Of a stretch of DNA of 46,837 bases, positions 1-46,837 are shown piece by piece. Numbering within the stretch: position 1 is the first letter of the stretch; every line of letters begins with the position of its first letter. The DNA comes from a candidate division WOR-3 bacterium (GTDB taxonomy: Bacteria; Hydrothermota; Hydrothermia; Hydrothermales; JAJRUZ01), in NCBI GenBank assembly GCA_039803925.1, contig JBDRZL010000017.1, forward strand, positions 1 through 46,837, written 5' to 3'. The translations under genes and the position numbers were made by a program. The notes beneath the pieces are model-generated. The model was given only the letters and a program-made list of their open reading frames with translations, had not been told where the DNA came from and made no database searches.

Positions 1-226
1 TTTTAAAAAGGTTTCCCTTGCAACAATTCTTTCCTATAATCCAGAAATTTTTCTTTTAGATGAGCCAACCCTTGGTCTTTCACCAAAATCAAGAAAGGAA
101 TTTATAGAATTGATAAAAAATTTAAAAGGAACAAAGATAATTGCAACCCATAATATAGAAATGGCAAAGGAAATTTCTGAAAGGATAATAGTTTTAGAGG
201 AGGGAAATATTTTGAAAACTTATTAA
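1..226 (+). CDS. ABC transporter ATP-binding protein, C-terminal part (CbiO/EcfA-like)
   Basis: The gene is cut by the window start; 74 codons in frame 2 remain before the TAA at 224-226. The visible part has the Walker B stretch FLLDEPTLGLSP, then a D-loop region and the H-switch in IIATHNIEMA, and it ends shortly after EEGNI. This is the normal end of a short importer ATPase. The wording around Walker B and the H-switch resembles CbiO/EcfA ATPases of cobalt/nickel or energy-coupling-factor transporters, but the substrate cannot be told from this piece. A diverged, 5'-truncated second copy of the same region lies at 7957-8181. The metal-ion assignment is inference, supported weakly by the cation-efflux pseudogene next to the second copy. 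Confidence 0.85.
   Translation, partial: FKKVSLATILSYNPEIFLLDEPTLGLSPKSRKEFIELIKNLKGTKIIATHNIEMAKEISERIIVLEEGNILKTY
47..95 (+). repeat. Direct repeat, left copy (49 nt identical to 7987-8035)
   Basis: Positions 47-95 are identical to 7987-8035, and similarity continues with scattered substitutions to about 220 and 8160. The block encodes the Walker B region of the ABC ATPase. The two copies bracket the whole TerY-P/TIR/RiPP region. Confidence 0.9.
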
Positions 227-265
227 ATCAAAAAATTTAGTAATGTTATATTATTTTACATTTAT

Positions 266-290
266 TTGACTTTTTTATTTTTATTATACT
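266..290 (+). promoter_or_regulatory. Possible promoter of the TerY-P operon
   Basis: TTGACT (266-271) and TATACT (285-290) resemble sigma-70 elements, but the spacer is only 13 nt, so the pairing is doubtful; the -10 alone may be real. The VWA gene starts 39 nt after the -10 with a strong Shine-Dalgarno (AAAAAGGAGG, 316-325). Confidence 0.35.
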
Positions 291-329
291 AAAATTTTAA
301 CAAATTTTTACCATAAAAAGGAGGTAAAA

Positions 330-1022
330 ATGGAAGAATTAGAAAAAATAGTAGAAATTGCAAATCCACAGCATCCTCATTGTCCTGTTGTGCTTTTATT
401 AGATGTATCGGGTTCTATGGCAGGTGTAAAAATATCTTCTTTAAATGAAGGAGTAAAATTATTCAAAGAAGAAATTGAAAAAGATGAACTCGCATCTAAA
501 AGAGTAGACCTTGCAATTATAACTTTTGGAGGAGAAGTTAAGGTGTTTCATCAATTTTCGCCCGTAGAGAATTTTGAACCTGTTGAATTTGAAGCTTCCG
601 GAAATACTCCCATGGGTGATGCAATACTTAAAGGAATAGAGATGGTGGAAGAAAGAAAAAGAGAATATAAGGAAAGAGGAATTGATTATTACAGGCCTTG
701 GATATTTATGATAACAGATGGAGAACCCACTGATATGAGAGAAGGAGACGAAAAATGGGAGGAGGTGATAAAAAGAATTCACGAGGGGGAAAGAAATAAA
801 AAATTCCTATTTTTTTGTGTAGGTGTTGAACCTGCTAATTTTGAAATTCTTAAAAAATTGGCTCCTCCAGAAAGGCCACCCGTGAAACTTAAAGGCACAA
901 AATTTAAAGAACTTTTCATGTGGTTATCAAAAAGTCAGATTAAAGTTTCATCGTCAAAAGTAGGAGAAAAGCTAACTCTGGAAGACCCTGTAAAAGCAGG
1001 ATGGGGAGAGATAGAACTTTAA
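330..1022 (+). CDS. TerY-like von Willebrand A domain protein
   Basis: A 230-aa single-domain VWA protein. The metal-ion-dependent adhesion site is complete: DVSGS near residues 25-29, the Thr in GNTPMGDA near 92, and the Asp in ITDGEPTD near 130. It has no signal peptide or membrane segment, so it should be cytosolic. The size and the run VWA, PP2C, kinase match the TerY-P triad described in tellurite-resistance-associated (Ter) systems, in which the VWA protein is thought to act as a metal-dependent scaffold. It begins after a strong Shine-Dalgarno and overlaps the PP2C gene by 22 nt, so the genes are co-transcribed. Function beyond family membership is inference. Confidence 0.9.
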   Translation: MEELEKIVEIANPQHPHCPVVLLLDVSGSMAGVKISSLNEGVKLFKEEIEKDELASKRVDLAIITFGGEVKVFHQFSPVENFEPVEFEASGNTPMGDAILKGIEMVEERKREYKERGIDYYRPWIFMITDGEPTDMREGDEKWEEVIKRIHEGERNKKFLFFCVGVEPANFEILKKLAPPERPPVKLKGTKFKELFMWLSKSQIKVSSSKVGEKLTLEDPVKAGWGEIEL

Positions 1023-1771
1023 TAAATTTACCTTTTGTAATAGGTGGTTCTGTAATAGGTCCTTCCCATTTAAGAAAAAATTTACCCTGTCAGGATGCTT
1101 GTGCTTATAAGGTAAGCCAGAATAAGGTAATAGTGGCTGTAGCAGATGGACTCGGAAGCGCATCCAAAAGTAACGAAGGTGCAACTTTTGTAGTAAAAGA
1201 GATTGTAGATAGTCTCGAAAAAGAGGAAAAATTAAACAAAAGGAATTTAAAGAAATACATAGGTTTAAGCAGGGAAAAATTAAAAAGAAAGGCAATAGAA
1301 TGTGGAGGAAAATTTGAAGATTTTGCATCAACCCTTATTGTAGTAGTAGTAGAGAGAAGAAAGGTGATTGTTGCTCATATAGGAGATGGAGCGGTAGTTG
1401 GGCAAACAAAAAATGGACTTGAAGTTCTTTCTTATCCCGAAGAATCTGAATATATAAATGAAGTAATTCCGCTTACTTATGAAAACTGGGAAAGACATTT
1501 AAGATTTAGTATTTACAATAAAAAATTTGAATGTATTGCTGTAATGACAGATGGTTGTCATAGAGCTGCCTTTAAAAAAGAAAAAGATACACTTATTCCT
1601 TTTGAGGGCTTTTTTAATCCCATATTTTCCTATTCAAAAAAAATTAAAGATCCAAAAGAAGGGACAGAGGAAATAATAAAATTACTTTCTTCAAAAAAAA
1701 TAAATGAATATATGGAAGATGATAAGACACTCCTCATAATTGTATTAGAACCGGATTACTCAATAAAATGA
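1001..1771 (+). CDS. PP2C-family protein serine/threonine phosphatase (TerY-P triad)
   Basis: 256 aa. PP2C motifs appear in order: a divergent N-terminal motif around CQDAC, metal-binding ADGLGSA near residue 45, HIGDGAVV near 125, MTDG near 180, and the C-terminal Asp in DDKTLLIIV near 240. These are the Mg/Mn-binding aspartates of the fold. It overlaps the upstream VWA gene by 22 nt and the downstream kinase gene by 4 nt (ATGA), so it probably counteracts that kinase. The start at 1001 is chosen because it lies just upstream of the first conserved segment. The protein appears soluble. Confidence 0.9.
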   Translation: MGRDRTLINLPFVIGGSVIGPSHLRKNLPCQDACAYKVSQNKVIVAVADGLGSASKSNEGATFVVKEIVDSLEKEEKLNKRNLKKYIGLSREKLKRKAIECGGKFEDFASTLIVVVVERRKVIVAHIGDGAVVGQTKNGLEVLSYPEESEYINEVIPLTYENWERHLRFSIYNKKFECIAVMTDGCHRAAFKKEKDTLIPFEGFFNPIFSYSKKIKDPKEGTEEIIKLLSSKKINEYMEDDKTLLIIVLEPDYSIK

Positions 1772-3930
1772 GACCCGAACCCGGTGTAACATATTGGACA
1801 TTAGATAAAAATAAAAAAAGAGGAAAAATACAGATAGGAGAAAAATTAGGCGAAGGTGGAGAAGGAATTGTATTTAATATATATGGATATGAAAAATATT
1901 GTGCAAAAATATACACCAAGGAAATTACCGTTGAGTTAAAGAATAAGATTGAGTTAATGTGTCAAAATCCTCCTTCTGATCCAATGGAAAAAAAGGGGGG
2001 TCGTTCTATTGCTTGGCCGGTTGTTCCTTTATATGAAGACAGAGATTTAAAAAATTTTGTAGGTTTTATAATGCCTAAAATAGATTTTAATAAGTATAAA
2101 AAAATGGCTCTTGTGATAGACCCTTTCGAGCGAAAAAGGAATTTTTTTAGTTTTACATGGAGTGAATTATATCAAGTTGCATTAAATTTATGTAGTGCTA
2201 TTGCGGCAATTCACAAAAAGGGATATATTATAGGGGATTTAAATGAAAGTAATATTTTAGTAAGCAAGGATGGTCTTGTATGTATAATTGATTGCGATTC
2301 CTTTCAGGTTGTGGATAAGAAAACAAATAAGGTTTACAGGTGCCCTGTAGGTAAAGGTTCTTACACAGCACCCGAATTTCAAGATAAAAGTTTTAAAGAT
2401 ACAGATAGAACTATAGAGTCTGATAATTTTGCACTTGGGGTCCTTTTATTTCAGATATTAATGGAAGGGTTTCACCCTTATCAAGCAAGGGGACCTTTGG
2501 TAGAGGATGCACCCTCAATCGAGAGCAAAATTAAAAAAGGATACTTTCCTTATTGTTCTAATTCTAAAAATATTGAGCCACCACCTGATGCTCCTCCCTT
2601 CGGTATTTTATTTCCTGAGATACAAGAATTATTTAAAAAGTGTTTTGCTGAAGGTCATAAGAATCCGGAGAAAAGACCATCAGCAGAGGAGTGGTATGCT
2701 GTTTTTTTAAAAAATAAGGATAAATTTAAAACCTGCAATAATAACCATTTTCATAGTTATGCAGACCATTTAAAAAAGTGCCCTTGGTGTGAAATTAAAC
2801 AAAAAAAGAGTGAAGATCCTTTCCCTCCCCCTCTTATTGGAAAACAAACTCCTATCTCCCGTCCTGGAATAGAGATCTCTCCAGAGGCAAAAGAAAGAAC
2901 TTTCAGGGAGTATGTAATAGGACCAGCATTAGCCGATGGAGTTATTTCATCAGAAGAAAGAGAATTCATAAAACAAAAAGGAAAAGAATTAGGGTTTAAA
3001 GAAAAAGAAGTTGAAAGGATAATAAAAGAGGAAGAAAAAAAGGTTAGAAAACCCCCGGTAGCACAACCCAAATCGGTAACAAAACCCTCTTTTGTTTTGA
3101 GTGAGGAAGAGGAAGAAGGAGTCTATTTTGTCATAGGAGGAATAATTGGATTGTTTATGAATATATTATTTCCTTTCTTATTTTCTACCTATAAATTAAT
3201 ATTATTCTGGTTGTTTTTAATTGGGTTAACTTTATGGTCAACCATTTCTCATAAAGAATCCTTTGGTTTAGCAGTTTTCTGGTTTTTTATTCTTTGGCTT
3301 TTGCAAAAATTTCTTTATTCTATTTATATAATTTTAATTTCTGCATTTTTTACATATTTCTATTATCAATTGTCCAAAAAATTTTTCCAATTTTTTCCAT
3401 TTCTTTTATGGAGAAAGAAAGGAGCTTTTAAATTTGCCGGATGTTTACTCTTATGGGGTCTTTTTGTAGGAAAATATATAAAAGATACAAATAATTTAGG
3501 AATTTTTGATAGGAAAAAAGAAACAAAATTTTATATTGAAATAAAGGATTTAATAAATGTGAGAGTAGGTCCGGATATTAAATTTTATGAAATAACCCGA
3601 CTTCCTATTGGCAGAGTGGTAGATGTAATAGAGGAAAAGGGAAATTGGTATAAAATAAGATTTAACAAAAATAAAACCATAGGATGGGTATATAAGGAAT
3701 TTACTGAACCCGTTGAGTTAAAAGAACAATTTCTTATAAAAATAAATGCAAATAATGTGAATATAAGAAGTAAACCCTCATTAGATGGAGAAATAATTAC
3801 AAGATTTCCTGAAAATTATGAAGTAAAGGTTATGGCAGAAAAAAACAATTGGTATAAAATTATTTTCTATTTATCAGATGAACTATTTACAGGTTGGATT
3901 TATAAACCTTTAACCAAAATAATAAAATAA
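1768..3930 (+). CDS. Membrane-anchored protein kinase with zinc ribbon, TerB-like and two SH3-like domains
   Basis: 720 aa. The N-terminal kinase domain has the Gly loop GEGGEG (29-34), the Lys in CAKIY (47), a catalytic loop written GDLNESN (near 156-162) in place of HRD, and DCDSF (near 175) in place of DFG. These changes are typical of TerY-P-type kinases. About residues 322-345 hold a His/Cys zinc-ribbon-like segment ending CPWC. Residues 370-428 (ALADGVISSEEREF and onward) resemble the TerB helical domain. A hydrophobic stretch near 452-571 forms several membrane helices. Two bacterial SH3-like domains follow (about 590-645 and 655-716), probably on the far side of the membrane. It likely senses an envelope signal through SH3 and signals inward; that is inference. 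Confidence 0.85.
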   Translation: MRPEPGVTYWTLDKNKKRGKIQIGEKLGEGGEGIVFNIYGYEKYCAKIYTKEITVELKNKIELMCQNPPSDPMEKKGGRSIAWPVVPLYEDRDLKNFVGFIMPKIDFNKYKKMALVIDPFERKRNFFSFTWSELYQVALNLCSAIAAIHKKGYIIGDLNESNILVSKDGLVCIIDCDSFQVVDKKTNKVYRCPVGKGSYTAPEFQDKSFKDTDRTIESDNFALGVLLFQILMEGFHPYQARGPLVEDAPSIESKIKKGYFPYCSNSKNIEPPPDAPPFGILFPEIQELFKKCFAEGHKNPEKRPSAEEWYAVFLKNKDKFKTCNNNHFHSYADHLKKCPWCEIKQKKSEDPFPPPLIGKQTPISRPGIEISPEAKERTFREYVIGPALADGVISSEEREFIKQKGKELGFKEKEVERIIKEEEKKVRKPPVAQPKSVTKPSFVLSEEEEEGVYFVIGGIIGLFMNILFPFLFSTYKLILFWLFLIGLTLWSTISHKESFGLAVFWFFILWLLQKFLYSIYIILISAFFTYFYYQLSKKFFQFFPFLLWRKKGAFKFAGCLLLWGLFVGKYIKDTNNLGIFDRKKETKFYIEIKDLINVRVGPDIKFYEITRLPIGRVVDVIEEKGNWYKIRFNKNKTIGWVYKEFTEPVELKEQFLIKINANNVNIRSKPSLDGEIITRFPENYEVKVMAEKNNWYKIIFYLSDELFTGWIYKPLTKIIK

Positions 3931-3940
3931 GGAGGTAAAA

Positions 3941-5071
3941 ATGGAAAAATGTGATGTCCTTATAATAAGTAATGAAAGCAAAGAAGGAAGAGATTTTGCA
4001 ACATATTTAGAAGAAATAATAAAAAAGCAAGGGTATAATCTTTTTGTGGTTTACTATGAAAGTGGGAGATTGGGAAAAGAGGAAAAAGAAAAAATTGATA
4101 AAGCGATTGAAACTTGCAAATATCTTGTTATAATTACTGTAAAGGGAGATAAACTTCCCGAAGAATGTGTAAAAGCGATAGAGCTTAAAAAAAGAATAAT
4201 ACCATGTGCATATTTTCCAAAGGAAGAATATTTTTATTCTTATTTATACTTTTTCGGACATTTGGAATTTTCTGATAAAGATGAATTAGTGAAAAAGGTT
4301 ATGACTGCTTTAAATAAAATAAAAGAAAAAGAGAATATTCCATTAGAAAAAAACCCGGATGAACTTCTGAATAGGGGGCTTTTACTTATGAAAACAGAAA
4401 AATTTAAAGATGCGATAGAAGAATTTGAGAAAGCATTAAAAATTTATAAAGAAATTGGTGATAAATCAGGAGAGGCAAACTGTTATGGAAATTTAGGTAT
4501 TTGCTATGAAAGAATAGGATATGATGAAAAAGCAATTGAATATTATGAGAAAGCCTTGGAAATTTTTAAAGGAATTGGTGATAAATCAGGTGAATTTAAG
4601 TGTTATAAAAACCTAATTCCTATTTATTTCAACTTAGGTAGCAGGTTTTTGTATGGTAAGGATTTAAAAGCCATTACCTATTATAATAAAGCACTAAGAC
4701 TCTCTCAAAAGGCAGGTGATAAAAATATGGAAAAAGAATGTTATAGCGGGCTCGCTAAGGCTTATGATAATTTAGGAGAAACGGAAGAAGCAATTGAATA
4801 TTATGAGTTAGCATTAGAAATATCAAGAGAAATTGATGAGCCTGAATTTACAGCAGGAATGTACCTTCTTCCATTGGGTGTGATGTATTACACTTTAAAA
4901 AATTATAAAAAAGCAATTGAATATTTGGAAGAAGCAATTAATATACATGATAGAGGAGGAATGCTTGCTGAACACGAGGTTAAACAGATTTATGAAACTC
5001 TTTCTGATATTTATAAAGAACTTGGAGATTTTGAGAAGGCAGAAGAATATGAAGAAAAATCAAAAGATTGA
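3941..5071 (+). CDS. TIR-like domain protein with TPR repeats
   Basis: 376 aa. The first ~125 residues look like a TIR/SEFIR-type fold: a first strand DVLIISN, a GxNLFVVYYESG segment, a strand YLVIITVKG, and LPEECVKAIELKKRIIP, where Glu74 or Glu75 sits where TIR NADases carry their catalytic Glu. From about residue 140 there are six or so tetratricopeptide repeats (for example DAIEEFEKALKIYKEIGDKS and KAIEYYEKALEIF). A strong Shine-Dalgarno (AAGGAGG) lies 10 nt after the kinase stop, so it belongs to the TerY-P operon. TIR-TPR proteins are common in bacterial conflict systems; NADase activity here is untested. The TIR call is moderate and the TPR call is firm. Confidence 0.7.
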   Translation: MEKCDVLIISNESKEGRDFATYLEEIIKKQGYNLFVVYYESGRLGKEEKEKIDKAIETCKYLVIITVKGDKLPEECVKAIELKKRIIPCAYFPKEEYFYSYLYFFGHLEFSDKDELVKKVMTALNKIKEKENIPLEKNPDELLNRGLLLMKTEKFKDAIEEFEKALKIYKEIGDKSGEANCYGNLGICYERIGYDEKAIEYYEKALEIFKGIGDKSGEFKCYKNLIPIYFNLGSRFLYGKDLKAITYYNKALRLSQKAGDKNMEKECYSGLAKAYDNLGETEEAIEYYELALEISREIDEPEFTAGMYLLPLGVMYYTLKNYKKAIEYLEEAINIHDRGGMLAEHEVKQIYETLSDIYKELGDFEKAEEYEEKSKD

Positions 5072-5165
5072 AAAAATTAATGTTAATAAATTTCTGGCTC
5101 CTTTCAACGAGTATCCAGATATACTTTATCAAGAAAAATTCATGAGTTTGCACATATCTTTTTAT

Positions 5166-5194
5166 TTGACAAATTTTTTAAAAAATTGTATAAT
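5166..5194 (+). promoter_or_regulatory. Consensus sigma-70 promoter of the first RiPP-type operon
   Basis: TTGACA (5166-5171), a 17-nt spacer and TATAAT (5189-5194): both hexamers and the spacing match the ideal sigma-70 promoter. The start site would be near 5201, giving a leader of about 74 nt before the precursor gene. It lies in the 203-nt gap after the TIR-TPR gene, so the operon has its own strong promoter. Confidence 0.85.
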
Positions 5195-5238
5195 TTTAAA
5201 TTATGAAAATTTTAAAATGAGAGGTGTAATATAAATAA

Positions 5239-5249
5239 GGTTCAAATCC
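5239..5249 (+). promoter_or_regulatory. Leader motif GGTTCAAATCC, copy 1
   Basis: An 11-nt motif inside the predicted leader of the RiPP operon, 25 nt before the start codon. The same 11-mer occurs in sense orientation upstream of the genes starting at 13020, 41550 and 42041. It looks like a tRNA T-loop (GUUCRANNC), but no tRNA is present. Confidence 0.6.
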
Positions 5250-5274
5250 TTAAAAAAATAAAAAGGAGGTTGAT

Positions 5275-5478
5275 ATGACAGATAAAAAATATGAACAAAT
5301 GGTATGCAGGGATACATATGGGGAAACAAAAATGGAAAGGAAGAGGTATGAACCACCAAGAGTAAAAATGTTTGAGAGTGGACCGGATTGTGAAAGCGGG
5401 GGTGCAGAAAGTGACTATTGTGCAGGTGGTGGACGCGCTTCCTTTGGTTGTGGAGCAGGTGGAAGATTCCAGGGCTAA
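5275..5478 (+). CDS. Candidate RiPP precursor peptide with three CxxGG repeats
   Basis: 67 aa, preceded by a near-perfect Shine-Dalgarno (AAAAAGGAGG, 5260-5269). Residues 1-37 look like a leader, charged, with the short motif RYEPPRVKMF. Residues 38-67 are three consecutive 10-residue units: DCESGGAESD, YCAGGGRASF and GCGAGGRFQG. Each carries Cys at position 2 and GG at positions 5-6, so Cys39, Cys49 and Cys59 are spaced exactly ten apart. The core is Gly/Cys-rich and much more GC-rich than its surroundings. Two radical SAM/SPASM enzymes and a PqqD-like protein follow, which is the standard neighbourhood of a radical-SAM-modified peptide. Modification type (thioether, epimer or other) cannot be told from sequence. 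No protease or exporter is adjacent. Confidence 0.8.
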   Translation: MTDKKYEQMVCRDTYGETKMERKRYEPPRVKMFESGPDCESGGAESDYCAGGGRASFGCGAGGRFQG

Positions 5479-5489
5479 ACAAAAATCCT

Positions 5490-5518
5490 GGGCCGGGGTT
5501 ATGTTCCCGGCCCTTTTT
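5490..5518 (+). terminator. GC-rich intrinsic terminator/attenuator between precursor and maturases
   Basis: GGGCCGGG (5490-5497), an 8-nt loop and CCCGGCCC (5506-5513), then TTTTT. This is an 8-bp all-GC stem in an AT-rich region. It starts 12 nt after the precursor stop and ends 17 nt before the first radical SAM gene, so it should yield excess precursor transcript over maturase transcript. Confidence 0.9.
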
Positions 5519-5534
5519 ATTTTAAATTTAAAAA

Positions 5535-6614
5535 ATGAGATTTATAGATAAAGAAATAAAACCTTTAAGTGCACCAACATCTCTTTGTCTTTCAATTACT
5601 AACAGTTGTAATTTAAATTGCAGACACTGTCTTGCTACTGGAGTTGAAGAAGAACTGGATACAGAAGAAATGATTAAAATAATAAAAAAGATAGGTAATG
5701 TTAAGGTTTTTAGTGTCGGAATTTTTGGTGGAGAGCCACTTGTAAGGAAAGATATCTGGAGATTCATAGAAGAACTTAAAAAATTCCCTATCAGTTTATC
5801 ATTAAATACAAACGGAACTCTTATTACTCCTAATATAGCAAAAAGATTGAAAGAATTTGGTGTTAAAGATATTACATTAAGTCTTGATGGTTCTGAAGAA
5901 AAAATAGTAAAAAATATTCGTGGTGAAGGTGTTTTTAATAAAACAATAAAGGGTATAGAAAATGCATTAAAAGAAGGATTAAATATATTAATATCTACTA
6001 CCCTGATGAAATTAAACTATAATGATATGGAAAATATTGTTCATTTATGTAAAAAACTGGGTGTTAGAAATGTAAGGTTTAATCCCATATTTTATACAGG
6101 TAATGCTGCATGTTTTATAGAAGAATTGTATCTTTCACCTAAGGAACTAAGAGAAATTATTAAAAGATTGAAGGTTTTAAAAGAAAAATTCGGTGATTTT
6201 ATCACAGGGGCAGCAGTTCAACTTGTAGATTTAGTTGAAGAGGCGGAGAAAAATCCACCACCTGAAACCAATGAAATTGAAGTCCCACCCTGTGCAGCCG
6301 GTGTAACAAGATGCAATATAAAACCAAATGGAGCAATTACACCTTGTGAGGTTCTCTGGGATGTAGAAGCAGGAAATCTAAAAGAAAAAGACTTTATTGA
6401 TATATGGAAAAATTCACCGGTAATGAGAAAGTTCCGCACTTATTTTATCCTTACAAAGGATGATATAGGTGATTGCATAAATTGCATCTATCGTAGAATC
6501 TGTTTTACAGGGCATAGATGTAATCCTTATTATTATTTATACGGAATAAGGAACAAGGAATTTTATTGTCTTAGACCTGATGGGATTACCGAACCTATCC
6601 TGGGGGTTAAATGA
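5535..6614 (+). CDS. Radical SAM/SPASM peptide maturase (first of two)
   Basis: 359 aa. The radical SAM cluster motif is CNLNCRHC (Cys25, 29, 32), followed by GGEPL near residue 72 and a typical TIM-barrel region to about 230. The C-terminal SPASM region carries Cys residues in CAAGVTRC, TPCEVLW, CINCIYRRIC and further on, fitting two extra Fe-S clusters. This is PqqE-like architecture for modifying a ribosomal peptide. It lies after the attenuator and overlaps the next radical SAM gene by 4 nt. Having two different radical SAM/SPASM enzymes plus a PqqD-like protein resembles the cassette named SynChlorMet (ScmE/ScmF/ScmD). That link is from memory of the family descriptions and needs an HMM search. 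Confidence 0.9.
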   Translation: MRFIDKEIKPLSAPTSLCLSITNSCNLNCRHCLATGVEEELDTEEMIKIIKKIGNVKVFSVGIFGGEPLVRKDIWRFIEELKKFPISLSLNTNGTLITPNIAKRLKEFGVKDITLSLDGSEEKIVKNIRGEGVFNKTIKGIENALKEGLNILISTTLMKLNYNDMENIVHLCKKLGVRNVRFNPIFYTGNAACFIEELYLSPKELREIIKRLKVLKEKFGDFITGAAVQLVDLVEEAEKNPPPETNEIEVPPCAAGVTRCNIKPNGAITPCEVLWDVEAGNLKEKDFIDIWKNSPVMRKFRTYFILTKDDIGDCINCIYRRICFTGHRCNPYYYLYGIRNKEFYCLRPDGITEPILGVK

Positions 6615-7672
6615 AGGAATTAAATTATAAACTTGAAACAATTTATTTCTATTATACCTCCTGTAATTTCAAATGCAGGCATTGCTGGATAGATCCGGAA
6701 TTTATGAAGGATTCAGGTGAGATTCCTTTATCAGTTATAAAAAGAGCAATAAAAGAAGCAAAAAAAATCGGTCTTAAAGGAATTAAACTTACAGGTGGAG
6801 AACCATTTTTAATGAAAAACATATTGGAATTACTTTACTGGCTGAAAAATGAAGAATTAAGCATCATTATAGAAACAAATGGCTCATTAATTGAAAAAGA
6901 AGTTGCGAAAGTTATAAAAGAAACAGAAGTATCACAGGTTTCAGTCTCCCTTGATTCAACAGACTCACAAGTCCATGATTACATAAGGGGAATACCGGGT
7001 GCCTTTGAACAAACAATAAGAGGGATAAACTATCTTCAGGAATATGGTGTTAGAACACAAATTATTACCTCTCTTATTTCCAAAAATTCAGAAGAACTTC
7101 CTGATATAGTAAATTTTGCATCAAAATTAGGAGCAGATAGCCTAAAAATAAATCCAGTTATCCCGATGGGACGCGGAGAAAATATGCAAAAAAGAGGTGA
7201 ACTTTTGGATGTAGAAAAAATACTTGAAGTTTATAAAAAACTAAAGGAATCATTCAATAATAATTTTCCTTTAAAAGTTCATTTTGATATTCCACCAGTT
7301 TTTAAATCTCTAAATGATTTAACCGATGATTTTGGAACCTGTAAAATTCATAACATTCTCGGGATTTTAAGTAATGGTATGGTTTCTATTTGCGGTATAG
7401 GTAAAAATATAACACAACTTGTTATGGGGAATATAGAAAAAGATAGTATTATAGATATTTGGGAAAATTCTAAGATTTTAAAAGAATTAAGAGAAACCAT
7501 ACCACATAAAATTCTTGGTGTATGCTCAAAATGTATGTTTAAAAATTATTGTAATGGAAAATGTGCAGCAGAAACTTATTATCTTACAGGGACATTTAAT
7601 GCACCATTTCGTTTTTGTGATGAAGCATATAAAAAAGGGCTTTTTCCAAAAACAAGGTTGGTGGAAAAATGA
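6611..7672 (+). CDS. Radical SAM/SPASM peptide maturase (second of two, ScmF-like)
   Basis: 353 aa. The start ETIYFYYTSCNFKCRHCW holds the CxxxCxxC motif (Cys18, 22, 25) with a following Trp; TGGEPF lies near residue 62. C-terminal SPASM cysteines occur in GTCKIH, SICGIG, CSKCMFKNYCNGKC and FRFCDE. The IYFY...RHCW opening resembles, from memory, ScmF of the SynChlorMet cassette. Its ATG overlaps the stop of the first maturase and its own stop overlaps the PqqD-like gene (ATGA both times), so the three are translationally coupled. Its reaction on the precursor is unknown; one enzyme may form a Cys thioether and the other act elsewhere. Confidence 0.9.
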   Translation: MKELNYKLETIYFYYTSCNFKCRHCWIDPEFMKDSGEIPLSVIKRAIKEAKKIGLKGIKLTGGEPFLMKNILELLYWLKNEELSIIIETNGSLIEKEVAKVIKETEVSQVSVSLDSTDSQVHDYIRGIPGAFEQTIRGINYLQEYGVRTQIITSLISKNSEELPDIVNFASKLGADSLKINPVIPMGRGENMQKRGELLDVEKILEVYKKLKESFNNNFPLKVHFDIPPVFKSLNDLTDDFGTCKIHNILGILSNGMVSICGIGKNITQLVMGNIEKDSIIDIWENSKILKELRETIPHKILGVCSKCMFKNYCNGKCAAETYYLTGTFNAPFRFCDEAYKKGLFPKTRLVEK

Positions 7673-7944
7673 AAGAAAAGTACATTACAAATTCAAAAAT
7701 TGTTTTCCGTAAGGAAGAAGATGGCGCACTCCTTTACAATTTAGAAACAGGAGAAATCAAGATATTAAATGAGGTCGGTGCATTTATCTTTGAATTATGT
7801 GACGGTAAGCATGATAAAGAAGAAATTATTAATGAAATAATAAAAAATTTTGAAATAGACAAAAATACAGCAGAAAAAGACTTTGATATTTTTATAAAAG
7901 AAATGGAAAAAGAAAATTTAATCCTTCGTAAAGAACTTGATTAA
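7669..7944 (+). CDS. PqqD-like peptide chaperone (RiPP recognition element)
   Basis: 91 aa, the usual size for a stand-alone PqqD-family protein. It shows the family course: an N-terminal strand pair with VFRKEEDGALLYNLETGEIKILNEVGAFIFELCDGKHDKEEI, then helices to the end. Such proteins bind the leader peptide and present it to the radical SAM enzyme. Overlap with the second maturase gene is 4 nt. It is the last intact gene of the operon; no immunity, protease or transport gene follows before the pseudogene region. Confidence 0.85.
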   Translation: MKEKYITNSKIVFRKEEDGALLYNLETGEIKILNEVGAFIFELCDGKHDKEEIINEIIKNFEIDKNTAEKDFDIFIKEMEKENLILRKELD

Positions 7945-7956
7945 AAATATAATTAA

Positions 7957-8181
7957 CCTATCTCTCAAAATATCAATCAATATGAGATTTTTCTTTTAGA
8001 TGAGCCAACCCTTGGTCTTTCACCAAAATCAAGAATTGAATTCATAAAATTGATAAAAAATTTAAAAGGAACAAAAATTATTGCAACCCATGATATAAAT
8101 CTTTTAGAAAAAATTTCTGATAGGATAATAGTTTTAAATGAAGGGAAAATAGAAAAGGAAGAATACCTATTAAATCTCTGA
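7957..8181 (+). pseudogene. Truncated CbiO-like ABC ATPase fragment (second copy)
   Basis: From 7957 the frame reads SQNINQYEIFLLDEPTLGLSP, then the D-loop, the H-switch IIATHDINLL and the end NEGKIEKEEYLLNL, stopping at 8181. There is no start codon, Walker A or signature motif, so only the last ~70 residues survive. Nucleotides 7987-8035 are identical to 47-95. A further Lys-rich frame after 8181 suggests a 3' frameshift too. It is either a decayed tandem paralogue or the remnant of a duplication made when the 227-7944 block was inserted. Confidence 0.8.
7987..8035 (+). repeat. Direct repeat, right copy (49 nt identical to 47-95)
   Basis: Right partner of the repeat at 47-95, offset 7940 nt. 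Homology starts near 7984 and extends with mismatches to about 8160. Confidence 0.9.
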
Positions 8182-8280
8182 AAAGTAAGAAAGTAAAAGA
8201 TTTTATGAAATTTTTAGAAATTGGTAAAAAGTAAATCCACCTTCTATTTTTGAAAAATTTTCTGTATTTAATATACAATT

Positions 8281-9182
8281 TTGCATGAGGTAAAATTTAT
8301 GCATCTTACAGATTTAAAGCGGTGGCAACATCAACACTACTTTAATCAGGATAAAAAATCCGCTGAACAAAAAACTCTTTTTGTTGTTATTCTTACAACC
8401 GTCACAATGCTTATTGAAATCTTTGCAGGATGGATTTTTAACTCAATGCTCTCTTTGCTGATGGATGGCATATGAGTACGCATGCAACTGCTCTAAGCAT
8501 CTCTCTAATTGGATATATTCTTTCAAGAAAATTATCAAATGATAAAAGATTCACCTTCGGCTCATGGAAAATTGAAATACTAGGAACTTAAACAAGTGCA
8601 ATTCTTTTAGGAGTTGTTGGGCTATTCCTCCTTGGAGCATCTATTGAAAGATTTTTTAAACCCTTAAAAATTTCCTATAACCAGGCATTAATAGTTGCCT
8701 TCCTCGGCCTAATAGTAAATATCATAAGCGCCCTGATACTCGGTTATGAACACGAAAATCACATTCATAATGATGAAAAACATTCTAACCATAATAAAAT
8801 GGATCTAAATTTAAAATCAGCATACCTTCATGTTCTTGCAGATGGTCTAACATCACTTTTTGCAAACTTCAAATTACTTGGAGCAAAATATTTTGGCTGG
8901 AACTGGCTTGACCCTTTAATGGGTATAATTGGATCATTTTTAATACTCAGATGGACATTTTTACTTATTAAAGAAACTTCTTTTATTCTCTTAGACAGAG
9001 AAATGGATTCAATAATTGTGAGAGAAATAATAAAAATAATAGAATCTGATGGCGATAGTAAAATCAGTGATTTACATATTTTAAGGGTAAATCAGAATAA
9101 ATATGCCTGTATTTTAAGTATAGTTGCCAAAAATCCACTAACAAATCATATTACTATAGAGATAAATCACTGTAATGGATAA
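8281..9182 (+). pseudogene. Cation diffusion facilitator (CDF/ZnT-type) pseudogene
   Basis: The pieces read as one CDF efflux protein: an N-terminal transmembrane part to about 8450, then LLADGWHMSTHATALSIS in a shifted frame, then KLSNDKRFTFGSWKIEILG, the His-rich loop (HENHIHNDEKHSNHNK), LKSAYLHVLADGLTS and a C-terminal domain to 9182. Two lesions are visible. One base seems missing near 8449, where ATGCTCTCTTTG would read M-A-L-L-A if it were ATGGCTCTCTTTG. An in-frame TAA lies at 8589-8591, within ILGT*TSA. The conserved His/Asp metal sites (ADGWH, HVLADG) are still readable, so decay is fairly recent. Confidence 0.85.
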
Positions 9183-9732
9183 GGGGCAAAATCTAAAAGT
9201 ATATTACTTACCCACTTTTATAATTAGTTTATATTTTTACCCTCATATGCCTAAAAAAAATGGCATCACACTGGAATGTAAAGGGAGAAATGGACGGCTA
9301 TATGTCAAAATTCTTTTAACTTTTCTTACTTTTTATTGCTATTCCGAGAATAGATCCATTGAAAGAAAACATTGAAAAATTCAGAAAATACTACAATTTA
9401 TCTTCATGCTTTCACTACACTTACAAGTAATACTCTGGAATCTTGGAATTAAAATAAGTTCTAATTTATTTTCCCCGACTGGACTTTTTATTTTGTTTTT
9501 TTATATTGTAATTCTCTTTGAAAAAGAAGAAATAAACTGGTTTAAATGAAGTTGTTTAGAATAAAACACATAAAATAGGAGGAAAATTATTCAAAATAAA
9601 AGTCTTATTTTCCCTTTTAGGAATTTTCTTTCAGAATTATAGCTTTTTTCTCCTTTTTTATTCCTGTAATTGTATTTTCACATAGTACTTTTAAATTTTT
9701 CTTTTATGTTTTCTATGTGTTTTTGTTTTTAT
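9175..9732 (+). pseudogene. DUF1648/SdpI-like membrane protein pseudogene
   Basis: No intact reading frame. Fragments in changing frames read YYLPTFIISLYFYPHMPKK, then ASHWNVKGEMDGYMSKF, then IPRIDPLKENIEKFRKYYN, LWNLGIKI and, after about 9575, GGKLFKIKVLFSLLGIFF. In this order they are the hallmark segments of DUF1648/SdpI-family membrane proteins (HWN.. G..DGY and the PRIDP loop). At least three frameshifts or stops are needed to join them. The region runs to the 3' end of the protease gene on the other strand and holds nothing else I can recognise. Confidence 0.75.
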
Positions 9733-12700
9733 TTACTTTAATATCACAGCTTTTTTTATCTCACTTAAATTTTTATCAGTTTTAAAAGATACAAAATAAA
9801 TTCCAGGTTTTAAGTTAACTATGGAATGAGTATATGTGCCTCTTTTAAGCATTTTTGAATAACCATAATTTTTTCTTCCTGTTACATCAAAAACCTTTAT
9901 TTCCACCCTCTGAGGCTCAGAAAGTGTAAAATTAATCTTTATATCCCTTCCAATTTTTTTAATATCCAAGACAAAATTTAAAGGTTTTTGAGTTTCTTTT
10001 ATAGGAGTAGCACCAAAAATCAGGTATTCAACACAATTCTCAAGTAAAGCCTTTGCCACACTTTTATCAGAAATAGAAAGTATATTTATTGACATAAATA
10101 CAACATTCGGTTCCCCTTGATTTGTATCGTGAACAATAATGCCACCATCATTTTGATAACTTGTCCAGTTATAAACAAAATAGGCATCAGGCTCAAGTTT
10201 AAGGGCATCAGCTACTCCCCACTGCCCGCTGAAATTACCAACAATCTGAGAAGGCAAAGTATTGGGAGAATTGGCAATTGGATGATTAGGTAAATAGATA
10301 TTAAGATTTCCAGGATAATCAGAATCCCAGTCATTTATATGTAATACCTGAGTTCCAAAATCTGGATTCCATACCTGTGCATCAAAACCTATTTCACCTC
10401 CTTCCACAAGAAGTTTACCTCCTCTTGAAACAAAATTTTTTAAAGCACTTCTCATTACGGGTCCATATACATCATCCTGTGCAACAGTTTTCACATCAAG
10501 TCCTGATGATAAAACTAAAACATCATAATTATTCCATGTTAAAGTATCTGTCTGCCATATATTCTCTTTTGTTACATCAAATCCTATAGAACTCAACCAA
10601 GAAGCTATAGAATCAGCACTTTCACCTGCTTTTTTATAATCAACAAAACTTAACCAATCATCCTTTTTACCAATTTTTGTCCCCCATTTTCTATCTCCTG
10701 AATCATCATTTAAAACAAGAACAATTCCCCTTGATTCAACAATGTAAAATTTATAAAAACCATTAACTGGATTTTTAGCTGTATCGGGTGTCGAAGAAGC
10801 ATCAACAGCAACAATTCTGTATTCAATTGTATCACCCAAATTAACTGAAGGTAAGGGGAAATTTGCTTCATATACATTATTACCCATATTAGTTAAACCA
10901 AAAGAAACCTCTATATTTCCATTATAAACCCACTCAACATATGCAGTATCAACACCGATATTATCAGTAATAGTTGCCTTAACTTTTGCTGGCCACCTTG
11001 AAATAGGATACTGTGTTTTAACTGGTGTATGAACTATAACAGGCTTTACAGTATCTTCCCCAACATGGAAAGAATGGTGATTTAAAGGAGCTCCCTGTGG
11101 ATGGGTATTGAAGTTCCCATTTTGATCTCTTGCATAAATGTAATAATTTATATCTGCATCCTGCCCTGGACCAGGAATATTTGCACTGTATTCATCAGGA
11201 TTTCCCGTTGGTTGCATAATAAGTTTAACTGTATCCTGTGGTAATAAACTTATCCAGTAATAAACAAAAACTGAATCTATAGGTGCAGTAGATGGAATAA
11301 CCTTAGCAAGAACTGTATATGGACCAAAAACATTCTCATTATCAGGTAAAGACGTATGGATTATCTGTGGTAAGTATTGAGAAGCATCTATAAAGCCTCT
11401 TGCATCAAAAATAGGTATTATAATAGGCCAGTGTTTTCTATTATTTATATCATTATCAGCCTGTAAAATTGCCTGTGCTGCTTCTGGCATTGTTGCAGAT
11501 GCTGTTAAATAAAAGTGATGCTGAATAACAAGTTTATCAAGTATTTTCCTCGCACTATCCATTGAATTATACATATTGAAAAGAGCCCACATCACATCAA
11601 AAAGAGCAGAAGACCAGAGCTGACCTGCATCATGTATCTCTCTGTTAGGTGGAGCATCCTCAGGATAATGATAATTATCCATATTAACTGACCTTCCTGG
11701 CCAAAAGGGATTGTGTCCATCCCAGTTAAAAACCCAAGACCATTTAAAAGTATCAATAACTATTGAATAACTCGCTGATAAATAATCACCAAAACCCTCA
11801 CCCATTGCATCTGCTTCACTTGAAGCACCCCATCCTGGAACCTGATCATCCTGTATTGCATGTCCATACTCATGAATTATCACATCCATATCCTCTGCAT
11901 CATCCACACCACCTTCCCCATAGGCAATTCTATCTGTTGATGGAACATAATAGGAATTATCTTGACCATTCACACCATGTGGATCAACATCCTGTGGCTC
12001 ATTATTCACATTGTTAAAACCAAGAGACTGAATGTACCTCTGAATATTATCTATTCCATAATAAACCATCGCATCTTCAAAACCCGATTGGCTCCTTGTA
12101 TAATAAAATAAACCGTTTTGCGTCTTTACAACAGGAACAGAAGGAGTATCCCAGTCAATTAGATAGGCATGGGGACCTTTCAAAAGTTTCCATCCAGATG
12201 AATCTGTTAAACCTAAAAGAGGAACTAAAAATCTCTGTCCGTTAAGGGAATCATTATCAGCATCATTATTATCTGCCCAGTAGCTATTCTGATTATAAAT
12301 CCTGTGAGCAGTGGTTAAGGGGTCCGGATTAAAAGAATAACCTTGTCCGTCAAAATATTTAGCCTGGTCCCTTACAAATAACACTTCACCACTTTTAGCA
12401 TCAACAAAAAATTCCCAATCTCCTATAGGGTCAGAAGATGGAATCAAAACTCTGTATGAAAGTTTAAAATCTTTGTAAGGGTATATAACAAGTTCCGGCT
12501 CAATATACTTATGGATTTTACCCTTTATAGGTAAAAAGTTCTTTGCAATTTCATAAGCCATTTCCTTTGAAATAAGAGGTTCCACATCTATATCCCCCTT
12601 TATGTCAAACAATCTTGAAGAATAGGAAGTAACATAGTTGCCTTTAAAGGTTATAACAAGTTCTGAACCAAAAATAGGAACTCCTTTATAATACTCTCTG

Positions 12701-13020
12701 AATCTTATATGGGTCAAATCTTTAAGACCATTTTTTAAATCAAAAACCCTTAATTCTGCCTTAGAATCTAACATCAGTTTATTCTGAAAATTCCCTATAA
12801 ATTTCCTTGCTTTTTCTTCAATTGAACCAGTATAAGGACCTTCTTTTAAATTAAAACCTGTTAGAGGTTTTCCTGTTTCAACATCATAGAAAAAGTCTCC
12901 CCTTTTTATCAACTTAGGTGAAGGATGGTAATTTTTCCTGTAAACTGAATACTCATCCTTTACCTCTTTTAAAGCAGAAAGTAGTATAGGGAAAAGTATT
13001 AAAAAGATCTTTTTAAACAT
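9733..13020 (-). CDS. Secreted M36-like zinc metalloprotease with FTP propeptide and sorting tail
   Basis: 1095 aa. A short signal peptide (KKIFLILFPILLSA) precedes an FTP/PepSY-type propeptide (about 60-215). The catalytic zinc site HEYGH is near residue 380 and the third ligand Glu lies in GEGFGDYLS near 406, the arrangement of fungalysin-type M36 peptidases. Ig-like segments follow (about 545-735), then a domain beginning GIVLVLNDDSGD that resembles a Rossmann-like amidotransferase-type fold. The last ~75 residues (RVEIKVFDVTGR ... LKPGIYFVSF) match the type A C-terminal sorting domain of type IX secretion. It probably degrades extracellular protein. No secretion-system gene is in the window. 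The gene stands alone, with the GGTTCAAATCC motif 20 nt before its start and no Shine-Dalgarno. Confidence 0.85.
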   Translation of the reverse strand: MFKKIFLILFPILLSALKEVKDEYSVYRKNYHPSPKLIKRGDFFYDVETGKPLTGFNLKEGPYTGSIEEKARKFIGNFQNKLMLDSKAELRVFDLKNGLKDLTHIRFREYYKGVPIFGSELVITFKGNYVTSYSSRLFDIKGDIDVEPLISKEMAYEIAKNFLPIKGKIHKYIEPELVIYPYKDFKLSYRVLIPSSDPIGDWEFFVDAKSGEVLFVRDQAKYFDGQGYSFNPDPLTTAHRIYNQNSYWADNNDADNDSLNGQRFLVPLLGLTDSSGWKLLKGPHAYLIDWDTPSVPVVKTQNGLFYYTRSQSGFEDAMVYYGIDNIQRYIQSLGFNNVNNEPQDVDPHGVNGQDNSYYVPSTDRIAYGEGGVDDAEDMDVIIHEYGHAIQDDQVPGWGASSEADAMGEGFGDYLSASYSIVIDTFKWSWVFNWDGHNPFWPGRSVNMDNYHYPEDAPPNREIHDAGQLWSSALFDVMWALFNMYNSMDSARKILDKLVIQHHFYLTASATMPEAAQAILQADNDINNRKHWPIIIPIFDARGFIDASQYLPQIIHTSLPDNENVFGPYTVLAKVIPSTAPIDSVFVYYWISLLPQDTVKLIMQPTGNPDEYSANIPGPGQDADINYYIYARDQNGNFNTHPQGAPLNHHSFHVGEDTVKPVIVHTPVKTQYPISRWPAKVKATITDNIGVDTAYVEWVYNGNIEVSFGLTNMGNNVYEANFPLPSVNLGDTIEYRIVAVDASSTPDTAKNPVNGFYKFYIVESRGIVLVLNDDSGDRKWGTKIGKKDDWLSFVDYKKAGESADSIASWLSSIGFDVTKENIWQTDTLTWNNYDVLVLSSGLDVKTVAQDDVYGPVMRSALKNFVSRGGKLLVEGGEIGFDAQVWNPDFGTQVLHINDWDSDYPGNLNIYLPNHPIANSPNTLPSQIVGNFSGQWGVADALKLEPDAYFVYNWTSYQNDGGIIVHDTNQGEPNVVFMSINILSISDKSVAKALLENCVEYLIFGATPIKETQKPLNFVLDIKKIGRDIKINFTLSEPQRVEIKVFDVTGRKNYGYSKMLKRGTYTHSIVNLKPGIYFVSFKTDKNLSEIKKAVILK

Positions 13021-13040
13021 AATATTTTAAAAATTCTATA

Positions 13041-13051
13041 GGATTTGAACC
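13041..13051 (-). promoter_or_regulatory. Leader motif GGTTCAAATCC, copy 2
   Basis: Read on the minus strand, the motif ends 20 nt before the protease start. A second half copy, GGTTCAAAA, lies directly 5' of it. The pair is bracketed by TATAGG and CCTATA (13037-13042 and 13060-13065), so a small stem is possible. Confidence 0.55.
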
Positions 13052-13089
13052 TTTTGAACCCTATAAAAAAATTATAATAAATTATAACT

Positions 13090-14256
13090 TCAAACAGGAT
13101 ATTTCTCAATTAACACATTGGAAATTATAAATTTCATAATTTCTGAAGTTCCTGCACCTATCTCCATAAGCTTTGCATCTCTTAAAAATCTTTCAACAGG
13201 ATACTCCTTTGTATAACCATAACCCCCAAGAATCTGAATTGCATCAAGAGAAGCTTTAACTCCAAGTCTACTTGCAAGAAGTTTTGAAGTGGCGCTTTCT
13301 ATTCTATTATCTTTCTTAAAATCATAATTCTTAGCAAGAAAATAAATATAAGTTCTTAAAACCTCAAGGAGAGCTGCATTTTCTGCTATTTTTTCAGAAA
13401 CCATTTGAAATTCATAGATTGGTTTAGAAAACTGCTTTCTTTCCTTTGAATATTTAATTTGCCATTCAAGGGATGAAAGGGCTATACCAAGAGAAATGGC
13501 TGAAATTGTAATTCTTTCAATTTCAAAGCATTTTACAAGTATGTTAAAGCCCTTATCTTTTTCTCCGAGAAGATTTTCCTTAGGACAGAAAGCATTATCA
13601 AAAAATAAAGAAGCAGTTGGAGAACCCCTCATTCCCATTTTTTCAAATTTTTTACTCACTGAAAAACCTTTAAAGTCTTTTTCAAAAATGAAACTTGATA
13701 TTCCCTCTTTTTCTTTTTCAGGGGAAGTTTTTGCATAAACTATTATGATATCAGCAATTGAACCATTTGTTATAAAGATCTTACTACCATTTATGATAAA
13801 CCCATCTTTTTCCTCCTTTGCTGTAGTTTTGATAGAATAGGTGTCAGATCCTGCATCAGGTTCTGTAATTGCGAGAGCACCTATAAACTCACCCCTTGCA
13901 AGTTTTGGGAGATATTTTTCCTTCTGCTCTTTAGTTCCAAACCTTGTAATAGGATGGGCACATAAAACTGAGTGAGCTAAGAGTGAAAGTGCTATTGATG
14001 GACTTTCTCTTGAAATTTCCTCAAGCACAATACAAGCTGATAAAACATCCTCTCCAAAACCTCCGTATTCTTCAGGTATAAGAATTCCGGTAAACCCAAG
14101 TTCTGCCATTTCTCTAAAAATATAAGAAGGGAACTCATCTTTTTCATCAATACGCGAAGCAATGGGAGCAATTTTTTCCTTAACAAACTTTCTAACTGTT
14201 TCCCTCAAAAGTTTTTGTTCCTCTGTTTCCAATAAGTTTAGAAGTTCACCAAACAT
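13090..14256 (-). CDS. Acyl-CoA dehydrogenase, isovaleryl-CoA-dehydrogenase-like active site
   Basis: 388 aa, normal family length. The N-terminal helical domain, the FAD-binding signature ALAITEPDAGSD (127-138) and the C-terminal GGYGYTKEYPVERFLRDAK are all clear. The usual C-terminal catalytic Glu of short/medium-chain enzymes (YEGTS) is replaced by Ala in IGAGTSEI, while FEIER (Glu245/Glu247) matches the helix-G position of the catalytic base in isovaleryl-CoA and long-chain dehydrogenases. It therefore probably oxidises branched or long-chain acyl-CoA. No electron-transfer flavoprotein or CoA ligase genes are adjacent. A TATAAT box lies 5 nt before the ATG and no Shine-Dalgarno is seen. 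Confidence 0.92.
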   Translation of the reverse strand: MFGELLNLLETEEQKLLRETVRKFVKEKIAPIASRIDEKDEFPSYIFREMAELGFTGILIPEEYGGFGEDVLSACIVLEEISRESPSIALSLLAHSVLCAHPITRFGTKEQKEKYLPKLARGEFIGALAITEPDAGSDTYSIKTTAKEEKDGFIINGSKIFITNGSIADIIIVYAKTSPEKEKEGISSFIFEKDFKGFSVSKKFEKMGMRGSPTASLFFDNAFCPKENLLGEKDKGFNILVKCFEIERITISAISLGIALSSLEWQIKYSKERKQFSKPIYEFQMVSEKIAENAALLEVLRTYIYFLAKNYDFKKDNRIESATSKLLASRLGVKASLDAIQILGGYGYTKEYPVERFLRDAKLMEIGAGTSEIMKFIISNVLIEKYPV

Positions 14257-14261
14257 AAAAA

Positions 14262-14267
14262 ATTATA
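14262..14267 (-). promoter_or_regulatory. -10 box TATAAT for a leaderless acyl-CoA dehydrogenase transcript
   Basis: TATAAT on the minus strand ends 5 nt before the ATG at 14256, which puts the expected start site at or within a base or two of the start codon. Confidence 0.5.
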
Positions 14268-14309
14268 AGACATATTTACTTTTGAAAAAAACTTATCTTA
14301 TATTTTTCT

Positions 14310-14777
14310 ATGAGATTTTTAATTATATTCATTTTCTTTATATTTTTAAATTTTTGCTTTCATACAAGGGAAAATAAGAGAGGGGAATTAGAATTTGAAA
14401 CTTTTGAAAAAGGGTTTTATTCAGGAATAAAAGAAAAAAAGGAAATTGTAATAAAAAATAAAAAGGAATTTCTTGAAATGTGGAAAAATCACACAAAAAT
14501 ACTCCTTCCTCTACCCGAACCTCCTGAAATTGACTTTGATAAATATATGTTAATCTGCACCTTTATGGGAGAAAAACCAACAGGTGGATTTTCCATTGAA
14601 ATAAAAAAAATTGTTGAAAATGATAGAGAAATATCAGTTTATGTTAAAGAAATATCACCTGGTAAAAACTGTATAGTAACAATGGCTTTTACACAACCTT
14701 ATCATATTGTTCTTTTAAAAAAATCAAAAAAGAAAATTAAATTTTACTACGAGGAAGAAATAAAAGATTGTTTTTAA
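14310..14777 (+). CDS. PrcB-like C-terminal domain protein, probably exported
   Basis: 155 aa. A hydrophobic N-terminus (FLIIFIFFIFLNFC) looks like a signal or lipoprotein peptide, with Cys16 a possible but imperfect lipobox cysteine. The rest carries the PrcB C-terminal pattern: TGGFSIEIKKI, a run of alternating strands, and PYHIVLLKK near the end. The domain was named from PrcB, a protein associated with the dentilisin protease complex of Treponema, and it occurs widely in small exported proteins of unknown role. It is monocistronic, between two minus-strand genes and convergent with the methyltransferase gene, 6 nt away. Confidence 0.7.
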   Translation: MRFLIIFIFFIFLNFCFHTRENKRGELEFETFEKGFYSGIKEKKEIVIKNKKEFLEMWKNHTKILLPLPEPPEIDFDKYMLICTFMGEKPTGGFSIEIKKIVENDREISVYVKEISPGKNCIVTMAFTQPYHIVLLKKSKKKIKFYYEEEIKDCF

Positions 14778-14793
14778 AAAATTTTAATCTTTT
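14762..14793. terminator. Possible bidirectional terminator between convergent genes
   Basis: AAAAGATT (14762-14769) and AATCTTTT (14786-14793) can pair across a 16-nt AT-only loop, with T runs on both strands. It spans the two stop codons. The stem is weak, so this is only suggestive. Confidence 0.35.
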
Positions 14794-16103
14794 TTATCAA
14801 AAACACATAAAATTTCCACATGATAGGTCTGGGGAAAAAAGTCAAAGGGAATAACTCTCTTTAAAGCATAACCTTTTGAAATTAAAACCTTTGAATCCCT
14901 TGCAATTGAAGGGGGAAAACAAGAAAGATAAATTATCTTCTCAGGTTTTATCCTATCTATACCTTCTATTACACTTTCATCTATTCCCTTTCTCGGTGGA
15001 TCTAAAATTAAAACTTCACCCCTTAAACTTTTAAGAGCATTTCCAGCATCCTCCCTAATTATATCCACATTAAATAAATCATTTATTTTCTGATTGTAAA
15101 GAGTATCTTTAATGGAAGAATCATTTATTTCAACAACATAAACCTTTTTAAAAAACTTTGAAAAATAAAAACCAAAAAGACCAACACCTCCATAAAGGTC
15201 AATGAGAGTATCATAACCTTTTATCTCCTCCTCCATTTTTTCAAGAAGCATAGGTAAAATAGAAGGATTAACCTGGAAAAAAGACCTGGAAGAAACTCTG
15301 AAAGTTAAATCCCCTACATGTTCAAAAATATAATTTCTTCCTGATAGAATCCTCTCCTCTTCACCTAAAATTACATTTCCTTTTTTTGGATTTACATTTT
15401 CAACCACACCTGTTATTCTTTCAAGTTCTTCAACCCTTTTTACAATACTCTTTGGAAAACCCCTATTCCTTGTTACAAATGTTATAAGAACCTCACTTTC
15501 ATCTTTATTTGTTTTAATTGATAGATATCTTAACCTTCCAAAATCTTTTGTTTCATCATAAATTGTAATCCTCTCCTCCTGCAATATATCCTTTATTTTT
15601 AACATGTGATCAATTATTATTTTTTTTTGAATCAAACACTCTTCTATTGATATTAAATAATGACTTTCCCTTTTATAAAATCCTGCATAAACTTTTCCCT
15701 TTATCCTTTTTAATGGAAAATGTGCCCTTGTTCTGTAATAAAAAATTAGAGGCGAAGGAACAATACTTTCAAGTGGAATTTCCTTAATTTTAGCATTATG
15801 ATAAAAAGCATCCCTTACAACTTCTTCCTTTATTTTTAATTGATAATTGTAATTTGCCATCTGAAAGTGACAGCCACCACATTCTCCAAAATAGGGACAC
15901 TTTGGCTTTATTCTCTCTCCACTTTTTTCAATTATCTCAACCGGATAAGTAAATGTAACATCCTTTTTATCTTCGATAATTTCTACTTTTACTTTTTCAC
16001 CTGGTAAAACAAAAGGAGTAAAAACTATCTTACCCTTATCCCTTGAAATTCCATAACCTTCCTGAACTATTTTTTCTATTTGTATTTCAAATTGCTTGGG
16101 CAT
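14784..16103 (-). CDS. rlmD: 23S rRNA (uracil-C5)-methyltransferase, RlmD/TrmA family
   Basis: 439 aa from the chosen ATG. An N-terminal TRAM domain ([18 protein letters not shown]) precedes the Fe-S motif CPYFGECGGC. The SAM-binding DLYGGVGLFG, LDPPRKG and the nucleophile Cys in YLSCFPPSIARD complete an RlmD/RumA-type methyltransferase. The open frame extends upstream to 16232, but TRAM homology starts at MPKQFEIQ. That start also leaves a plain 17-nt overlap with the LptE-like gene, so I use 16103. Whether it methylates 23S rRNA or tRNA cannot be decided from sequence; the Fe-S cluster favours RlmD. Confidence 0.88.
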   Translation of the reverse strand: MPKQFEIQIEKIVQEGYGISRDKGKIVFTPFVLPGEKVKVEIIEDKKDVTFTYPVEIIEKSGERIKPKCPYFGECGGCHFQMANYNYQLKIKEEVVRDAFYHNAKIKEIPLESIVPSPLIFYYRTRAHFPLKRIKGKVYAGFYKRESHYLISIEECLIQKKIIIDHMLKIKDILQEERITIYDETKDFGRLRYLSIKTNKDESEVLITFVTRNRGFPKSIVKRVEELERITGVVENVNPKKGNVILGEEERILSGRNYIFEHVGDLTFRVSSRSFFQVNPSILPMLLEKMEEEIKGYDTLIDLYGGVGLFGFYFSKFFKKVYVVEINDSSIKDTLYNQKINDLFNVDIIREDAGNALKSLRGEVLILDPPRKGIDESVIEGIDRIKPEKIIYLSCFPPSIARDSKVLISKGYALKRVIPFDFFPQTYHVEILCVFDKKD

Positions 16104-16563
16104 AGATATATTGAATAACTTTTCTTGAAAGGTCTTTTGCGGCTTCTTTAATTGCTTCCTCTTCTGTTTTTTCCCTTGTATCATAAACACTTTCCCCCTG
16201 AAATTCTCTTTCTTCAAAAATCTGTGTACCATCTTTTTTTAAAAAATTAATTTTAGCCTTTATTATCACCTTGTAAGAAAAAACCTCTCCACCCATTGTA
16301 ACTCCAAAAGGTGTTCTTAAATACCTTGTAATTTCTCCTTTTATAAGTAAATCACAGTTATTTAAATCTTTAAGGGGTATTCTCCTATCTTCAAGAATTC
16401 CATCAATAAAACTCTGCGTTACAAAAACCTCTATACCTAACCTTTCTGAAGAATTTGAAAAATTTTCAACACCAATAGTCTTTATACCTTCAGGTAAAGG
16501 TGGTCTTAAAGAATAAACACAACTTAAAAATAAAAGAAAAAATAAAAAAATTATCTTATTCAC
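16087..16563 (-). CDS. lptE: LptE-like LPS-assembly lipoprotein
   Basis: 158 aa with a lipoprotein signal peptide: [10 protein letters not shown], so Cys15 is the probable lipidated residue. The body follows the LptE pattern: [12 protein letters not shown], a QSFIDGI helix, a [11 protein letters not shown] strand, then paired strands and a final helix with [14 protein letters not shown]. LptE partners the LptD barrel that inserts lipopolysaccharide into the outer membrane. The start is GTG, within the end of glyA (8-nt overlap), and the stop overlaps the methyltransferase gene by 17 nt. No lptD is in the window; a permease of the same pathway lies at 23048-24145. Confidence 0.75.
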
Positions 16564-17806
16564 TTAAAACATTATCAAAAACATTTCCATAAACAGGAAA
16601 ATTCTTTGTCAATTCTTTTACCTTTTCTCTTATTTTCTTTGCTTTTTCTTCACTTTTAGAACTTATCACCTCATAAATCCAGTCGGCAATCAATTCCATC
16701 TCCTTTTCCCTCATTCCCCTTGTTGTAACACATGGTGAACCAATTCTTATACCACTTGTAACTGTTGGAGGTTTTTCATCAAAGGGTATTGTATTTTTAT
16801 TAACAACAATACCTGCAATATTTAAAAGGTCCTCTGCCTCTTTTCCTGTAATTCCAAGTGGTCTTAAATCAATCAAGGATAAATGAGTATCAGTTCCATC
16901 TGAAACAATCCTTAAACCTCTTTCCTTTAAAGAAAAAGCAAGTTTTTTTGAATTTTCTAATACATTTTTTATGTATTCTCTGAATTCAGGTGTGCTTGCC
17001 TCCTTAAAACATACAGCTTTTGCTGCTATTACATGCTCAAGCGGACCTCCCTGTGTTCCAGGAAAAACTGCCTTATCAATTTTTTCTGCAAGTTCTTTTG
17101 TTGAAAGTATAAAACCACCTCTTGGTCCCCTTAAAGTTTTGTGAGTTGTCCCTGTTACTACATGGGCATAGGGAAAGGGATTTTCATGAAATCCTGCTGC
17201 TATTAAACCTGTAATATGGGCTATATCAGCAAGCATATATGCTCCAACTTCATCTGCAATTTCTCTAAAGGTTTTAAAATCAATTTTTCTTGGATAAGCC
17301 GAATACCCACATACAATAATTTTAGGTTTCTCTCTTTTTGCTAAATCTCTAACCTCATCAAAATCAATTGTTTCAGTATCCTTTCTCACACCATACTGGA
17401 TAACCCTGTAATATTTTCCTGCCGCATTCACCTTATGTCCGTGAGATAAATGCCCCCCATGAGGAAGTTTCATTGATAAAATTTTATCTCCGGTATTCAA
17501 AAGGGCAAGATATACTGCCAAATTAGCCTGAGTTCCTGAATGAGGTTGAACATTTGCATGTTCTGCATTAAAAAGCTTTTTTAATCTATCAATAGCAATT
17601 TGTTCAATCTCATCAACAACTTCACATCCCCCATAATACCTTTTAAAAGGATAACCCTCTGCATACTTATTTGAAAGTGGAGTTCCCATTACTCTCAAAA
17701 CATTGTAAGAGGCATAATTTTCCGAAGCAATAAGGATTATATTTTCTTCCTGCCTTCTTATTTCCCTTTTTATAAGTTCGTATATTTCTCTATCGTAAAT
17801 TTTCAT
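16556..17806 (-). CDS. glyA: Serine hydroxymethyltransferase
   Basis: 416 aa from the chosen ATG. It interconverts serine plus tetrahydrofolate with glycine plus methylene-tetrahydrofolate. Visible marks are [13 protein letters not shown] at the N-terminus, [21 protein letters not shown] and the PLP-lysine segment [16 protein letters not shown] choose MKIYDRE at 17806 over a TTG six codons upstream because alignment begins there and a TATAAT box lies 6 nt before it, fitting leaderless transcription. First gene of a glyA-lptE-rlmD run. Confidence 0.96.
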
Positions 17807-17812
17807 AAATCT

Positions 17813-17818
17813 ATTATA
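17813..17818 (-). promoter_or_regulatory. -10 box TATAAT for a leaderless glyA transcript
   Basis: TATAAT on the minus strand, 6 nt before the glyA ATG. It supports the start at 17806 rather than 17824. Confidence 0.5.
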
Positions 17819-17869
17819 AAGCAATAAATAAATGAAAATCCCATTTGAACTTTCTTAAAATCAATAAAA

Positions 17870-19246
17870 ATGAAAGAAATCCTAATATATTCAATACCAC
17901 TCTTGGGTGCAATAACTTTATTTTTTCTAAAAGAGGAAAAAAGAGATTTAATTTTTAATCTTTCTCTTCTTTTTTCAATTATACCCCTTCTATTTTCTGG
18001 ATTTTATTTATTTTATTTTTTCAAAAACCCCTTAAAAGAATTTTATTTAATTGAATTTAAAATTTCATTTCTTGATCTTGTCTTTAAAATAGATTCCTTT
18101 TCTTCATTTTTAATTTTTTTAAACAACCTCTTATTTTCTTTATCAATATATTTTTCTAAGGGAGATATTTTATTCAGAATAAAAGAACTAAATGTATGGC
18201 TTTTGTTTACCCAAACATCTTTAAACTTTCTTTTTTCCTCAGATTCTCTTTTACCCTTTTTTATTTTCTGGGAATTTTCAATAATTCCCTTTTACTTTTT
18301 AATTGGAATATGGGGAGGAGAAAGAAAAAAAATCGCAAATCTAAAATTTGTATTTTATACTCTTTTATCAGGTGCATTTCTTTTAACAGGTATAATTGGA
18401 GTTAAACTTAAATTCTTTGATTCTAAAAGCAGTATAGGTTTCCTTTTATTTTTAATAAGTTTTTCAATTAAAATTCCTTTATTCCCCTTTCATACATGGT
18501 TACCGGATGCCCATACTGAAGCACCTACTGCTGGAAGTGTTATATTAGCGGGAGTTCTTCTTAAAATGGGAACATGGGGATTTTATAAATTTTTAATTCC
18601 ACTTTTCCCTCATGCCTTTTTAAACTTTAAAAATATCATTATTTTTCTTTCAATTTTTTCAATATTTTATGGAGCTTTAATGAGTTTCACCCAGGAAGAT
18701 TTAAAAAGACTTGTCGCTTATTCAAGTGTCTCTCATATGGGATTTGTTATATTGGGATTATCAATGCAAAATGTTTCAGGAATTCAGGGAGCTTTTTTAC
18801 AGATGTTTAATCACGGAATTGTAACAGGTGCACTCTTTATTCTTGTTGGAATTTTATATAAAAGAACTTATACAAGAAAACTTTCTGATTTTGGTGGAAT
18901 TTCAAAAACTATCCCTCTTTTCTCCTTTTATTTTGTTTTATTTTTCCTTTCCACAATTGGATTACCCGGAACATCAAACTTTGTTGGTGAATTTCTTCTT
19001 ATCTATTCTTCCTTTAAAAATAATTTAGCTTATGGAATAATCCTTGCCTTTGCTCCCTTTTTCTCTGCCCTTTATGCATTAAAGGCAGTAAAAAAAACCT
19101 TATGGGGAAAAATAAAAAAAGAAGAATTAAAACATCTTCCTGATCTTGACTTAAAGGAAAGGAAAATACTTTTACTTTTAACAATTTTTGTATTTTTATT
19201 AGGTATTATTCCTTCACCTTTTCTTTATATACTTCATAGATGGTAA
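17870..19246 (+). CDS. nuoM: NADH-quinone oxidoreductase subunit M
   Basis: 458 aa, about 13 membrane helices. It is a proton-pumping antiporter-like subunit of complex I. The family signature FHTWLPDAHTEAPTAGSVILAGVLLKMGTWG is present around residues 205-235, including the conserved Glu of the FWEFSIIPF segment near 135 and LKRLVAYSSVSHMG. It overlaps nuoN by 7 nt. The other Nuo subunits are not here: upstream is the divergent glyA gene and downstream is cell-envelope biosynthesis. So the complex must be encoded in split loci, or this pair serves a related complex. No Shine-Dalgarno; TAAAAT at 17856-17861 may be the -10. Confidence 0.92.
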   Translation: MKEILIYSIPLLGAITLFFLKEEKRDLIFNLSLLFSIIPLLFSGFYLFYFFKNPLKEFYLIEFKISFLDLVFKIDSFSSFLIFLNNLLFSLSIYFSKGDILFRIKELNVWLLFTQTSLNFLFSSDSLLPFFIFWEFSIIPFYFLIGIWGGERKKIANLKFVFYTLLSGAFLLTGIIGVKLKFFDSKSSIGFLLFLISFSIKIPLFPFHTWLPDAHTEAPTAGSVILAGVLLKMGTWGFYKFLIPLFPHAFLNFKNIIIFLSIFSIFYGALMSFTQEDLKRLVAYSSVSHMGFVILGLSMQNVSGIQGAFLQMFNHGIVTGALFILVGILYKRTYTRKLSDFGGISKTIPLFSFYFVLFFLSTIGLPGTSNFVGEFLLIYSSFKNNLAYGIILAFAPFFSALYALKAVKKTLWGKIKKEELKHLPDLDLKERKILLLLTIFVFLLGIIPSPFLYILHRW

Positions 19247-20547
19247 AGGAAATAATTTTAAATTATTCGCAGGAAATACTCTTAACTACATTTTTAATCA
19301 TCAATATTTTTTACATGATTTCATTTAATAAAAAAGGTTATCATGTTTTTCTGATATTTTCCTATTTTTCTCTTATATTAACAAACTTTATTTTGAAATC
19401 AGAAGGCTTCTTATATCTCTTTGACATTGGAACCTTTTTAATTCTTTACCCCTTTTATTTAACTCAAAATAAAGAAGAATTCTCTATTTCCAATTTCTTT
19501 ATTTATGCCCATTTACTTTCCCTTCATCTTATTTTAAAAACTGAAAGTTTAATAATTTTCTTCATTTCCCTTGAACTTTTGTCCTTTGTATTTTACATTC
19601 TAATCGGGCTTGAATCAAAAAAATTTAAAGACCTTTCACCCCTTATAAGATATTTTGTTATTGGTTCCCTATCTTCTCTTTTTTTACTTTTTTCCCTCAT
19701 ATTGCTCTATACCAAAACTCAAACTCTTTCCTATAAAGCCTTTACCCTCTTTGAAAAAAATGACAAGCTTTATCTTCTTTCCTTTCAGCTTTTTATATTT
19801 TCTCTTGGTTTTAAGATTCTTTTTATTCCCTTTCAATTTTTTATGCCAGATGTTTTTGAAAAAATAAGCATTCCTTATTTGACTTTAATTTCCTTAACTC
19901 CAAAGGCAGGTATCCTTATTTTCCTTTACAAAATAAAATTTTATCTTCCTGAAATAACATTTCCTCTCTCTTTTTTCGCTATTATAACAATACTTCTTTC
20001 TAATTTAGCTGGAATTTACGAAAATAGAATTAAAAGAGTTTTAGCCTATTCATCAATTTCTCACTCTGCCTTTTTGCTTTTTTCCATACTACTTCCTGAT
20101 CCTGCCTCTAAAAATGTTTTACTTTACTACCTTATAATTTATTTTATAATGAAAGGTGGAATCTTAATCTCTTTAACATATTTTATTCAAGGAAAAGAAG
20201 ATATAGAATTTGAAAAATTCAAGGGATTATTTTTCACAGATAAAATAATTTCAATTTCAATTTTTTTATTTATCATATCCCTTTCCTCCTTTCCACCCTC
20301 AGGAGGTTTTTTTGCAAAATTTTATCTTCTATATGAACTTTTCAAAACAGGATATAAAAAGGAAGTTTTAATTCTTATTCTTTTAACAATACTATCTTTT
20401 GGTTACTATATAAAATTTTTAAATTACTTCTTTCTTGAACCAGGAAAATTAAGAGAAAAAAATTATTCTAAATTTTTCGAATTTTTTACACTTTCTTTAT
20501 CAGTTATTTCCCTTTTTGGCTTTATTTTCATTAAATTTTTTATATGA
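19240..20547 (+). CDS. nuoN: NADH-quinone oxidoreductase subunit N
   Basis: 435 aa, about 12-14 membrane helices. Conserved segments include ELLSFVFYILIGL, FQFFMPDVFEKISIPYLTLISLTPKAG and IKRVLAYSSISHSAFLLF, matching NuoN rather than NuoL because there is no long C-terminal lateral helix. It is slightly shorter than typical NuoN. The ATG lies inside the end of nuoM (7-nt overlap) and the stop overlaps the adenylyltransferase gene (ATGA), so translation is coupled across the run. Confidence 0.88.
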   Translation: MVKEIILNYSQEILLTTFLIINIFYMISFNKKGYHVFLIFSYFSLILTNFILKSEGFLYLFDIGTFLILYPFYLTQNKEEFSISNFFIYAHLLSLHLILKTESLIIFFISLELLSFVFYILIGLESKKFKDLSPLIRYFVIGSLSSLFLLFSLILLYTKTQTLSYKAFTLFEKNDKLYLLSFQLFIFSLGFKILFIPFQFFMPDVFEKISIPYLTLISLTPKAGILIFLYKIKFYLPEITFPLSFFAIITILLSNLAGIYENRIKRVLAYSSISHSAFLLFSILLPDPASKNVLLYYLIIYFIMKGGILISLTYFIQGKEDIEFEKFKGLFFTDKIISISIFLFIISLSSFPPSGGFFAKFYLLYELFKTGYKKEVLILILLTILSFGYYIKFLNYFFLEPGKLREKNYSKFFEFFTLSLSVISLFGFIFIKFFI

Positions 20548-21020
20548 TAGTTGAATTAAAAAATCTTAAAAAAATCCTAAAAAAATTTAAAAAAGAAGGA
20601 AAAAAAATTGTTTTTACCAATGGATGCTTTGATATTATACATTTTGGACATATAGAGATTTTAAGAAAGGCAAAGAAAAAAGGTGATATACTTATAGTGG
20701 GTTTAAATTCAGATAGATCAATTAAAAAAATTAAGGGAAATAAAAGACCTATAATTAATGAAAGGGATAGAGCAAAAATTCTTGACTCAATTAAATATGT
20801 AGATTATGTGATTTTATTTGATGAAAAAACTCCATATAGATTAATAAGAGAAATAAAACCGGATGTTCTTGTTAAAGGTGCTGATTATAAATTAGAAGAA
20901 GTTGTGGGAAGTGATATAGTTTTAAAAAATAAAGGAGAAGTTTATCTTGTTAAGCTTTTAAAGGGAAGAAGCACAAGTAAAATTATAGAAAAGATAATAA
21001 AAAAATATGGAAAAAATTGA
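20544..21020 (+). CDS. rfaE2: D-glycero-beta-D-manno-heptose-1-phosphate adenylyltransferase
   Basis: 158 aa, the stand-alone C-terminal half of bifunctional HldE. The nucleotidyltransferase motif FTNGCFDIIHFGHIEIL with HxGH (HFGH) lies near residues 20-36, then GLNSDRSIKKIKG, VKGADYKLE and GRSTSKIIEKI. It makes ADP-heptose for the lipopolysaccharide inner core. The heptose kinase domain is absent here and must be encoded elsewhere. It overlaps nuoN by 4 nt and the helicase gene by 14 nt. Confidence 0.93.
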   Translation: MIVELKNLKKILKKFKKEGKKIVFTNGCFDIIHFGHIEILRKAKKKGDILIVGLNSDRSIKKIKGNKRPIINERDRAKILDSIKYVDYVILFDEKTPYRLIREIKPDVLVKGADYKLEEVVGSDIVLKNKGEVYLVKLLKGRSTSKIIEKIIKKYGKN

Positions 21021-23055
21021 TTTTAAAAAATTTTTAAATGAGGAACAGATTAAAGCTTGCTTCCATGAAAAAGGTCCTGCCCTTGTTCTTTCAGGTGCAG
21101 GAACAGGAAAAACAAGAGTTTTAACTTACAGAATCTGTTATTTAATTATTAATAATGTTCCATCTGACAGAATTCTCGCTTTAACCTTTACAAATAAGGC
21201 TGCTGACGAGATGAAGGAAAGAATTAAAAATTTAATAAAGGATGAGGCAAAAAAACTATGGATGGGAACCTTTCATTCTCTTGGATACAGGATATTAAGG
21301 GAATGGGGAAAAATTATAGATATTCCTGAGAATTTCACTGTTTATGACAGAGAGGATAGTAAAAGAATTTTAAAGGATATAGTGGGAGAAGGTGAAAGCC
21401 TATCTATGTGGGTTGAAAATATTTCAAAAATAAGAAATGGTCTTAAAACTCCTGACACATATGAAAAAGAAATAGCTCAAAAATATATAGAATCATTAAG
21501 AAAAAATAAAGCACTTGATTTTGATGACCTTTTACTTTTACTTATAGAACTTTTTAAAAGGGATAAAAATGTTAGAAATTATTATCAGGAAAAGTTTTTA
21601 CATATCCTTGTTGATGAATATCAGGATACATCTTTTATTCAATATAAAATATTGAAAATTTTATCAAAAAAACATAGAAATTTATTTGTAGTAGGTGATG
21701 AAGATCAATCAATCTATGCCTTTAGGGGTGCAAGGGTTGAAAATGTATTTGATATTATTAAGGACTTCCCTGATATTAAAATATACCGTCTTGAAAGAAA
21801 TTACCGTTCCCACGAAATCCTTTTAAAAGCAGCAAATTATCTTATAAGTCATAATAAAGGTAGAATAGGTAAAAATTTATGGACAGATGTTAAAGAAGGT
21901 GAAAAAATAAAAATCCTTGAAACAAAAGATGAAAGGGAAGAAGCTGAAAAAGTTTATGAAATTATAAAAGATAAAAATCCTTCAGATGTTCTTATACTTT
22001 ACAGAACAAATGCCCAATCAAGACCTTTAGAGGAAATTTTTAACTTAAAGAAAGTTCCCTATCAGGTTGTTGGAGCTTTAAAATTCTTTGAAAGAAGAGA
22101 AATTAAAGATTTTATTTCATACTTAAAATTTATAGTTAACCCATACGATTATGTTAGTTTTGAAAGACTTATTGAGTCCCCGAGAAGGGGAATAGGGGAA
22201 GTAACTCAGAAAAAATTAAAAAAAATTGCAGAAAAAAAAGAAATATCAATTCTTGATGCAATGAAAGAAGGGGAATTTTTAAAAAGTCTATCAACAAATT
22301 TAAAAAAAGAAATCAAAAAACTTACAGAACTTTTTGATTATATAAGATTTAATTTAGAAAATTTAACCTGTCTTGAAATTGCTGAGAAAATTTATGAAGA
22401 GGTTGAATTTATAAAACATTTAAAAAAAATTTCAACGGATAATTTAAACTTTGAATCAAGATATGAAAACTTAATGGAACTTTTTGCTTCAATGAGAGAA
22501 TTTGTATTAAAAGAAGAAAAACCCTCACTAACAAATTATCTTCAAAATGTTGTTTTAAGAATTGATGAAGAAAATATAGAAAAAGATATCTTCACTTTGA
22601 TGACAGTTCATAATGCCAAGGGACTTGAAGCTGAAACTGTAATTATTACAGGTCTTGAAGAAGGTCTTTTCCCTCACTTTTTATCCCTTGAAAATGACAG
22701 AGAAATAGAAGAGGAAAGGAGATTATTTTATGTTGCACTGACCAGAGCAAAAAAAGAAGTTTATCTTTTATATTCAAGGGAGAGATGGAGAAAGGGAACA
22801 AGAGAAACCCTTCCCTCAAGGTTTTTGTACGAACTCCCAGAAAGCTGTTTGGAATGGGTTAAAAAAGAAGAATTTATAAAGAAAGAGGAAAAAATTTTAA
22901 AAAGGGGAGATAGAGTCTATCATCCTTTCTGGGGTGAAGGAATTGTTCTTGACTTAGGAGATGGAAAAGCAAAAATTAATTTTTTTAGAAGAGGAGTTAT
23001 AACTCTTGTTTTAAGGAAAGTTCAGGGACTTAAAAAATTATATCTTGATGAATAA
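21007..23055 (+). CDS. UvrD/PcrA-type 3'-5' DNA helicase
   Basis: 682 aa, typical of superfamily 1A. Motifs in order: Walker A SGAGTGKT (29-36), LTFTNKAADEM, GTFHSLGYRILRE, VDEYQDTS, GDEDQSIYAFRGA, RNYRS, MTVHNAKGLE and YVALTRAKKEVYL. The C-terminus (RGDRVYHPFWGEGIVLDLGDG) is the Tudor-like PcrA tail that contacts RNA polymerase in other bacteria. It acts in nucleotide excision repair, mismatch repair and clearing of replication conflicts. It overlaps both neighbours by a few bases. Confidence 0.95.
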   Translation: MEKIDFKKFLNEEQIKACFHEKGPALVLSGAGTGKTRVLTYRICYLIINNVPSDRILALTFTNKAADEMKERIKNLIKDEAKKLWMGTFHSLGYRILREWGKIIDIPENFTVYDREDSKRILKDIVGEGESLSMWVENISKIRNGLKTPDTYEKEIAQKYIESLRKNKALDFDDLLLLLIELFKRDKNVRNYYQEKFLHILVDEYQDTSFIQYKILKILSKKHRNLFVVGDEDQSIYAFRGARVENVFDIIKDFPDIKIYRLERNYRSHEILLKAANYLISHNKGRIGKNLWTDVKEGEKIKILETKDEREEAEKVYEIIKDKNPSDVLILYRTNAQSRPLEEIFNLKKVPYQVVGALKFFERREIKDFISYLKFIVNPYDYVSFERLIESPRRGIGEVTQKKLKKIAEKKEISILDAMKEGEFLKSLSTNLKKEIKKLTELFDYIRFNLENLTCLEIAEKIYEEVEFIKHLKKISTDNLNFESRYENLMELFASMREFVLKEEKPSLTNYLQNVVLRIDEENIEKDIFTLMTVHNAKGLEAETVIITGLEEGLFPHFLSLENDREIEEERRLFYVALTRAKKEVYLLYSRERWRKGTRETLPSRFLYELPESCLEWVKKEEFIKKEEKILKRGDRVYHPFWGEGIVLDLGDGKAKINFFRRGVITLVLRKVQGLKKLYLDE

Positions 23056-24145
23056 AAAAATTGTAAAATTTGTGATAATTGAAAATTTAATTTTCATAAT
23101 ACTTTTTACATTTTCACTAATTATCCTTTATATTGTTATTGATTTCTTTGAAAACATTGATAAGTTTTTAAAGGGATTTTCGCCCTATAAAATTCTTCTT
23201 TATTATTTTTTTCAGACACCTTACCTTACAGTTTTACTTTTACCTGTTGCATCCCTTCTTGCACCCTTTTTTACCATCGGGAGAATGGCAAGGGATTTTG
23301 AACTTATTGCATTAAAAACTGGTGGAATAAATTTAAAAAAATTTTTTCTTCCCCTTTTATTTTTTGGAATTATTCTTTCTTTAATCTCCTTTATTATTAA
23401 TGAGACAATAGAGCCGGTTTTTATGAGAAAAGCAATGAGCATAAAATACAAGGAAATTGAAAAAAGACCTGCACCTTGGGAAAGAATTTTTGAAACAGAT
23501 TTTAATTTTATAGAAAAAAAAGGAAATTTAGATAGATTTTTTCACTTTGGATTAATTGATTCAAGAAGAAAAGAAGGTGAAGATATTTATATCACTGAAA
23601 TGGAAAAAAGTAAAACAAAAAGATTTATATATGCAAAAAGGGGAGAATTTAAAAATGAAGGATGGAAGCTCTATGATGGAATTTTATATGAATATAGCTC
23701 TGACGGTGAGAGTGTTTTAAATTTTGAAAACTTTAAGGAAAAACCTTTTTATGAAATAAGGGTTTCTCCCTTACAAATGTTATCTTTAAGAAAATCCCTT
23801 GAAGAGATGAATGTTTTTGAAATAAAAAAATTGTTGAATACTCTAAAGAATGCAGGACTTGATTATAAAAAGGAAGAAGTTGAATTCTTTATTCATTTTT
23901 CCTTCCCCTTTTCAATTTTCATAACACTTTTGCTCTCAATTTCCCTTGCTTCAAGAACAAGGCAGAAAGGTAAAGCTTTTGTATTAACTCTTGCTACCAC
24001 TTTATCCTTTATTTACTGGGGAATGCTTGAAATATCAAGGGCAATGGGGCACGCATATATTTTATCACCTTTTCTTTCAGCTTGGTTACCAAATATTATA
24101 TTTTTAATTCCTGCAATAATTTTCTTTTTAATAATACCTCTCTAA
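23048..24145 (+). CDS. LptF/LptG-family permease
   Basis: 365 aa from the ATG at 23048, which overlaps the helicase stop by 8 nt (a TTG one codon earlier is less likely). Two N-terminal helices (about 10-30 and 45-90), a third near 100-118, a large periplasmic beta-jellyroll (about 120-275) and three C-terminal helices fit the LptF/LptG permease of the LptB2FG lipopolysaccharide extractor. The segment LPVASLLAPFFTIGRMARDFELIALKT is characteristic. Only one permease gene is present here, so its partner lies elsewhere. Sequence alone does not tell F from G. Confidence 0.88.
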   Translation: MNKKIVKFVIIENLIFIILFTFSLIILYIVIDFFENIDKFLKGFSPYKILLYYFFQTPYLTVLLLPVASLLAPFFTIGRMARDFELIALKTGGINLKKFFLPLLFFGIILSLISFIINETIEPVFMRKAMSIKYKEIEKRPAPWERIFETDFNFIEKKGNLDRFFHFGLIDSRRKEGEDIYITEMEKSKTKRFIYAKRGEFKNEGWKLYDGILYEYSSDGESVLNFENFKEKPFYEIRVSPLQMLSLRKSLEEMNVFEIKKLLNTLKNAGLDYKKEEVEFFIHFSFPFSIFITLLLSISLASRTRQKGKAFVLTLATTLSFIYWGMLEISRAMGHAYILSPFLSAWLPNIIFLIPAIIFFLIIPL

Positions 24146-24147
24146 CT

Positions 24148-25281
24148 GTGTTAGATTTTGAAGGATTTTTTGAAAAATATAAAAAAATAAAAAATAAAAA
24201 AATTGGAATTTTAACCAATCACTCCTTCTGTAATAGAAACTTGGTAAATTTTTTAGATTTTCTCTTAGAGAAAAACTTTAATATAAAAGTTATTTTTTCG
24301 CCAGAACATGGATTTTTTGGAACCTTTCAGATGGAGGAAAAAGTTAATGATGATTATTATAAGAATATACCTGTAAAAAGTCTTTATGGTGATAAAATTG
24401 ATATAGATATAAAGGATTTAGATGATATAGAAATTTTAATTATAGCAATTCCTGACAATGGTTCAAGGTACTATACATATAAATGGACAGCCTTGAAGTT
24501 AATTGAAAAATTTGATAAAAAAATTATTATTTTTGATTACCCTAATCCTTTAAACGGAATTTCTATTGAAGGACCTTTAATAGAAAAAAATTATAAATCT
24601 TTTGTCGGACTTTACCCTATACCTGTTAGATTCGGTTTAACAATAGGAGAACTTTCTCTTTATATTAAAGGTGAATTTAAAATGGATAAAGATATTGAAA
24701 TTTTTAGAATAAAAAACTGGAAAAGAAAGTTATTTTTTGATGATACCTCTTTTCCATTTATAACAATGTCACCAAATATGATAGATTTTGAGACTTCTCT
24801 TTTATATCCAGGAATGTGTCTTTTAGAAGGAACGAATATATCAGAGGGAAGAGGAACTGCAAAACCCTTTAAGATTTTTGGAGCAGATTTTATTGACCCA
24901 TTTAATTTGTTTAAAAAGTTAGAAAAAATAGAAGGTGTTAGATTTAAACCGGTTTATTTCAGACCAATGTGGAATAAATACAAGGAAAAAATTTGTGGTG
25001 GATGTGAAATATACATAGAAAATAAAAGAAAATTAAAATCCTTTAAAATGGGACTTTTAATTATTAAAAGTATAATGGAGCTTTACCCTGAAAAATTTGA
25101 ATTTAAAAACCCTCCTTATGAATTTGAAAAGGAAAAAAAGCCCTTTGATATTCTTGTGGGGAATTCTTATGTAAGGGAAATGTTACAAAAAGGTGATGAA
25201 ATTGAAAAAATAGAAAAAAAATGGAAGAAAGATCTAAAGGAATTTGATGAAAAGAGGAGGAAATATTTTCTATATGATTGA
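24148..25281 (+). CDS. namZ: NamZ-like exo-beta-N-acetylmuramidase (DUF1343)
   Basis: About 377 aa. DUF1343 hallmarks are visible: GILTNHSF, VIFSPEHGFFGTFQ, SLYGD, PDNGSRYYTYKWTA, DYPNPLNG, SFVGLYPIPVRFGLTIGELS, TMSPNMIDFETSLLYPGMCLLEGTNISEGRGTAKPF. The Bacillus NamZ enzyme of this family releases MurNAc from non-reducing ends of peptidoglycan fragments. The open frame reaches back to 24082 inside the permease gene, but homology begins near the GTG at 24148, 2 nt after the permease stop, so I use that start. No signal peptide is visible, which suggests the substrate is handled inside the cell or that export is unusual. MurU- and AmgK-like genes follow directly. Confidence 0.85.
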   Translation: MLDFEGFFEKYKKIKNKKIGILTNHSFCNRNLVNFLDFLLEKNFNIKVIFSPEHGFFGTFQMEEKVNDDYYKNIPVKSLYGDKIDIDIKDLDDIEILIIAIPDNGSRYYTYKWTALKLIEKFDKKIIIFDYPNPLNGISIEGPLIEKNYKSFVGLYPIPVRFGLTIGELSLYIKGEFKMDKDIEIFRIKNWKRKLFFDDTSFPFITMSPNMIDFETSLLYPGMCLLEGTNISEGRGTAKPFKIFGADFIDPFNLFKKLEKIEGVRFKPVYFRPMWNKYKEKICGGCEIYIENKRKLKSFKMGLLIIKSIMELYPEKFEFKNPPYEFEKEKKPFDILVGNSYVREMLQKGDEIEKIEKKWKKDLKEFDEKRRKYFLYD

Positions 25282-25948
25282 AAGAGGAGTGGTTCTTTCA
25301 GCAGGTTATTCAAAAAGGTTAAGACCTTTGAGTTTTTTTATTCCAAAACCTCTTATAAAAATTAAAGGTAAACCTATTATTATTCATATTTTTGATAATC
25401 TTAAAAATTTAGGTGTAAAAAAAATTTATGTTAATCTTTATTATAAAAAAGATAAAATAGAAAAAATTATCAAAAATTCAGAATATAAAGATATAATTTT
25501 TATTTTTAAGGAAAAGGAACTTATGGGAACTGGTGGTGGAGTAAAAAATTTTGAAAAATATATTGAAGGTAATTTTATATTACATAACTGTGATATTTAT
25601 CATAAACTTGATTTAAATGAATTTGTTGATTTCCATTTTAAAAATTCTAAAATTGGAACTTTACTTCTTACTTTTATGGAAACAAAAAGTGAAGTAGTTT
25701 TAGAAGGAAATTTAGTAAAAGATATTAAGATTCATAAAAGAAAAAATAAATTTTTAACCTATGCGGGAATTTCAATTTTTAAAAAGGAAATTTTCAGATT
25801 TATACCTGAAGGTAAAAGTGATTTACTTGATGTTTTTTTTGAATTGATAAAATATAAGGAACTTGCGGGATTTAAAGTGAAAGAAGGTCTTATTTTTGAC
25901 ATAGGTAGTTTTAAAACTCTTTTTAATTTATATTTAAGGAATTATTAA
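25274..25948 (+). CDS. murU: Sugar-1-phosphate nucleotidyltransferase, MurU-like
   Basis: 224 aa from the ATG at 25274, which overlaps the NamZ-like gene by 8 nt. The N-terminal nucleotide site is degenerate, AGYSKRLRPLS instead of AGxGTRLRPLT, followed by PKPLIKIKGKPII; NCDIY provides the metal Asp, and FDIGSFKTL closes the site. The short, single-domain form and the AmgK-like kinase next door point to MurNAc-1-phosphate uridylyltransferase (MurU) rather than mannose-1-phosphate guanylyltransferase. The substrate is inferred from context. Confidence 0.75.
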   Translation: MIERGVVLSAGYSKRLRPLSFFIPKPLIKIKGKPIIIHIFDNLKNLGVKKIYVNLYYKKDKIEKIIKNSEYKDIIFIFKEKELMGTGGGVKNFEKYIEGNFILHNCDIYHKLDLNEFVDFHFKNSKIGTLLLTFMETKSEVVLEGNLVKDIKIHKRKNKFLTYAGISIFKKEIFRFIPEGKSDLLDVFFELIKYKELAGFKVKEGLIFDIGSFKTLFNLYLRNY

Positions 25949-25988
25949 AAAAATAAAGATTTTAAGTGGTGGCTCTGACAGAATTTTT

Positions 25989-26831
25989 TTGAAAATAAAA
26001 GAATTAAAAAATTCTGTTATTTTAAAGGATAGTGATGAAATTCAGTTTTTAAATTATATAAAGATAGGAAATTTTTTAAATAAAAAAATGCTTTCAGCCC
26101 CAAAAATTTATTTTTATGATTTAGAAAATAAAATTGCTATTATTGAAGACCTTGGTGATAAATCTATTTTTAAAATTTATAAAAGAGATACTTTCAATTT
26201 ATATAAAAGAATAATTGATTTTTTAATAGAACTTCAGTTTAAGGCAAGAGAAGGTTTTTTAAATTTATCCTTAAAAAGGAAAAAAATTTTTGATTATGAA
26301 TCTTTAAGATGGGAGACAGATTATTTTAAAAGGGAATTCCTGATAAATTTTTTGAAATTCAAAGAAGAAAAATTAAGGGAAATTGACAGGGATTTTGATA
26401 AACTTGCAAGAGAATGTGATAAAATGCCAAAACTTTTTATGCACAGGGATTTTCAATCAACAAATATTTTTTTAAAACAAAATAAAATAAGAATAATTGA
26501 TTTTCAGACTGCTCATATAGGACCTTTCACCTATGACCTTTCATCTCTTCTTGAGGATCCTTATGTAGAAATTAATGAAAATGTTAAGGAAAACCTTTTG
26601 TTTTATTATTACGATAGAATAAAAGATAGATTTAGAAAAATGAGTTTTGATGAATTTTATCATTATTACTTACTCACTTCCTCTCAGAGGTTAATGCAGG
26701 CACTTGGTGCTTACTCTTATTTATCATTAAAAAAGAAAAAGAAATGGTTTAAAAAATTTATAAAACCTGCCTTTAAAAAATTAAAAATTATTGAAGAAAA
26801 AATAAGATTTTTTCATAAAATAATAAGGTGA
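25989..26831 (+). CDS. amgK: AmgK-like N-acetylmuramate/N-acetylglucosamine anomeric kinase
   Basis: 280 aa from TTG. An aminoglycoside-phosphotransferase fold: IAIIEDLGDKSIF (hinge strand), catalytic MHRDFQSTNIFL (HxDxxxxN) near 150 and IIDFQTAHIGPFTYDLSSLL (DFQ). AmgK phosphorylates C1 of MurNAc, and MurU then makes UDP-MurNAc. The true start is probably further upstream: codons 25962-25988 read LSGGSDRIF, the family's N-terminal nucleotide loop, but that frame offers only ATT or ATA start codons after the TAA at 25935. Its stop overlaps the next gene (GTGA). Confidence 0.8.
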   Translation: MKIKELKNSVILKDSDEIQFLNYIKIGNFLNKKMLSAPKIYFYDLENKIAIIEDLGDKSIFKIYKRDTFNLYKRIIDFLIELQFKAREGFLNLSLKRKKIFDYESLRWETDYFKREFLINFLKFKEEKLREIDRDFDKLARECDKMPKLFMHRDFQSTNIFLKQNKIRIIDFQTAHIGPFTYDLSSLLEDPYVEINENVKENLLFYYYDRIKDRFRKMSFDEFYHYYLLTSSQRLMQALGAYSYLSLKKKKKWFKKFIKPAFKKLKIIEEKIRFFHKIIR

Positions 26832-27904
26832 AAGATAAAAAAAGGTTTTTATTCCTTGACCTTTTAAGAGGTATCGCTGTTATTGAAATGATTAACGGAC
26901 ATTCCCTTGATGCTTTACTCTCAATTTCCCAGAAATCATCCCTCTTTTACCAAACCTGGATGCATGTTAGAGGATACACTGCTCCCCTTTTTCTTTTTGC
27001 TTCAGGAATAAGCTTTGCTTTATCAACAATAGATAGAAAAGAATACCTTGTTTTTTCTGAAAAATTATTTACAAGAATAAGAAGAATACTTTTTATTATT
27101 TTACTTGGTTATACCCTTCATCTTCCCTATTTTTCCTTAAGAAAAATATTATTATATTCAAAATTTAATGATTGGAATAATTTCTTTAATGTTGATATCC
27201 TTCAATGTATAGGAGTAAGCCTATTAATACTTCAATTTTTTTATTTTATTACCAAAAAGGAGAAATTTTTTTTAATTACAAACTTTTTTTTAATTTTTAT
27301 TTTTTCAATTTTAAGTTTCTTTATTAATAAAGGATTTGAACCTAATTTACCCCTCTTCTTTTATAAATATTTTAAAAATTCAAACTTTCCCTTAACACCC
27401 TTTTCCATATACCTTTTTTCAGGTTTTTTTCTCGGATATTTAGTGATAAAAAAAGAAAATAAAAATCTTTATTTCATAATTTTTGCATTAATAAATTTTT
27501 TAGTATACCTTTTATTAAAATCTTTTACAAGTTTTGTCGCCTCTATTTATTTTAAAATCTTTAACTTAACCCTTTTATCCTTAATTTTATATCAATTTGA
27601 AAATAAAGAAAATAAATTCTTGAATATTATAAAAATCGTCGGAATGGAATCACTTTTTGTATATTATTCACATCTATTAGTTGTTTATGGTTCTGCTTTC
27701 AATAAAACTTCTTTAAAATCACTTTTTTCAGGCTCTTTAAGTTTTTTTGAAATCTATCTAATAATTTTTACTCTTATATTCCTTTTTACCTTTATATCAC
27801 TTTTCTGGAATTATCTTAAAAGAGAAAAGAAAAATTTATCAAATGTGATTAAATATTCAATTTACTTTTATTTTCTTTTTAACTTGCTTTTAAGACCATA
27901 CTAA
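26828..27904 (+). CDS. DUF1624 membrane acyltransferase (NagX/HGSNAT-like)
   Basis: 358 aa, ten or so membrane helices. The start FLFLDLLRGIAVIEMINGHSLD and the following HVRGYTAPLFLFASGISFAL are typical of DUF1624 proteins, relatives of the catalytic part of heparan-alpha-glucosaminide N-acetyltransferase and of bacterial NagX. Members are linked to amino-sugar acetylation or transfer across the inner membrane. It begins with GTG overlapping the AmgK-like stop by 4 nt, so it belongs to the amino-sugar cassette. Substrate unknown. Confidence 0.75.
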   Translation: MKDKKRFLFLDLLRGIAVIEMINGHSLDALLSISQKSSLFYQTWMHVRGYTAPLFLFASGISFALSTIDRKEYLVFSEKLFTRIRRILFIILLGYTLHLPYFSLRKILLYSKFNDWNNFFNVDILQCIGVSLLILQFFYFITKKEKFFLITNFFLIFIFSILSFFINKGFEPNLPLFFYKYFKNSNFPLTPFSIYLFSGFFLGYLVIKKENKNLYFIIFALINFLVYLLLKSFTSFVASIYFKIFNLTLLSLILYQFENKENKFLNIIKIVGMESLFVYYSHLLVVYGSAFNKTSLKSLFSGSLSFFEIYLIIFTLIFLFTFISLFWNYLKREKKNLSNVIKYSIYFYFLFNLLLRPY

Positions 27905-27924
27905 AATTAAAATATATTCACCAA

Positions 27925-29364
27925 ATGTATTTTCTTTATTTATTTTTATTTTTTCCGGTCTTTTTGTTATTTGCCATCTTTGGGGCATATAGACTTTGGC
28001 TTTTACTTCTTTACAGAAATTCAGAAAAAGTAAAATTGCCCCAGAAGGAAATTAAGGAATTTCCCTTTGTTACAATTCAGATACCAATTTATAATGAGTT
28101 TAATGTAGTGGAAAGAATAGTGGAGAGTGCTGTAAAAATTGATTATCCAAAGGAAAAATTCGAAATTCAAATTCTTGATGATTCAACCGATGAAACAAAG
28201 GAACTTGTTGATAGACTTGTTGAAATTAAGAGAAAAGAAGGATTTAATATTTACGTAATAAGAAGAGATAATAGAAAGGGATTCAAAGCAGGAGCACTTA
28301 AAAATGGACTTAAATATGCAAAAGGAGAGTTTGTGGCAATATTTGATGCTGATTTTATAATACCCGCTGATTTTTTAAAAAGAACCCTTCCCTATTTTGA
28401 AAACCCAAAGGTTGGTTTTGTTCAAAGTAAATGGGATTATATAAATGAAAATGAAAACTTACTTACAAGAATTCAGGCAATGCTTTTAAGAACTCATTTC
28501 TGGCTTGAGCAGGAGGCAAAGTTTAAAAGTGGTTTCTTCTTTAATTTTAACGGAACTGCTGGAATATGGAGAAAATCTGCTATAATTGAAGCAGGTAACT
28601 GGCATGAAGATACCCTTGCAGAAGACCTTGATTTATCAATAAGAAGTCACCTTAAAGGATTCAAGGGGATTTTTTTAGATGATCTTTTAGTTTCTTCTGA
28701 ATTACCCACAGATTTTAATGCTTTTTTAATTCAGCAAAAAAGGTGGACAAAAGGAACTTTTCAGGTCGGTCTGAAGCTATGGAAAAGCATTTTGAAATCA
28801 AATTTAGATAGAGAGGATAAACTTAATATTTTAATCCATACCCTTTCACCTTTCCTTTACCTTTTAAATGTAATCTACTTTGCTATTATTTGGCCTTTAT
28901 CAAGATATTCACATATACTCTTTGGACTTCTTGTTCTTTTTCTTGGTATGGTAAATTTATATAACATATGGACAATAGATAAAAAAGTAAGAAAAGATTA
29001 CTTATATGAGTGGAGACTTAAAGATATGTTTTATTTGATAATAGTTTTTACTTCTTTCTGTTTTGAAGGAACAAAAGCTGTTCTTGAAGCAATTTTCAAA
29101 AAGGATTTTATTTTTGAAAGAACTCCAAAAAAGGGAAATGGGACAAGAAAAGCTTACTCTGTAAAATATGAGATAGGTATATCAGAAACTTTAAAAATTT
29201 TCTATTCCTTTATTTCCATTTTTTTAGCTTTCAAACTGAAAATCTGGGGTGCGCTTCCATGGCTTTTACTTTTTTCTTTAAGTAGCCTTTATTACTTTGT
29301 AAAACATATTAATATTTTTAGTACAAATGTAGCAATAGAAAAAAACGTTCTTACAAAAAGATAG
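27925..29364 (+). CDS. Membrane glycosyltransferase family 2 (cellulose-synthase-like)
   Basis: 479 aa. One N-terminal helix, a cytosolic GT2 domain and four or so C-terminal helices. Motifs: VTIQIPIYNEFNVVERIV, ILDDSTDETKELV, FDADFIIP (DxD), EDLDLSIRSH, and QQKRWTKGTFQ (QxxRW). This is a processive-type beta-glycosyltransferase architecture, as in cellulose or mannan synthases and CsbB-like enzymes. No partner subunit or PilZ domain is present. It follows the amino-sugar cassette after 20 nt and ends the long plus-strand run; product unknown. Confidence 0.9.
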   Translation: MYFLYLFLFFPVFLLFAIFGAYRLWLLLLYRNSEKVKLPQKEIKEFPFVTIQIPIYNEFNVVERIVESAVKIDYPKEKFEIQILDDSTDETKELVDRLVEIKRKEGFNIYVIRRDNRKGFKAGALKNGLKYAKGEFVAIFDADFIIPADFLKRTLPYFENPKVGFVQSKWDYINENENLLTRIQAMLLRTHFWLEQEAKFKSGFFFNFNGTAGIWRKSAIIEAGNWHEDTLAEDLDLSIRSHLKGFKGIFLDDLLVSSELPTDFNAFLIQQKRWTKGTFQVGLKLWKSILKSNLDREDKLNILIHTLSPFLYLLNVIYFAIIWPLSRYSHILFGLLVLFLGMVNLYNIWTIDKKVRKDYLYEWRLKDMFYLIIVFTSFCFEGTKAVLEAIFKKDFIFERTPKKGNGTRKAYSVKYEIGISETLKIFYSFISIFLAFKLKIWGALPWLLLFSLSSLYYFVKHINIFSTNVAIEKNVLTKR

Positions 29365-29369
29365 TATAT

Positions 29370-29399
29370 TTGAAAAATTTATCATTAAATATTTATAAT
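29370..29399 (+). promoter_or_regulatory. Sigma-70-type promoter
   Basis: TTGAAA (29370-29375), 18-nt spacer, TATAAT (29394-29399), 27 nt before the ATG at 29427. Confidence 0.6.
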
Positions 29400-29426
29400 A
29401 GTAAAAAGTAATATTAGAAAGCAAAA

Positions 29427-29924
29427 ATGAAAAAATATCTCTTAAAATTTGAAAAGGTTTTTAACTTTTTTGAAAAATACAAAATAAATTTCGCAATCTT
29501 CGGCGATACAGCGGTATATATGTGGGGGGTTAGAAAAAAAATAAGATATATAGACTTAATAATTGATTTTGAAGATAAGAACCTTGAAAGATTTATAAAA
29601 TTAATGCAGAATATGGGGATGAAAATAAAAGGAAATATAAAATACAAATTTTTATATGAGTATTTAAAAAACAAAGAAAGTTTTCAAGAGGAATTTTTAT
29701 TTTTTTATCACAGGAGAATTTTTCCATGGAGAATTAAACTGCACTTAAAAGAAAATATAAAGGATTATAAGATTGTAGAAAAAAAACTTGGTGAAACAAA
29801 AGTTTATGTTATATCCTTAGAAGACCTTATTAATTTAAAGAAAAGAAAATTAAATTTAAAAACATTACAGGACCTCCATTTTATGAAAAATGTGTTTTCC
29901 AATACCCTTGAAAAAGTCCCTTAA
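29427..29924 (+). CDS. Nucleotidyltransferase-like protein (AbiEii/MNT-like, degenerate)
   Basis: 165 aa. NFAIFGDTAVYMWGVRKKIRYIDLIIDF matches the start of small nucleotidyltransferases (GGxAxxxWG..R.T.DID), but the usual GG is GD and the paired DxD is IDLIID. The C-terminal VISLEDLINLKKRKLNLKTLQDLHFMKNVF matches the closing helices of the same group. Such proteins serve as toxins, antitoxins or sugar/antibiotic modifiers. No partner toxin or antitoxin gene is beside it. It has its own promoter and stands alone, convergent with the next gene. Confidence 0.55.
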   Translation: MKKYLLKFEKVFNFFEKYKINFAIFGDTAVYMWGVRKKIRYIDLIIDFEDKNLERFIKLMQNMGMKIKGNIKYKFLYEYLKNKESFQEEFLFFYHRRIFPWRIKLHLKENIKDYKIVEKKLGETKVYVISLEDLINLKKRKLNLKTLQDLHFMKNVFSNTLEKVP

Positions 29925-29936
29925 GTTTTAACTAAC

Positions 29937-30878
29937 TTACCTTCCGGCTAAAAGCCCGAAAGTTATTTCAACTCCTGAATCAGGACCATTATTTAAAATA
30001 AAAAGGTATTTTGCATTTATAATAAATTGAATATCATATGTGTGAAAAAGAATAAAACCCCCACCTATTCCAAGAGCAGGTCCATTTCCTCCAGCAATTT
30101 TGCGACCACTACCATCATTAAACCAATATCCGTTTTCATAAATATCAGGCATAAAATAGTAACCAGGCACAAATTCATAAAATAGAGCATTATCTCCGGT
30201 TGAAGTATAAAACCTTACAGGAAATTCAAATCCAAAACCTCTTGAAAAAACAGCATATTCAAGGGAAACTGATGTCTTTTTTACTTCATAATGAAATCCA
30301 AGAATAAATCTTGATAGATTCAAAGGAACATCCCTATTTTCATCATAATATCCTGTTAAAGGGAAAATTGAACCTACCCTTGCAGTTAAATATCTCCTCG
30401 TTCGTCTCTTTCTTGGTTCTTCTTCAGCTTCATAACCTGTGATTGTTTCTGTTGAAACGACTTTTTCAATGCTTTTTCCTTCATATACAGATTTTGCCAT
30501 TCTCTCAACAATAATATTTAAATCTGATTCCCTGTCAGCAACATCTCTCTGATTGTAAACAAATTTACCTTCCTTTGAATTAAAAACTTTAACCCTTAAG
30601 AGGTATTTTTCACCGAGTCTATCAAGATAAACAAATACTATATTTTCCAAATCGTATTCTTCCGAATATTTTTTTAAACAAGTGTCACTTTCACATTCTT
30701 TTACTTTAAGAAAAAACTCTTGAACCTTATTCCTTTCAAGAACACTTCCATAAGAGGAAAGTTCCTCCTCCATATAATCAATAACAATTCTATAAACATT
30801 GGAATCTACATTTCTTGATTCATAAGGTAAAACCGCATAGGCATACTTATTTATAAAGAAAAATGCTATTAAATTCAT
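29937..30878 (-). CDS. Exported protein of unknown function, putative outer-membrane beta-barrel
   Basis: 313 aa, not recognised as a named family. A short hydrophobic start (LIAFFFINKYAYAV) may be a signal peptide. Residues 15-130 read like a CsgG/TolB-N-type strand-helix domain (YESRNVDSNVYRIVIDYMEEELSS, VLERNKVQEFF, with a Cys pair ECESDTC). A basic linker near 155-165 (PRKRRTRR) leads into a C-terminal half with many short amphipathic strands (about 165-313), which suggests a small beta-barrel. It has a good promoter and a strong Shine-Dalgarno (AAAAAAGGAGG). Confidence 0.55.
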   Translation of the reverse strand: MNLIAFFFINKYAYAVLPYESRNVDSNVYRIVIDYMEEELSSYGSVLERNKVQEFFLKVKECESDTCLKKYSEEYDLENIVFVYLDRLGEKYLLRVKVFNSKEGKFVYNQRDVADRESDLNIIVERMAKSVYEGKSIEKVVSTETITGYEAEEEPRKRRTRRYLTARVGSIFPLTGYYDENRDVPLNLSRFILGFHYEVKKTSVSLEYAVFSRGFGFEFPVRFYTSTGDNALFYEFVPGYYFMPDIYENGYWFNDGSGRKIAGGNGPALGIGGGFILFHTYDIQFIINAKYLFILNNGPDSGVEITFGLLAGR

Positions 30879-30899
30879 ATTTAACCTCCTTTTTTATAT

Positions 30900-30927
30900 T
30901 TTATACTCTTCACAAATAATAAGTCAA
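30900..30927 (-). promoter_or_regulatory. Sigma-70-type promoter for the envelope protein gene
   Basis: Minus strand TTGACT (30927-30922), 16-nt spacer, TATAAA (30905-30900). The -35 lies inside the last codons of the upstream radical SAM gene. Confidence 0.65.
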
Positions 30928-32309
30928 TTAAAAAATTTTTTCATAAGTTCCTTGAAAGAAAGGTTTTCTTTTATATTCTTATTTAAAATTTTTGCAAAAT
31001 CTTTTATTTTTTCGTAAAGTTCAAAACCTATATCCTTATTACCTTTAAAATAAATGGATTTATTTGAAAGAAGAGGGTCCGTATCTTTATCAAAAAAATT
31101 TGTTGAAGGCACAGGTGAAAATTGAGCAGGATAAATTTTTATCTTTTTATTATAAAGATATTCGTAACTCTTCAAAATTTCATCAAAATCATCATCCTCA
31201 GTTCCTATAAGAACATAGCAACCTATCTCATCAAATCCAGCCTTCCTTAAATTTGTAATTGCATCCTCAAAGTGTTTTAAAGTAAGCTTTTTTGACCATT
31301 TGTTTTTAAGTTTTTCCTCATTAATTGTTTCAAATCCTATTCTTATTGTTTTAAAATTTGCCTTCTTTAAAAGATAAGCCATCTCCTCATCTATATACCT
31401 TGCATGAATTGCATTGGGAGTGTGAATTCTTATATCAAGATTTTTTTCTATTAATTTTTTTAAAAAATTTTTAAATTTTTCCTTAGGGTACAAAAGTGCA
31501 TCATCATAAAAGGCTAAATCTTTTGCTTTCTTAATTTTATTTATTCTTTCTATCTCATCTATTATCTTTTCATCCCCAAGCTCATAAAACTCTGGAAACA
31601 AAAGGTTTGATACGCAATAGGAACAACTGAAAGGACACCCAAAGGACCTTAAAATTGCAAAATGTTTTAAAATTGGATAATCAAAATAAATGTCAAAACA
31701 GATATTATCCCTTTTTAAATACTTATCAATATCAATTTCTACATCCATTATTTTTGATAATTTTTCCAAAATATTCTTTATTTTTCTTTCAGAAATAATA
31801 ATTGTATCGTAAAAATTTTTTTCAGCATGTTCTCTGCATAGAAAAACATACCTTCCTCCAAGTATGTATATAGATTGAGGATAGAATTCCTTCAAAAAAT
31901 CAATTGTTTTTCTTATCCCAGGATACCAGTAAGTCATTCCACTTGTTATAAGAATGTAATCAAAATTATCAAAATTTTTTAAATAATCTCTTAAAATATT
32001 TTCATACCACCCATAAATTTTATATTTTCTTTTTATATCCTTTAATAAAGAGGGTTTTTCAATTTCTTTTGAGGGGAACTTTCCGGTACTGAAACTTTTA
32101 TCCTTTATTTTCTTTAAATCTTTTTCACCTAATTTTTCCCTGAAAAAGGGATTGTGCCTATCAAGAAAATCAAGAAGAAAAACCTTAAAACCCTCTCTTT
32201 TTAAAATACTACCCAGCACTAAAAGACCAAGGGGTTTGATCCAGAAATCATATAAAGAAAAATCAGTCACCCAGGGATTTACAAGGAGAATTTTAAAATT
32301 CTTTTTCAT
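30924..32309 (-). CDS. B12-binding-domain radical SAM protein
   Basis: 461 aa. The N-terminal part is cobalamin-binding-domain-like: NFKILLVNPW, PLGLLVLGSILKREGFKVFLLDFLD, and YILITSGMTYWYPGIRKTIDFLKEFYPQSIYILGG in separate strands. A radical SAM core follows with the cluster motif CPFSCSYC near residues 225-232. RLGFETINEEKL-type barrel strands (IRIGFETINEE) appear later. The B12 DxHxxG signature is not obvious. These proteins modify lipids, cofactors or RiPPs; the target is unknown. A TATTAT box 9 nt before the ATG may be its -10. Confidence 0.8.
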   Translation of the reverse strand: MKKNFKILLVNPWVTDFSLYDFWIKPLGLLVLGSILKREGFKVFLLDFLDRHNPFFREKLGEKDLKKIKDKSFSTGKFPSKEIEKPSLLKDIKRKYKIYGWYENILRDYLKNFDNFDYILITSGMTYWYPGIRKTIDFLKEFYPQSIYILGGRYVFLCREHAEKNFYDTIIISERKIKNILEKLSKIMDVEIDIDKYLKRDNICFDIYFDYPILKHFAILRSFGCPFSCSYCVSNLLFPEFYELGDEKIIDEIERINKIKKAKDLAFYDDALLYPKEKFKNFLKKLIEKNLDIRIHTPNAIHARYIDEEMAYLLKKANFKTIRIGFETINEEKLKNKWSKKLTLKHFEDAITNLRKAGFDEIGCYVLIGTEDDDFDEILKSYEYLYNKKIKIYPAQFSPVPSTNFFDKDTDPLLSNKSIYFKGNKDIGFELYEKIKDFAKILNKNIKENLSFKELMKKFFN

Positions 32310-32339
32310 TTTCTTAAAATAATATCTTTAAAATAATAA

Positions 32340-32352
32340 GAGTTCAATTCTC
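32340..32352 (+). promoter_or_regulatory. Variant of the T-loop-like leader motif
   Basis: GAGTTCAATTCTC, 25 nt before the ATG at 32378. It keeps the GTTCAANTC core of the GGTTCAAATCC motif, with a 3-bp closing stem. Weaker evidence than the exact copies. Confidence 0.3.
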
Positions 32353-32377
32353 TTTTTAAAAAAGTTAAGTAAACAGG

Positions 32378-33421
32378 ATGATAGTAATTTTTTATCTAAT
32401 CCTCCAACAATTAGAAATAAAAGAGTTTATTTACAAGGGAGAAGAAAAATACTTTGAATATATTGAAAAACTTACATCAGGTGGTGATAATGCTGAAGCC
32501 TATTTCTCCTTTGATAATACAAGAATCATCTTTCAGAGAAGTGATTACAAAAAATATATGTGCGACCAGATTTTCATATACGATTTAAAAAAGAAAAAGT
32601 ATAACCTTGTTTCAAGGGGTAAGGGTAGAACAACTTGTGCTTATTTTATGCCAGACGGTAAAAATATTATATATTCCTCAACACATCACATATCTCCTGA
32701 ATGTCCTGAAGTTCCAAAACTTGATATAAAAAGATATTACTGGCCTATATTTCCCTATGATATTTTTATGTTTAATTTAGAAAAAAAAGAGCTTAAAAGG
32801 TTAACAGATAACCCTTTTTATGATGCTGAAGCAACTGTAAATGAAAAGGGAGAAATAGTTTTTACATCTTTAAGGGACGGTGATATTGGAATATATATGT
32901 TAAACCCAGAAAATGGTGAAGTTAAAAAAGTTATAAATCTGTATGGTTATGAAGGTGGACCCTATTTTATGCCAGGAAATGAATATATACTTTATAGGGC
33001 ATTTTATCCTGAAAATGAGGAAGAGTTAAAAAATTATAAAGAACTTATTGAAAAAAATATTGTTGCACCTTTAAGACTTGAAATCTATATGGTTAAAAGA
33101 GATGGTTCAGAAATAAAAAAATTGACAAACTTTGGAAAAATTTCCTTTGCACCCTTTCCCCATCCAAAGGGTAAATACATTATTTTTTCTGCTAACCTTG
33201 ATAAAGATAAACCCTTTAATTTTGACCTTTATATAATGAAAACAGATGGAAGTGATCTTGAAAGGATAACTTACTTTGAGGGCTTTGACTCCTTTCCGAT
33301 GTTTTCCTGGGATGGAAAATACCTTGTTTTCTGTTCAAACAGAAAGGGAGAAACTGAGAGGGAAACAAATGTATTTATAGCAAAATTAAAGGAGGAGTTT
33401 ATTAGAAAACTTGAAGAATAA
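32378..33421 (+). CDS. TolB-like beta-propeller protein (PD40 repeats)
   Basis: 347 aa. A short hydrophobic start (MIVIFYLILQQ) is a possible signal peptide. Several WD40-like PD40 repeats are readable, each with a strand pair such as AYFSFDNTRIIFQRSD, AYFMPDGKNIIYSS, ATVNEKGEIVFTSLRDGD, PYFMPGNEYILYRAF, PFPHPKGKYIIFSANLD and PMFSWDGKYLVFCSNR. This gives a six- or seven-bladed propeller as in TolB, usually periplasmic and protein-binding. No tol/pal partners are nearby. The NeuA-like gene overlaps its end by 11 nt. Confidence 0.8.
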   Translation: MIVIFYLILQQLEIKEFIYKGEEKYFEYIEKLTSGGDNAEAYFSFDNTRIIFQRSDYKKYMCDQIFIYDLKKKKYNLVSRGKGRTTCAYFMPDGKNIIYSSTHHISPECPEVPKLDIKRYYWPIFPYDIFMFNLEKKELKRLTDNPFYDAEATVNEKGEIVFTSLRDGDIGIYMLNPENGEVKKVINLYGYEGGPYFMPGNEYILYRAFYPENEEELKNYKELIEKNIVAPLRLEIYMVKRDGSEIKKLTNFGKISFAPFPHPKGKYIIFSANLDKDKPFNFDLYIMKTDGSDLERITYFEGFDSFPMFSWDGKYLVFCSNRKGETERETNVFIAKLKEEFIRKLEE

Positions 33422-34094
33422 ATTGCTCTGTATAATACCTGCAAGAGCCTCTTCAAGGAGGCTTAAAAATAAAAATATCTATCCACTTCTTGGAAAACCA
33501 CTTATCTTATATACAATTGAAGAGGCATTAAAAAGCGGGATTTTTGATAGAATAGTTATCTCAACTGATTCTGAGGAAATAAAAAAATTAAGTTTAGAAA
33601 AAGGTGTAGATGTTATCAAGAGGCCTGCAAAATTATCAGGTGACAAAGCAAAAATTATAAGTGCAGTATTTCATGTTTTAAAAAAATTAAAAGAAGAATT
33701 TAACTATATATTTTTATTACAACCAACATCACCTTTAAGGGATAAAAACGATATATTAAAGGCTTTTGATAAAATAAAAAGGGAAAGAGCTGATTTTCTT
33801 GTAAGTGTTACTGATTTTGAAAAACCTTTTAAATGGGCAATTTATAAAAAAAACAAATTCTTTGATTTTTACTTCTCAAAGAAATTCAGAAAAAAACTAT
33901 TTTTACCAAATGGAGCTATTTTTATAGCAAAGCAAAAAGCTCTTTTAAAGGAAAAAACCTTTTATGGAAAAAAATTAACCATATACTATATGCCAAGGGA
34001 AAAATCTATTGATATAGACACAATATATGATTTAAAAATGACTGAAATTATTTTAAAATTAAAAAATGAAACTGAAAGATCTAACAAAAGATAG
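33411..34094 (+). CDS. neuA: CMP-nonulosonate (sialic/legionaminic-type) synthetase
   Basis: 227 aa. CIIPARASSRRLKNKNI is the CTP-binding P-loop-like start of acylneuraminate cytidylyltransferases; GKPLILYTIEEAL, IVISTDSEEI, LQPTSPLRDKNDI and FLPNGAIFIAK follow in the usual order. It activates a nine-carbon acid sugar to CMP for transfer to a glycan. The start is TTG at 33411, supported by an internal GGAGGAG at 33391-33397. It overlaps NeuB by 29 nt. Whether the sugar is sialic, legionaminic or pseudaminic acid cannot be decided, because no epimerase or acetyltransferase is adjacent. Confidence 0.88.
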   Translation: MKNKLLCIIPARASSRRLKNKNIYPLLGKPLILYTIEEALKSGIFDRIVISTDSEEIKKLSLEKGVDVIKRPAKLSGDKAKIISAVFHVLKKLKEEFNYIFLLQPTSPLRDKNDILKAFDKIKRERADFLVSVTDFEKPFKWAIYKKNKFFDFYFSKKFRKKLFLPNGAIFIAKQKALLKEKTFYGKKLTIYYMPREKSIDIDTIYDLKMTEIILKLKNETERSNKR

Positions 34095-35100
34095 AACTTT
34101 TTTAATAGCAGAAGCAGGTGATAACCATAATGGTTCAAGGGATTTAGCCCTTTATTTATGTGATCTTGCTAAAAAGGCAAGCTGTGATTCTGTTAAATTT
34201 CAGACCTTCATAACAGAAGAGGTTATTTCAAGGGGAACAGAGAAAGCACCCTATCAGAAAAGAAAAGATGAATCAGAGGATATGTATGAGATGTGTAAGA
34301 AACTGGAACTTTCCTTTGAAGATTTTAAGATTATAAAAAATTACTGTGATAAAATTGGAATTTTATTTTTCTCAACCCCTTATGATATAAGATCAGCAGA
34401 ATTTTTAAATGAAATTGGTGTTCCATTTTTTAAAATAAGTTCAACAGACTTAAACAACTTTTATCTTCTTGATGTAATAGCAGAATTTAAAAAACCAGTT
34501 ATAATTTCAACAGGAATGGCAGATTTAGAGGAAGTGAAAAAAACTTACGAATTTTTAAAAGAAAGAAAGGTTCCTGAAATTGCTATACTTCAGTGCACTT
34601 CGGAATATCCAGCACCTTTTGATGAACTCAATTTGAAAGTTATTGAAAATTTTAAAAGAGAATTTAAAGATGCAATAATAGGTTTTTCTGACCATTCAGA
34701 AGGATACCTTGCAAGTTGTATTGCAGTTTCTCTTGGAGCAAAAATTATTGAAAAACATTTCACTCTATGGAAAGGTCTTCCTGGTCCAGATCATAAGGCT
34801 TCCCTTTCACCTGAAGAGCTCTTTTTATGGGTTAAAAATATAAGATTAACAGAAAAAATGCTCGGTGATGGAATTAAAAGAATAACAAAAAGTGAAATTG
34901 AAGTAAAAAAAGTTGCAAGAAGATCAATTTATTTGAAAAGAAATAAAAGAAAAGGAGAAATAATTGAAAAGAATGATATTGTAGCTTTAAGACCAATAAA
35001 AGGCATAACACCTGATAGAGTTTATGAAGTTTTAGGGAAAAAGTTAAAAAGGGATAAAAAGAAATTTGAGCCCCTTTTTGAAGAGGATTTAGAGGATTAG
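34066..35100 (+). CDS. neuB: N-acetylneuraminate/legionaminate-type synthase (NeuB family)
   Basis: 344 aa. The TIM-barrel domain shows FLIAEAGDNHNGS, VKFQTF, FFSTPYD, FKISSTD, ISTGMAD, LQCTSEYP, GFSDHSEG and IIEKHFTLW, and a C-terminal SAF antifreeze-like domain covers about 280-344 (RRSIYLKRNKRKGEIIEKNDI). It condenses phosphoenolpyruvate with a six-carbon amino sugar. Together with NeuA it decorates surface glycan. It converges on the LuxE-like gene with a 4-nt overlap of the two 3' ends. Confidence 0.92.
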   Translation: MKLKDLTKDRTFLIAEAGDNHNGSRDLALYLCDLAKKASCDSVKFQTFITEEVISRGTEKAPYQKRKDESEDMYEMCKKLELSFEDFKIIKNYCDKIGILFFSTPYDIRSAEFLNEIGVPFFKISSTDLNNFYLLDVIAEFKKPVIISTGMADLEEVKKTYEFLKERKVPEIAILQCTSEYPAPFDELNLKVIENFKREFKDAIIGFSDHSEGYLASCIAVSLGAKIIEKHFTLWKGLPGPDHKASLSPEELFLWVKNIRLTEKMLGDGIKRITKSEIEVKKVARRSIYLKRNKRKGEIIEKNDIVALRPIKGITPDRVYEVLGKKLKRDKKKFEPLFEEDLED

Positions 35101-36134
35101 TTAAAAAGAATACTTTCACTTATAAGGGCACAGCCCCTTAATTCCTCATCAACCCTTTCAATTATTTCAAAACCTTTTCCCTTAATTTTTCCCATATCAG
35201 GTGTTAAAAGAAAAGAACAGGTTTCAAGATTGAATAGATCGTAAATTGCTATTAAGCCTTTATTAGAGAATTTTCCCTCTTCATTTAAAATTCTAAATCT
35301 TAAAAAGGGTAAAGAAGATTTAAATCTTACCTTTTTGTTTTCAAAAATAAATTTTCTTAAAGTTATATCATAGAACTGTGAAGCAATTTCACACATTCCA
35401 TATTCATTTATAACATAACTTTCATCAATGTTAAAAAATTCCTTATAAATCTTTATTAAATTTTTTTCCTTTAATAAAATCCTTTTAGTTTTCCATCCAC
35501 CTGTATCCATAATTCTCGAGCCTTCCTTTAAAAAAATTTTTTCATTATTTTCTTTTAAAAAAATTGCAAAATCATAAAGGGAAAGGGTTGTTCCAAGTAA
35601 TACTATTTTTTTCTTTTCTCTTTTCATTTTTTTAAGAGCATCCTTATAATCTTTTCTATCAAATACAAAATAAAAATTTTTTGAAAAATTTTTTGCAACA
35701 AGGGAAAGCATATAGGAAAGGGAGGAATTATTCCTCTTTTCAAAAGGTTCAAAAAATATATAAAAGTTAGTTTTTAAATCATCAGGCAAAACAAAATGTT
35801 TAAAGGAAATAAGGATACTTCTATTTATAAATTCAGTATCCACATAAAAGGATTTTGATCTTAAAAACTCACTTGTTCCAGATGAAAGGAAAATAACTCC
35901 TCCTTTTTCTTTAATTGACCTAACCTCATATTTTTTAAAGAATCTAACAGGCATTAAAGGAATATCCTCAAAATTTTTTACCTTGCTTTTATCCTTATTA
36001 AACCTATCACAGAATTTTTTATATACTTTGTTGTTATCATACTGAAATTTAAATACATCTAAAAAAATTTCCTCGTCAAAATCCATGTTATTTAAAGATT
36101 TTAAAATTTTTTCTTTTATAGAGAAGACTTTCAT
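35097..36134 (-). CDS. LuxE-family acyl-protein synthetase-like protein
   Basis: 345 aa. The adenylating-enzyme pattern of LuxE is clear: IPLMPVRFFKKYEVRS, the phosphate loop FLSSGTSE, LLGTTLSLYDFAIFL, SRIMDTGGWKTK and INEYGMCEIASQFYD. LuxE activates fatty acids and passes them to an internal Cys in luminous bacteria, but this genome segment has no lux genes. LuxE homologues without lux occur in surface-polysaccharide loci, which fits the neighbouring NeuA/NeuB. The acceptor is unknown. A TATAAT box shared with the divergent gene lies 5 nt before the ATG. Confidence 0.8.
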   Translation of the reverse strand: MKVFSIKEKILKSLNNMDFDEEIFLDVFKFQYDNNKVYKKFCDRFNKDKSKVKNFEDIPLMPVRFFKKYEVRSIKEKGGVIFLSSGTSEFLRSKSFYVDTEFINRSILISFKHFVLPDDLKTNFYIFFEPFEKRNNSSLSYMLSLVAKNFSKNFYFVFDRKDYKDALKKMKREKKKIVLLGTTLSLYDFAIFLKENNEKIFLKEGSRIMDTGGWKTKRILLKEKNLIKIYKEFFNIDESYVINEYGMCEIASQFYDITLRKFIFENKKVRFKSSLPFLRFRILNEEGKFSNKGLIAIYDLFNLETCSFLLTPDMGKIKGKGFEIIERVDEELRGCALISESILFN

Positions 36135-36139
36135 AATTA

Positions 36140-36147
36140 ATTATAAT
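36140..36147. promoter_or_regulatory. Overlapping divergent -10 boxes (ATTATAAT)
   Basis: TATAAT reads on the plus strand at 36142-36147, 7 nt before the GTG at 36155. It also reads on the minus strand at 36145-36140, 5 nt before the ATG at 36134. The one 8-nt box could serve two divergent, nearly leaderless transcripts. Confidence 0.55.
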
Positions 36148-36154
36148 ATATATT

Positions 36155-36898
36155 GTGAAAGCAGGAATTATTGGATTTGGAAAAGTGGGAAGTTCCCTCT
36201 ATGACCTTTTGAGGGAAAAATCTTTTAAGGTAAATATATTTTCAGTAACAAAGGGAAAAGGAAATTTAAAAGATTTAGTTATAAATTCAGATTTAATTTT
36301 CATAACTGTTAAGGACGATCTTATTCCTTTAAGGGTTAAAGAAATAAGTAAAATAAAAGGGATTAAAGGAAAACACTTTATTCATCTTTCAGGTGCAACA
36401 CCTTTATCAATTCTTGAGCCTTTAAAGAAAAAGGGAAATTTTATAGGTAAACTTCATCCAATCCAAACTTTTCCTGAAAGAAGTAAAGAAAGTTTTAAAA
36501 ATATATACGCAACTTTTTCAGGAAATGAAGAAACTTATAAAATCTTAAAAAAAATTTTCTCAAGGGATTTCAAAATAATAAAAATGGAGGATAAAGAGCA
36601 GATTTTGATTCACATTGCCTGTGTTTTTGCCTCAAATTTTTCTGTATATTCAATTTTAAAGGCAGAGGAAATCCTTGAAAGTTTAAAATTGAAAAGAGAA
36701 ATTTTAAAACCAATAATAAATGCATCCTTTAAAAATGTCCTTTCAAAAGGAGCAAAAAACTCTTTAACAGGTCCTGCAAGAAGAAAGGATTTAAAAACAA
36801 TAAAACTTCACAGGAAAATATTAAAAAATTTTAAAAAAGATTTATACAAGATTTATAATTATTTAACAGAGAAAATTTTAAATGAAAGAAACTTATAA
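36155..36898 (+). CDS. DUF2520/Rossmann-like NAD(P)-binding protein
   Basis: 247 aa, GTG start. The N-terminal Rossmann fold opens KAGIIGFGKVGSSL (GxGxxG). FITVKDDLIP, HFIHLSGATPLSIL and GKLHPIQTFPE are typical of the DUF2520 family, whose C-terminal helical domain (about 130-245) resembles ketopantoate-reductase-like dimerisation domains. Substrate unknown; homologues often lie near pantothenate genes, but none is seen here. It overlaps the cNMP-binding gene by 17 nt. Confidence 0.85.
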   Translation: MKAGIIGFGKVGSSLYDLLREKSFKVNIFSVTKGKGNLKDLVINSDLIFITVKDDLIPLRVKEISKIKGIKGKHFIHLSGATPLSILEPLKKKGNFIGKLHPIQTFPERSKESFKNIYATFSGNEETYKILKKIFSRDFKIIKMEDKEQILIHIACVFASNFSVYSILKAEEILESLKLKREILKPIINASFKNVLSKGAKNSLTGPARRKDLKTIKLHRKILKNFKKDLYKIYNYLTEKILNERNL

Positions 36899-37394
36899 AA
36901 ATTTCCTTTTAAATCACCCCTTACTTAAAGGTATAGGTGAAAAGGGGATAGATAGTATTTCTTCAATTGCGTCTTTTATATATCTTAAAAAGGGCGAAAT
37001 ACTTTTCAAGGAAGGTTCAGAAGGAGAGGATTTATATATAATTGTTGAAGGTGAAGCTGAAATTTTAAAGGGAAAAGAACTTGTGAAAATTGCAGAGTTA
37101 AAGGAAGGAGCAATAATAGGTGAGCTTTCTTTTCTTTTAAAGAGTGGAAGAACAGCAACTTTAAGAGCAAGTAAGGATTCAATTTTTTTTAGAATTGATG
37201 GGAAACTTCTTGAGGAAAAAATTTTAAAAGGAGAAAAACCTTACATTGAGATTTTATTTTCAATATCAAGAATTATAGCAGAAAGGTTAAGCAACATGAA
37301 TCTTATTGTATCTGAATATTTAAAAAAAGATAAAATAGAAAAAGATGAACTTAATCAGTTAAAAGAAAATTTAAAAGAGGGTTTTATTTTTTAA
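36882..37394 (+). CDS. Cyclic-nucleotide-binding-domain protein without DNA-binding domain
   Basis: 170 aa. Residues 10-125 form a cNMP-binding beta-roll: FIYLKKGEILFKEGSEGEDLYIIVEGEAEI, then GAIIGELSFLLKSGRTATLRA with the phosphate-binding-cassette pattern GELSxL...RTAT. The C-terminus is a helix (140-170) with no helix-turn-helix, so it is not a CRP-type transcription factor. It may be a small ligand sensor for the neighbouring DUF2520 or JAMM protein. Close packing (2 nt to the next gene) indicates an operon. Confidence 0.85.
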   Translation: MKETYKNFLLNHPLLKGIGEKGIDSISSIASFIYLKKGEILFKEGSEGEDLYIIVEGEAEILKGKELVKIAELKEGAIIGELSFLLKSGRTATLRASKDSIFFRIDGKLLEEKILKGEKPYIEILFSISRIIAERLSNMNLIVSEYLKKDKIEKDELNQLKENLKEGFIF

Positions 37395-37396
37395 CT

Positions 37397-37933
37397 ATGA
37401 ATTTATCACCAGATGTTATTATTTTGAAATCGCCAGCTTTCCTTGAAATGATACTTGCCTCAGCAGAATCTTATCACTATGAATGTTATGGTCTTATACT
37501 TGGTTATTTTAATAATAGGGAAATAATTGTTGAGGATGCGCAGGTTTTACAGATTGTAAAAAAGTCTCCTTACAGTGTTGCGCCTATAGCAAAGAGGGAA
37601 AAAAGAATAATTCAATTAATTAATTCCTTAAAAATTGAAAATCTTAAAGTTATAGGAGATTTTCATTCCCATCCAATGGTTGGAGGAATAAAGGGAAAAT
37701 CTTCTCCTTCAGGTGATGATATTCTGGATATGGAAGTAGGTAAAGTATACATTATAGTTTCAGTTAATGAAAGTAAAAGAGAAAGAGCCTGGTCTTATAG
37801 TATAAAAAGAAAAATTTTAAGGGGTTCAATTTTCAATTTTAGCTTTGAAATTTCCGGTTATTATTGTCATAAAAATTTGAGTTATAAAAAACTACATATA
37901 AACTGTCCTTTTCTTATGGCAATTAATACTTAA
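37397..37933 (+). CDS. JAMM/MPN-domain metalloprotease-like protein
   Basis: 178 aa. The JAMM zinc motif is complete: Glu in YECYGLILG near residue 29, then DFHSHP near 90, and SPSGDD about twelve residues on (HxHx(10-12)SxxD). Such proteins cleave isopeptide-like bonds or process ubiquitin-like and sulfur-carrier proteins in bacteria. No small ubiquitin-like, E1 or ThiS/MoaD gene is beside it, so the substrate is unknown. No signal peptide. The last ~30 residues, with some Cys and His (YYCHKNLSYKKLHINC), are unlike the family core. Confidence 0.8.
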   Translation: MNLSPDVIILKSPAFLEMILASAESYHYECYGLILGYFNNREIIVEDAQVLQIVKKSPYSVAPIAKREKRIIQLINSLKIENLKVIGDFHSHPMVGGIKGKSSPSGDDILDMEVGKVYIIVSVNESKRERAWSYSIKRKILRGSIFNFSFEISGYYCHKNLSYKKLHINCPFLMAINT

Positions 37934-37934
37934 A

Positions 37935-40118
37935 ATGATTTTGTTTAAAATTCTTATAGCCTTTTCAAGTATTTCTGGAAGGGTGATAGATAAAAAAACA
38001 AGTGAATCTCTTCCTTTTGTTTTTGTTTATATAAAGGATTTAAATAAAGGAACACTTACAGATGAAAGGGGTTTTTATGTTATTTCAAAATTAAAAGAAG
38101 GAAAATATCTTTTATGTTTTAAAATTGTTGGTTATGAGGAAAAATGTTTAGAAGTGGAATTGAGGGAAGGAGAGAATAAAATTTTAAATGTTGAGCTAAA
38201 TCAGATTGAAATAGAAATTGAAAAAATTATCATTTATTCAAGAAAAAAGGAATTTGAAGAGGAAAGGGCTTCTGCCGTAAAAAGGGAAACAGAAATTTTA
38301 AAGAGACTTCCAAAATTTATTGAAGGAGATCTTTTAAGAACAGTTTCCACCTTACCTGGTGTGGTTCAGGTAACAGATTTATCAGGCAGGTTCTCTGTTA
38401 GAGGAGGTTCTCCTCAGGAAAATTTAACACTTATTGATGAAATTCCCCTTTATAACCCCTATCATCTCGGTGGAATTTTCTCGGTTTTTGATCTTTCAGC
38501 ACTTTCAAGGTATGAATTTTACAGGGGAGCTTATGGGGCTCAATTTGGAAATGCTTTATCCTCGCTTTTATATGCTGAAATAAAACCTTATAATTCAGAA
38601 AAAATAAATCTTGAATTAGCTTTAAGTTTTTTATCTTTCCGCCTTTTAAATGAAGGAAAACTTTTTAAGGGAAATTACCTTGTTTTTTTGAGAAGAACCT
38701 ATTTTGATAAATATATTTCTTTGATAAACAGGGATTTTGAATTTCCCTATCATTTTTTTGATATTTTATCTTCCTATCAGATTGAAAAATCACCCTCTTT
38801 AAGATTTAAATTCTCCTACATTACAAGTAGAGATTTATTTTATCAGAAAAAAGATGAAATCCTTTTAAAATGGGGAAATGATGGTTTTTCCTTTAGAACT
38901 TTTTATATACATAGAAAAAACTTTCATGAAATAAATTTATTTTTCTCTTCTTTTTTCAGTTATTTTAAAATAGGAGAGTTTATTTCCCTCTGGAATCCTG
39001 TTTCCATAGCTGGTTTAAAATGGAAGGGAGAGTTTAAGGGAAGTTTTGATAAAACTTTTGGTTTTGAATATGAGAATCTAAATGGAAAATTTCAGAATGA
39101 TATTTTTGGTATTAAACAACTTGATAAAGGAAATCCTCACATCCTTTCTTTCTTTTCTGAATTAAATTTCAAAGTAAATAATTTAAGAATTAATCCGGGT
39201 TTAAGGACAAATTATTTTTATTTAAGAATCAAGGAAACACCTGAGAGAAATGCTAAAAGTTTTAGAATTGAACCAAGGATTAATTTAAAATATTTTCTGA
39301 GAGAAAATCTTGCAATTAAATTTGCTTTTGGAGTTTTCAATCAGTATCTTATGGCTATCAATTTTTCAGAAGTTTTTGATCCCTTTTATTACTGGGTAAC
39401 AATTTTTGATGGTTATAGGCCAATGAATTCAAAACATTATATAACAGGAATTTCCTATTTGCCAGATTGGGGTAAAATTGATTTTGAAATCTTTTACAAG
39501 AAGTATGATTACATTCTTGACTATGAAATAAAAAACTATGACCCATTAAATCCTGATAAAACCTTGTTTTTAAAAGGGCAAGGAGAAAGTTACGGTTTTG
39601 ATTCTTTTATTGAAAAGACCTTTGGAAAATTAAATTTTAATTTAAGTTTGACAGTATTAAAGTCTCACGGAAAATTTGAAAAGGAAAACAAATATCATTC
39701 AATGAGGTGGGATAAAACCTTCAATTTTTCTTTAAGTTTATTTTATAAGTTAATATTCAATTTAGATCTGGGGTTAAATTTTTTATATACAACTGGTTCA
39801 CCCTTCACAGATGTTATTAAAAGGTATAGATTCTTTTATAATCCATATCCAGATAGATATCCAAAGGTTATATGGGATGAAATTGAATCCTATCCTTATA
39901 GTGTAAGGTTTCCACCTTATCACAGGCTTGATATTTCCCTTTCAAGGGATTTCAAAATAAAAAAAATTAAGGGCTTTTATTCCTTGAGTATAATAAATGT
40001 TTACAACAGAAAAAATGTATTTTTATATTATTATGATTATGATAAAGAACCACCTGTGAAACGAGAATTATATCAAATTCCCTTTGTTCCAAGTTTTGAA
40101 ATAAAAATTATTTTTTAG
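37935..40118 (+). CDS. TonB-dependent outer-membrane receptor with carboxypeptidase-D-like domain
   Basis: 727 aa. A short export signal (ILFKILIAFSSIS) precedes a carboxypeptidase regulatory-like domain (about 14-95: SGRVIDKKTSESLPFVFVYI, TDERGFYVI). The plug (about 115-215) includes TLPGVVQVTDLSGRFSVRGG and GGIFSVFDLSALSRYEFYRG, and a barrel runs to residue 727. The barrel is on the short side. It imports an unknown substrate with TonB energy. The DUF4249 lipoprotein gene follows with no gap, a pairing known from Bacteroidetes receptors. Confidence 0.88.
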   Translation: MILFKILIAFSSISGRVIDKKTSESLPFVFVYIKDLNKGTLTDERGFYVISKLKEGKYLLCFKIVGYEEKCLEVELREGENKILNVELNQIEIEIEKIIIYSRKKEFEEERASAVKRETEILKRLPKFIEGDLLRTVSTLPGVVQVTDLSGRFSVRGGSPQENLTLIDEIPLYNPYHLGGIFSVFDLSALSRYEFYRGAYGAQFGNALSSLLYAEIKPYNSEKINLELALSFLSFRLLNEGKLFKGNYLVFLRRTYFDKYISLINRDFEFPYHFFDILSSYQIEKSPSLRFKFSYITSRDLFYQKKDEILLKWGNDGFSFRTFYIHRKNFHEINLFFSSFFSYFKIGEFISLWNPVSIAGLKWKGEFKGSFDKTFGFEYENLNGKFQNDIFGIKQLDKGNPHILSFFSELNFKVNNLRINPGLRTNYFYLRIKETPERNAKSFRIEPRINLKYFLRENLAIKFAFGVFNQYLMAINFSEVFDPFYYWVTIFDGYRPMNSKHYITGISYLPDWGKIDFEIFYKKYDYILDYEIKNYDPLNPDKTLFLKGQGESYGFDSFIEKTFGKLNFNLSLTVLKSHGKFEKENKYHSMRWDKTFNFSLSLFYKLIFNLDLGLNFLYTTGSPFTDVIKRYRFFYNPYPDRYPKVIWDEIESYPYSVRFPPYHRLDISLSRDFKIKKIKGFYSLSIINVYNRKNVFLYYYDYDKEPPVKRELYQIPFVPSFEIKIIF

Positions 40119-40832
40119 ATGAAAAGATTAAAAATTTTTCTTTTGACTTTAATTTTTATTTCCTGTAAAAAAGAAATAGAGAAGGTGATTATTCCGGATT
40201 ACATTGTTTGGTGTGTATTAAAGTCAAGTAAAAAATTTGAAGAGCAGATTGTTTTTGTTGATAGGTTATATAGTCCAGATGAAGTTCCATCACAAGGTGT
40301 TTCCGGGTGTTCTGTTAAAATAAAATTTGGGGGTAAAGAATATTTATTTAAAGAAAAAATAGTTAGTGACATAGATTCAAATGAATATCTTGTATATTAT
40401 GATACTTTTTATGTTCCCTCAGGTATAGATTGTACCCTTAAAATTAAGTTTCCTGATTCAAGGGAGCTTATCAAGGTTACAAAGGTTCCAACTGATTTTG
40501 ATATAATTTATCCCATTTACGATACGATTTATGTTCCTTCTAACAATTTACTTATATGGAATAAAAGTGAAGGAGCGAAATTTTATGTTATTTATTTAGA
40601 GAATACTAAAGATTCCTTTTTTACATTTTTTTCACCTGACACCTTTTTTGATCTTTTCAGAAGGGGAAGTGCATTTAGATCTGAAGGTATTTACGAGGTT
40701 TATGTTAGGGCTGAAAATGAAGATCTTTATTACTGGAATTTAAACAGGAGTGATAGGATAGAGGAAGAGTGGGTAAAGGGTGTTTTTGGAGCATATGTAG
40801 AAAGAAGAAAAAGTTTTTATATAAAGAAATAA
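40119..40832 (+). CDS. DUF4249-like outer-membrane lipoprotein
   Basis: 237 aa. The lipobox is clear: MKRLKIFLLTLIFISC, with Cys16 lipidated. The remainder is a set of strands with an Ig-like flavour (VVWCVL-type start, VSGCSVKIKFGGKEYLF, YYDTFYVPSGIDCTLKIKFPDSRELIKVTKVP), matching DUF4249 lipoproteins that sit next to TonB-dependent receptors. It starts directly after the receptor stop, so the two form a transport pair. Confidence 0.75.
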   Translation: MKRLKIFLLTLIFISCKKEIEKVIIPDYIVWCVLKSSKKFEEQIVFVDRLYSPDEVPSQGVSGCSVKIKFGGKEYLFKEKIVSDIDSNEYLVYYDTFYVPSGIDCTLKIKFPDSRELIKVTKVPTDFDIIYPIYDTIYVPSNNLLIWNKSEGAKFYVIYLENTKDSFFTFFSPDTFFDLFRRGSAFRSEGIYEVYVRAENEDLYYWNLNRSDRIEEEWVKGVFGAYVERRKSFYIKK

Positions 40833-40852
40833 ATTATTCCTCTTTCTTTTTT
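40823..40852 (+). terminator. Possible terminator between convergent genes
   Basis: AAAGAAA (40823-40829) pairs with TTTCTTT (40843-40849), then a T run. It lies over the two convergent stop codons. Weak AT stem. Confidence 0.35.
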
Positions 40853-41550
40853 AAAAGGTAAATAGAATAAAATGCCATAAGTAAACCAACAATCCCATGG
40901 GTAATATAGGCTAAGGCATTATTTATATAATTAAGAAGAGGAATAAATATAACTTCTATAATTCCAAGAATATAAAAAAATGGAAGAACAAATCCTGTAA
41001 CAAAAAGACCCATTCCGGTTGTGTAGCTATAAAGGGGATTGACAATTTTATTTATATCTTCTCCAAGAACATTATAAAAAAGAAAAATATTAAATATAAT
41101 TCCAGCAAAGGCAAATCCCCAGAAAATGCCTATTTTAGGAATTACACTTAATTTTGAATTGAGAGGTTTATAAGTTTTTCTTTTAATTCCTATGTAGTAG
41201 TTCATGTAATAACCAAAGGTAACAAGAATTCCAATAAAAATTGCAGAAATATATAGGGGTATTCCAAGTTTTGGAATTATAAAGAAATAGATTATAGAAA
41301 AGATTCCCCATATTAAAATAGAGAAAATTATGCCTGAAACATGAATTGTAGAGAAAAAGAAGGCAAGAGGCAAAAGATAAAACCATAAAATGTATTTTTC
41401 TGTTATAAGAGTTATAAAAACACAAGTTGAAATATAAAACCCGAATATTATCATGTATATAGCAAAGTGTTTAATTTCTTTTTTAGCTCTCTGAGAGATA
41501 TATTTAAGTATATCTATGGTTTCAAGGATTTCTTCAATTTCTTTTTTCAT
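40834..41550 (-). CDS. Multi-pass membrane protein of unknown function
   Basis: 238 aa with about seven predicted membrane segments (roughly 22-42, 45-63, 66-82, 84-104, 135-158, 180-203, 210-232). The N-terminal 20 residues are charged and helical. No family recognised. It is the last gene of a three-gene unit with a 55-aa membrane protein and a winged-helix regulator. The 33-nt gap to the regulator gene carries a GGTTCAAATCC motif instead of a Shine-Dalgarno. It may be the effector or sensor controlled by the regulator. Confidence 0.7.
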   Translation of the reverse strand: MKKEIEEILETIDILKYISQRAKKEIKHFAIYMIIFGFYISTCVFITLITEKYILWFYLLPLAFFFSTIHVSGIIFSILIWGIFSIIYFFIIPKLGIPLYISAIFIGILVTFGYYMNYYIGIKRKTYKPLNSKLSVIPKIGIFWGFAFAGIIFNIFLFYNVLGEDINKIVNPLYSYTTGMGLFVTGFVLPFFYILGIIEVIFIPLLNYINNALAYITHGIVGLLMAFYSIYLLKKKEE

Positions 41551-41572
41551 ATTTTATATAAAAATTTAAGGG

Positions 41573-41583
41573 GGATTTGAACC
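41573..41583 (-). promoter_or_regulatory. Leader motif GGTTCAAATCC, copy 3
   Basis: Minus strand, directly after the regulator's TAG (41586-41584) and 22 nt before the ATG of the membrane gene. With flanking bases it reads GGGTTCAAATCCCC, so a 3-bp stem can close the T-loop-like 7-nt loop. Confidence 0.6.
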
Positions 41584-41877
41584 CTATTTTATTTCTTTTA
41601 AAATTTTCTTTAGCTTATCAAGGTAATCTAAAAGTTTATTTTTACCTGAATCAGATAATTTATAAAAAGTTTTTGGTCTTCTGCCCACAAAAGTTTTTTT
41701 AACTTCAATTAATTTATTATCTTCAAGCACCCTCAAATGGGAGGAAAGGTTTCCTTCAGTAGTATCAGTAATTTTTTTGAGTGTTGAAAAATCTACTTCT
41801 TTATTCTGCAGAAGATAAATGAGTATTGAAAGCCTTGTTTTTTCATGAATTATTGGGTCAAGTTCTTTGAATTTCAT
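41584..41877 (-). CDS. Winged-helix transcriptional regulator (ArsR/MarR-like)
   Basis: 97 aa. The helix-turn-helix is readable as TLKKITDTTEGNLSSHLRVLEDNKLI, followed by a wing VKKTFVGRRPKTFYKLSDSGKNKL and a C-terminal dimer helix. Small regulators of this form usually repress their own operon. Its ATG overlaps the stop of the 55-aa gene (ATGA). An 18-bp perfect palindrome at the operon's predicted start site is the natural candidate operator. Confidence 0.85.
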   Translation of the reverse strand: MKFKELDPIIHEKTRLSILIYLLQNKEVDFSTLKKITDTTEGNLSSHLRVLEDNKLIEVKKTFVGRRPKTFYKLSDSGKNKLLDYLDKLKKILKEIK

Positions 41878-42041
41878 TTTTTAAGAAAATAGAGAATTCC
41901 CCAAAGTATAAAACCGAAACCCATACCTATAGAAGAGCCTACAGCAACTTTTCCGAAAAGAAAGCCTATACCCAATCCGATAAAAAGAAAACCTAAAAAT
42001 ATCATGGGACCTGCACTTTTTAGTGATTTTTTATTTTCCAT
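41874..42041 (-). CDS. Small membrane protein, 55 aa
   Basis: ATG at 42041-42039 to TGA at 41876-41874, translationally coupled to the regulator gene (ATGA). After a short basic start (ENKKSLKSAGP) there are two Gly-rich membrane segments, MIFLGFLFIGLGIGFLFG (13-30) and SSIGMGFGFILWGILYFL (36-53), separated by a tight turn. No family recognised. Coding support is the continuous frame, the coupling, and the promoter and operator in front of it. Confidence 0.75.
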   Translation of the reverse strand: MENKKSLKSAGPMIFLGFLFIGLGIGFLFGKVAVGSSIGMGFGFILWGILYFLKK

Positions 42042-42064
42042 TTTTTAAAAATTTTTGTTTTACA

Positions 42065-42075
42065 GGATTTGAACC
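42065..42075 (-). promoter_or_regulatory. Leader motif GGTTCAAATCC, copy 4
   Basis: Minus strand, 23 nt before the ATG of the 55-aa gene, in the predicted leader downstream of the palindrome. No Shine-Dalgarno lies between the motif and the ATG. Confidence 0.6.
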
Positions 42076-42081
42076 TTTTAT

Positions 42082-42099
42082 TTACAAATTAATTTGTAA
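42082..42099. promoter_or_regulatory. 18-bp perfect palindrome, probable operator
   Basis: TTACAAATTAATTTGTAA is its own reverse complement. It begins 5 nt downstream of the -10 on the minus strand, so it covers the predicted transcription start. A repressor bound here would block the operon; the operon encodes a winged-helix protein. Confidence 0.75.
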
Positions 42100-42104
42100 T
42101 ATAA

Positions 42105-42133
42105 ATTATACTGTAAAAAAAATAAAATTTCAA
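42105..42133 (-). promoter_or_regulatory. Sigma-70-type promoter of the membrane protein/regulator operon
   Basis: Minus strand TTGAAA (42133-42128), 17-nt spacer, TATAAT (42110-42105). Start site expected near 42098, inside the palindrome. Confidence 0.75.
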
Positions 42134-42261
42134 GTTTTAAAAATATAATCTTTAAGCAACCTTCAGATCTCATTAAAATTAATTCTTTCAGACTGATAGT
42201 TAAATTAATCTTATCAATTTTTCCAATTTTTTTTTGAAATTTTCTTACCTCTCAAGCATTT

Positions 42262-42291
42262 TTGATAAAATTAACATGTTAATATTATAAT
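42262..42291 (+). promoter_or_regulatory. Sigma-70-type promoter with palindrome in the spacer
   Basis: TTGATA (42262-42267), 18-nt spacer, TATAAT (42286-42291). The spacer holds a 12-bp perfect palindrome, TTAACATGTTAA (42271-42282), a likely repressor site. A second TATAAT at 42308-42313, 11 nt before the ATG, could give a nearly leaderless transcript instead. Confidence 0.6.
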
Positions 42292-42324
42292 TTATTTTGA
42301 ATATTATTATAATTTGCTTTAAAT

Positions 42325-43320
42325 ATGAATTTTGAAGAATATTTAAAAGAAATCAATATTAAAATTTTAAATTTTTGTAAAGAGTATAATTTTCTTCATC
42401 ATAAAGATGACCTTTTAGGAGAAGCATTTTTATGTTTTAAAAAATGTAAGGAAAAATTTAAAGGGGATGAAAGAGAGTTTAAGAATTATTTTTTGAAATC
42501 CTTAGATAATCATTTCTTGAATTATTTAAAGAGGGAAACAAAATTAATTTTAAAAGAGAATGAGGAACTTGAGATGCTAAATGAGGTAAAAAATGAAAAA
42601 TTTTTAGAAGACTTTGAAAGGATTTTATATAGATTAAAGGATGAAGAATTATGGATTATAAGTTTAATAAAGCAAGGGTTTAATTTAAAAGAGATTTCAA
42701 AAAAATTGAATATTTCTTATGAAAGAGTTAAGGATATTTTTTCTGAGATAAAGAGTAAAATTAATCCTGATAAAAGAAGCAGGAAAGAATTAAGAAGGAA
42801 ATGGTTGGTTGAAAATGAAGAAAGGGTGAAAGAGATTCAAAGGAAATGGAAAAATAAAAATCCTCATTATTTTATTAAATGGAGAAAAAAGAATAAGGAT
42901 TACCATAAAAATTGGAGATCAAAAATTCCGTTTTATATGAGAAAATATATGAGTTTAAGAAGACTTTTAAATAAAGATTTTTTAAATGTTATTTATAATT
43001 TTTTAAAATTTTTATGTAAATGTGAAAAAATTGAATTAAAGGATTTGAAAAAGAATAGTTTTTCAGTGGAATTAAATTGTAAGGATTGCTTATTAAATAT
43101 TTTTTTATTTGATGATTTAGAAATTGGGAAAATAAAAGAGGAAAGTAAGATTGTTATTTTTTCAAATATAAATTCATTAAAGAATCCAGAAAATCAATTA
43201 AGGTGTAAAAGGATATATTTATTTGAAGGAAGGGAATTTTTGAAAAAGATTGAATATAGTTTTATTTCAGATTTAAAACATAAAAAAATTTTAATCATAA
43301 CAAAATCTCAGATTCGTTAA
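42325..43320 (+). CDS. Sigma-70-like protein (regions 2 and 4) with long basic C-terminal extension
   Basis: 331 aa. Residues 20-75 look like sigma region 2 (HHKDDLLGEAFLCFKKCKEKF, then REFKNYFLKSLDNHFLNYLKRETK). Residues 95-145 look like region 4 with a helix-turn-helix (FNLKEISKKLNISYERVKDIFSEIK). After that comes an unusual Arg/Lys/Trp-rich stretch (about 152-215) with RRKWLVENEERVKEIQRKWK and related repeats, like basic linkers of HNH-type phage proteins. An unrecognised C-terminal domain (about 220-331) with a Cys trio (FLCKCEK, NCKDC) follows. It lies just before the second RiPP-type cluster and could control it. A phage- or mobile-element-derived sigma is an alternative. Confidence 0.65.
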   Translation: MNFEEYLKEINIKILNFCKEYNFLHHKDDLLGEAFLCFKKCKEKFKGDEREFKNYFLKSLDNHFLNYLKRETKLILKENEELEMLNEVKNEKFLEDFERILYRLKDEELWIISLIKQGFNLKEISKKLNISYERVKDIFSEIKSKINPDKRSRKELRRKWLVENEERVKEIQRKWKNKNPHYFIKWRKKNKDYHKNWRSKIPFYMRKYMSLRRLLNKDFLNVIYNFLKFLCKCEKIELKDLKKNSFSVELNCKDCLLNIFLFDDLEIGKIKEESKIVIFSNINSLKNPENQLRCKRIYLFEGREFLKKIEYSFISDLKHKKILIITKSQIR

Positions 43321-43369
43321 AAAAAAAAAAACCGAAAAGGCTTTTTAAATTGTTATATATATAATAAGA

Positions 43370-43401
43370 CCCTGATAAATTGGTTAAAGCCCAACTCAGG
43401 G
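43370..43401 (+). promoter_or_regulatory. Two-part hairpin in the leader of precursor peptide A
   Basis: CCCTGA (43370-43375) pairs with TCAGGG (43396-43401), and inside it TTGG (43380-43383) pairs with CCAA (43391-43394). The hairpin ends 13 nt before the Shine-Dalgarno of the 34-aa peptide. TATAAT at 43360-43365 just upstream may be a -10. The hairpin could be a terminator of the sigma-like gene (no T run) or an mRNA-stabilising leader. Confidence 0.5.
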
Positions 43402-43425
43402 ATTAAAAATAAAAAGGAGGAAAAC

Positions 43426-43530
43426 ATGAAAATAGTAAACCAAGGAAAAACAAGTGTCACACCCCAAAATGAGTGCCCCATTTTGTATTGTGGAAAGTTC
43501 TGTTTCTTGGGTTATAGGGGTGATGCGTGA
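43426..43530 (+). CDS. Candidate RiPP precursor peptide A, 34 aa, Cys-rich
   Basis: Preceded by a strong Shine-Dalgarno (AAAAAGGAGG, 43411-43420). The N-terminus MKIVNQGK matches MKVINKGE of the 61-aa peptide at the other end of the cluster. The C-terminal part CPILYCGKFCFLGY (residues 17-30) shares the motif YCxKFCxxGY with that peptide. Cys17, Cys22 and Cys26 are the likely modified residues. A radical SAM/SPASM gene and an ABC exporter gene follow. Support is the ribosome-binding site, the similarity to the second peptide and the neighbourhood; the peptide itself matches no family I know. Confidence 0.75.
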   Translation: MKIVNQGKTSVTPQNECPILYCGKFCFLGYRGDA

Positions 43531-43548
43531 AAAACCCAAATAAGACAA

Positions 43549-43570
43549 GGGGGGGTACTCCCCCCCCTTT
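43549..43570 (+). terminator. G7/C8 hairpin between precursor A and its maturase
   Basis: GGGGGGG (43549-43555), a 4-nt loop TACT, and CCCCCCCC (43560-43567), then TTT. The T run is short, so it may act as an attenuator or 3'-end stabiliser for the precursor message. A second inverted repeat, TTGGGTT/AACCCAA (43507-43513 and 43533-43539), overlaps the precursor's stop codon. Confidence 0.65.
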
Positions 43571-43608
43571 CATATTAATCCATAATAAAAATAAAAAATA
43601 ATAAAAAG

Positions 43609-44889
43609 ATGAATAAAAAGAGTGAGTTTGAGTGGAAAAAAAGCTATTATAATATAGAAATAGAAGTTGATAAAGGAATTTTACTTTACAATATTCTGTC
43701 AAAAGGTTTTGTTCTTCTTGATGAAAAGGAATATATTGAATTTTATAAAAATGAAAATTTATGGGATAAAAACGAAAAAATGTTAGAAGAGTTTACTTCA
43801 AATGGATTTATTGTTAAAGGAAATGATAGGGAAACTTTTTTAAAAAATTTCGATGAAATTGAAAATGTAAATAAAAAATATTTAGGCATCACTTTTGTCC
43901 CAACCCAGCTCTGCAACTTCAATTGTTCTTACTGTTTTGAAAGAAGTAAAAAATATGATATGGAAGAATCAATTTTTAAAAAATCTATTGAATTTATAAA
44001 GGAAATTATAGATAGCAAAAATGAGCTAGAAAATATAAGTGTGTTATTCTTTGGAGGGGAACCATTGATAAAACTTGACATGGTATTAAAGTTTGGAGAA
44101 GTCATAAAAAATATATCAAAAGAAAAAAAATTAAATTTCTCTTCTTCAATCATTACAAATGGTTATTATTTAAATTATGACACTGCAAAAGCACTCTGCG
44201 AAATTTGCAATTTAAAATTTGTCCAAATAACCCTTGATGGTGATAGAAATTTTCATAATAAAAGAAGAAATAACAGTTATGAAATTTTAATGAATAATTT
44301 AGAAAAAATCAAAGAATTTAAAGATTTAAAAATTTCAATAAGAATTCAGGTTGATAAGGAAAACATTTTTAGTATTAAGAATCTTTTAAATGATTTGAAA
44401 AAATTTGATGAAGATAAAAATATTAGTTTCTATTTCTCTTCCATCCTGGGTGAATTTGAAGAAAATCCTGATAAAAGAAATATTCATTTTGATGAAAAAG
44501 AATTTGGGAAAATACTTACAGAAAATATAATTCCTTTAATTTTTGAGATAGGTTTTAATAATTTTGAACTTTATCCACAACCTCATGCAGGTGGATGTGG
44601 TTTTGTATCCGAAAACAGTTTTATAATTGATGCTGATGGAAGATTAAAAGAATGCCTTGAACTTGTTGGAGAAGAGGAAAGCTGTGGTAATATTTTTGAT
44701 AAAAAAATTAATAAAAAATTGAGTAATCTTAAATTTAAATTACCAGATTTTTGTGTTTATTGTAAGTTTTTACCACTATGTAATGGTTCCTGTCCTTTGA
44801 GAAGGTCGAAGGGAATTATTAAATGCTCATTCTGGAAGTATTCACTTAAAGATTATTTAAAGAAAATCTACGAATTTAAATTTAAATGA
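43609..44889 (+). CDS. Radical SAM/SPASM peptide maturase
   Basis: 426 aa. The first ~90 residues (YYNIEIEVDKGILLYNILSKGFVLLDEKEY) form a winged-helix-like N-terminal domain as seen in peptide-modifying radical SAM enzymes, so no separate PqqD-like protein is needed. The cluster motif is CNFNCSYC (Cys102, 106, 109), with FFGGEPL near 145 and QITLDGDR near 200. The C-terminal SPASM region has CGFVSE, KECLELV, ESCGNIF and CVYCKFLPLCNGSCPL. It probably installs crosslinks on the Cys peptides at 43426 and 46447. It overlaps the ABC exporter gene by 4 nt. Confidence 0.9.
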   Translation: MNKKSEFEWKKSYYNIEIEVDKGILLYNILSKGFVLLDEKEYIEFYKNENLWDKNEKMLEEFTSNGFIVKGNDRETFLKNFDEIENVNKKYLGITFVPTQLCNFNCSYCFERSKKYDMEESIFKKSIEFIKEIIDSKNELENISVLFFGGEPLIKLDMVLKFGEVIKNISKEKKLNFSSSIITNGYYLNYDTAKALCEICNLKFVQITLDGDRNFHNKRRNNSYEILMNNLEKIKEFKDLKISIRIQVDKENIFSIKNLLNDLKKFDEDKNISFYFSSILGEFEENPDKRNIHFDEKEFGKILTENIIPLIFEIGFNNFELYPQPHAGGCGFVSENSFIIDADGRLKECLELVGEEESCGNIFDKKINKKLSNLKFKLPDFCVYCKFLPLCNGSCPLRRSKGIIKCSFWKYSLKDYLKKIYEFKFK

Positions 44890-46463
44890 GAGAAATTAAA
44901 AAATTTTTCTCAACTTTCAAAAATTTAGTATGGAAAAACAACAGTTTTAGATTTTCAGTTTTTGTTTTATTTACCCTTTTAAGTGTATTTTTCGCTACAA
45001 TTACTTCGTTTTTAGTGAAAGAAATTGTGGATAAGGGTGTAATAAATAAAGATTTTAACTTTCTTTTTCGTTTTGGTTTTTTGACACTTTTTTCCTGGAT
45101 GATATCAATACTTTTGGGTTTCTTTTCAACTATAACTTTAAGATATTTAAGAAACAGGGTCGAAATAAAACTAAGGGTAAATTTACTTAAAAATTTCTAT
45201 TCCCTTGATTATGAATTTATTTCAAAACGTCCTTCAGGGTATTTTTTATCAAGAATTCATGATGAGCCCGATTCAATAATAACAAGTTTATTAACAACAA
45301 CCTCTGGTATTGTTTTAAATCTTTTCTGGAGTATACTTGGTTTTTCTATTGGTTTCTTAATTGCTCCCCAGTTATGCATTTTCATTATCCCATTTTTTTT
45401 AATAAATACCTTTTTAAATTACTTTTTCGGAGGAAAATATAAAATTTTTATTAAAGAAAGGGATGAAAAAAGTGCTTTACTTCAGGGTTTTTTAAATAAT
45501 TTAATTGAAAATTATAAGTTGATAAAAATTTTTGAAATAATTAACCATGCAGAGAAAAAATTTAAATTGAAATTAAAAGAATTTCTTCAATTTTTAACAA
45601 AAGTAACATTCTTTACAGCTTCTATAAACAATATTCAAGCATTTCTCCAGATGATTATGCAGATTGGGTTACTGATTTTTGCAGGTTATGAAATTTTAAA
45701 TGGTAGGTTAACAATAGGTAGTTATTTAGGTTTTAGCACAATATTATGGCAGTTGATTTCTGCTGTTGAAAACCTGTATAATTCAATAATAAACATCAGA
45801 GAATGCACTGGAGAAATAGAAAGAATGGAAGAACTTTCTCCATCCCCTTATAAAGTTTCATTTAATTTTTCAAATAATAAAAAGATTGTATTTAAAAATG
45901 TTGAAGTTAGTCTTCTTGATAAAAAAATTAAATATCCAGATTTTGAAATTCCTGAAGGTAAAAGGGTTTTAATTTTAGGAGAAAATGGGAGTGGAAAAAC
46001 AACACTACTTTATACCCTTTGTGGTCTATATTCTTTTAATGGTGAAATAAGTTTATTTTCAAAAAATATCTCAATTTCCTTTGCCCCTCCACTTTTAATG
46101 GACGGGAATATATACGAGAATTTAGAAATTATTTCGGGATGTAAAAAAGAGGAAATAGACTATTACCTTGATATTTTTAATTTGAATCATTTAAAAACAA
46201 AAAATGTAAATTTGCTTTCAGCGGGGGAAAGAAAAAAAATTGATATAATAAGATGTTTTCTTAAAAAAAGTGATATATATCTTTTTGATGAACCTTTTAC
46301 TAATGTTGACGAAAATGGAAAGGAAAAGTTTTTAGAGACCATGGGAAAGTTTAAAGATAAGACATTTATAATTACATCGCCCTCGCAATTTGAAACTCTT
46401 AATCAATTTTTCGATATAATTATAAAAATTAAAAAGGAGGAACAAAATGAAGGTAATAAATAA
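44886..46463 (+). CDS. ABC exporter, fused membrane and ATPase domains
   Basis: 525 aa. Six membrane helices in residues 15-310 (ABC type I exporter), then an ATPase domain with Walker A GENGSGKT near 366-373, signature LLSAGERKK and Walker B IYLFDEPFTN. The ATPase is compact. There is no N-terminal C39 peptidase, so leader removal needs a different protease. Coupled by ATGA to the maturase gene; the probable export route for the modified peptides. Its last 17 nt overlap the second precursor gene. Confidence 0.92.
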   Translation: MREIKKFFSTFKNLVWKNNSFRFSVFVLFTLLSVFFATITSFLVKEIVDKGVINKDFNFLFRFGFLTLFSWMISILLGFFSTITLRYLRNRVEIKLRVNLLKNFYSLDYEFISKRPSGYFLSRIHDEPDSIITSLLTTTSGIVLNLFWSILGFSIGFLIAPQLCIFIIPFFLINTFLNYFFGGKYKIFIKERDEKSALLQGFLNNLIENYKLIKIFEIINHAEKKFKLKLKEFLQFLTKVTFFTASINNIQAFLQMIMQIGLLIFAGYEILNGRLTIGSYLGFSTILWQLISAVENLYNSIINIRECTGEIERMEELSPSPYKVSFNFSNNKKIVFKNVEVSLLDKKIKYPDFEIPEGKRVLILGENGSGKTTLLYTLCGLYSFNGEISLFSKNISISFAPPLLMDGNIYENLEIISGCKKEEIDYYLDIFNLNHLKTKNVNLLSAGERKKIDIIRCFLKKSDIYLFDEPFTNVDENGKEKFLETMGKFKDKTFIITSPSQFETLNQFFDIIIKIKKEEQNEGNK

Positions 46464-46632
46464 AGGTGAAGAATTTCAAAATTTAAAAAAACAGACACCT
46501 TGTAAAATAAAATATTGTAATGAATATGTTTGTCCTCCTTCCACACACAAACCTTTTAAATTTCTTTATTGTAAAAAATTCTGTTGGGGAGGATATGTTG
46601 AAAAAGATACATTCAATAAAAAAATTGAATAA
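46447..46632 (+). CDS. Candidate RiPP precursor peptide B, 61 aa, Cys-rich
   Basis: Starts inside the end of the exporter gene but has its own Shine-Dalgarno (AAAAAGGAGG, 46432-46441). Leader-like MKVINKGEE corresponds to MKIVNQGK of peptide A. Two Cys segments follow: CKIKYCNEYVC (Cys19, 24, 29) and FLYCKKFCWGGY (Cys42, 46). Both resemble the single CPILYCGKFC segment of peptide A, so peptide B may carry a duplicated core. A Lys/Asp-rich tail follows (51-61). Cargo of the same maturase and exporter is inference. Confidence 0.75.
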   Translation: MKVINKGEEFQNLKKQTPCKIKYCNEYVCPPSTHKPFKFLYCKKFCWGGYVEKDTFNKKIE

Positions 46633-46652
46633 AAATAAAAAGGAGGAATTAA

Positions 46653-46837
46653 ATGATTAAATTGATTTTATTATTCTCCTATCTTTTAACCCTTCAAAAA
46701 TTTGAGGTAGGAAAGATTGTAATTGATGGGATTCTATCAGAAAATGAATGGCTATCTTTAACCCCAATAACTGAATTTATTGAATTTCAACCAGAAGAAG
46801 GGAAAATTCCTCCTTTCAAAACTGAAGTGTTTATTGG
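46653..46837 (+). CDS. Exported protein with CBM9/DUF5916-like N-terminus, partial
   Basis: Cut by the window end; 61 complete codons are visible. A signal peptide (KLILLFSYLLTL) precedes KIVIDGILSENEWLSLTPI and TEFIEFQPEEGKIPPFKTEVFI, the typical start of carbohydrate-binding family 9-like domains in DUF5916 proteins. A strong Shine-Dalgarno (AAAAAGGAGG) lies after the stop of peptide B, so it may be transcribed with the RiPP cluster. DUF5916 proteins are usually large outer-membrane-associated proteins. Confidence 0.7.
   Translation, partial: MIKLILLFSYLLTLQKFEVGKIVIDGILSENEWLSLTPITEFIEFQPEEGKIPPFKTEVFI

Follow-up and report, generated by a model that had tools for sequence, protein, structure and literature searches.

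A swappable radical SAM peptide block in a candidate division WOR-3 bacterium and the frame it shares with class III lanthipeptide blocks

What do two small cysteine-containing peptides make together with the radical SAM/SPASM enzyme and the ABC exporter that lie between them, and where does the unit to which they belong begin and end? The question is raised by a 46,837-nucleotide contig of a candidate division WOR-3 bacterium (JBDRZL010000017.1, hereafter the window), in which four ORFs, all on the + strand, encode peptide A, the enzyme, the exporter and peptide B. All four were re-found where the original prediction had placed them, at 43426-46632; as limits of the cassette these coordinates stood only in part, since the four genes do lie inside them but the cassette runs from a sigma-like gene at 42325 to past the end of the window. 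The earlier reading had overlooked the exchangeable flanks, an outer-membrane barrel partner and a lanthipeptide counterpart. Our preferred reading, to which we give a probability of about two in three, is that of a RiPP cassette in which the enzyme would cross-link both peptides, the ABC protein would export them to the periplasm and the barrel would act at the outer membrane, with a swappable block set in a shared frame.

Two precursors beside one maturase

Peptide A (43426..43530, +; 34 aa, MKIVNQGKTSVTPQNECPILYCGKFCFLGYRGDA) is separated by 78 nt from the maturase gene, the maturase and ABC genes overlap by 4 nt, and the ATG of peptide B (46447..46632, +; 61 aa) is in a different frame from the ABC gene, within whose final 17 nt it lies. 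The strong Shine-Dalgarno sequences expected for both peptides are indeed present upstream of each (AAGGAGG, at suitable spacing), and the two Cys segments of peptide B can both be read, as CKIKYCNEYVC and LYCKKFC, in the same two-segment layout as in genomes G034 and G022. The likeness between the peptides, proposed from their N-termini and cores, is borne out by the pattern MK[IV][IV]N, which occurs exactly twice in the window, and by YCxKFCxxGY, found twice in its six-frame translation but absent from all 60 dinucleotide-preserving shuffles. In the sister genome G001 the peptides are 31/34 (A) and 60/61 (B) identical, with every Cys kept in both, and chance or misread ORFs were rejected on the strength of this conservation and of the shuffles. 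For peptide A the differences amount to three non-synonymous changes and one synonymous change; purifying selection is not clear from this two-species comparison, which counts against the preferred reading.

The overlap of its start with the 3' end of the ABC gene might suggest that peptide B, in particular, is a chance ORF, but it has its own Shine-Dalgarno sequence, its leader and core match those of peptide A, its motif is missing from the shuffles and counterparts occupy the equivalent place in G034 and G022; with its conservation in G001, by which this possibility was already refuted, the chance that it holds is negligible. A search for further copies of peptide B in its own genome returned a single weak match containing stops. 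No useful match to the window peptides or to those of the class was obtained with the precursor models of NCBIfam and Pfam, neither GG nor GA precedes the core in the peptides, and no Rfam family was matched in the window.

That one radical SAM/SPASM maturase would serve both peptides is well supported by sequence comparison, because its relatives in the class adjoin small Cys peptides whose short leader, MK-x-I/V-N, is the same, and both peptides are kept in the sister genome. Near these maturases, 35 of the 51 Cys-rich small ORFs preceded by a Shine-Dalgarno sequence start with M[KRDEN]x[ILVM], vs 11/54 elsewhere. When the recurrence of such peptides beside homologous maturases was checked, as had been suggested, they were encountered again near the class relatives and also near more distant homologues.

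The maturase, its probable chemistry and the exporter

The maturase (43609..44889, +; 426 aa) matches Pfam PF04055 Radical_SAM with 60.5 bits, above the cut-off, and the cysteines of its CxxxCxxC motif (C102, C106 and C109) are invariant in 10 sequences. The SPASM pattern GX4C ... CX2CX5CX3C ... C is complete, and C330, G344-C349, C382, C385, C391, C395 and C406 are likewise invariant. In the AlphaFold2 model (pLDDT 82.6) residues 9-70 form strands followed by helices, a candidate RRE-like N-terminal domain for which Pfam gives no PqqD match. The best match in the PDB, by sequence (E 2.5e-25) as well as by fold, is CteB (5wgg/5why).

No NCBIfam maturase model scores above its curated cut-off with this protein: it reaches 171.6 bits with Clo7bot TIGR04334 (cut-off 600), 191 with TIGR04463 (525), 160 with CefB (600), 104 with PapB (340), 60 with SCIFF (425), 117 with the geopeptide model (400) and 164 with FlmE-OhkG (500). 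Assignment to Clo7bot, CefB, TIGR04463 or PapB was rejected accordingly, each curated cut-off being missed. By its sequence, the enzyme is placed among Cys-peptide maturases of the Clo7bot/TIGR04463/CefB/PapB type, with the thioether maturase CteB as its nearest solved relative. A literature search on the Clo7bot, geopeptide and OhkG maturases found nothing relevant.

Each of these systems resembles the window in part. Like the window, Clo7bot (TIGR04334/TIGR04333) combines a radical SAM/SPASM enzyme and an ABC exporter with several Cys-containing small peptides, and its leader is of the short MK-x-I/V type, as seen at the Clo7bot locus L055; the window peptides, however, do not match TIGR04333, and L055 carries six precursors, all upstream, and no recognised barrel. 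Ranthipeptides (SCIFF/CteB, PapB) have Cys-rich precursors too, together with the enzyme that is the best PDB match of ours, but differ in core spacing, and their PapB and SCIFF models score below cut-off with our enzyme. Matches to TIGR04463 rSAM_vs_C_rich and NF038107 CefB are nearly full-length, although below cut-off, and the Cys at each fifth residue that gives CefB (Cys-every-fifth) its name recurs in the CKIKYCNEYVC segment; peptide A and the second segment of peptide B break this spacing. The suggestion of a new class of core did not survive these comparisons: cores of the form C-x4-C-x3/4-C...[GNK]Y are also found in Collinsella and in Clostridia/Eubacteriales, and the enzyme lies among maturases of known type. 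The system is thus best described, from its sequences, as a putative ranthipeptide-like variant that passes no known family cut-off.

In the mechanism we favour, the N-terminal domain of the maturase would bind the short MK-x-I/V-N leader of both peptides and the enzyme would cross-link their cysteines, most likely through ranthipeptide-type thioethers, in which the Cys sulfur is bound to a beta or gamma carbon. The same genes might instead make sactionines (S to alpha-carbon) or C-C links between aromatic residues of the core, given that SPASM enzymes make every such type (PMC11002830) and that Tyr, Phe and Trp are plentiful in the YCxKFCxxGY core. We regard this as unlikely, as the closest relatives in sequence and fold are CteB and families of Cys-rich-peptide maturases, and cysteines are the residues that the precursors of the clade have in common.

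The exporter (44886..46463, +; 525 aa) is a single chain whose Pfam matches are ABC_membrane and ABC_tran only; it has neither the C39 domain nor, in its putative substrates, the double-Gly leader that define peptidase-containing bacteriocin exporters. It would carry the modified peptides to the periplasm. No protease that could remove the leader was found in the cluster, and this too counts against the preferred reading.

A regulator-barrel frame shared with class III lanthipeptide blocks

The left edge of the cassette is a sigma-70-like regulator gene (42325..43320, +; 331 aa; TIGR02937 sigma70-ECF, 50.4 bits, cut-off 42.9), copies of which stand upstream of further peptide cassettes in G001 and G003. 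DNA to the left of its ATG is 97-100% identical to contig C22 of G001, and from the ATG onward G001:C17 matches as well. Downstream of the regulator, a promoter-like element, CGAAAAGGCTTTTTAAATTGTTATATATA (43333..43361, +), is identical in both G001 cassettes and near-identical in G003:C36, ahead of a Cys-peptide cassette; the reversed pattern gave 0 matches in five genomes. It may be read by the sigma-like protein. A scan with the sigma-70 consensus found 27 sites vs 29.7 in shuffles, with no excess, so the argument for the element is solely its conservation between cassettes. Two hairpins follow on the + strand, one in the 5' leader ahead of peptide A (43370..43401; CCCTGA...TTGG...CCAA...TCAGGG; -10.4 kcal/mol, z -2.5), which occurs in only three cassettes in five genomes, and the other an attenuator-like G/C hairpin between peptide A and the maturase (43547..43569; folding and terminator scan), each arm of which is 1 base longer than that of G001, with z -2.9 in both species.

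Synteny shows that the peptides, maturase and exporter form a swappable block, and that the regulator/promoter and barrel form a frame shared with class III lanthipeptide blocks. Positions 36592-43407 of the window align to G001:C22 at 95%, and the next alignment begins at 46768. Between these same flanks G001 carries a LanKC class III lanthipeptide synthetase (NF038151, 710 bits, cut-off 575) with its own precursor (lanthi_III_c, 26.9 bits, cut-off 27) and its own ABC gene; the G001 version of the radical SAM cassette is located on C17. No LanKC was found elsewhere in the window's own genome. In the LanKC clusters of G022 and G037 precursor 1 is followed by the maturase, the ABC gene, a longer precursor 2 and the barrel, and across the class a longer second precursor often adjoins the barrel gene.

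The barrel and the outer membrane

The barrel gene (46653..46837, +), probably of the CBM9/DUF5916 type, is cut by the contig end, and its 61 readable codons are 89% identical to the G001 copy. The N-terminus of that copy scores 23.2 bits with CBM9_1, slightly below the cut-off of 23.4, and the copy overlaps, over 127 nt at 100%, the DUF5916 barrel of G001:C3 (PF19313, 38.3 bits, above cut-off); a structure model shows a CBM9 domain and about two dozen long strands. From 46768 the window is also 95.7% identical to the barrel gene of the G001 lanthipeptide cassette. Of the 23 class maturases, 11 have DUF5916 at a distance of 6 kb or less, 0.49 being expected, with related clusters counted as independent. 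DUF5916 with CBM9, for which there is no Plug match, is the most frequent barrel; some relatives have an Oar-like barrel instead, which resembles TonB receptors and carries CarboxypepD_reg and Plug domains. Homologous Gram-positive clusters have no barrel, and the barrel is therefore not required for the chemistry.

Sequence likeness suggests that, across the class, exporters track chemistry and barrels do not. LanKC-linked exporters are 31-45% alike mutually and 26-27% to the window exporter, whereas the CBM9 domains of the radical SAM-linked and LanKC-linked barrels of G001 are 73% alike, and radical SAM-linked receptors are 33-43% like LanKC-linked ones over their full length in 4/6 pairs. 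For TonB-type barrels the likeness across chemistries exceeds the background only modestly, since likeness to the cassette receptors already amounts to 28-50% for L256, a receptor of the class that is not known from any RiPP cluster. Together with the swap at one site, these comparisons point to a RiPP partner at the outer membrane that may be independent of chemistry; the barrel, probably CBM9/DUF5916 here and Oar-like in some relatives, would pass or hold the products there. The wider proposal, in which both barrel types are chemistry-independent exit or docking proteins for RiPPs, the regulator-barrel frame exchanges radical SAM and lanthipeptide blocks and the longer second precursor works with the barrel, is put forward tentatively, at less than even odds.

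Two other roles of the barrel can be envisaged. Secreted, modified Cys peptides could bind metal and be taken up again through the barrel as a receptor, as the Cys-rich cores and the TonB-receptor-like barrels (CarboxypepD_reg, Plug) of some relatives might indicate; this appears quite improbable, considering that the commonest barrel lacks a Plug match, that the same barrels stand beside lanthipeptides, whose cysteines would be spent in rings, and that the cassette contains no recognisable inner-membrane importer. Alternatively, the products could be a two-peptide antibacterial and the barrel its immunity or target protein. That each cluster has two precursors, and that sister species differ by a swap, would suit arms-race genes, and darobactin and dynobactin are precedents for outer-membrane barrels as RiPP targets (PMC11002830), but product-specific immunity does not predict CBM9 parts so alike across chemistries in one genome, and we hold this role to be unlikely.

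Partial precedents exist for a barrel in export, the role that we prefer. The Itf cluster of Bacteroides likewise unites a RiPP precursor, a radical SAM enzyme, an ABC exporter and an outer-membrane transporter, the TonB-dependent ItfF (PMC11002830); unlike the window, it has a C39 peptidase in ItfE, a YcaO and a TonB-type barrel, and neither CBM9/DUF5916 nor a swap of chemistry is described for it (PMC11002830). Oar of Myxococcus is needed for secretion of PopC across the outer membrane (PMC6434023), and its CarboxypepD_reg, Plug and barrel resemble the barrels that follow the cassettes of G034, G022 and G037, although its cargo, unlike that of RiPP cassettes, is a protease. A literature search on DUF5916 found no described role and no precedent like Oar secretion.

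If the barrel moves or holds peptides, DUF5916 would gain a function, and a route out of the Gram-negative cell would be suggested for RiPPs that are made without a C39 exporter. A single type of barrel should then accept the product of either block, a prediction that can be tested because radical SAM and lanthipeptide blocks are exchanged between shared flanks. For genome mining it offers a handle, as second precursors that are easily missed may be found by looking beside barrel genes.

Two Cys peptides around one maturase

Four closely packed genes lie on the forward strand at the positions originally predicted: the peptide A ORF (34 aa; 43426-43530), the gene of a radical SAM/SPASM maturase (rSAM, 426 aa; 43609-44889), that of an ABC exporter (525 aa; 44886-46463), which overlaps the rSAM gene by 4 nt, and the peptide B ORF (61 aa; 46447-46632), which overlaps the exporter gene by 17 nt. 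Both peptide ORFs have the strong Shine-Dalgarno (SD) sequences claimed for them, the proposed common core YCxKFCxxGY occurs twice in the window and in none of 60 shuffles, the leader start MK[IV][IV]N also occurs twice, and peptide B does contain two Cys segments. The sister species (G001) holds the whole set, with an rSAM 98% identical, 31/34 and 60/61 identical residues in peptides A and B, respectively, and every Cys kept; peptide B differs by one change in total, peptide A shows no clear purifying selection, and the rSAM and the exporter are under purifying selection between the window and G001.

In the relatives of the same class (rSAM identity about 40%), small Cys peptides are found both upstream and downstream of the maturase, with the leader starts MKVIN, MRYIN, MKWIN and MEWIN and CxCF[LIV]xxC cores, and G034 and G022 encode 57-aa two-segment peptides with a layout like that of peptide B. 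The leader style is kept at more distant loci of Clostridia, Collinsella and Aminicenantes, and a C-x4-C-x3/4-C...[GNK]Y core at distant loci of Collinsella and Eubacteriales. Among Cys-rich ORFs preceded by an SD sequence, the leader start is present in 35/51 near maturases vs 11/54 elsewhere (Fisher 7e-7, a P value that is only a guide because the loci are related); in the same comparison one of the two cores was counted 6 times and the other 9 times close to maturases, and neither is present elsewhere.

The rSAM has the CxxxCxxC motif and a full set of SPASM cysteines, invariant across ten relatives, and a tree built from 63 homologues places it in a ten-member, class-restricted clade (SH-aLRT 99). 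CteB is the top match both of its profile in the PDB (2.5e-25) and of its AlphaFold2 model (pLDDT 82.6), and the NCBIfam ranking places it near the TIGR04463, Clo7bot, FlmE/OhkG, CefB, geopeptide and PapB maturases, all far under cut-off. No C39 peptidase domain was detected in the exporter. The biochemical idea of one maturase acting on two peptides with the same leader is sound in outline, but the claim of a new class was too strong: the locus is a variant of known Cys-peptide radical SAM systems, without family assignment. At G034:C324 (L034 7048-7626), an otherwise complete cassette has a shortened rSAM gene of 192 aa without SPASM, adjoined by a full rSAM and ABC pair, and G022, with nine maturase-like matches, is a class genome in which numerous distinct loci for Cys-peptide maturases occur, their precursors being varied as well.

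One chromosomal slot and two chemistries

Contig C22 of G001 shares the chromosomal surroundings of the window (TonB receptor, DUF4249, 238-aa gene): window positions 36592 to 43407 align to it at 95%, with 97-100% identity as far as the ATG of the sigma-like gene (42325-43320). Part of this gene (about 42484 to 42880) is nearer to contig C17 of G001, where the rSAM cassette of the sister species is located and its sigma-like copy is interrupted by stops, than to C22. After the leader hairpin, C22 carries a class III lanthipeptide cassette (L188/L214 1-6265), with the same regulator and barrel genes on either side, in the order precursor (MAVVLSLQKLPVAMPSAKAPVSLTSSIANCCNEIE), synthetase LanKC (RamC_N, kinase and LANC_like; 710 bits for NF038151, cut-off 575), ABC exporter and CBM9 barrel gene, which resembles the window again from position 46768 onwards. 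No LanKC was found in the window's own genome (G000). The same slot therefore holds two unrelated RiPP chemistries in sister species and is flanked by a shared regulator and promoter on one side and a shared barrel type on the other. Directly left of the cassette (37935-40832) are a TonB-receptor-like gene with CarboxypepD_reg, which resembles the cassette-linked receptors only distantly, and, behind it, a DUF4249-like gene.

A promoter-like element, CGAAAAGGCTTTTTAAATTGTTATATATA, follows the sigma-like gene in the window and G001 cassettes, and we infer that the sigma-like protein reads it. It recurs, with two bases changed, in another genome (G003:C36, L207 6616-11851), where a sigma-like protein only 49% identical is accompanied by two short Cys peptides whose N-termini are signal-like, proteins of 330 and 188 aa and a DUF5916 barrel, with no recognisable maturase in this cassette. 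Two more copies in G000, at C3:20407-20435 (L276) and C14:515-543 (L278), have no peptide ORF behind them and are perhaps empty or decayed cassette sites. On G001:C37 (L279 253-1532) a copy stands ahead of an 80-aa ORF, the genes of two membrane proteins of about 117 aa each and a very Cys-rich 63-aa ORF (MVSCKLMCLGKNGGC...), with no maturase within this stretch. The hairpin between peptide A and the rSAM gene, both arms of which are one base longer than in G001, fits the usual layout of RiPP operons, by which precursor is made in excess over enzyme.

Barrel partners across chemistries

The contig ends within the barrel gene behind peptide B (from 46653). The counterpart of this gene in G001 begins with a CBM9-like domain and overlaps the DUF5916 barrel of contig C3 (127 nt at 100%), as does the barrel gene of the lanthipeptide cassette (172 nt at 98.8%); over this part the two G001 genes therefore appear almost the same, which assembly collapse makes uncertain. 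The model of a class relative combines a CBM9 domain (PDB 7nwo, TM 0.71 by target) with about two dozen long strands and matches ushers, porins, LptD and TonB receptors, although only the general fold is claimed because whole-chain TM scores are low.

DUF5916 (PF19313) has 75 matches in 36/40 class genomes and lies within 6 kb of 11/23 class maturases vs 0.49 expected (P about 3e-13, from clusters that are not independent, one barrel serving two maturases). A profile made from twelve barrels of the class, half of which come from these loci, matched at 14/19 class maturase loci, 6/15 other loci of the phylum and 0/79 loci of other named genomes. At three loci (L044, L046 and L050 on G011:C4, G016:C18 and G019:C1) the genes behind that of the rSAM encode an ABC ATPase, two permeases and a DUF5916 protein; this barrel pairs with three-piece exporters too. 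At G034 and G022:C27, precursor 2 precedes an Oar-like barrel (CarboxypepD_reg, Plug, barrel); overall, six cassettes have precursor 2 immediately upstream of the barrel gene and seven have it downstream.

The LanKC clusters G022:C2 (L266) and G037:C256 (L265) keep the gene order of the window, with precursor 1 first, then the maturase, the ABC exporter, a second and longer precursor and an Oar-like barrel, and their precursor 2, between the ABC and receptor genes, consists of the core plus an LKSSLSxKC tail with extra Ser/Cys. G024 has LanKC, ABC and barrel; the barrel is absent in G030 and G033. The ABC exporters group by chemistry (31-45% inside the LanKC set, 26-27% to that of the window), whereas the two CBM9 domains of G001 are 73% alike across chemistries. 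The full-length likeness of rSAM-linked to two LanKC-linked receptors (33-43%) is a weaker comparison, because a class receptor without known RiPP link reaches 28-50%. By these alignments, exporters follow the chemistry and barrels do not.

Gene order, conservation, the cassette swap and the association are established by these comparisons. In the mechanism that we propose, the leader would be recognised by the N-terminal domain of the rSAM, thioether bridges would be formed in the peptides, the ABC protein would export them, and the barrel may pass them across, or retain them at, the outer membrane. No precedent was found in the literature for a DUF5916 barrel in outward transport or in RiPP clusters; Oar (PMC6434023) is a precedent for outward transport that depends on a barrel with CarboxypepD_reg, and the Itf cluster of Bacteroides (PMC11002830) for a TonB-type barrel within a radical SAM RiPP cluster. 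The exchangeable frame and its barrel partner are of more interest than the peptide chemistry.
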